A DNA stretch of 32,032 bases from an uncultured Acidobacteriia bacterium (GTDB taxonomy: Bacteria > Acidobacteriota > Terriglobia > Bryobacterales > Bryobacteraceae): contig CAIYVZ010000110.1 of NCBI GenBank assembly GCA_903929755.1, positions 1-32,032 on the forward strand, written 5' to 3'. Made by a program: the position numbers and the translations under genes. This document shows positions 1 through 32,032 of this stretch, in pieces. The notes under the pieces are model-generated. The model was not told the origin of the DNA. It searched no databases and saw only the letters and a list, made by a program, of their open reading frames with translations. Within the stretch, counting starts at the first letter, position 1. Each line of letters begins with the position of its first letter.

Positions 1-120
1 GCGAAGGCTGCTCCTGCGAAGGCTGCTCCTGCGAAGGCTGCTCCTGCGAAGGCTGCTCCTGCTAAGGCTGCTCCTGCCAAGGCCGCTCCTGCGAAGGCTG
101 CTCCCGCGAAGGCTGCTCCT
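1..120 (+). repeat. 15-bp tandem repeat encoding AKAAP
   Basis: Eight contiguous 15-bp units of the form GCGAAGGCTGCTCCT encode AKAAP, differing only at third codon positions. Two further diverged units follow to base 150. The near-identity at the nucleotide level suggests recent expansion, and copy number may vary between strains or be miscounted by short-read assembly. Confidence 0.85.
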
Positions 121-321
121 AAAAAGAGTGCTCCCGTAAAGGCCGCCCCCGCAAAGGCGGTGGCAAAGAAGGTCCAGTCTGCCCGACCGGTCGCCAAGAA
201 GGCCGCAACGAAAACAGCGGTCGCCAAACCCGTGGCGAAAAAAGTAGCGGCAAAGAAAGCCGCAGCCAAAAAAGCGGTGGCGAAAAAAGCCGTCGTGAAA
301 ACAGCAATCAGGCGCCGCTAA
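1..321 (+). CDS. Histone H1-like Ala/Lys/Pro-rich basic protein (C-terminal part)
   Basis: The gene enters the window already open in frame 1, with no start visible, and ends at TAA 319-321; 106 residues are seen. It begins with eight AKAAP pentapeptides in a row, then KKSAP and VKAAP, and passes into lysine-rich AKKxxAKKA-type repeats ending in IRRR. This composition is that of the unstructured tail of bacterial histone H1-like or HU-tail proteins, which bind DNA without sequence specificity and help compact the nucleoid. The N-terminal part, which would show whether a folded HU domain exists, lies outside the window. A strong terminator follows directly. Other lysine/alanine-rich tails, for instance on RNA-binding proteins, cannot be excluded. 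Confidence 0.7.
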   Translation, partial: AKAAPAKAAPAKAAPAKAAPAKAAPAKAAPAKAAPAKAAPKKSAPVKAAPAKAVAKKVQSARPVAKKAATKTAVAKPVAKKVAAKKAAAKKAVAKKAVVKTAIRRR

Positions 322-327
322 TGAATC

Positions 328-364
328 GGGCGGGACCGGCTAAACCGGTCCCGCCCTTTATTTA
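328..364 (+). terminator. Rho-independent terminator of the H1-like gene
   Basis: A perfect 12-bp stem, GGGCGGGACCGG (328-339) and CCGGTCCCGCCC (345-356), with a CTAAA loop is followed by TTTATTTA. It starts seven bases after the stop codon of the H1-like gene and separates it from the convergent small gene. Confidence 0.85.
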
Positions 365-387
365 CAGCAGTCTGCGAACTCCAGCCT

Positions 388-633
388 TTACTGCGAGACC
401 GGCTTTGCCACAACTGTGCGGCATTTCTCGAACAACTGAATCAGTGAGTCCGCGTAGTCTTCCGGCGTCTTCGCCGGTTTGCCGGAAAAGCCTGCCGATG
501 ACGTCACACCCTTCCCGTAACCAGTGGTCACCGCGATGAACTTCATCAACTCGAGCGCCACCTCATCGCGTCCCTTGGCGGCGCTGTCTTCCAGTTTCTT
601 CTGCTCGTCCAGTTTGTTTTCTTCTTCAGCCAT
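388..633 (-). CDS. Small hypothetical protein, 81 aa
   Basis: I do not recognise this family. The chosen ATG at 633 is preceded by GGGAG about six bases upstream; a longer reading from 732 adds a low-complexity stretch and overlaps the divergent kinase gene, so it is less likely. The protein starts with an acidic/lysine-rich helix (MAEEENKLDEQKKLED), then a region ELMKFIAVTTGYGKG and a C-terminal helix DYADSLIQLFEKCRTVV. It has no signal peptide or membrane segment and should be cytosolic. It is divergent from the HipA-like gene, with 42 bases between the two starts, so the pair may share a promoter region, but it does not resemble a HipB-type HTH antitoxin. Confidence 0.6.
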   Translation of the reverse strand: MAEEENKLDEQKKLEDSAAKGRDEVALELMKFIAVTTGYGKGVTSSAGFSGKPAKTPEDYADSLIQLFEKCRTVVAKPVSQ

Positions 634-675
634 ATCGCTCCCGGTTTCCGACACTGTCACCGCGCCACAGGCTCC

Positions 676-1515
676 ATGCCCGTAAGCGCAACCCGTTTCA
701 TCCGGAAGATGAGGGGCGGCGCTCAGGCCCACTTGCTGGAAGCCTCAGACGGCAACTTCTACGTCGTCAAATTCCAGAATAACCCGCAGCACCGGCGAAT
801 TCTCATTAATGAACTGCTCGCGTCCGAGATTCTGACTCACCTCGGCATCGCAGCACCTCCTCACGAGTTCGTGGGCCTCACTGCGGAGTTCCTGGCCCTC
901 AATCCCGAGGTCTACATCCAAACCGGTACCAAACGCCAGGAAATCGTGCCCGGCTGGCATTTTGGCTCCCGACATCCCGGCAATCCCCACACGCTCGCCA
1001 TCTACGATTTCATTCCCGACGCACTGCTCAATCAGGTGGCAAACGCCGAGCAATTCCGCGCCGCCCTCGTGTTTGACCGCTGGGTGGCGAACTCTGACGG
1101 ACGCCAGGCCATCTTCTTCCGAGCCCAATTAAAGGACTGGCTGGCAGGGCCCGGCATTCCTCCCCGTAAGCTCGGGTTTGTGGCGCTGATGGTCGACCAT
1201 GGCTTCGCCTTCAACGGACCCCACTGGGACTTTCCCGAATCCGCCATTACCGGCCTCTACCCTCGCCGGACCGTCTACCAGGAGGTTCGCTCGCTCGACG
1301 ATTTTGAGCCGTGGCTCACCCGTGCCGTCACTTGTCCCGATGCCGTCTTCGACCGTGCGTTGCGGCAACTTCCGCCCGAATGGCTGGAGAATGACGGAGA
1401 CGCGCTGGAGCGTCTGGTGGACAAGCTCTGCCGCCGGAAGAAACGTCTGCCCGATATTCTTCTGGAGTGTCGGGAAGCTCCGGGCAGTCCTTTTCCCAAA
1501 TGGGTTGTTGACTAA
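676..1515 (+). CDS. HipA-like kinase domain protein
   Basis: The 279-residue protein resembles the short HipA-like kinase family (HipA_2 type). Visible landmarks are YVVKF with a candidate ATP-binding Lys32, INELLASEI with Glu46, a catalytic-loop-like segment FDRWVANSDG (Asp134, Asn139, Asp141) and a metal-binding-loop-like MVDHGFAF (Asp174). These proteins are thought to be Ser/Thr kinases, but substrates of this short form are unknown. No HTH antitoxin gene sits beside it, so it should not be called a toxin on this evidence. The start at 676 has only a weak ribosome site, but it fits the family's short N-terminus. Its stop lies three bases from the stop of the convergent NHL gene. Confidence 0.65.
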   Translation: MPVSATRFIRKMRGGAQAHLLEASDGNFYVVKFQNNPQHRRILINELLASEILTHLGIAAPPHEFVGLTAEFLALNPEVYIQTGTKRQEIVPGWHFGSRHPGNPHTLAIYDFIPDALLNQVANAEQFRAALVFDRWVANSDGRQAIFFRAQLKDWLAGPGIPPRKLGFVALMVDHGFAFNGPHWDFPESAITGLYPRRTVYQEVRSLDDFEPWLTRAVTCPDAVFDRALRQLPPEWLENDGDALERLVDKLCRRKKRLPDILLECREAPGSPFPKWVVD

Positions 1516-1518
1516 AGG

Positions 1519-3285
1519 CTACTGAACGGCGATGGTAACGCCGCCCTGAGCCGCCACGCCACCTACGGTGACCTGTACAGGCACTGCCGGTCCGGCTGTG
1601 ATGCCGACCGGAACCTGAACGTTGATCTGGGTCAGGCCGGAGACCGCCGTCGGTGTCGCCCCCGTATAGCTGACAACTGCGGACTTCCCGCCAATCGTCA
1701 CCTGAGCCGAAGCGATGGTGGTCTGGAGCTGGGTTCCGGTAACCAGGAGCCCGTCCTTGCCCGCTGGATTCATCTGGCCGGCTCCCGAAACGAACAGGGA
1801 GATGAAGCCGCCCATCTTCACCGGGGTCGCTGCTTTATTCAGCGTTCCGTCGCCATTTACTGCCGCAGCCTGACCGGCTCCGGTTGAATCCGCCGTGAAA
1901 ATTCCGGGAGCCACGGTTGCGGCCGGGAACGTAGTAACGGAGGACGTGTTGCCCTGGTACTTCACAGCCACATCCACTGAGGGTGCGCCTGCGATTCCGT
2001 AGGGAACAATCGCCGCCGCCACACCCGATGACACATAGAGCAGCGGGGCGGGGATACCGTTAAAGAAAATCTGGGCATTGGCGATCTGGTTGCCGATTGC
2101 GCCGTTCACCACCGCAAATTGGGTCAGGGTGGCAGGGCCAATCTTGTCTCCGAAAACCGTCACAATTTCGCCGGGAGCGATTGAACCCTGAACGCCGGAG
2201 GCAGCATTGGTGACTGCGCCTACCGAGAAAGGAACCGGAGTGAGCCGCCGGATAACCGCATTCGCGGTATCGGCCACATAAATATTGCCGGCCGCATCGG
2301 AAGCGATGCCGGCAGGATGATCGAACTGGGCGCTGGTGCCTACTCCGCCATCGCCGTCAGAGCCGGTCTGCCCCGTGCCCCCGGCAATCAGCAGCGAACC
2401 GTTCGGCAGTAATTTCCAGACGTACGGCGAAATACCATCCACGAAGTAGACGTTCCCGGCCGCATCCGCCGCCAGGCTCTGGATCGAATAGCCGGAGAGA
2501 ATGGTCCGGATATTGCCGTCCGGCGTTACTTTGCGGATATTGTTGTTTGAAGAATCGCCGATGTACACGTTGCCTGCGGCATCTACGGCTACTGAGCCAG
2601 GCGAGGCGAGGTTAGCCTTATTGGCCGCGCCGCCATCGCCGGAAAAGCCCCATGTCCCGGTTCCGGCAACGGTTGTAATGTTGCCTCCGGAGGCCGCGAT
2701 CTTGCGTACTGTGGAGTTTCCGTAATCGGCCACATACAAATTGCCGGCGCTGTCCAGCGCGAGTCCGCCGGGAAACCAAAGTTTCGCCTTATTGGCTGCG
2801 GCGCCATCGCCCGACAGTCCCGGGGTGCCGTCGCCGGCATACGTGGTGATTACACCCTTACTGTCGATCTTGCGGATCCGGCTGCTGGAAGTATCGGAAA
2901 TGAAAACGTTCCCGCTCGAATCGGCGGCAATGCCGTGGACATCCGTGATGCCCGCGTCAGTTCCGGCGCCGTTATCGCCCGCGTAGGTCTTGCCGCCATT
3001 GCCCGCAATTGTGGTGATGATTCCTGTAGAGGCGGTCACCATGCGCACGCGGTTGACGTAGTAGTCGGAGAAGTAAAAATTACCCTTGGTATCGACAGCC
3101 ACGCGCACAGGCAGGAACAACTGAGCGTTGCTGGCCGGGCCGCCATCACCGAAGTAGCCAGGAACGTGCGCCTGGCCAGCCGCGGTGGAGACTAAGTACT
3201 GCTGGGCATTCGCCAGAGGGGCGGCCAGGGAAGCGGCTGCAAGAACCGCAAAGGACAGAGAGATTTTTTTTCTGAGACTATTCAT
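1519..3285 (-). CDS. Secreted NHL-repeat beta-propeller protein with TIGR03437-like C-terminus
   Basis: The 588-residue protein has a signal peptide (MNSLRKKISLSFAVLAAASL onward, cleavage near ANAQQ). About five to six NHL-type repeats follow, each built as GDGGxAxxAxL..P.GVAVDxxGNxYxxDxxNxxIRKV..G.ITTVAGxG, predicting a six-bladed propeller. The last 230 residues or so, from AVTNAASGVQGSIAPGEIV to the end, match my recollection of TIGR03437, a C-terminal domain abundant in Solibacter. Such proteins are exported, probably for surface binding or sensing; no catalytic residues are evident. ATG 3285 is preferred over TTG 3288; an AGG lies about seven bases before it. This gene is the best clue to the organism. 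Confidence 0.85.
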   Translation of the reverse strand: MNSLRKKISLSFAVLAAASLAAPLANAQQYLVSTAAGQAHVPGYFGDGGPASNAQLFLPVRVAVDTKGNFYFSDYYVNRVRMVTASTGIITTIAGNGGKTYAGDNGAGTDAGITDVHGIAADSSGNVFISDTSSSRIRKIDSKGVITTYAGDGTPGLSGDGAAANKAKLWFPGGLALDSAGNLYVADYGNSTVRKIAASGGNITTVAGTGTWGFSGDGGAANKANLASPGSVAVDAAGNVYIGDSSNNNIRKVTPDGNIRTILSGYSIQSLAADAAGNVYFVDGISPYVWKLLPNGSLLIAGGTGQTGSDGDGGVGTSAQFDHPAGIASDAAGNIYVADTANAVIRRLTPVPFSVGAVTNAASGVQGSIAPGEIVTVFGDKIGPATLTQFAVVNGAIGNQIANAQIFFNGIPAPLLYVSSGVAAAIVPYGIAGAPSVDVAVKYQGNTSSVTTFPAATVAPGIFTADSTGAGQAAAVNGDGTLNKAATPVKMGGFISLFVSGAGQMNPAGKDGLLVTGTQLQTTIASAQVTIGGKSAVVSYTGATPTAVSGLTQINVQVPVGITAGPAVPVQVTVGGVAAQGGVTIAVQ

Positions 3286-3601
3286 CAAACCTGGATTCCG
3301 TGACCCGCCTGCTCACCATGTGCCGCTTCGTCAATAAGAAGCGTGAATCCGAAACCCAGACACACAGAAGGCAGACTAATCCCTTAATGATAGCAATCAG
3401 CAATCGGCTGACCACACCCCAAAAGCTTCTGTCTGCATATATTTGTAGAGAACCGGGCACTGGCATACCCGGGCCTGTTTTTCACGCCAGTGCTTTACAG
3501 GCGCTGCAAATCGCCCTCTGTGGCACAATCCCGGCTCTCTGTGGCACAATCCCGGCCCTCTGTGGCACAATCCCGAAGGTGTTGTGACAGAATCAGGGTT
3601 G
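3286..3601. other. Divergent intergenic region with 21-bp tandem repeat
   Basis: This 316-base gap separates the divergent NHL gene and the exported heparinase-like gene, so it must hold promoters for both. The only striking structure is the three-copy 21-bp repeat at 3514-3576. I see no credible small gene; the open frames crossing it are compositionally poor. Confidence 0.6.
3514..3576 (+). repeat. Three 21-bp tandem direct repeats (TGTGGCACAATCCCG core)
   Basis: Copies run 3514-3534, 3535-3555 and 3556-3576 and share the core TGTGGCACAATCCCG. Copies differ at only one or two positions. The array ends eight bases before a possible GTG start (3584) and 26 bases before the preferred ATG (3602). 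Each unit contains TGGCAC, the ideal -24 half of a sigma54 promoter, and copies 1 and 2 keep GG-N10-GC spacing, but the -12 half (CGGC) is poor. A regulator-binding array is equally possible. Confidence 0.8.
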
Positions 3602-5008
3602 ATGACCCGGCGCACCGCGAGTCTCGCCCTGTTGGGCCTCCCCGGCCTTGGCCTGCTTGCGCAGGCTCCAAAAACCGAGGCTGCCGCGTCCTCTGAAGCC
3701 CCGGAGGGTTACAAGGTTTACGCAGAGGCCCCCCGGCTTTTCCTGCGTCCGGCTCGGCTCCGCCTGCTGCGTCGCGAACACGAACGCCAGTCCCTGCGCT
3801 GGGAACAGTTCCAGAATCTCTGGAATGGCGGCGCTCCATTTCCTGAACCTGGATGGGCTTCGGCGTTGCTGTATCAAGTGGCGCAGGATCCGGATGCCGG
3901 GAAGAAGGCTGTGGCGTGGGCGGCGAGCGCTGCGGGAACCGATATCCGCCAGGTTGCCCTGGTGGCGGACTGGTGCGAGGCTTTGTTGGCTCCCACCGAT
4001 AAGACCAGCGCCGAGAAGACCAGAATCTTTGCCAAACTGCAAAGGGCTGCGGACGGCCCGACGCCGAAGAACCTGAACGAGGCCCGCAACAAGACCCTCG
4101 CCGCGATCGTGATCTGCGACGCCTTCCCCGAGAAATCGGAAGCCGCCCTCCGCGACGTCTTCCAGAATTACTGGCTAAAGGTCTTTGTGAAAGGTATTCG
4201 CGCCGACCGCGTGCGGGTGAGCAACGCCGAGGCCTTCCCGCTCATGGAACTGCTGCATGCGTTCCGGGACAACATTAACTTCGATCTGCGCGACACGCTG
4301 CCAGGCTGGTTTAAGGAATACCCGATCGCGCACGTGATGGCGCACTACCCGGCGCCGTTTCCCGCCGCCGAAAACGAGTACCGTATCCCGGCCGACCCTG
4401 AAATTCAGAAATCCGGCCCCATGATGGACCGCGCCATGTACTCCCGTGCCGCTGAACTTGCCATGGTCGCCTTCGACTCGAACGCTTCCTCCAGCCAGTT
4501 GCTCCAGGGGTTTCTCACGAATGACCGTTACCTGATGCGCGGCACCATGGGCATCACCTACGAATTCCTGTGGGCCAACCCCTACCAGCCCGGCCTCAGT
4601 TACTACCACATTCCACTCGCCATGCACGATCCTGTTGGAGGGCAGCTCTACGTTCGTTCCTCCTGGGAAGACGATGCCCAATGGCTTGGTTTTTTCGACG
4701 GCCAACTGCAGTTATTCGCCGACGGCAGCGTGAGCAAAATCGATCCCAAACTGGCCCATGAGCCCATGGACCTGGAAGAAGCCACCGTCTTCTTTGGCCG
4801 CGATGCGAAGAAGTTCCGTGTTCCCAAACGCAACAAAGAAGAGGCCTTTGACGACGTGTTTATCGTTGGCCTGCAGCCCGGCAAAGCTTACAACGTTGAG
4901 GTGGATGGCCAGGAGATGGCGGAAGAGGTTTCCGATCCGGGCGGCATTATTTATCTGGCGCAAGTCCCTGCCGGGGTAATGGTCCTGCTGAATCCGGTGT
5001 CGCTTTGA
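3602..5008 (+). CDS. Exported heparinase II/III-like protein
   Basis: The ATG at 3602 has AGGG seven bases upstream and gives a Tat-like signal peptide, MTRRTASLALLGLPGLGLLA. A GTG at 3584 with GAAGG upstream would add six residues. The mature N-terminus, PRLFLRPARLRLLRREHERQ followed by a Trp-containing helix, is typical of alpha/alpha-toroid polysaccharide lyases. The C-terminal third (DPVGGQLYVRSSWEDDAQWL and GFFDGQLQLFADGS) resembles the beta-sandwich of the heparinase II/III fold. The likely role is cleavage or binding of an acidic polysaccharide in the periplasm. I cannot place catalytic Tyr/His/Asn residues with certainty, so lyase activity is unproven. The 468-residue length is short for the family. 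Confidence 0.55.
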   Translation: MTRRTASLALLGLPGLGLLAQAPKTEAAASSEAPEGYKVYAEAPRLFLRPARLRLLRREHERQSLRWEQFQNLWNGGAPFPEPGWASALLYQVAQDPDAGKKAVAWAASAAGTDIRQVALVADWCEALLAPTDKTSAEKTRIFAKLQRAADGPTPKNLNEARNKTLAAIVICDAFPEKSEAALRDVFQNYWLKVFVKGIRADRVRVSNAEAFPLMELLHAFRDNINFDLRDTLPGWFKEYPIAHVMAHYPAPFPAAENEYRIPADPEIQKSGPMMDRAMYSRAAELAMVAFDSNASSSQLLQGFLTNDRYLMRGTMGITYEFLWANPYQPGLSYYHIPLAMHDPVGGQLYVRSSWEDDAQWLGFFDGQLQLFADGSVSKIDPKLAHEPMDLEEATVFFGRDAKKFRVPKRNKEEAFDDVFIVGLQPGKAYNVEVDGQEMAEEVSDPGGIIYLAQVPAGVMVLLNPVSL

Positions 5009-5021
5009 TGCCAATCCTCTG

Positions 5022-5750
5022 ATGTTTGCCCCTGTCATGTCCAGTCTTACCAGCGCCCTTTTCTTCGAGTCCGCAGAAGAGGTGTTCCGCCGCGTCCACC
5101 GTGAAATCAAGCCCCGAACCCCCGTTCCGCCCCTGGCCGTGGAATACAAGGCGTTTGCCAACGCGGACAGCCACGTCCGCCTGGAGAATGGCCGGATAGA
5201 GGTGAAGATCACGGATCTTCTGGCGCAGGCCCCTCCCCATGTCACCGAAGCGCTGGCTCATATCCTGCTTGGCAAGCTTTACCGCAAGCCCGCCGCGCCC
5301 CAATACGACCATCGATATCGGCTCTACCTGAATCGCAAGGACGTGCGGCACAAGATCGACGAATCCCGCCGGACGCGCGGCCGCAAACACCATTTACCGG
5401 CTCAGGGCGAAGTTCACAACCTGGAAGAGATCTTTGAGAGCCTGAATCAAACCCATTTCGGGGGTATGATGGTGCGGCCGGCACTGGGCTGGAGTCATGT
5501 AAGATCCCGCACCCGCCTGGGGCACTTCGACCCCTCCCATGGCATGATCATCATCAGCCGCCTCTTCGACGACCCGAAAGCCCCGAAACTGGCCCTGGAA
5601 TACGTCATGTACCATGAAATGCTCCACCTCCACTACCCCGTTCTGCACACCGGGACCAGGCGTTGCGTTCATTCGAAAGACTTTAAGGCCCACGAAAAAC
5701 AGTTCCCGCAGTTCGAAGAAGCGAAAAAGCTGCTGAAGAAGATGTGGTAG
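5022..5750 (+). CDS. SprT-like zinc metallopeptidase domain protein
   Basis: The 242-residue protein carries YHEMLH (His198, Glu199, His202), the HExxH zinc motif, followed by a third probable ligand at His217 or His224 in CVHSKDFKAHEKQFP. This spacing and the preceding LALEYVMYHE helix match SprT/YgjP-like metallopeptidase domains. An upstream segment, IFESLNQTHFGGMMVRPALGWS, is also typical of SprT domains. Residues 1-120 are less familiar and basic. There is no signal peptide, so the protein is cytosolic. It starts 13 bases after the heparinase-like gene and may be co-transcribed; the start at 5022 has a weak ribosome site and ATG 5037 is an alternative. Its peptidase activity is inferred, not shown. 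Confidence 0.7.
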   Translation: MFAPVMSSLTSALFFESAEEVFRRVHREIKPRTPVPPLAVEYKAFANADSHVRLENGRIEVKITDLLAQAPPHVTEALAHILLGKLYRKPAAPQYDHRYRLYLNRKDVRHKIDESRRTRGRKHHLPAQGEVHNLEEIFESLNQTHFGGMMVRPALGWSHVRSRTRLGHFDPSHGMIIISRLFDDPKAPKLALEYVMYHEMLHLHYPVLHTGTRRCVHSKDFKAHEKQFPQFEEAKKLLKKMW

Positions 5751-5754
5751 CGCG

Positions 5755-6687
5755 TTAGAACGTCTGGTTTAGAAGATTTGCCAGCCGTGCAGCGGAATGC
5801 GCCAGTTGTTCCCGAATAACGGGTAGCGACTGGCCGATATAGGCCTCGCCAATCGAGATATGCAGCGCCGCAACCCTGGCCCTCTCGGCATTACAATCGG
5901 CTTCACCGGGAGGCTCCACGGGGATGAGGGGCCGCAGCAGACCGTAAGTCAGTTTTGCCGCTAGCGCATGGCCTTCCCACGCCCAGGCTTCCGGGTCCAC
6001 TTTCTCTTTCGACCACCCGGCCCGACGTTTCGCAAACTCCGCGCCGATAGCAGCCGTGTACGCCGACTGGCTCAGCTTTCTGCGCTCCATATCTGTCTGC
6101 AGGATCCGGTAGTCCCAGATGGCATGGAGATTGGCGGGCTTTTCCTCATTCAGGTAAGTGACCGCCGTACAGTTCCCGCCATGGTCCGTGTTGTCCGAGT
6201 CATGCAGGGGCTGGTGCGTATCTTCCACAAAATGAATTACATAGCGCAGCGCCCGGGCACGCGCTTCAGCTGGCTGCGTTTTGTCCTTCAAAATCTGCCA
6301 TTGCTCCAGGATTGCCTTCGTGACACATCCCGAGCCGTCTTTTCCGCCGTTTTCCGGGCACCACTTGTCGAGGCTCTTGTCGCCGGGAGTCTTCGCGATA
6401 GTCATTGGAATATCCACGAAGTGCCAGGCCCCCGTGCCCTCACCACTTCGGGCATCGTCGGCCCACGTGGAAAGATCCGCCATAATGTCCGCCGGGCGGT
6501 CCTTACAGAAGCGGCTCAAGGTGGGGCTAATCGGATTGTCTTTCAGCAGCTTATCTACTGCGGCCGAGGCGGCGGGCGTCAACTGGGTCCGCGCCAGCAG
6601 GGCGATCATCTGGTGCCCTTCGCATCCCCAGCCAAACGCACTGGTCGTACCCAGGACCATCGTCAGGCACAGGAGGAAAACGCGCAT
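5755..6687 (-). CDS. Secreted S1/P1-type nuclease
   Basis: This 310-residue protein is a clear member of the S1/P1 nuclease/phospholipase C-like fold. After an 19-residue signal peptide ending in AFG the mature chain begins with Trp20 (WGCEGH, His25), whose free amino end normally helps bind zinc. Further cluster ligands are seen in WADDAR, WHFVDIP, HFVEDTHQPLH, GGN and NLHAIWD. The enzymes hydrolyse single-stranded DNA and RNA using three zinc ions, here outside the cytoplasm, perhaps for phosphate or nucleoside scavenging. It begins nine bases after cdsA ends and probably belongs to the uppS-cdsA transcription unit. Its stop is four bases from the convergent SprT-like gene. Confidence 0.92.
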   Translation of the reverse strand: MRVFLLCLTMVLGTTSAFGWGCEGHQMIALLARTQLTPAASAAVDKLLKDNPISPTLSRFCKDRPADIMADLSTWADDARSGEGTGAWHFVDIPMTIAKTPGDKSLDKWCPENGGKDGSGCVTKAILEQWQILKDKTQPAEARARALRYVIHFVEDTHQPLHDSDNTDHGGNCTAVTYLNEEKPANLHAIWDYRILQTDMERRKLSQSAYTAAIGAEFAKRRAGWSKEKVDPEAWAWEGHALAAKLTYGLLRPLIPVEPPGEADCNAERARVAALHISIGEAYIGQSLPVIREQLAHSAARLANLLNQTF

Positions 6688-6696
6688 CCCCTAATC

Positions 6697-7470
6697 CTAG
6701 CTGAGCCAGGCCCATCGGTCTATCAGGCGGAGCAGGGCATACAGCGCCGGCATCGCAAACAGGGAACTGTCCAGCCGATCCAGCATGCCGCCGTGGCCTG
6801 GCAGCATTGTCCCGCTGTCCTTCACACCCGCGCTGCGTTTGATGGCGGATTCGGCAAGGTCGCCAATCTGCCCCGCAATATTGGCCCCTACTGACAGCAG
6901 AACCGCCTTCAGATAAGACGTGCCATGGATGGCGAGCGGCAGGTAAATTACCCCAAAGATAACCGAAGCGCAGGTGGAGGCGATGGCACCTTCCCAGCTT
7001 TTACCGGGGCTGATGGCCGGGGCGAGCTTCCGCTTGCCAAATTTCCGGCCCACATAGAACGCGCCTGTGTCGCCCGCCCAGTTCACTACCAGCGCAAACA
7101 TGAGCCAATGCGGATTCATGTCGTGCACCAGGATGCCGCACTTCCAGGCTCCGAAAACATACGAAATGCCCAGCGCGAGAGACGCGGCTCGCGGCACGGC
7201 GATCTCCGGAGTTTTTGAAAATACCGGCAGGCACATTGCCGCCACCATGGAAATAAAGACCAGGGCGCCCATCTCCCCCGGCGGAGAAAACAGAATCAGT
7301 AGCCCAGCCGCATAACCCAACGGTGCAAAGGCATGGGTAATCGCAGCGTACTCGTGGAAGCAGCACACTGCGAAAAGAACAATGACCCCGAGAAATACGG
7401 CCCAGGGTGCGAACAGGACGGAGTAAACGGCTACCGGTACAAGCACCAGCGCCGTGAGGACGCGCTTCAT
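6697..7470 (-). CDS. cdsA: Phosphatidate cytidylyltransferase
   Basis: CdsA makes CDP-diacylglycerol from phosphatidic acid and CTP in the inner membrane, the branch point of phospholipid synthesis. The 257-residue chain is rich in hydrophobic helices and ends with the family signature: SPGKSWEGAIAS, then GDLAESAIKRSAGVKDSG and LPGHGGMLDRLDS. The length is normal for the shorter bacterial form. Its ATG overlaps the uppS stop in ATGA (7467-7470), indicating translational coupling. This uppS-cdsA order is conserved in very many bacteria. Confidence 0.95.
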   Translation of the reverse strand: MKRVLTALVLVPVAVYSVLFAPWAVFLGVIVLFAVCCFHEYAAITHAFAPLGYAAGLLILFSPPGEMGALVFISMVAAMCLPVFSKTPEIAVPRAASLALGISYVFGAWKCGILVHDMNPHWLMFALVVNWAGDTGAFYVGRKFGKRKLAPAISPGKSWEGAIASTCASVIFGVIYLPLAIHGTSYLKAVLLSVGANIAGQIGDLAESAIKRSAGVKDSGTMLPGHGGMLDRLDSSLFAMPALYALLRLIDRWAWLS

Positions 7471-8330
7471 TGAGAGGAGACTGCTATCTCCTCACTGTCT
7501 TCGGCTTCCAGCAGCACTTCATCGGACGGGACATCGTCGTCAGCTGTTTCCATCGCGTCGGGAGCTTCGGCCAGACCACCAAAACGGCGCTCCCGGCGCT
7601 GGAACTCCAGAATTGCCTTCAGTAGTTCGGAACGGTCAAAATCCGGCCAAAAAGTCTCAGTAACGTATAGTTCCGCATACGCAATTTGCCAAAGCAGGAA
7701 GTTCGAAACCCGCATTTCACCCGAAGTCCGAACCAGGAGATCCGGTTCCGGCAGGCCGGACGTGTACAGATGCCGCCCAATGGACGCTTCATCAATCGTC
7801 AACCTGGACAAACGCCCGGCAAGGCGCGCTTCGTCGATGATGGAGTTCACCGCATCCGCAATTTCATGGCGCGCACTGTAGTTGATGGCCAGATTCAGCC
7901 GCATGCCCGTATTGTGTTCCGTGGCCTGTTCCGTCGCCCGCAGCTCCCGGTAGGCCAGAGGCGGCAGCGCCTCCACACGGCCAATCGACGTGAGCCGGAT
8001 ATTGTTGCGCTGCAAATCCTGCAGATCCGACCGCAGATAGATCCGCAGCAATCTCCACAACAGGTCGATTTCAAGCCTTGGTCGCTTCCAGTTCTCGGCC
8101 GAAAAAGCGTAGAGAGTCAACGCCTTCACGCCCAGATTCGAGCAGTCTTCCACAATGGAGCGGACACGGTTCGCCCCGGCGCGATGGCCGGCAAAGCGGG
8201 GCAGGCTCCGGCGTTTCGCCCAGCGCCCGTTGCCATCCATAATAATGGCGATGTGTGCCGGCATTTTGCCCGGATCGAGTGCCAATGCCAACTCGCGTTC
8301 CCCGGGTGCGAGCTTGTCGAAGGGCTTCAT
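7467..8330 (-). CDS. uppS: Isoprenyl transferase (undecaprenyl diphosphate synthase)
   Basis: UppS condenses isopentenyl diphosphate onto farnesyl diphosphate to make the C55 lipid carrier of peptidoglycan and O-antigen units. The protein shows HIAIIMDGNGRWAK (catalytic Asp32), the FAGHRAG loop, YAFSAENWKRP, and the C-terminal signature DLLVRTSGEMRVSNFLLWQ followed by AYAELYVTETFWPDF. ATG 8330 is chosen; the longer reading begins at TTG 8378 and adds sequence outside the family. An acidic tail of about 40 residues after the signature is longer than usual. Coupling to cdsA and the divergent O-antigen ligase-like gene suggest an envelope-synthesis locus. Confidence 0.95.
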   Translation of the reverse strand: MKPFDKLAPGERELALALDPGKMPAHIAIIMDGNGRWAKRRSLPRFAGHRAGANRVRSIVEDCSNLGVKALTLYAFSAENWKRPRLEIDLLWRLLRIYLRSDLQDLQRNNIRLTSIGRVEALPPLAYRELRATEQATEHNTGMRLNLAINYSARHEIADAVNSIIDEARLAGRLSRLTIDEASIGRHLYTSGLPEPDLLVRTSGEMRVSNFLLWQIAYAELYVTETFWPDFDRSELLKAILEFQRRERRFGGLAEAPDAMETADDDVPSDEVLLEAEDSEEIAVSSQ

Positions 8331-8420
8331 GATCTGACTTTCATCGTACACCGTGGCGCAAAGCTCTGTCGGGAACAAAGTGCCCCGGCCGAATCTCAGG
8401 GTTTATCCTGACAGTGCATC

Positions 8421-9659
8421 GTGGTACCTCCCGTCTGGCTTCGAAAGGTTAGTCTTTGGCTCGCGCTGGCCACGGCGGGCTCCATCCTGCTTGGCGTTGC
8501 CTGGTCGCAGATCCTGATGGCGATTGCCCTCGGCGTGCTGCTGCTGTCCGGCTTGCCGCTCCGCTGGCCGAAAATCGCCAAACCGCTGGGGCTGTTCCTC
8601 GCGTGGTCACTGGTGGCGCTGGCAGCTTCGCCGGATCCGGGTGGCGGCACGGCACAGATCCGCAAATTCTATGTCTTCCTGGTGATGCTGGTGGTGTTTT
8701 CGGCCGTTCGGGCGGTTGGCCAGGCGCGCTGGCTGGCGCTGATCTGGATGGCGATCGGAACCTTCACGGCAGGCAAGGGTTTGGTGCAGTATGTTCGCGA
8801 TATCGCCGCGGCTAAAGAGGCGAAGGTCGATTTTTATCATTTCTACATCTCTGACCGGATCAGCGGGTTCATGAGCCACTGGATGACGTTTTCGGGGCAG
8901 CAGCTTTTTGTCCTGCTGCTGCTGGGCGCGTTCATCCTGTTTGCTCCGGATGTAAAGAAAAGGCTCTGGCTTGCCGCGCCCTGCGGTCTGGTGGTTTTTC
9001 TGGCGCTGGTTGCCAGTGATACCCGGTCTATTTGGATTGCAGCTGTGGTGGGCGGCGCGTATCTGCTGTGGCACTGGCGTAAGTGGGCGGTGGCGGTAAT
9101 GCCCGTGGCGCTGGGTGTGGGGCTGCTGCTGGCGCCGACGGCGGTCAAGACCCGCGTGAAATCCATCGTTAGCCCGGAAAAACAGACGGACTCGAATCAG
9201 CATCGCATTATTTGCTGGCGCACCGGCTGGCAGATGATCAAAGCTCATCCGGTGCTGGGGTTGGGGCCGGATGAGATCCAGAAGGAAGCGATTTTCTTCG
9301 CTTACCTTCCTGCGGATATTCAGAAGCCGCTGCCCGAGGGCTACTACAAGCACCTCCACAATTTCTACATTCAGTACGCCGCCGAGCGAGGCATTCCGGC
9401 CACCATCTTCATCACGGCGGCCCTGCTTCTCTCTGCCTGGCGCTTCCGCAAAGCGCTCAAGCTTCTCCCGCCGGGCCGCTCCGACCGGAAGTTCCTGCTG
9501 CACGCCGGTGTCGCCGTCATCCTGGGGACACTGGTCGCCGGGGTCTTCGAATACAACCTGAACGACACGGAGGTCCTAACCATGTTCCTCTCCATAATGT
9601 GTCTGGCCGAAGTGTGCCTGAGCGAGAGCGTGCCCGCTAAAACTGCTTCGCCAGCGTAG
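8421..9659 (+). CDS. O-antigen ligase/polymerase-family membrane protein
   Basis: The 412-residue protein has about ten hydrophobic segments and a long periplasmic-type loop containing HRIICWRTGWQMIKAHPVLG and YKHLHNFYIQYAAERGIPA, the hallmark of the Wzy_C/WaaL group. SDTRSIW in the helix before it supplies the Arg normally near the active site. These proteins transfer or polymerise polyprenyl-linked glycans; whether this one acts on O-antigen, exopolysaccharide or another glycan cannot be read from sequence. GTG 8421 is the start used. It is divergent from uppS, which makes its lipid carrier. Its last 23 bases overlap the convergent lhgO gene. Confidence 0.88.
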   Translation: MVPPVWLRKVSLWLALATAGSILLGVAWSQILMAIALGVLLLSGLPLRWPKIAKPLGLFLAWSLVALAASPDPGGGTAQIRKFYVFLVMLVVFSAVRAVGQARWLALIWMAIGTFTAGKGLVQYVRDIAAAKEAKVDFYHFYISDRISGFMSHWMTFSGQQLFVLLLLGAFILFAPDVKKRLWLAAPCGLVVFLALVASDTRSIWIAAVVGGAYLLWHWRKWAVAVMPVALGVGLLLAPTAVKTRVKSIVSPEKQTDSNQHRIICWRTGWQMIKAHPVLGLGPDEIQKEAIFFAYLPADIQKPLPEGYYKHLHNFYIQYAAERGIPATIFITAALLLSAWRFRKALKLLPPGRSDRKFLLHAGVAVILGTLVAGVFEYNLNDTEVLTMFLSIMCLAEVCLSESVPAKTASPA

Positions 9660-10836
9660 CCACCACATGCGCCCCGATGGCCAGCGACGCCGTTGCCGCC
9701 GGTGAAGGCGCATTGCAGACATTTACAATCCGCGGGCTCTCCTGCAGCAGGAAATCGTCCACCAGCGTGCCTTCCACCGTGAGAGCCTGGGCGCGGATCC
9801 CGGCTGGTGCGGCGTGCAGATCGCTCTCCCGAATCTCCGGAATCAGGCGTTGCAGCGCTTTGGTAAACGCCGCCTTGCTCAACGACCGCCAGACTTCATA
9901 TGAGGCCATGGCCCAGTGCTTCGCCATCATCCGCAGGAAGCCTGGGTACGTCAGAACCTCCGCCAGGTCCGCGATATTGATATCCGACCACGTATAGCCC
10001 TCGCGCGCCAGAGCCAGCACGGCATTCGGCCCGCACTCCACCCCGCCCGCGATCATCCTCGTATAGTGGACGCCGAGGAAAGGAAAATTGGGGTCCGGCA
10101 CCGGATAAATCAGATTCCGGCACAGCTTCGCCGCCTCCGGCGTTAGCTCGAAGTACTCGCCTCGGAACGGCACAATCTTCGCGGGAGGTTTTGCGCCGGA
10201 AAGCGCGGTCACCCGGTCCGACTGCAAACCCGCGCAGTTGATCAGCCAGTTGGCTTCAAACGCGCCCGCCGTCGTCTCCACCACAACACTTTCCGGCAGA
10301 TGCCGGATCGCCGTGGCGCGCGCTGACGTTACCACCCGGCCCCCCGCTTCCGCCACCAGTTCCGCCAGCCGCTGGCAGACCCTTGTGTAAGCCGCAATCC
10401 CCGCTTCCCTCACATGGATCGCTTTGATCCCGCGCACATGCGGCTCCAGTTCCCGCAGCTTCTCGGGCCCGATCATCTCGCACACCACGCCGTTCGCCTG
10501 GCCCTTTTCAAACAGCTTCCCGAGGCCCGCAAGTTCCTTCTCTTCCGTGGCAACAATCACCTTGCCGCAGATTTCGTAAGGGATCCCTTCACGCTCACAG
10601 AACGCTTCCATGGCCAGCTTCCCTTCGCGGCAATTTCTCGCTTTCAGGGAACCCGGTTTGTAGTAGATCCCTGAGTGGAGCACGCCGGAGTTGTGGCCCG
10701 TCTGGTGCCGCGCCACAACTGGTTCTTTTTCCAGCACTGTCACCCGCATCCCCGGGTACTTCTGAGTGAGTTGCCACGCGGAGGCCAGCCCGACAATGCC
10801 GCCGCCAATCACAATCGCGCTGCTGTTATGGGTCAA
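9637..10836 (-). CDS. lhgO: L-2-hydroxyglutarate oxidase
   Basis: LhgO is an FAD enzyme of the DAO family that oxidises L-2-hydroxyglutarate to 2-oxoglutarate and passes electrons to the membrane quinone pool. The protein opens with the dinucleotide-binding motif IVIGGGIVGLASAWQL, then RHQTGHNSGVLHSGIYYKPG, the LhgO signature, and later LINCAGLQSD, VPFRGEYFEL and a C-terminal segment APSPAATASLAIG that closes the FAD site. At 399 residues the length is usual. The start must be TTG 10836: the Rossmann motif begins only seven residues later, an in-frame stop lies just upstream, and AGGA sits nine bases before it. Confidence 0.92.
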   Translation of the reverse strand: MTHNSSAIVIGGGIVGLASAWQLTQKYPGMRVTVLEKEPVVARHQTGHNSGVLHSGIYYKPGSLKARNCREGKLAMEAFCEREGIPYEICGKVIVATEEKELAGLGKLFEKGQANGVVCEMIGPEKLRELEPHVRGIKAIHVREAGIAAYTRVCQRLAELVAEAGGRVVTSARATAIRHLPESVVVETTAGAFEANWLINCAGLQSDRVTALSGAKPPAKIVPFRGEYFELTPEAAKLCRNLIYPVPDPNFPFLGVHYTRMIAGGVECGPNAVLALAREGYTWSDINIADLAEVLTYPGFLRMMAKHWAMASYEVWRSLSKAAFTKALQRLIPEIRESDLHAAPAGIRAQALTVEGTLVDDFLLQESPRIVNVCNAPSPAATASLAIGAHVVATLAKQF

Positions 10837-10871
10837 GTCCTATGTTCCTACGCCGGGTCCAAATAGCGCGA

Positions 10872-10891
10872 GTGTCAAATTTTGATACGAT
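10872..10891 (+). promoter_or_regulatory. Near-palindrome overlapping an extended -10, Gfo/Idh promoter
   Basis: GTGTCAAATTTTGATAC at 10872-10888 has 8-base arms around one T with 7 of 8 pairs matching. It overlaps TGATACGAT (10883-10891), a good extended -10 reading toward the Gfo/Idh gene, and lies in the divergent gap with lhgO. A repressor site is the natural reading; no regulator gene adjoins it. Confidence 0.45.
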
Positions 10892-10971
10892 GAAGCCGGA
10901 TGGATTTCACTCGTCCCGCCCCCGCCGTTCTCTCGGCAACCTCAAAACTCCATCTGGAAGGAAGCTGACTT

Positions 10972-12192
10972 ATGAGCATGAACGCCAGCCGAAGAGACCT
11001 GCTGCGCGGCGCCGCCGTCACCATGACTGCCGCCTCGTATTCCCGCGTGATGGGAGCTAATGATCGTCTGCGCTACGGCATTATCGGAGCCGGAGATCGC
11101 GGCCAGCATGACATGGAGCTTTTCATGAACGATAAGGCGGTCGAAATTGCCGCCGTCTGCGACGTGTACGCCGCCAAAATCGATCAGGTGAAAAATAAGG
11201 CGCCCAACGCGAAGTCCTACAAGGATCACCGCCAGCTCATCGCGCAGAAGGACATCGACATTGTCCAGATTTCCACCCCCGATCACTGGCACGCCGTCTG
11301 CGCCATCGATGCCCTCAACGCGGGTAAAGACGTCTACTGTGAAAAGCCCCTGACCCTGAAGCTCGAGGAAGGGCCTGAAATTGTCAAAGCCGCCCGTGTG
11401 AATGAACGTATCTGTCAGGTTGGCATGCAGCAGCGCTCCGGCAAACACTACCTGCAGGCCAAAGCCGAGTTCATTGATTCCGGGAAGATCGGTAAAATCA
11501 CCCTCTGTCGCACCTGGTGGCACGGCAACACCTACCACCTCCGCAAAGCGCCCGTTTCGCTGCAAACCCGCCCCTCAAACCTCGATTGGGCCCACTTCCT
11601 GGGGCCGCTGAAGTGGCGCGATTACGACCCGCAGCAGTACTTCAACTGGCGCGCCTACCTCGATTTCGGCGGAGGCCAGGTCACTGACCTTTTCACGCAC
11701 TGGATCGATGTTGTCCACATGTTCACCGGGCAGGATATTCCGTTTTCCGCGCAGGCCGCCGGCGGCGTCTATAACTACAAAGACGGCCGAACCGCCCCCG
11801 ACACCATCAATGTCCTGCTGCAGTACCCCACCGATTTCACTGCCACCTTCGAAGCCACCCTCGCTCCCGGTATCTCCGGAGCTGCCGTCGAGATCTGTGG
11901 CACGCAGGGTCGGCTCTTGATCGATCGGCAGCACTACGAATTTACGCCAGCCGGACGAGGTGTTACACCCATAGTGGTTCCGGCTGAACCTGGCACCTTG
12001 CCTGGTAACGACCCCCTCACGCAGGCCCACGTCAACAACTTCCTCGACTGTGTCCGCTCCCGCAAATTGCCTAACGGAGATGTCTTAATCGGCCATCGTT
12101 CCGCCCAGGCTTCGCACCTGGGCAACCTCTCTTATATGCAGAAACGGCGTCTCGATTTCGACCCGTTACGCGAAGAGATTCTGCCGCACTAA
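10972..12192 (+). CDS. Tat-exported Gfo/Idh/MocA-family oxidoreductase
   Basis: The 406-residue protein begins with a twin-arginine signal (MSMNASRRDLLRGAAVTMTA), so it is exported folded with its cofactor. The NAD(P)-binding motif GIIGAGDRGQ is followed by the family signature STPDHWHA and GKDVYCEKPLTL, whose Lys is the usual catalytic or substrate-binding residue. The C-terminal half contains DFGGGQVTDLFTHWIDVVHM, typical of the secreted acidobacterial/planctomycete branch. The substrate, probably a sugar or inositol derivative, is not predictable. GGAAGGAAG lies before the ATG. Its stop overlaps the convergent apaG stop by four bases. Confidence 0.9.
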   Translation: MSMNASRRDLLRGAAVTMTAASYSRVMGANDRLRYGIIGAGDRGQHDMELFMNDKAVEIAAVCDVYAAKIDQVKNKAPNAKSYKDHRQLIAQKDIDIVQISTPDHWHAVCAIDALNAGKDVYCEKPLTLKLEEGPEIVKAARVNERICQVGMQQRSGKHYLQAKAEFIDSGKIGKITLCRTWWHGNTYHLRKAPVSLQTRPSNLDWAHFLGPLKWRDYDPQQYFNWRAYLDFGGGQVTDLFTHWIDVVHMFTGQDIPFSAQAAGGVYNYKDGRTAPDTINVLLQYPTDFTATFEATLAPGISGAAVEICGTQGRLLIDRQHYEFTPAGRGVTPIVVPAEPGTLPGNDPLTQAHVNNFLDCVRSRKLPNGDVLIGHRSAQASHLGNLSYMQKRRLDFDPLREEILPH

Positions 12193-12602
12193 TTGATCAA
12201 TACGCGCTCATGCGGACTGTCCAGGGAAAACGTGGGAATCACAATATCGAAGGTCTCGCCCTCGGCGGTGATCATCCGGTATGTTCCGCCCATGAAACCC
12301 GAGGGCGTGGTCAGCGGGCATCCGCTGGTGTATTCGAACCGTTCCCCGGGCCCCAGTTTCGGCTGCTTGCCTACCACACCTGGACCTCGCACATGTTCCG
12401 CATGGCCCCGTGCATCGGTAATAATCCAGTGCCGCGACCGCAACTGCACCGTCTCGCCGCCCAGGTTCTCAATCTCCACCTGATAGGCCCAGACATACCG
12501 GCTCTCCGCCGGATCCGACCGGTCCTCCAGCCAGATTGGCTCTACCGAAACACGAATCTGGCGGGTTGTGGCAACGTAAGGCATAAGCGGCGGGAGTACC
12601 AT
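12189..12602 (-). CDS. apaG: ApaG domain protein
   Basis: The 137-residue protein is an ApaG: core segments are IRVSVEPIWLED, YVWAYQVEIENLGGETVQLRSRHW, ITDARGHAEHVRGPGVVGKQP, and FEYTSGCPLTTPSGFMGGTY. The fold is a fibronectin-III-like beta sandwich with a glycine-rich GxGxxG-like loop (RGPGVVG). ApaG has been linked to divalent-cation resistance and Ap4A levels, but its molecular role is unsettled. ATG 12602 is used; ATG 12584 would remove six residues and fits the family equally well. It is divergent from efp across a 113-base gap. Confidence 0.93.
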   Translation of the reverse strand: MVLPPLMPYVATTRQIRVSVEPIWLEDRSDPAESRYVWAYQVEIENLGGETVQLRSRHWIITDARGHAEHVRGPGVVGKQPKLGPGERFEYTSGCPLTTPSGFMGGTYRMITAEGETFDIVIPTFSLDSPHERVLIN

Positions 12603-12637
12603 CGTTCAAAATACCACCAGCAAAGTCCTGCCGACAA

Positions 12638-12665
12638 AAGGGCCGGGCCCTTCAGATGGTACACT
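12638..12665 (+). promoter_or_regulatory. efp promoter: extended -10 with upstream GC palindrome
   Basis: TGGTACACT at 12657-12665 is an extended -10 that would start transcription about 45 bases before the efp ATG. Just upstream lies the perfect palindrome AAGGGCC-G-GGCCCTT (12638-12652), in the -35 to -10 spacer area, where it could bind a regulator. The same TGnTACACT element precedes the tRNA-Pro gene. Confidence 0.5.
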
Positions 12666-12715
12666 CAACCTAGTTCTTCCTGGTTTCTCTCACTAAAACA
12701 CTGGAGTTTTTTCGA

Positions 12716-13273
12716 ATGTTATCCGCAACACAGCTGCGTCCCGGTATGGTGGTCAAGTTCAACAACGAGTTGCACTCGATATTCAGCATGAGCCACAGGA
12801 CCCCCGGTAACCTCCGTGGTTTTGTTCAGGTGCGTATGCGCAACCTGCGCAGCGGTTCCATGATGGAACATCGCTTCTCTTCGGAAGACAAAGTGGAAAA
12901 GGCGATGCTCGAGGAACAGCAGATGGAGTATCTGTACGACGATGGCGACTACTACTACTTCATGAACATTGAGAATTACGAGCAGATGCACCTCACCAAG
13001 GACCTGCTCGGCGATGCCACGCTGTACCTGATCCCCCAGCTCAAAGTCGCGGTCGAATTCTACGAAGGCAAGCCCATCAGCGTGGAACTGCCCGCCACCG
13101 TCGTGCTGACGGTTGTGGAGACCGAGCCCGGGCTCAAGGGCGCCACAGTCTCCAACGTCGGCAAGCCCGCCAAGATGGAAACCGGCCTCGTGGTGCAGGT
13201 CCCCGCGTTCATTGTTGAGGGCGAGAAGATCCGCGTCAACACCACCGAAGGTACCTACCAGGAACGCGCTTAA
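12716..13273 (+). CDS. efp: Elongation factor P
   Basis: EF-P binds the ribosome between the P and E sites and relieves stalling at polyproline. The 185-residue chain shows all three domains: an N-terminal KOW-like domain ([17 protein letters not shown]), a central OB domain from about residue 65 and a C-terminal OB domain ending [14 protein letters not shown]. The tip of the domain I loop reads [10 protein letters not shown]: the position of the modified Lys34 of E. coli is Asn32 here, with Arg34 two residues later. So neither the lysyl (EpmA) nor the canonical Arg32 rhamnosyl arrangement is present. Its stop overlaps the convergent selA stop by four bases. Confidence 0.95.
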
Positions 13274-14598
13274 TTTTTTAGCGCCGCGACAATGGCGGCT
13301 TCTTCCCGCTCGAAGACCGTCCGCAGGTCCAGCACTACGCGGTCCTTTTCGATGCGGGCAATAATGGGGATGCGGAAACTGCGGAGCTTCTGCTCCAGCT
13401 TATTCGGTTCCGCGTCCTGAACCACAAGCAGCCAGGTCGGCAGTGCCAGATCCGGCGTGGATCCGCCGCCAATCACCGATTCCCCCGGCTCCACGGTAAC
13501 GGGAGCGCCTGTTACCGTGGAGCCGATTTCTTTTGCCAGAGCCTCCGTGCGAAACCGGATCTCGTCGGCCGACATCCGAATCATGCGTAATGCCGGAACC
13601 TGGTCGTACTCTTCCAGCGCGATATGGCGGAGGGTGGCTTCCATTGCCAGGAAGAATAATTTATCCTGCCGTAAAGCGCGGAACATCGGATTTCGGCGCA
13701 CCCGCGCCACCAGTTCGGCGTCACCGGCAATAATTCCTGCCTGGGGCCCGCCCAGTAGTTTGTCCCCGCTGAAGGAAACCAGGTGCGCCCCCGCCTTCAA
13801 ACTGTCCTGCGCCAAAGGTTCCGATACCCCGAACGCCTTCAGGTCCACCACGCAGCCGCTGCCCAGATCTTCGTAGACCGGAATGCCAAACTCCTCACCC
13901 AGTGCCACTAACTCCGCCAGTTCGGGACGCGCCGTAAATCCCGTAATGCGGAAATTACTCGGATGCACCCGCAGCAGAATCTTGGTCTCCCGCCCGATGG
14001 CTTCCCGGTAGTCGGCAATTGTCGTTCGGTTGGTGGTCCCCACCTCGCGCAGTTTCGCACCCGACCGACTCATAATGTCCGGAATTCGAAACCCGTCCCC
14101 GATCTCGATCAGTTCCCCGCGTGAAACCACCGCCTCGCCACCACAGGCCAGTTCGTTCAGGATCAGATAAAGCGCCGCCGCGTTATTGTTGACCACCACT
14201 GCGGGAGCACCCAAAATCGCTTCCAGGAGTCTGCCTGTATGGACGTCCCTTTTGCCCCGCCGCCCCGTCCCGAGGTCGTACTCCAGATTCGAGTACCCCG
14301 CCGGGATGTGCATTTCAGGCAAAGGCGCGCGCCCCAAATTCGTGTGCAGTACCACGCCCGTGGCATTAATCACCGGACGTAAGGAAGGCCGCATCAGCCG
14401 CATCAGCTCACTTCGCGCCACCAGGAACGGCGTTGCGGGCGGGGGCGTTCCCTGCAGGATCGACTTCCGCGAGGCATCAATTGCCTTGCGAACCGCGTCC
14501 CGGACCAGCGAGGCCGGAGGATCGAACCCGTAATCGAGCAACGAACTCGAAACCGACCCAATCAGAGTGTCCACCGATGGTAAATCCCGCAGCTTCAC
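13270..14598 (-). CDS. selA: L-seryl-tRNA(Sec) selenium transferase
   Basis: SelA is the PLP enzyme that converts Ser-tRNA(Sec) to Sec-tRNA(Sec) with selenophosphate. Visible features are the N-terminal [31 protein letters not shown], the PLP pocket [11 protein letters not shown] and the Schiff-base lysine in [14 protein letters not shown] (Lys280 in this numbering). GTG 14598 aligns with the normal family N-terminus; a TTG at 14625 would add nine residues. No selB, selD, tRNA-Sec or recognisable selenoprotein is in the window, so the rest of the pathway must be elsewhere. The gene is divergent from tRNA-Pro. Confidence 0.93.
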
Positions 14599-14651
14599 GC
14601 CTTTGATGGTATTCCACCGCCACAAATATCTGAACCGCAGAAGGAAGGAGA

Positions 14652-14660
14652 TGCTACACT
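14652..14660 (+). promoter_or_regulatory. Extended -10 of the tRNA-Pro promoter
   Basis: TGCTACACT ends nine bases before the first base of tRNA-Pro, the right distance for transcription to begin at or just before the tRNA. No strong -35 is visible. The identical TGnTACACT form appears before efp. Confidence 0.5.
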
Positions 14661-14668
14661 GGTTCTTT

Positions 14669-14746
<78 letters not shown>

Positions 14747-14762
14747 ATTTCCCGTAATTTAG

Positions 14763-14793
14763 AACGGCCACTCAACCGAGTGGCCGTTTTTTT
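14763..14793 (+). terminator. Rho-independent terminator of tRNA-Pro
   Basis: An 11-bp perfect stem AACGGCCACTC / GAGTGGCCGTT with an AACC loop runs into a seven-T tract. It begins 17 bases after the tRNA end. Confidence 0.93.
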
Positions 14794-14880
14794 GTGCCGA
14801 GCATGTTTGACAGCTTGAAGGTGAGCCGGGCGCAAGGCGGGAAAGCTGGAAATCCCTGTAGCCTGGTGGCTGGCAGGCTT

Positions 14881-16038
14881 TCAGGCTGGCCATTCCGGGC
14901 GTGGCACCGTTCCCAGGCGTCCGGAAAGTGCTTCCCGAAAGGCGACTGCGGTAATAAGACCCGCCATTCGCAGCGCCTCGGCCGGAGATTCCGTCATGTG
15001 GAGATCCAGCCATCGCCCCTCCAGCCTGGCTCCGGCAGTACGCTCTCCCCCCTGGGCCACATTACGTTCCATACGGTGCAGGAAGGCCTCATTTAAAGTG
15101 CCATGCAACCACGATCGGGGGATCGCTCCTTCGTTTTCCAGAAGGCGCTCGCCCCAATAGGTCTGAAGCGCGATATGAGTGAGCCACACTGATGCTGAAA
15201 CGCGGTAACGTTGTGCGGCAGCCAGAACCTCTGTTCGAAGGCCTGCGTCGGATGCACGCCAGATCCGGCGCAACTCATACAGGTGCGAAAACGAGCCAAA
15301 CCGATCGCCAGCCAGATGCTCGAACAAGCCGAGCATCTCATCGGCAGGGCAGGGGATGCAGGCCAGCCTTCCCGTTGGAAGTTCGTGGTGCGTGGCCCGC
15401 GCAAACAGATCATCCATCAGCCCTTCCACTGAAAGCTTACTGAGTTTTGTATGCAACTCAATAACGGCTGCGCCCGGGCGGGACAGCGCCAGGTGGTGAC
15501 TGGTCCTGCGCGATGTCTCCGCGCTCATGCCCGGAGTGAAGCCCTCGCCAGCCAGAGCGGCAACCGCTCTCTCCAAATCCCGGTCCCGAACCGCCAAGTC
15601 AATATCCACGGAAATCCGGCGCAGGAAAGGCGGCTGAAAATGTCGTCTGCCCAGAATGGGCCCCTTGAGTGCCAGCACCTCAATCTTCGCGCGCGCCATG
15701 ATCTCCAGAGCCTGGTCAAGGTTGAGGATATTTCGGTCGTGCCGTTGCCAGCATTCCGTCAGCATTCGATCACACCATGCGCGATTGGCGGCAGATACGT
15801 GACTACGAACCGCGAAAGCGATGAGAGCCTGCATTCGGTGTGCCAGCGCTGCTTCCTGCACAGCGTGCCAGTGGGCCGGATCCGAGAGCCCTGAAAAATC
15901 CGGGTCTTCGCGCAGCAGCGGCACCAGTATCGACGGGGACGGGCGTGTGCGCATCTGCTGGCTATAGTAGCAACGATCCCACCAGGGTGAATGCGGGCCC
16001 AGCCCGGGTAAATGATAATCTGGGTAGCGATCCCTCAT
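14881..16038 (-). CDS. Nucleotidyltransferase-fold protein (NTP_transf_5-like)
   Basis: The 385-residue protein carries the pattern of the uncharacterised nucleotidyltransferase family often found in polysaccharide loci: VLALKGPIL (from residue 121), then RRISVDIDLAV, where Asp145 and Asp147 would form the metal-binding DxD. Downstream, VIELHTKLS may supply the third acidic residue, and ADEMLGLFEHLAGDRFGSFSHLYELRRI is the helical domain. There is no signal peptide. The target is unknown. ATG 16038 collides head-on with the start of the cytochrome gene; Met29 (ATG at 15954) would give a 357-residue protein and free about 80 bases for promoters, and I consider it at least as likely. Confidence 0.65.
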   Translation of the reverse strand: MRDRYPDYHLPGLGPHSPWWDRCYYSQQMRTRPSPSILVPLLREDPDFSGLSDPAHWHAVQEAALAHRMQALIAFAVRSHVSAANRAWCDRMLTECWQRHDRNILNLDQALEIMARAKIEVLALKGPILGRRHFQPPFLRRISVDIDLAVRDRDLERAVAALAGEGFTPGMSAETSRRTSHHLALSRPGAAVIELHTKLSKLSVEGLMDDLFARATHHELPTGRLACIPCPADEMLGLFEHLAGDRFGSFSHLYELRRIWRASDAGLRTEVLAAAQRYRVSASVWLTHIALQTYWGERLLENEGAIPRSWLHGTLNEAFLHRMERNVAQGGERTAGARLEGRWLDLHMTESPAEALRMAGLITAVAFREALSGRLGTVPRPEWPA

Positions 16039-16840
16039 GTCACAATCCAGTGTTCTTTTCCGCCTCGGCTGCCTGGCGATGGTTCTGGTGCCCGCCGCCC
16101 CGTTTGTTGCGGCGCAGGCCGATATTCCGGTGCCAAAGTCTGTCGCCCCGGTTCAGCAGTATTCCGCGGCGGTGTTAAGCGCGGGACAGTCGGCATTCGG
16201 CGTGAATTGCGCCTTCTGCCACGGTAAAGATACGGGAGGGGGGGAATCAGGGCCGGATCTGACCCGTTCGAAGCTCGTCACTGAAGATGTGGACGGTTCG
16301 AAAATCGGCCCCGTCGTTCGCAACGGTCAGGGAGCGATGCCGAAGTTTGCCGTTTCCGAGCAGGAACTGGCCTCGCTGGTGGCGTTCGTTCATGACCAGA
16401 AGCGGATAGCGGAGTCCCAGACCGGGGGGCGCAAAGGCGTGGAAACAGCCGACCTGAAGACAGGCAATGTTGACAAGGGTAAGGCATACTTCAACGGCGC
16501 GGGTAAGTGCTCCACTTGCCACTCGCCCACGGGTGACCTGGCTGGTATCGCGAAAAAGTACGAGGGTCTGCAACTGATGCAGAGGACGCTCTATCCCCGT
16601 AACGCGAAAGTCAAAGTGACCGTTACCACCGCTTCCGGCGAAACAGTTACCGGCGAGCGGGCTTTCCAGGACGAGTTCACTGTCGCGCTGAAAGACGCAA
16701 CCGGCCGGTTCCGTTCGTTCCCGGTCTCGAAAGTGAAAATCAAGGTGGACGCGCCAGCCGAAGCCCACGTAGATCTGTTGCCGAAGTATACGGACGATGA
16801 TCTGCACAATTTGATGACCTACCTTCTGACGCTGCAGTAA
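16037..16840 (+). CDS. Exported di-haem cytochrome c protein
   Basis: A signal peptide (MSQSSVLFRLGCLAMVLVPA, cleavage near VAAQA) precedes two class I cytochrome-like motifs: CAFCH (Cys58, Cys61, His62) and CSTCH (Cys158, Cys161, His162). A candidate axial Met is in GAMPKF after the first motif. Between the second motif and the C-terminus is an inserted beta-rich segment of about 70 residues (KVKVTVTTASGETVTGE and following) before the final helix DDDLHNLMTYLLTL. The protein should carry electrons in the periplasm. It lies 15 bases upstream of the PQQ-type quinoprotein in the same direction, so it is the likely electron acceptor of that enzyme. Confidence 0.88.
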   Translation: MSQSSVLFRLGCLAMVLVPAAPFVAAQADIPVPKSVAPVQQYSAAVLSAGQSAFGVNCAFCHGKDTGGGESGPDLTRSKLVTEDVDGSKIGPVVRNGQGAMPKFAVSEQELASLVAFVHDQKRIAESQTGGRKGVETADLKTGNVDKGKAYFNGAGKCSTCHSPTGDLAGIAKKYEGLQLMQRTLYPRNAKVKVTVTTASGETVTGERAFQDEFTVALKDATGRFRSFPVSKVKIKVDAPAEAHVDLLPKYTDDDLHNLMTYLLTLQ

Positions 16841-16855
16841 ACCGGAGACCACACC

Positions 16856-18400
16856 ATGAACTTTTTCACCACCTTCACCCGAACGTTCGTTGTGGCCACC
16901 GCGCTCGCCGGCGCTGCTTCCGCGCAGGGGATTACCCCGGAAATGCTGCTGAAACCGCCGGCAGACTCCTGGCCGTCCTATCACGGCGATTATTCCGGCA
17001 AACGGCACAGTCCCCTCACGCAGATCACCCCGGCCAACGTGGGCAACCTGTCGCTCGCCTGGGCCTTCCAGACCGGTGCGGCCACGCAGATCAAAGCCTC
17101 GCCGCTGCTGGTGGATGGCGTTATTTACTTCAGCGTGCCCGACGTCGTATGGGCGGTGGACGCGCGCTCCGGCCGTCAGCTCTGGAAGTATCAGTACCCG
17201 GCCAACAAAGGCTTTCACATCGGGTCGCGTGGCGTCTCCATGTACAAGGACTGGCTGTTCTTTGTCTCCCCCGACGCCCACCTGATCTGCCTGAACTCGA
17301 AAGACGGCACGGTGCGCTGGAATGTCGCCATCGCCGATGCCAACCGCGGCTACTGGAGCACACTCTCCCCGCTGATCGTGGGCAATCACGTCCTGGTTGG
17401 CGTCTCCGGCGACTTCGATAACCTCACGGGTTTCCTGAAGTCCATTGACCCCGAAACCGGCAAGACGCAGTGGCGATGGGACAGCACGCCCCCCGCCGGA
17501 ACGCCCAACGCCACCACCGGCGGCATGACCTGGATGACCGGTACCTACGACCCCGAAGCGAAACTGCTCTACTGGGGCACCGGCAACCCGACACCCGTGC
17601 TCAACGGTGCCGTCCGCCCCGGTGACAATATGTACACCTGCAGCATCGTCGCGCTCGACCCCGAAACCGGCAAGCTGAAGTGGTCCTTCCAGCCCTCTCC
17701 GCACGACACCCATGACTGGGACGCCGTGGAAATGCCCGTTCTGGTGGATGCCGACTTCAAGGGTAAGCCCCGCAAGATGCTGATGCAGGCTTCCCGTAAC
17801 GGCTACTTTTTCGTGTTGGACCGCCTGACCGGCGAGAACCTTCTCACCACCCCATTCGGCCCCGTGAATTGGGCGAGCGGCCTCGATAAGAAGGGCCAGC
17901 CGATGCCCGATCCGAAGAAAGATCCGGCTCCGGATGGCCGCATCATCGCTCCTGATGAAGCGGGGCTGACGAACTACCGCTCGCCCAGCTTCGACCCGAA
18001 GACCGGCCTGTTCATTGTGAGCGCCCACCCCAGCTACGCTCTGTACTTCAATAAGCCCGCCGACGGCGCTTTTGGCTGGGCCGGCGCGGACTACAGCGTC
18101 TGGGGTACCGGCGTGTTGAAGGCCATCGATTACCAGACCGGCAAAATCCGATGGAGCCACGAACTGGGGCAGGGTACTCCGGGAGGCGGCGTGCTGACCA
18201 CGGAAGGCGGCGTGCTCTTCACGGGAGACATCCAGGGCAATGTTCTGGCGCTTCGAACCAGTGACGGCAAGACGCTGTGGCACGCCGGTGGCGGTGCCAG
18301 CATGCAGAGCCAGCCGATTACTTACATGCTGGATGGCAGGCAGTACGTGGTGACAGGAATGGGCGGCGTGCTCTACGCCTGGGCTCTTCCGGAGAAATAA
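16856..18400 (+). CDS. PQQ-dependent dehydrogenase-like beta-propeller protein
   Basis: The 514-residue protein has a signal peptide ending in ASAQ, then the quinoprotein start SWPSYHGDYSGKRHSPLTQI. Several eight-bladed propeller Trp-docking repeats follow (LDPETGKLKWSF, IDYQTGKIRWSH, LRTSDGKTLWHA). GTGNPTPVLNGAVRPGDNMY and HDTHDWDAVEMPVL are signatures of the methanol/ethanol dehydrogenase group. The enzyme would oxidise an alcohol in the periplasm and pass electrons to the adjacent cytochrome. The usual vicinal Cys-Cys before the xNRG segment is absent here (HIGSRGV), and the chain is shorter than classical enzymes, so substrate and even activity are open. GGAG sits eight bases before the ATG. 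Confidence 0.88.
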   Translation: MNFFTTFTRTFVVATALAGAASAQGITPEMLLKPPADSWPSYHGDYSGKRHSPLTQITPANVGNLSLAWAFQTGAATQIKASPLLVDGVIYFSVPDVVWAVDARSGRQLWKYQYPANKGFHIGSRGVSMYKDWLFFVSPDAHLICLNSKDGTVRWNVAIADANRGYWSTLSPLIVGNHVLVGVSGDFDNLTGFLKSIDPETGKTQWRWDSTPPAGTPNATTGGMTWMTGTYDPEAKLLYWGTGNPTPVLNGAVRPGDNMYTCSIVALDPETGKLKWSFQPSPHDTHDWDAVEMPVLVDADFKGKPRKMLMQASRNGYFFVLDRLTGENLLTTPFGPVNWASGLDKKGQPMPDPKKDPAPDGRIIAPDEAGLTNYRSPSFDPKTGLFIVSAHPSYALYFNKPADGAFGWAGADYSVWGTGVLKAIDYQTGKIRWSHELGQGTPGGGVLTTEGGVLFTGDIQGNVLALRTSDGKTLWHAGGGASMQSQPITYMLDGRQYVVTGMGGVLYAWALPEK

Positions 18401-19951
18401 CTAGAGCGGGATGTTGCCGTGCTTCCGGCGGGGCATGGTGTCCACCTTGTTTTCGAGCATGCGCAGAGAGCGGATCAGGTGTTGCCGCGTCTCGCGCGGT
18501 TCGATTACGTCGTCTATGTACCCGTGTTCGGCCGCGATAAACGGGCTGGCGAAGCGTTCATTGAATTCGGCGATCTTCGCCGCCCGCGCTTCCGGTCCGG
18601 CACCGCCCAGTTCGCGCCGGAAGATGATGTTCACCGCGCCTTCCGCCCCCATCACCGCGATTTCCGCGCTTGGCCAGGCGAAGTTCACGTCTGTCCGGAT
18701 ATGCTTTGACCCCATCACGCAATAGGCCCCGCCGTAAGCCTTGCGCGTGATCACGGTGATCTTCGGGACTGTCGCCTCGGCGTAGGCGTAGAGCAGTTTT
18801 GCTCCATGCCTGATGATGCCGCCGAACTCCTGCTCGGTGCCCGGCAGAAAGCCCGGGACATCCTCAAACGTGATGATCGGGATATTGAACGCGTCGCAGA
18901 AGCGCACGAACCGCGCGCCCTTCACGGAAGAGTTAATGTCGAGGCACCCGGCAAGAAACGCGGGCTGGTTCGCCACAATCCCCACGGAGCGTCCGTCCAG
19001 CCGCGCAAAGCCGACCACGATGTTGCGCGCGAAGTATTCGTGGACTTCGAAGAATTCAGCATCGTCCACCACGCGATGGATCACGTCCTTGATGTCGTAC
19101 GGCTGATTCGACTCCGCCGGTACAATGCTGTCCAGTTCCGCATCCGCACGGTCGATCGGGTCTGAGGTCGGCTTGCGGGGGACGTCATCGCGATTGTTCT
19201 GCGGGATGTAGGTCAGCAGTTCGCGGATCATGCGGACACAGTCGCCGTCGTCGGCAGCGATGAAATGGCCCACGCCGCTCACGGAGTTATGGGTCATGGA
19301 GCCGCCCAGCTCTTCCTTCGTGACCTCTTCGTGGGTAACGGTTTTGATCACGTCCGGCCCGGTGACGAACATGTAGCTGGTGTTGGCCACCATGAACGTG
19401 AAATCGGTGATGGCGGGCGAGTAGACCGCGCCGCCCGCACAGGGCCCCATAATGGCGGAAATCTGGGGAACTACACCGCTCGAAAGGGTGTTCCGCAGGA
19501 AGATATCGGCATAGCCGCCGAGCGAAACTACGCCTTCCTGAATGCGCGCGCCGCCGGAATCGTTCAGCCCGATGATGGGCGCGCCGGTCTTTACCGCCAG
19601 ATCCATCACCTTGCAGATCTTCCGGGCGTTGGTTTCGGACAGCGAGCCTCCGAACACCGTGAAGTCCTGCGCGAAGACGTAGACCAGCCTGCCGTGGATG
19701 CGCCCGTGGCCGGTGACGAAACCGTCGCCGGGCGTGACCTGGGTCTCCATGCCGAAATCACGGCAACGGTGCTGGACCAGCTTGTCGAGTTCTTCGAAGG
19801 TGCCTTCGTCGAGCAGAAGGTCGATACGTTCGCGGGCGGAGAGTTTGCCCTCTTTATGCTGGCGTTCGCGGCGCTCCGGGCCCCCGCCCTCCTCGGCGGC
19901 CAGGTGGCGGCGACGGAGTTCAGCGAGCCGGTTGGAAGGGGTAGGGGACAT
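18401..19951 (-). CDS. pccB: Acyl-CoA (propionyl-CoA) carboxylase beta subunit
   Basis: This 516-residue carboxyltransferase moves CO2 from carboxybiotin to an acyl-CoA, most likely propionyl-CoA. It has the two-crotonase layout of the family: an N-terminal half with [33 protein letters not shown] and [14 protein letters not shown], and a C-terminal half with [29 protein letters not shown] and [14 protein letters not shown]. The C-terminal RKHGNIPL is also typical. The biotin carboxylase/BCCP partner is not in the window. Its stop codon directly abuts the stop of the convergent quinoprotein gene. The upstream ribosome site is weak. Confidence 0.93.
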
Positions 19952-20005
19952 GAAACTTAAGGATAGTGCGGAGGCAGTGACAAGACCAGAAGCCGTGTGG
20001 GAAAA

Positions 20006-20011
20006 TAAAAT
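20006..20011 (+). promoter_or_regulatory. -10 element of tRNA-Ser
   Basis: TAAAAT lies 11 bases before the first tRNA base in an A-rich patch. No convincing -35 at normal spacing was found, so this is only a likely -10. Confidence 0.4.
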
Positions 20012-20022
20012 CTAACCCGCGC

Positions 20023-20112
20023 GGTGAGGTGGCAGAGTGGTCGAATGCGGCGGTCTCGAAAACCGTTGAACCTTTACGGGTTCCGTGAGTTCGAATCTCA
20101 CCCTCACCGCCA
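20023..20112 (+). tRNA. tRNA-Ser (anticodon CGA)
   Basis: The acceptor arms are GGTGAGG (20023-20029) and CCTCACC (20102-20108), followed by discriminator G and encoded CCA. The anticodon stem CGGT/ACCG encloses loop CTCGAAA with anticodon CGA, which reads UCG. The long variable arm GAACC-TTTAC-GGGTTC is diagnostic of serine tRNA. The tRNA sits at the boundary between the dense chromosomal region and the signalling cluster, a common place for insertions, but I found no attachment-site duplication of its 3' end. Confidence 0.97.
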
Positions 20113-20292
20113 TTTTATTTTCAACAGCTTATAGGCAAGATCTGTTTTCAGCGCGCAATGCTGATCAGATACTTCAATTGTGTGGCGATTCAGGTGTGCA
20201 CACTTGCAGAACTGACAGGCGCGTTGAATGGGGCGCCGGCACCGTCGTCCGGGTGCGACGCAGGGTGTGTGTGGACTAATGAGATGTGACCG

Positions 20293-20308
20293 CGGCACTT
20301 GTCTGGCG
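20293..20308 (+). promoter_or_regulatory. Weak sigma54-like element upstream of the NtrC-type gene
   Basis: CGGCACTTGTCTGGC has the -24 CGGCAC and a -12 TGGC with the exact GG-N10-GC spacing, about 60 bases before the TTG start. Matches of this quality are expected by chance in GC-rich DNA, and one occurs inside the quinoprotein gene, so support is low. Confidence 0.22.
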
Positions 20309-20366
20309 GCCTGTTGGCGCAGTTGAAGGCGCTGGCTGCAATAGAATTGAGTTTGAGGTCTTTCGT

Positions 20367-21704
20367 TTGGTTCAGTTAGTCGTGATCGATGATGATGAAC
20401 AGGTTACGCAGTTTGTCGCCAGTGTTCTCCCCCGCGCGGAACTCAATATCACGACCTGCAACGATCCCGAAGCCGGGTGGGAACTCATCCGTCAGATCAG
20501 GCCCGACATTGTAATGCTGGACGAAGTAATGCCCGGTCTCAGCGGCATTGAGCTCCTCGGACGCATCGTCAACTGGGATCCGGCGATTGAGGTGGCGCTT
20601 CTCACCGGCCAGGCCAATACCGACCTTGCCGTCGAGGCTATCCAAAAAGGCGCCTCAGCCTTCCTCACTAAGCCGATTACCCCTGCCAAACTGAGGGACA
20701 GTCTGGAACCTCTGATCAACGCGGCCGCGCAACGCAGGCACGCCACCACGCTCGAAGGAGAGCTGTTAGACAGCAGCAAGTTCAGCAATATGGTGGGACG
20801 CAGCGCCCCGATGCTGGACGTGTTTTCGATGATCCAGCGAATCGCCCCTCACTTCCGGTCGGTGCTGGTCAGCGGGGCCACGGGGACGGGAAAGGAACTC
20901 GTCGCCAGAGCGCTTCATCAAATGTCGGAGATCCGGCACAAGCCTTTCGTTGTGTGCAACTGCGCGGCGATTGTGGAGTCGCTGTTTGAGAGCGAACTCT
21001 TCGGGCACGTTCGCGGCTCGTTTACGGGCGCGACAAGCGACCGAGCAGGCCTCTTCGAGGCGGCTGACGGCGGCACCTTGTTCCTGGACGAAATCGGAGA
21101 GGTCCCCCTCAAGATGCAGGCAAAGTTCCTGCGCGTGCTTCAGAACGGCGAGGTTCAGAGAGTGGGCTCAAACGCCGTCCGACAGGTGAAAGTTCGGGTG
21201 GTGGCTGCGACCAACCGGGACCTGCGGAAAATGGTGAAAGAGAAAGAGTTTCGGGAGGACCTCTATTATCGGTTGTCCATGCTTCAGATTCAGGTTCCTA
21301 CTCTGGCGGAGCGAAAAGAGGACCTCCCGCTCCTCATCCGGTATTTCGTGACGCAGTTTTCAGCGCAACTTGGGAAGAAAGTGAGGGGAACCAGCCGGCG
21401 AGTTCAAGCGCTGCTTTCCCGTTACCACTGGCCGGGCAACATCAGGGAGCTTGAGAATGTGATCGGCCATGCCTGCACAATGACCGGCGGTGAAGTGATC
21501 GATGTCGCCGACTTGCCGGCGCACGTTCGTTCCGGGGATTCCAGAGACGGCACTGACGCCACCATGACCCTGGCTGAGGTGGAAAGACGCCATGTCGATT
21601 ACATCTACGAGCAGGCTGGGCGTAACAAGCAACTGGCCTCGGAGATCCTGGGTATCAGCCGGGCGACGCTTTACCGCTTTCTGGGGAAAAAGCAGGAGGA
21701 GTAG
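20367..21704 (+). CDS. Sigma54-dependent NtrC-family response regulator
   Basis: The 445-residue protein has a receiver (acidic pocket DDD at 8-10, phospho-acceptor Asp52 in VMLDEVMPG, Thr80, Lys102), an AAA+ domain (Walker A GATGTGKE at 170-177, Walker B LFLDEIGE) and a C-terminal Fis-type helix-turn-helix ([19 protein letters not shown]). The sigma54-contacting loop is GSFTGA rather than GAFTGA (217-222). Such proteins bind upstream sites and use ATP to open sigma54 promoters when phosphorylated. TTG 20367, with GAGG eight bases upstream, puts the receiver start where the family has it; the longer GTG 20286 reading adds 27 unrelated residues. It is convergent with the PAS kinase, its most obvious partner. 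Confidence 0.93.
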
Positions 21705-21790
21705 GTCCTCCGAGACCGCTCAAATGTTACTCGCCGGGCATACGCGCACGCAGCCGGTGGTTCCGTTTTCGTCGATTCAAGCCGCCGCGA

Positions 21791-24148
21791 TTACTCAGTG
21801 ACTGCGGGAGCTACTTTGCCGTTATCCAGAACCTGGCGAATCTTCAGTGCGAGAGCGCCGGGGCTAAAGGGTTTTTGCACGAAGGTAAGGCCAGCCTCCA
21901 GAAGGCCGCGCTCGGCAATCACCTCCGCCGTGTAGCCGGAAAGGAAGATGACTTTCATTTCCGGCCTCAAAACGAGCAGCCGCTCAAAAATCATTTTGCC
22001 ATTCATTCCGGGAAGAACCACGTCCGTCAACAGCAGATGAATCGGGCCCGGGTGACGCGCGGCCAACTGAATGGCCTGTTCACCATCCGCTGCGGTGAGG
22101 ACCGTGTACCCCAGCTTCCCCAGCACCGTGCGGGTGAAGCTCCGCACCGATTCCTGATCTTCGGCGAGGAGTATCGTTTCTCCTCCTTCGTACGCTTCCG
22201 GGCCGGGTGTGGGCGCGGTTTGCGCAAGCGGAAGAGCGGCCGGGATTTGAGGGAAGTAAAGCGTGAATAACGTACCCTTCCCGACCTCACTTCGTACTGT
22301 TATGCAGCCACCACACTGCCTGACGATGCCGGAGACCGTTGCCAGGCCCAGGCCCGTTCCCTTCCCCACAGCTTTCGTGGTAAAGAGTGGCTCAAACATG
22401 TGCCGGAGGGTGGCATCGTCCATGCCGAGGCCCGTATCTTCTACTGTCAGCAGGGCAAAATGACCAGCTGACGCTTCAGGAGCAAGGGCAGCGGCGGCGG
22501 CTTCGCTGAGCGTCAAATCCGCCGTGCCAATGTGCAGTTTTCCGCCGTCAGGCATCGCGTCGCGGGAGTTTACAACCAGATTCATGATGACCTGATGAAT
22601 CTGGCCGTGGTCCGCGCGGATGGGGGTGCCCGACGCCTGAAGACTCACAACAAGCTCCACGTCCGCGCCAATCAGCCGCCGAAGCAGCGGGGCAGCGGCC
22701 CGAATGGTCTGGTTTAAATCGAGAGCCACGCGCTCCACGATCTGTTTCCGGCTAATGGCCAGGAGTTGCCTGGTAAGATCAGCCGCCTGCGCCCCTGCCA
22801 TGCTCATTTCCCCTAAGTACCCGGCCAGGGGATCTGCAGGGTCCAGCCCATCCAGAATAAGACTGCAATAGCCGTTGATGACCGTCAGCAGGTTATTGAA
22901 ATCGTGGGCGAGGCCACCCGCCAGGCGGCCAATGTTCTCCATCTTCTGGGCGTGGAGGAGGTGCTCCTCCAATGCGGCATTTTCGACAGCAATACGTTTC
23001 TGTTCCGTTATATCGCGCTGTACGCAAACCACGACCTGGCCCTCAACACGGTGCATCAGGCCGGTAGCGGCGATGCTGCACCAGAATCGTTCTCCATTCT
23101 TCCTGACGCTCCGAATTTCACCAGACCATATTCCTCCCTTCCGGACAGCGGCAATTATCTTCGCCGCCCGGAGTTCCGGTACCTCCTCAACGGGCGAATA
23201 CAGGGTGGAGACAGGCAGGCCGAGCAATTCCGTCAGGGAATAACCGAACAGGACCTCTGTCTGCGAGTCGGCATGAACAATGACACCATCTTCCGCCCGG
23301 ACCAGGAGCACAGCGTCCCTCATCGCATGCATGATCTCCGTATCGAGGCGCAGCGTTTCTTCAATGCGTTCGCGCTCCGTTACGTCCACCGCCATGCTCA
23401 GGGCGAGATTTCTGCCGTCCGGGATCGCCCCGAGCGGCGCAGCGTAAAACTCCCAGCTTCGTGTATCTCCGGTCCGGGTGCGGACGATGAGCGTTCCCTG
23501 GGCAACGCTCTGGTTAACCACTTGGGGTGACCGGAAGACGCGCCGCATCATCTCGTTTACGGAAGCCAAGCGGTCGCCGATGGCGAGCCGCGTCCAGGCC
23601 TCAATAGTTGGAATGTCGCCAAGAGAATAACCGGAGATCCCCGTCCATGAGTCGCTGATGGCCAGCACCGCTCCATCATCCGCATACAGCATGAGCGGGA
23701 AGGTCGCATTCGATACGACCTTCCGGAATCGCTCTTCGCTCAGGCGCAGTTCCTCGTCGGCCAGAATTCGCCCGGTCGTATCCGAAATAATTCCATGCCA
23801 GAGAGTGCTTCCGTCATCCAGTCGCTCCGGGTGAGCCTGCGCCGCGCGCCACCGAAGGCCCTGACCTGGGAGGACTACTCTGAAGTCACAATTAAAGGGC
23901 GCGAGGGTTGTGGCCGAATCCCCCATCGCCGTAACGACGCGATAGTGGTCGTCGGGATGCAGCCTGCCAAATACGGGCGCGGCATCTTCCCGCACCTCCT
24001 CTGACGTCAACTCGAACATCTCCCAAATACCTGGGCTCGCGTACGGAAGAGAGGAACGCCCGTCGGGGCAAAGGCGAAGCTGATAGATCAAGCCGGGTAC
24101 CAGCCCGGCCAGGCTCGCCAGCAGATCCCGACCGTCGTAGCCCAACAC
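21791..24148 (-). CDS. Cytoplasmic triple-PAS hybrid histidine kinase with C-terminal receiver
   Basis: The 785-residue protein has no membrane segment. Three PAS-type domains occupy roughly residues 10-130, 140-260 and 270-385. A HisKA follows with phospho-acceptor His415 in [11 protein letters not shown], the subgroup typical of soluble PAS kinases, then a HATPase (Asn523 in [33 protein letters not shown]). A receiver at about 657-775 has Asp709 in [10 protein letters not shown] and Lys759 in FVQKPF. GTG 24148 is strongly supported by AGGAGG eight bases upstream. It probably senses a cytosolic ligand or redox state and phosphorylates its own receiver and possibly the convergent NtrC-type regulator. 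Confidence 0.93.
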
Positions 24149-24832
24149 GAAAGATACCTCCTTTCACTTTTAACTCTACTCTGAATACGGGGCCGTGAAC
24201 GCCGTTTTCAGAAACGCGCGAAGGCAGGCATCGCGTATCAGCAAGCGGCGACAGCAGGCTGCGCGTTCGGCGGATCGCAACCGCGTCCCAGACTCCATCC
24301 GCGGCAGCCTGCGAGAGCGCAATAGTGTTCGTGGTCGAAGGCCGAATGCCAGCATGACGATATCCGGCCTCAGGCTCACGCTCCAGCCGAGGCAGACTGC
24401 CGGTACCGCCAGCCGGATCGCGAAAACGCTGGGCAGGAGTTATTGTTCCTGACGAGGACGGACTGTTCCGGGTAGAATCTCGTCGCGCCCAAAGACTGTA
24501 TGTTTCATTTTGGTACAAATATCGCAATTGGATCCGTTCAGGCTGCTGGTTCTGAAGGTGGACGTCCCGGTTTAGTGTTTTGTTATCAATATGATGGACG
24601 GGTTTCCCGGGGATCGGGCGCTTTGGCCTGCCGCCTGCTTTAGCAGAGGCCTACCGAGTCAGCCAGCAACAAGAGGCCCGAACCTGCGGCCAGCTAACCC
24701 AGGCGCGCAGCCGGTCAATACAAGAAGTAATAATGCGACCGTACCTATATGCCGGAACAGAGCGTTTCGAACGTTCCGCCTCCGGCCTTTTATTTTTCAG
24801 CCATCACGAACAACCAGGAAAGGAGTTTGGCT
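24149..24832. other. 684-base divergent intergenic region
   Basis: This gap lies between the PAS kinase and the zinc-ribbon gene, which point away from each other. I see no credible gene. It holds the kinase ribosome site next to 24148 and a sigma54-like element at 24510-24526 reading toward the zinc-ribbon gene. Open frames here are arginine-rich and look like non-coding GC-rich sequence. Confidence 0.5.
24510..24526 (+). promoter_or_regulatory. Candidate sigma54 promoter facing the zinc-ribbon gene
   Basis: TTGGTACAAATATCGCA matches the -24/-12 consensus TTGGCAC-N5-TTGCA at all but two consensus positions and keeps GG-N10-GC. It lies in an AT-richer patch than its surroundings. Transcription would start near 24537, leaving a leader of about 300 bases before the zinc-ribbon ATG. 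Confidence 0.45.
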
Positions 24833-25054
24833 ATGTGTCCAAATTGTGGATCCCCTCCCGCCTGGGTTAAGCGCAGGGCCGGATGGGAGCGGATCATGAT
24901 CGCGCTCACAGGCAAGAGAAAGTTTTTCTGCCGGTTATGTTACAGCAGTTATCGAGCTCCGGACCGCCGACGCGCCCCCCGTTTCGAAGGATCTCATGCA
25001 GGCATTGAAAGGCGCAGGCCTGAAGGTGGTCGGCGGTTTATCGCTCCACGCTAA
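24833..25054 (+). CDS. Zinc-ribbon mini-protein, 73 aa
   Basis: ATG 24833 has AAGGAG seven bases upstream, a very good start; longer in-frame readings lack one. The protein begins MCPNCGSPPAWVKRRAGWER and continues with an aromatic/basic helix to FFCRLCYSSYRAPDRRR. Cys2/Cys5 and Cys33/Cys36 form two CxxC knuckles, and the W-E-R helix between them is common in small bacterial zinc-ribbon proteins of unknown role. The last 30 residues are Arg/Gly-rich and unlike a folded domain, and another frame with its own ribosome site opens there. The protein may bind nucleic acid or a protein partner; function unknown. Confidence 0.65.
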   Translation: MCPNCGSPPAWVKRRAGWERIMIALTGKRKFFCRLCYSSYRAPDRRRAPRFEGSHAGIERRRPEGGRRFIAPR

Positions 25055-25208
25055 TCTGTCAGATGTGCGGTCGGCATTCCTGCAAACGGGAAGCCGGTCC
25101 GCAGGCCGCTTTCCCCAGCACGCACGTCAAGTCGTGGTCGATCCCTCTAATAACCAGGTAGTCCTCTCGCTCTCCTTTTCTGTTGTATCCGCTCCTGGTC
25201 GCGCGTGA
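24996..25208 (+). CDS. Possible 70-aa ORF overlapping the zinc-ribbon gene end
   Basis: ATG 24996 is preceded by GAAGGA five bases upstream and opens a 70-residue frame overlapping the zinc-ribbon gene by 59 bases in another frame. The product (MQALKGAGLKVVGGLSLHAN at its start) has a more protein-like composition than the zinc-ribbon tail it overlaps. I recognise no family. It could be a real overlapping gene, or the original tail of the zinc-ribbon protein displaced by a frameshift. Confidence 0.25.
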   Translation: MQALKGAGLKVVGGLSLHANLSDVRSAFLQTGSRSAGRFPQHARQVVVDPSNNQVVLSLSFSVVSAPGRA

Positions 25209-25478
25209 ACGTCGCGGTCCCTCCGGTGGCAGCAGACGGGCCGCTTTTCTCTTGCCGGATCGAGGCGAAGGTGGCACAGAGCCAGTTGCGTGACTGTCTT
25301 GTTTCAGGACGGGTTCTCAACTTTAGACGTCTACGAAGCCCCGGCTCGGCTTCGGCGCAGTGCAGGCAAAAGGGTAAGCAAATGGTCACAAAAATGCATT
25401 CAAAGAATCGACCTAATGCGAAAGCAGACGGATAAACCAGAAATGCACATGCAAACGAGGCATCAAAGGGAAACGGGC
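25055..25478. other. Region between the zinc-ribbon and HPt genes
   Basis: Apart from the uncertain 70-aa ORF, this 424-base stretch shows no gene I trust. The HPt frame is open back to 25290 and includes possible starts at 25416, 25443 and 25449, but residues before about 25479 look non-coding. A TGGCAC at 25272-25277 lacks the sigma54 spacing to its downstream TTGC. Confidence 0.4.
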
Positions 25479-25910
25479 GTGAATGCTGCAATGGGTGCAG
25501 CACTGCCGGTGCCCCACTGGGCGCTCCCCGGGGAGCTGGACTTCCTCCTTGATGAACCGAATACACTGCAGGACCTGCTGGTCACATTTGTGGTGGATGC
25601 CGAGATGCGTTCCCTCGCCCTGGTCTCCGCGCTGGAAGCCCAGGATTTCGAGACCATGAGATACAAGGGCCATTCGCTCAAAGGCTCCGCTGCCCAGATT
25701 GGGGCTCCTGCGCTCGCAGCTTTTGCGGGGAAGCTGGAGATATCCGCGAGTCTGCGTCAGGAAGGCTGTGGCGCGCTGGTCCGGCAGATGCTGGATGAAG
25801 TTCGGGTCGTCAGTTCTGAAATTCGGGAATTCGTCAGCGGGGGGCTGTGCTCCGGCCAGCCCGGCTTACTGGGATTCAGTGGTTGGCGAAATCAGCATAG
25901 TGCACGTTGA
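25479..25910 (+). CDS. Stand-alone HPt phosphotransfer protein
   Basis: The domain is unmistakable: FVVDAEMRSLALVSALEAQD, then the phospho-acceptor segment YKGHSLKGSAAQIGA (His65 in this numbering) and LAAFAGKLEISAS. HPt proteins relay phosphate between the receiver of a hybrid kinase and a final response regulator. GTG 25479 with AAGGGA seven bases upstream is preferred (143 residues); ATG 25443 or 25416 lack ribosome sites. A short C-terminal tail after EIREFVSGG is not part of the domain. No kinase or DNA-binding module is fused. The neighbouring membrane hybrid kinase has two receivers and no HPt, so it is the natural donor. Confidence 0.88.
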   Translation: MNAAMGAALPVPHWALPGELDFLLDEPNTLQDLLVTFVVDAEMRSLALVSALEAQDFETMRYKGHSLKGSAAQIGAPALAAFAGKLEISASLRQEGCGALVRQMLDEVRVVSSEIREFVSGGLCSGQPGLLGFSGWRNQHSAR

Positions 25911-26227
25911 CGCAGACTGAGCCAAGACCATGGGAAACCAAGGTTGGGGGGCACGAATGACGGCACCGGGTCGAAGGTCCCGAGTGAGGGCGTAAATGAC
26001 CGAAGGAGCTTTTTCCAGGTTCTACTGCAGTAGCTTGTATCTGGCAAAAACCGGGGAAAAAGTCTATTGCGCCTTAAAGTGGGCGCATCATTTGTCAAAA
26101 CCAAAGTTGGCCCGCAATAACTTAATGTCGGACCGGTCGGAATCTGTGGGTTTTGGGACGGCGTCGGCATTGAAGGGGCCCGTGGCCATCCCGGCGCTCC
26201 ACGATCGGCAGGAGTTCGCCGATCAGG
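25911..26227. other. Gap containing the out-of-frame tail of the PAS-HisKA gene
   Basis: From about 26270 down to the TAA at 26122 on the minus strand, a frame one base away from the PAS-HisKA gene still encodes a kinase-like segment, VDVSDLIGELLPIVERR, before losing resemblance. The rest (25911-26121) shows no gene. A hairpin-capable TGCGCC/GGCGCA pair lies near 26069-26088. This is best seen as the decayed 3' part of the kinase gene. Confidence 0.5.
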
Positions 26228-26896
26228 TCACTGACATCGACTTTCTGTGCCTGGCCGACCTGCCAGCGGCCCCACGGCCATCAACTGACTGGCCAGGATT
26301 GCGGCGCGCGCCCCGGCCGTCCTGATTTCTTCAATGTACTCAACGCCGGGCCCGCTATTTTCAGATATCTCCAACAGCAGTTCCGCGTAGCCATTGATGA
26401 CAGTGAGCAAGTTGTTAAAATCATGGGCCACTCCAGCTGCCAACAGTGCTGCCGTCCTCAGTTTCTGGGCCTCAAGCAGATCGCGCTCCAGGCGCAGGTG
26501 CTCGGTGATGTCGCGCTTGATTGCCACGAAACCAGTCGTTTCACCGGAGGCTCCCAGGATCGGCGAGATTGTGGAGTCCGCCGCGTAGCAGGAACCGTCT
26601 TTCTTGCGGTTGATCAGGCTGCCGCGCCAGATGTTGCCGGCCAGCAGCGTACTCCATAGCTCTGCATAAACCTCCGGACTCTGCCTGTCGGATTTGAGGA
26701 TCCGGGCATTCTCTCCGTAGACTTCGTCCCGGGAATAGCCGGTGACTCTCTCAAATGCGGGATTGCAGTATTGAATCGCCCCAGCCCGATCCGTTATGAG
26801 TATCTGTTCCTCGGTATGCGCAACCGCGGTAACAAGACACGCCAGCTGGTTCGGTGCTTCGCTGGTTTTCATCTCTACTGTGGATTCGCTCGTCAT
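26228..26896 (-). CDS. PAS-HisKA protein lacking the ATPase domain (truncated kinase)
   Basis: The 222-residue product has one PAS domain (QILITDRAGAIQYCNPAFER to TTGFVAIKRDITE, residues 31-132) and a HisKA helix pair with His158 in [16 protein letters not shown]. It then ends shortly after LASQLM, where a normal kinase would continue into the HATPase. ATG 26896 is supported by AAGGA five bases upstream and by a 4-base ATGA overlap with the small exported protein; the longer open frame from 27406 is not family-like. The kinase-like continuation exists one frame away, suggesting an extra G in the GGGG run at 26270-26273 (minus strand), but even restored the ATPase is missing. It cannot autophosphorylate alone; it may be a pseudogene or a phospho-acceptor/dimerisation partner. 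Confidence 0.75.
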   Translation of the reverse strand: MTSESTVEMKTSEAPNQLACLVTAVAHTEEQILITDRAGAIQYCNPAFERVTGYSRDEVYGENARILKSDRQSPEVYAELWSTLLAGNIWRGSLINRKKDGSCYAADSTISPILGASGETTGFVAIKRDITEHLRLERDLLEAQKLRTAALLAAGVAHDFNNLLTVINGYAELLLEISENSGPGVEYIEEIRTAGARAAILASQLMAVGPLAGRPGTESRCQ

Positions 26897-27060
26897 CTGC
26901 GTCCTTCTTCGTAGGTGTTCAGCCATGCGCAGGACACGACGCCGAGTTGTGTGCAGCCGGCGGAGGAGTCGGAGTCGGCTGCGGCGTGGAGGACTCCGCT
27001 GAAACTCAGGAGGGAGAGCGAAAGGAACCAGGCGAGAAAAGAACGGGTTTTGACAGGCAT
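26893..27060 (-). CDS. Small exported peptide, 55 aa
   Basis: This gene is below the usual ORF cut-off. It starts at ATG 27060 and ends at TGA 26893-26895, overlapping the ATG of the PAS-HisKA gene as ATGA, so the two are probably translationally coupled. The N-terminus is a textbook signal peptide (MPVKTRSFLAWFLSLSLLSF, cleavage near LHAAA-D). The mature part is only about 27 residues, with two cysteines (Cys36, Cys44) that could form a disulfide and a C-terminal YEEGRR. I recognise no family. The ribosome site is weak. The coupling suggests a role tied to the sensor, for example a periplasmic accessory peptide, but that is inference. Confidence 0.55.
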   Translation of the reverse strand: MPVKTRSFLAWFLSLSLLSFSGVLHAAADSDSSAGCTQLGVVSCAWLNTYEEGRR

Positions 27061-27130
27061 GTCTTTGAGATCTGCCCGGGGAGCCGATATTGCGCTGCGT
27101 GGCGCTTACCCGAGGTATGCCGTTAAGAAA

Positions 27131-27146
27131 TGCAAGTGGATGGCCA
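27131..27146 (-). promoter_or_regulatory. Candidate sigma54 promoter for the small peptide/PAS-HisKA pair
   Basis: Read on the minus strand, TGGCCATCCACTTGCA has a perfect -12 TTGCA, a partial -24 (TGGCCA for TGGCAC) and exact GG-N10-GC spacing. Transcription would start near 27120, giving a 60-base leader before ATG 27060. Confidence 0.4.
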
Positions 27147-27385
27147 CTGTCGCCGGGGCCAGGACAGCCGTTCAACGCGGAGAGTTTCAGGAGCCTCGAA
27201 AAACGACAACAGGAAGCGCGAAGCCTGCGGATTTCTATTGGATTGAATAACTTCCAGACACGGAAGCCGCCCGAGGAGGAACGTATGCCTGTGCCGGAAT
27301 TGCCTGGACCGGCACCAACCGGCGGCGGGGGCACGAGCACAAACGCCTGCGAAGTGTTTCGTTTCCAGCCAGGTGCGGACGATAA

Positions 27386-27404
27386 GTGTTCCGTAACGGA
27401 ACAC
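27386..27404. promoter_or_regulatory. Perfect 19-base palindrome, candidate operator
   Basis: GTGTTCCGTAACGGAACAC has 8-base arms and a 3-base centre with no mismatch. It lies about 240 bases upstream of the sigma54-like element of the small peptide/PAS-HisKA pair, a distance compatible with an enhancer site for an NtrC-type activator. No T-tract follows, so it is unlikely to be a terminator. Confidence 0.45.
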
Positions 27405-27465
27405 AACAGAACAGGGGAACATTGCGAAATCCGTATCGGGATGGTCCGATTTGGTACGGCACCTG

Positions 27466-27597
27466 TTACTTTGTGGTGTTGCTCAATAGTTCCAGATCCA
27501 TCAGGATCAGGTCAAAGAGTTGCTGGCCAGCCTTCTCGAAAGCTTCATCGTTGAGTTGCCTGTGTTCCCTTTCGTCATCTAAGCCTGGATCATACGC
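27466..27597 (-). pseudogene. Remnant of a receiver domain
   Basis: A frame with no start of its own ends at 27466 and reads EAFEKAGQQLFDLILMDLEL, which is the stretch around the phospho-acceptor Asp of a receiver domain (normally [15 protein letters not shown]). It breaks off after the Asp strand, and only some 30 residues before it are plausible. It overlaps the last bases of the hybrid kinase in another frame. It is most simply a fragment of a further receiver lost by deletion; a chance resemblance is possible because the match is short. Confidence 0.35.
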
Positions 27598-29923
27598 CTG
27601 CAACCACTTCCTGCTGGGTCTCTTGCTGGCGGTGCATACCACTGCAGTAAAAGCTGAGCATTTCGAGGAGAGCGGTCGCGGGCACGGGTTTACTGAGGTA
27701 GTCGTCCATGCCCGCTTCGACGCAGCGCTCACGGTCCCCCCGCATGGCATGTGCGGTCAAGGCGATCACGGGAGTGTACTCACCCACACGCCTCTGGATT
27801 CTTCGAATTGCGTGAGTTGCCTCGAAACCATCCATCTCTGGCATCTGGATATCCATCAAAATGGCGTCAAAACGTGTGACCGTTGCCATTTGCACAGCTT
27901 CCTTTCCATTCCGGGCAACTGTCACCCTGTGCCCGGCTCTTTGCAGGATCGCGCCCGCAACCTTTTGATTCACCACATTGTCCTCAGCCAGGAGAATGTG
28001 CAAGTGAGTTCCGGCTTTGGGTTCCGCGTCCCCGGCCAAAGTCGCGGCCTCGGGTGATCTCACCCTGTTTCCGGACATCGCCTTAAGGATGGCCGTGCGA
28101 AGTTCATGGGGCCCCACCGGTTTTTTCAAATAGCCGACGATTCCCCGTTCGCGGCCACGTGCCAAATCTCCAGAATGTTCACCCGACGTTAGCATCACGA
28201 CGACATTCCTGGCCAGCCGCGAGGACGTACGAATTTCCTCTGCCATCTGGAAGCCGTCCATGTCTGGCAAATACATATCGGTGAGTACGACGTCGAAGGG
28301 CACACCCGATCGGTACGCGCCTTCGAGCACAAGCAAGGCTTCCCCGGCGCTGCCGGCAGCAACGGGTACCGCCCCCCAGAAACGAAGAAGGTCCATAAGG
28401 GCACCACGACTCGTCGGGTTGTCGTCCACAACAAGGATGGAGGTCCGCGGCAGGCGTTCCTCGTCGGCACTGGAACAGGAGGGAGCGCGTGTGGCAGGGC
28501 CGACATCCACTGCAAAAGAAAACATGCTGCCCGTACCTGGTTCACTGTGGACCGTGAGTTCTCCTCCCATCGCCTCCACGAGACGCGCCGAGATGGTCAG
28601 CCCCAGACCGGTACCTCCGTAGTGCCGCGTAGTGGACCCGTCGGCCTGCGAGAACGGCTGAAAGATCAGTTCCTGTTTATCCGGCGCTATACCGACGCCG
28701 GTATCCTTTATGGAGAAACGGAGGTTAATCCGGCCCAACTGACTCGATGAAACTCCGGCGTTGAGGGCTATCTCGCCGTTGTGGGTGAACTTAACTGCGT
28801 TCCCGAGCAGACTTATCAGGACCTGCCTGAACCGCGTTACATCCCCGAGGACAAATTCGGGAACGTCCGGCTCAACATCGAGAATCAGTTCGAGGCCCTT
28901 TTCGCGGGCACTGAAGGCGACTATCTGCAGCGTTTCCTTAAGGTGGTCGCGCAGATTAAAGGTGACCGGGTCCAGTTCCAGTTTGCCGGCCTCGATTTTT
29001 GAGAAATCCAAAATGTCGTTGATGACCTTGAGGAGGGTATCCGCCGAACTTTTCACCATATTCACAGAGTCCCGCTGTTGGGGTCCCAGATCGGTGTCGA
29101 GAAGGAGTTCCGTCATCCCGACGATGCCATTCATGGGAGTCCGGATCTCGTGACTCATGTTGGCCAAAAAATCGTTCCTGGTCTTATTGGCGGCTTCCGC
29201 CATTTCCTGGGCCGCCAACAATTCGGCGTTGATATCAAACACCTGGGCGGTATTGGGCACCGCGCACTGGGCTGTCCGTGTCGCAATATCCGCCAAATCC
29301 CGGGCGGCACGGAGGAAAGCTCGCTTCAGGACGGCGTGCAGGCTGGCCGTGAAGATGCTGGCCAGAATCAGACCAGCGAAGCAAAGTTGGACAGACCATG
29401 GGGCCAGCGGGCTCAGTCGCCGGTCGGATTTGAGGAGAAGAGTTCCAGGCGAGTCGCCCGGCAGCATCACGGCGCTCACGTCGTACAGGAGTTCCGGCCG
29501 AGCGTCGGAACCAGCTGAGCCCCCGCGAGGGTTGCCCTCCCTTTCAGGCCGCAGCCAGGTAGCGAACGCCGTGCCAGCTGAAGTGTAGATGCTGGCTTCA
29601 ACTACGTTTGGGTTTGATCGAAAGTCTGCAAGAAGTTTGGTTGCGGCTGCCGCGTTGTGAGGTGGAAGCGTGCGGACCTGTTCACGAACTGTTTGCGCCA
29701 AACGCTCAAGTTCAAATTTCCCCCGTTGGCCCAAGTCAAACGTGTTCCATCCCCAATAGCCGGTGAGCGCCAGCAGGATTGGCAGCGCAACCGCCGAACC
29801 GGTGAGCAGCCGAAGCTGCTGCCTGAGGGGAAGGGCACGCAATCTTTCGATAACTTCTGCGACGGGGGACCGGGGAAAAGTGACATCCCCGCCAGTAAGG
29901 GACCTGTCGTTCCGGATGAACAT
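27590..29923 (-). CDS. Membrane hybrid histidine kinase with two receivers
   Basis: The 777-residue protein has a cytosolic N-terminus, TM1 at about 43-60, a periplasmic sensor of about 115 residues resembling CHASE8 ([33 protein letters not shown]), and TM2 at about 178-199. A HisKA follows with His258 in [16 protein letters not shown], then a HATPase (Asn375, [19 protein letters not shown]). Two receivers complete it: Asp549 in [13 protein letters not shown] with Lys601, and Asp691 in [13 protein letters not shown] with Lys745. The architecture is BarA-like but lacks the terminal HPt, so an external HPt is needed; one is encoded 3.7 kb away. GAGG lies ten bases before ATG 29923, directly after a sigma54-like element. 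Confidence 0.95.
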
Positions 29924-29949
29924 GCTGCGAAGACCTCAAACGACGGTAG

Positions 29950-29965
29950 GCATTCGTGGTGCCAG
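29950..29965 (-). promoter_or_regulatory. Candidate sigma54 promoter of the hybrid kinase
   Basis: On the minus strand CTGGCACCACGAATGC gives a full -24 (CTGGCAC) and -12 ATGC with exact GG-N10-GC spacing. The predicted start near 29938 leaves a 15-base leader that just includes the GAGG ribosome site. This is the best sigma54-like match in the cluster. Confidence 0.5.
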
Positions 29966-30199
29966 TCGAAAAAGCCCGGATATACAGCTGTTCGCTGCTA
30001 CGGGCCACGGTCGGGAATGCTCAAACCTGAGAAAGCGACTCATGAATCGACAGTCGCCGCGAGGGTGTGGAGGCCGGCCAAGCCCCGAACATGATCCATC
30101 TTTCCCCGATTTGACAGCCTGCAGGCGTTCAGCGAGGTACTTGCCGTCAGGCAGCCCATCGCGCCCTGTCTGCAAATAGCCCCGCAGGGGTAAATGCAG

Positions 30200-30222
30200 G
30201 GGCGGGCGACATGAAAGTGGAG
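30200..30222 (+). repeat. Terminal inverted repeat, left end of the IS
   Basis: Starts GGGCGGGCGACATGAAAGTG. It matches the reverse complement of the right end at 21 of 23 positions. It ends one base before the transposase stop codon. Confidence 0.8.
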
Positions 30223-30223
30223 A

Positions 30224-31474
30224 TTAGGCGGCCCGTCGCGCATCCCAATAGTCCTCAAAGCGGTTGTTGAGATAGCAGCATCGCAAGGCGATGATGGCGT
30301 TGGCGCCGCGAAGGGTCCAGAACATGCCGGATTGTTTGAGACGTGCACCGATGACGGTCTTGCATCCGGCTTCAATGACGCCGGAGCCGACAAAGAGGTG
30401 CTGGCGGCGAAACTTCGGGTAGCGCATGCGCTCGGCGTTCTTCTCGAAGTAGTCTGCCTCGATACGAATCTGGTCGGCGACTTCCGGGGTGGCGGGATTT
30501 ATTGATCGAAGGGCGAGAACCAGCTTTTCGATTTTTCCCTTATCGAGTAGTCGTTTCTGGTGAACTGTGATCCAGGCTTTCTGGTTCATGTCGTCGTTGG
30601 GATGCAGTCGGCGCGCCACATCCCACAGGTGTTGGCGAGCGTGATACAGATCGACGATCTGGATGGCGCCGGGAAAATGCAGGTCGGCGTTATTCCAGAT
30701 CCACTCGGCGCCATCGCCGATAACGGCTTTCTTTACCGCGCGGTTCCAGCCGCGATTCCAGGCTTCCAGATAGAGTCGTTTACCGAACGCGTCGGCGTTC
30801 TCAATGGCCCCGGTGTAGGTGGTGGAATCGGGAGCGCGGATGGGGTAGCCCTCTTTGTCCCACGTGGTCTGGGTGAAGACGCATCCCAGCTTAACTTCCC
30901 GAGTGTGGGCGGGCCGCCCTTCCGTCTTGCCTTGCCGACCCACCGTCTCTTTCTTTACCACCGGTATCCCCGTTCCATCCATCTGGATATACAGGATCGG
31001 GATCGGCTCTCCCACGATCACCGGCAGTTCCAGTTGCACGGCTCGCTGCAACTCCCGGCGCTCGCCCTGAGCGATATGGCCTCCGATTGCTTCCGCCGTG
31101 CGCTCCACAGCTTTGGCCGTCACCTCCAGACCAGCCAGCAACTGTATCTGACGGCGTCCGTGGTCGAAGGGCGCTTCCGAACCGATCAGTGCGAGCATGC
31201 GCCGCACGCCAGGCGACAGTTCCAGCTTCTCAATATCGAGAGCGGCATCGGCGGGGAACTGCCCGTTATGGCATTGCGAACACAGGTACCAGGGGCGCAG
31301 GAACCCGATTTCACCGACTACGGTCAGCAAGTGTCGCGAACGCATTTCGCGGTAACGGGCTTTCTGCCCGCAGGGACAGGATATTTCCCGTTCTTCCGCT
31401 CCGGGAGGATTGCCCTGGAGCAACTGGCTCAACGCGGTCGCTCCGGCATGATGCATGGCTGCCCGCATCGCCAT
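30224..31474 (-). CDS. ISKra4-family transposase
   Basis: Characteristic segments include a Cys-rich zinc finger (CPCGQKARYRE, LCSQCHNGQ), ILYIQMDGTGIPVVKKE with the first catalytic Asp, TREVKLGCVFTQ, VIGDGAEWIWN with a second Asp, IQIVDLYHARQHLWDVAR and the final GSGVIEAGCKTVIGARLKQSGM with the catalytic Glu. From ATG 31474 the product is 416 residues. The frame stays open and family-like for 36 more codons upstream (EVEREISALLQLVFQERRKT and following) with no ATG, GTG or TTG, up to an A8 run, so the natural protein is probably a -1 frameshift fusion of about 572 residues with the upstream ORF. The element looks intact and may be active. Confidence 0.92.
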   Translation of the reverse strand: MAMRAAMHHAGATALSQLLQGNPPGAEEREISCPCGQKARYREMRSRHLLTVVGEIGFLRPWYLCSQCHNGQFPADAALDIEKLELSPGVRRMLALIGSEAPFDHGRRQIQLLAGLEVTAKAVERTAEAIGGHIAQGERRELQRAVQLELPVIVGEPIPILYIQMDGTGIPVVKKETVGRQGKTEGRPAHTREVKLGCVFTQTTWDKEGYPIRAPDSTTYTGAIENADAFGKRLYLEAWNRGWNRAVKKAVIGDGAEWIWNNADLHFPGAIQIVDLYHARQHLWDVARRLHPNDDMNQKAWITVHQKRLLDKGKIEKLVLALRSINPATPEVADQIRIEADYFEKNAERMRYPKFRRQHLFVGSGVIEAGCKTVIGARLKQSGMFWTLRGANAIIALRCCYLNNRFEDYWDARRAA

Positions 31475-31542
31475 CTCGACCGCTTCCAGATCCAGTTTGC
31501 CCGTCTTGCGCCGCTCCTGAAAGACGAGTTGGAGCAGCGCGC

Positions 31543-31941
31543 TTATTTCCCGTTCGACTTCCTTCCGGATCGTTTCCGCCGTTTTTTTTCCTGCAGCGTC
31601 AGCGTATCTTCGACCGGCCTTGCGCGGCAGATCCTTTCATTGACCTCAACCAGGTTCTGGCTCAGTTCCCGGAAGCGGTGAAACTCCGCCACTTCCTGCT
31701 GCGCCTTGCGCAAAGCCACAGGCGTGGCGAAGGTCTCGGTAACAGTCTTACCCCCGATCTTCCGCGTAAGCCGATGGAACGGGCCGTGTCCCGGATCGCC
31801 ATCTTTTCGGCAATGACAGCCGGGGGTTCCACAGCGCCCACCTGTTGTCGTGATTGAGCCCGATCGCATATCACCGAGTTGGCCGATCTTGCGTTGAATC
31901 TCGGAGCGTTCTGTTTCCAATGCCGGCAATGCAGTAATCAT
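31543..31941 (-). CDS. IS accessory protein (DUF6788-like), first frame of the IS
   Basis: The 132-residue protein starts at ATG 31941 with AGGAGG five bases upstream. It begins with a helical segment (ETERSEIQRKIGQLGD), carries a small Cys cluster (GGRCGTPGCHCRKDG) and a second helix (LRKAQQEVAEFHRFRELSQN), and ends in a lysine/arginine-rich tail. This arrangement is seen before ISKra4 transposases. Its last 12 codons, after the A8 run at 31582-31589, are probably the unshifted alternative ending; slippage there would carry ribosomes into the transposase frame. The role is likely DNA binding or regulation of transposition. Confidence 0.8.
   Translation of the reverse strand: MITALPALETERSEIQRKIGQLGDMRSGSITTTGGRCGTPGCHCRKDGDPGHGPFHRLTRKIGGKTVTETFATPVALRKAQQEVAEFHRFRELSQNLVEVNERICRARPVEDTLTLQEKKRRKRSGRKSNGK
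31582..31589 (-). other. A8 slippery sequence for -1 frameshifting
   Basis: In frame the codons are GAA AAA AAA CGG, giving the heptamer A-AAA-AAA. A -1 slip continues as ACG GCG GAA and leads without a stop into the transposase. The run is exactly where the two frames must join. Confidence 0.7.
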
Positions 31942-31955
31942 GAGAGCCTCCTGAA

Positions 31956-31977
31956 CCTAGCGTAGCTATACGCTAGG
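31956..31977 (-). promoter_or_regulatory. Inverted repeat before the IS accessory gene
   Basis: Arms CCTAGCGTA and TACGCTAGG flank GCTA, 14 bases upstream of ATG 31941. It could be a transposase/regulator site or a hairpin that shields the ribosome site from read-through transcripts entering the element. Confidence 0.6.
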
Positions 31978-32009
31978 CTTTACGCAACAAAAAAGAAACC
32001 TCCACGGGA

Positions 32010-32032
32010 CTCCACTTTCAGGTCGCACGCCC
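32010..32032 (-). repeat. Terminal inverted repeat, right end of the IS
   Basis: Read on the minus strand it starts GGGCGTGCGACCTGAAAGTG and pairs with the left end at 21 of 23 bases. It runs to the window edge. Confidence 0.8.

Follow-up and report, generated by a model that had tools for sequence, protein, structure and literature searches.

Behind a tRNA-Ser gene of an uncultured Acidobacteriia bacterium, in a window of 32,032 nucleotides (the whole stretch of DNA that was analysed), we found a cluster of signalling genes adjoining the tRNA: a sigma-54 activator, two intact hybrid kinases, a stand-alone HPt and a broken kinase. We tentatively read it as a lineage-specific signalling cluster in variable DNA, in which a membrane kinase would signal through the HPt to the NtrC-type activator, with a soluble PAS kinase as second input. 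The 3' end of the tRNA-Ser (CGA; 20023..20112, forward strand; ARAGORN and Rfam) forms the left edge of the variable DNA, as in a tRNA-anchored island: alignments to three close relatives end at window positions 20120, 20119 and 20116, at most 8 bases past the gene. Since the shared DNA stops there, none of the three closest relatives carries the cluster at this tRNA site. The 26-base tRNA end was not found repeated elsewhere in the window, even when as many as 3 mismatches were tolerated, and no integrase appeared among the subset of frames scanned against Pfam and NCBIfam, on a contig that ends at 32032. An ISKra4-family transposase (30224..31474, reverse strand; NF033572, 292 bits against a cut-off of 205) lies on the right side of the cluster, at the contig end.

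An earlier note on this DNA had described five signalling genes lying together with little else. All five are real and correctly placed according to Pfam, but one of them, the PAS-HisKA gene, is a broken kinase, and "little else" overlooked both the transposase and a zinc-ribbon-like protein of 73 aa inside the cluster (24833..25054, forward strand), which contains CPNC...CRLC. This latter frame has one homologue outside its own genome among 401 records searched (L149 4714-4869), which adjoins the closest NtrC relative. The NtrC-type activator named in the earlier note (20367..21704, forward strand, TTG start) carries a receiver, a sigma-54 AAA+ domain with a GSFTGA loop of the GAFTGA type, and a Fis-type HTH (Pfam, translation); its closest relatives among the matches listed share 72, 70, 64 and 59% identity. 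The two hybrid kinases and the free HPt described there were likewise recovered. The soluble kinase (21791..24148, reverse strand; Pfam and custom domain models) combines three PAS domains, a phosphoacceptor domain, an ATPase domain and a receiver in one chain, and is therefore a hybrid histidine kinase; its HisKA domain scores 25.8 bits, just below the cut-off of 26.9, with HDFNN present, and hydropathy analysis revealed no hydrophobic stretch. The membrane kinase (27590..29923, reverse strand; Pfam, hydropathy), also a hybrid histidine kinase, has the order HisKA-HATPase-REC-REC with no HPt, two hydrophobic stretches that begin around residues 37 and 173, and a CHASE8-like stretch below cut-off. 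Its relatives match from residue 171 at the earliest among the matches listed, and a structure model of the sensor region made without alignment was too poor for use (mean pLDDT 43.6). We considered a viral origin and set it aside, as a search of viral contigs with six peptide patterns yielded no relative of this kinase. Overall, the genome has 33 HisKA matches, and 3 of them fall in the cluster, one of the three being the broken gene; this is the sole place in the genome's HisKA list with three matches within 10 kb.

The broken gene is a PAS-DHp remnant of a kinase (26228..26899, reverse strand, within an open frame of 26228-27406 whose probable start lies near 26899), as identified with Pfam, homologue alignment and frame models. 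Other genomes gave 58 matches to it, in frames of 226-1474 aa; 45 of these alignments ended at query residue 208-211, four ended at 204-217 outside that interval, and nine ended earlier. A model of the phosphoacceptor class built from 31 sequences matched with positions 3-76 in one frame and with positions 77-102 in the next frame directly after, the second piece scoring poorly by itself (E 0.89). A six-frame search of 25900-26950 found no ATPase domain. Because the reading frame breaks off where the phosphoacceptor domain ends, at about 26276, and the ATPase domain is missing, we regard the gene as a broken kinase; with neither ATPase nor receiver domain it is no hybrid histidine kinase, and the PAS-HisKA protein of the earlier note is not an intact kinase. 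The gene would thus be a dead remnant with no part in the relay. It is very improbable that the truncated protein, whose phosphoacceptor histidine and DHp helices are intact, serves the CckA-like receiver of the neighbouring PAS kinase as a ChpT-like phosphotransfer protein under PAS control, parallel to the HPt branch; if it were active in this way, the cluster would hold two kinds of phosphate carrier. The remnant also raises the possibility that the whole island is decaying, its signalling genes being leftovers beside a tRNA and an insertion sequence, and functional only in part. The ISKra4 element at the contig end and the end of shared DNA at the tRNA in three relatives fit this, as does the HPt, which has no relative above 36% identity across 60 relatives and no match in 84,980 species genomes searched with six peptide patterns. 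We nevertheless consider decay unlikely, given that four of the five signalling frames are full length with the expected domains (Pfam).

In the relay that we prefer, the membrane kinase would autophosphorylate and pass the phosphoryl group to its own second receiver, and from there to the stand-alone HPt (25479..25910, forward strand, 143 aa), which has an Hpt domain (PF01627, E 3.2e-11) with a GHSLKG site and no other known domain. As the membrane kinase lacks an HPt of its own, we think this transfer probable. The most likely local end receiver of the HPt would be the NtrC-type activator, a step that we hold to be plausible but not probable, and the phosphorylated activator would then open sigma-54 promoters. 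Lying beside the activator, the soluble PAS kinase may be a second, direct input to it. In favor of the relay, the genome contains four HPt matches, of which two are CheA-like and one is fused to a hybrid kinase, so that the HPt of the cluster is the only stand-alone one found. Pairing of HPts with hybrid kinases is also common: relatives gave 29 HPt matches, of which 18 form part of a hybrid kinase by fusion and 3 adjoin one. Among 79 HPt domains compared, the nearest was the free 124-aa one of G044, followed by the hybrid-kinase ends of G010 and G033, the free one of G004 and one of G015; a structure model made without alignment was too poor for use (mean pLDDT 39.6). The HPt does not appear to be a detached end of the membrane kinase, as the two genes lie ~1.7 kb apart on opposite strands with the broken gene between them.

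Comparison with other genomes, which the earlier note had proposed as a check on its relay, gave a divided answer. G158, from another genus, groups four such genes within ~12 kb of one contig, namely an NtrC relative (56% identity), a PAS hybrid kinase (47% across 444 residues), an HK-REC-REC kinase (47% across 544) and, overlapping the end of the latter, an HPt frame, although chance neighbours are likelier in this genome of 11.5 Mb with 13 HPt matches. Within the genus, on the other hand, no conserved operon of these genes was found, but in these draft assemblies the genes may be linked across contig breaks. The cluster is missing at the tRNA site of the three closest relatives, and in the draft G003 the relatives of the activator and the PAS kinase lie on different contigs and the HPts in frames of at least 328 aa. 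A sigma-54 activator beside a hybrid kinase with a fused HPt does recur in the genus, on contig C104 of the same genome and at G003:C42, G008:C608 and G008:C247, the last three representing 3 of 20 regions where 0.65 genes were expected from density. For short HPts, we compared six (G205, G204, G215, G114, G213 and G251) of the nine genomes with the best membrane-kinase matches; in this small and uneven sample, with four of the six genomes from one genus (g78), the kinases lack an HPt and all six genomes have an HPt frame below 200 aa, while none was found in G003, G008, G006 and G012. Genomes of the window's own genus have such short frames as well (G004, 145 aa; G018, 136 aa; G017, 124 aa), and so do G158, G101, G119 and G057. 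In the g78 genomes, they are not near the related kinase.

A serious alternative is that the cluster consists of two independent neighbouring modules, in which the PAS kinase would phosphorylate the NtrC-type activator directly, and the membrane kinase and HPt would feed a receiver elsewhere, or the HPt would be a shared carrier for several HPt-less hybrid kinases. For this question, we analyzed the neighbourhoods of 45 NtrC-subfamily loci (42 full-length matches of at least 48% identity, being all those listed except the window's own, plus three more; partial matches starting near residue 117-137 were left out) and of 40 controls, taken from the following matches at 37-43% with several skipped, e.g., G058:C78 and G016:C595. 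The subfamily is usually beside kinases (37/45; controls 40/40), often hybrid ones (22/45 against 3/40), and rarely near an HPt (2/45 against 1/40). The Fisher p value of 3e-5 for hybrid kinases is only rough, as contig ends truncate the flanks (on average 13.0 kb in total for the subfamily, 13.3 kb for controls) and related loci are not independent. Two modules would also agree with contig C114 of the same genome, which encodes another HPt-less hybrid kinase with two receivers, and with G205 and G215, where the short HPt lies on the contig of the related kinase but ~148 and ~59 kb away. Moreover, the closest solved sequence to the HPt is PDB 7c1i (E 8.8e-10), labelled only "Histidine kinase" in the match listing, which we take to be HptB, a shared carrier in Pseudomonas. 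The close grouping of all parts in G158 speaks for a single system instead, and the kinase tree gave no sign that the PAS kinase is an old partner of the activator: in this mid-point rooted FastTree phylogeny of 162 DHp-ATPase segments, in which many supports are weak, its wider clade of 41 holds 4 of the 39 segments from subfamily loci and 12 of the 46 from control loci. Its nearest kinases come from G008 and G003, where the stretches that hold them (15 and 12 kb) contain no sigma-54 activator. The single relay remains our tentative preference; the sole stand-alone HPt, the common pairing and the G158 set argue for it, and the empty tRNA site, the split in G003, the rarity of HPts near the NtrC subfamily, the broken member and the placement of HPt and membrane kinase on opposite strands, ~1.7 kb apart, argue against it.

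The earlier note had further proposed matching sigma-54 promoters that close a feedback loop. Searching the whole window for TGGCAC-N5-TTGCW with up to 2 mismatches yielded 18 occurrences against a shuffle mean of 16.5, and 41 of 100 shuffles gave at least 18; sigma-54 sites are thus no more frequent in the window than chance predicts. Under a weighted scoring scheme of our own, applied to six upstream segments of the cluster, four sites reached 12 (1/400 shuffles), one site remained at a cut of 12.5 (129/400) and one at 13 (45/400), and a score of 12 was reached upstream of 3 of 18 other window genes (12.1, 12.5 and 12.5) versus 3 of 6 cluster segments. The best site in its segment, TGGCACcacgaATGCC (29949..29964, reverse strand), lies 26-41 bases upstream of the membrane kinase and, with a score reached by 29 of 1,000 shuffles of that segment, appears modestly better than chance sites. 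The matching promoters thereby reduce to this one candidate, and with at most one modest site as its basis, feedback onto the membrane kinase seems unlikely.

Our best reading is that the cluster would work like ShkA-ShpA-TacA or LuxQ-LuxU-LuxO, with transfer from membrane kinase to HPt as the best-supported step and transfer from HPt to activator as only plausible. ShpA is a stand-alone HPt, and TacA is sigma-54 dependent. The Caulobacter pathway is described as a hybrid kinase, ShkA, which has a central c-di-GMP-binding pseudo-receiver, followed by a separate phosphotransferase, ShpA, and ending in a transcription activator (PMC7010744). Our cluster shares the hybrid kinase, the separate phosphotransfer protein and the terminal activator, but its two-receiver kinase is a membrane protein and its soluble kinase has one receiver. 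LuxQ has one receiver, whereas the membrane kinase has two. In Vibrio, the hybrid kinases LuxN, LuxQ and CqsS are described as acting through one stand-alone HPt, LuxU, on LuxO, a response regulator that acts with sigma-54 (PMC5394107). The same combination of hybrid kinases, one stand-alone HPt and a sigma-54 regulator is present here, with all Lux models below their curated cut-offs (NCBIfam; LuxU 17.2/140, LuxO 326.8/800 and LuxQ 323.5/1200 bits). HptB of Pseudomonas is likewise one stand-alone HPt for several HPt-less hybrid kinases, but its output is not known to be a sigma-54 activator. Finally, the PAS kinase resembles CckA of the CckA-ChpT-CtrA pathway, as its best NCBIfam matches are CckA models, although at 345.3 of 1000 bits, below the curated cut-off. 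Its receiver carries FLSGY, an instance of the FxSGY motif given as a feature of CckA-type receivers (PMC9981736). ChpT is described as a dimeric phosphotransferase resembling histidine kinases (PMC3433190), whereas the carrier in the cluster is an HPt-domain protein.

The wiring type itself is thus already known from Caulobacter and Vibrio; a thin literature search found no worked-out example of such a relay from Acidobacteriota. Should the chain work as proposed, this phylum would have in the cluster a candidate for a His-Asp-His-Asp relay that ends in a sigma-54 activator, and a tractable one, as a single stand-alone HPt was found in the genome.

Pfam searches bore out an NtrC-type activator (20367-21704, forward strand), a PAS hybrid kinase (21791-24148, reverse strand; HisKA match slightly below the cut-off), an HPt (25479-25910, forward strand) and a two-receiver kinase (27590-29923, reverse strand) where an earlier note had placed them and proposed a relay from kinase through HPt to a receiver. 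The window is one entire contig (C110) of a source genome of 6.86 Mb that is 97.9% complete. By hydropathy, the PAS kinase has no hydrophobic stretches and the two-receiver kinase has two, which mark the latter as a membrane protein. The fifth gene, a PAS-HisKA frame (26228-27406, reverse strand), does contain PAS and HisKA domains, but Pfam finds no ATPase domain, and the frame is not an intact kinase. Among 58 matches to this broken gene in relatives, in frames of 226 to 1474 residues, 45 stop at query residue 208-211, 4 elsewhere within 204-217 and 9 earlier (139-177). A phosphoacceptor-class model matches the window in one frame as far as position 76 and, directly after, in the next frame at positions 77-102; this second piece is weak alone (E 0.89) and lies exactly where expected. 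An assembly error could have caused the loss of frame. The missing ATPase domain, which was absent from every frame of 25900-26950, is not easily explained in this way, because only 317 bases separate the broken frame from the HPt gene.

The gene set does not occur as a unit in the closest relatives, with the caveat that these are drafts of hundreds of contigs. The best relatives of the NtrC, all from the same genus, share 72% (G016), 70% (G003), 64% (G006) and 59% (G012) identity, and 7 of 237 family genomes, own not counted, pass E 1e-152. The PAS kinase is 54-56% identical across its catalytic part to proteins of G008 and G003, encoded in stretches without a sigma-54 activator. The best match to the membrane kinase (57% over residues 233-761) comes from another genus, and among the matches listed none extends left of residue 171. 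For the HPt, the best relative reaches 36% identity, and peptide patterns, which detect close relatives only, found none in 84,980 species genomes.

Left of the cluster lies a tRNA-Ser(CGA) gene with its 3' end at 20112. This gene, a carboxyltransferase (96, 94 and 92% identical to those of G003, G008 and G016) and a neighbouring frame, presumably PQQ-dehydrogenase-like, are common to the window and these three genomes, and the DNA alignments end at 20120, 20119 and 20116, respectively, at most 8 bases from the tRNA end. Past the tRNA, no frame of at least 100 aa is common to the four genomes at E 1e-5 in the stretches compared (6.0, 5.7 and 1.7 kb with 11.9 kb), and the DNA there differs in each of these three same-genus genomes (loci L155, L156 and L157). 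The site looks like a variable one behind a tRNA, but no integrase was seen among the family-scanned frames and the tRNA end is not repeated elsewhere in the window. The NtrC relatives of G003 and G016 lie on a different contig from the tRNA site. The window's contig terminates in an ISKra4 element, and 30224-31941 holds a transposase of that family with a DUF6788 frame upstream.

We compared the neighbourhoods of 45 NtrC-subfamily loci with those of 40 loci of other NtrC-type regulators, scanning up to 8 kb of flank with domain models derived from the window and its relatives. A kinase of any kind was nearby in 37/45 subfamily and 40/40 control loci (p 0.006, favouring controls), and within 1 kb in 34/45 and 40/40. 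Hybrid kinases accompanied 22/45 subfamily and 3/40 control loci (p 3e-5), HK-REC-REC kinases 6/45 and 0/40 (p 0.027), and HPts 2/45 and 1/40 (p 1.0). Hybrid kinases rather than HPts thus tend to accompany the subfamily regulator. A GSFTGA loop in place of GAFTGA, as in the window NtrC, was rare among sigma-54-domain frames of the control loci (2/41) and common among those from elsewhere (21 of 51, a count that includes duplicates and other paralogues).

One of the two subfamily loci with an HPt is in G006, where it is fused and about 6 kb away. The other, on a single contig of G158, is the one recurrence found of the gene set in the earlier note: it encodes an NtrC (56%), a PAS kinase, a PAS hybrid kinase that matches that of the window at 47% over 444 residues, an HK-REC-REC kinase (47% over 544 residues) whose PAS stretch near the start shares 45% identity with the PAS stretch of the broken gene, and, overlapping the end of this HK-REC-REC kinase, an HPt frame (30%, E 3e-4; Pfam Hpt E 3.8e-11). 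Since this genome is large (11.5 Mb) and has 13 HPt matches, chance neighbours are likelier there.

The source genome has four PF01627 matches, namely two CheA-like frames (HPt plus ATPase domain), one hybrid-kinase end (C104) and the cluster HPt, the sole stand-alone HPt found. Relatives gave 29 HPt matches: 18 form part of hybrid kinases, 1 shares a 582-aa frame with a receiver, 3 have a hybrid kinase next to them, and the remaining 7 have no hybrid kinase within flanks of up to 1.5 kb. HPt frames under 200 aa were present in all six genomes compared (G205, G204, G215, G114, G213 and G251) of the nine with the best membrane-kinase relatives, a small and uneven sample in which four belong to one genus. 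No HPt lay in the 15-16 kb covered around five of the related kinases (L262-L266), or in the 1.5-kb flanks covered for that of G251. Such short frames also occur in G158, G101, G119 and G057, and in three genomes from the same genus as the window (G004, G017 and G018); G003, G008, G006 and G012 have none, and the sole one in G016 contains an internal stop. Of 20 regions, 3 have sigma-54 activators adjoining HPt-bearing hybrid kinases, against 0.65 genes expected from density, and C104 has such a pair as well. On C104 (L267, 5403-12038), a 716-aa receiver-sigma-54 activator lies about 0.55 kb upstream of an HK-REC-REC-HPt hybrid kinase, a fused counterpart of the proposed relay; similar pairs occur in G003 and G008 (L393; L396).

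As to the donor of the HPt, the PAS kinase receiver carries FLSGY and both membrane kinase receivers lack it, which by sequence slightly favours the membrane kinase. PMC9981736 describes this motif for CckA receivers and itself leaves its role open; ChpT, the partner of CckA, resembles histidine kinases (PMC3433190). The sigma-54 feedback loop once envisaged is unsupported as such, with one candidate site upstream of the membrane kinase. TadE-like pilus genes (Pfam) adjoin the two closest NtrC relatives: TadE/TadG-like genes lie downstream of them in G016 (L149, contig C410, 2215-4537) and G003 (L150, contig C228, 413-859), hinting at a pilus regulon for these relatives. The pilus genes are 63-67% identical between the two and, among 401 records, present only there; they have no match in the window's cluster. 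A zinc-ribbon-like frame of the window (24833-25054, 73 aa) has its sole homologue outside its own genome (401 records) beside the G016 NtrC relative (L149, 4714-4869).

PMC4558063 states that signalling genes cluster and that prokaryotic stand-alone HPts are typically under 1% of such proteins. ShkA-ShpA-TacA (PMC7010744) and LuxN/Q-LuxU-LuxO (PMC5394107) share the logic of the cluster: a hybrid kinase, a separate phosphotransfer protein and an activator. The cluster, with its putative wiring, thus belongs to an already known kind, within which it is new and lineage-specific.
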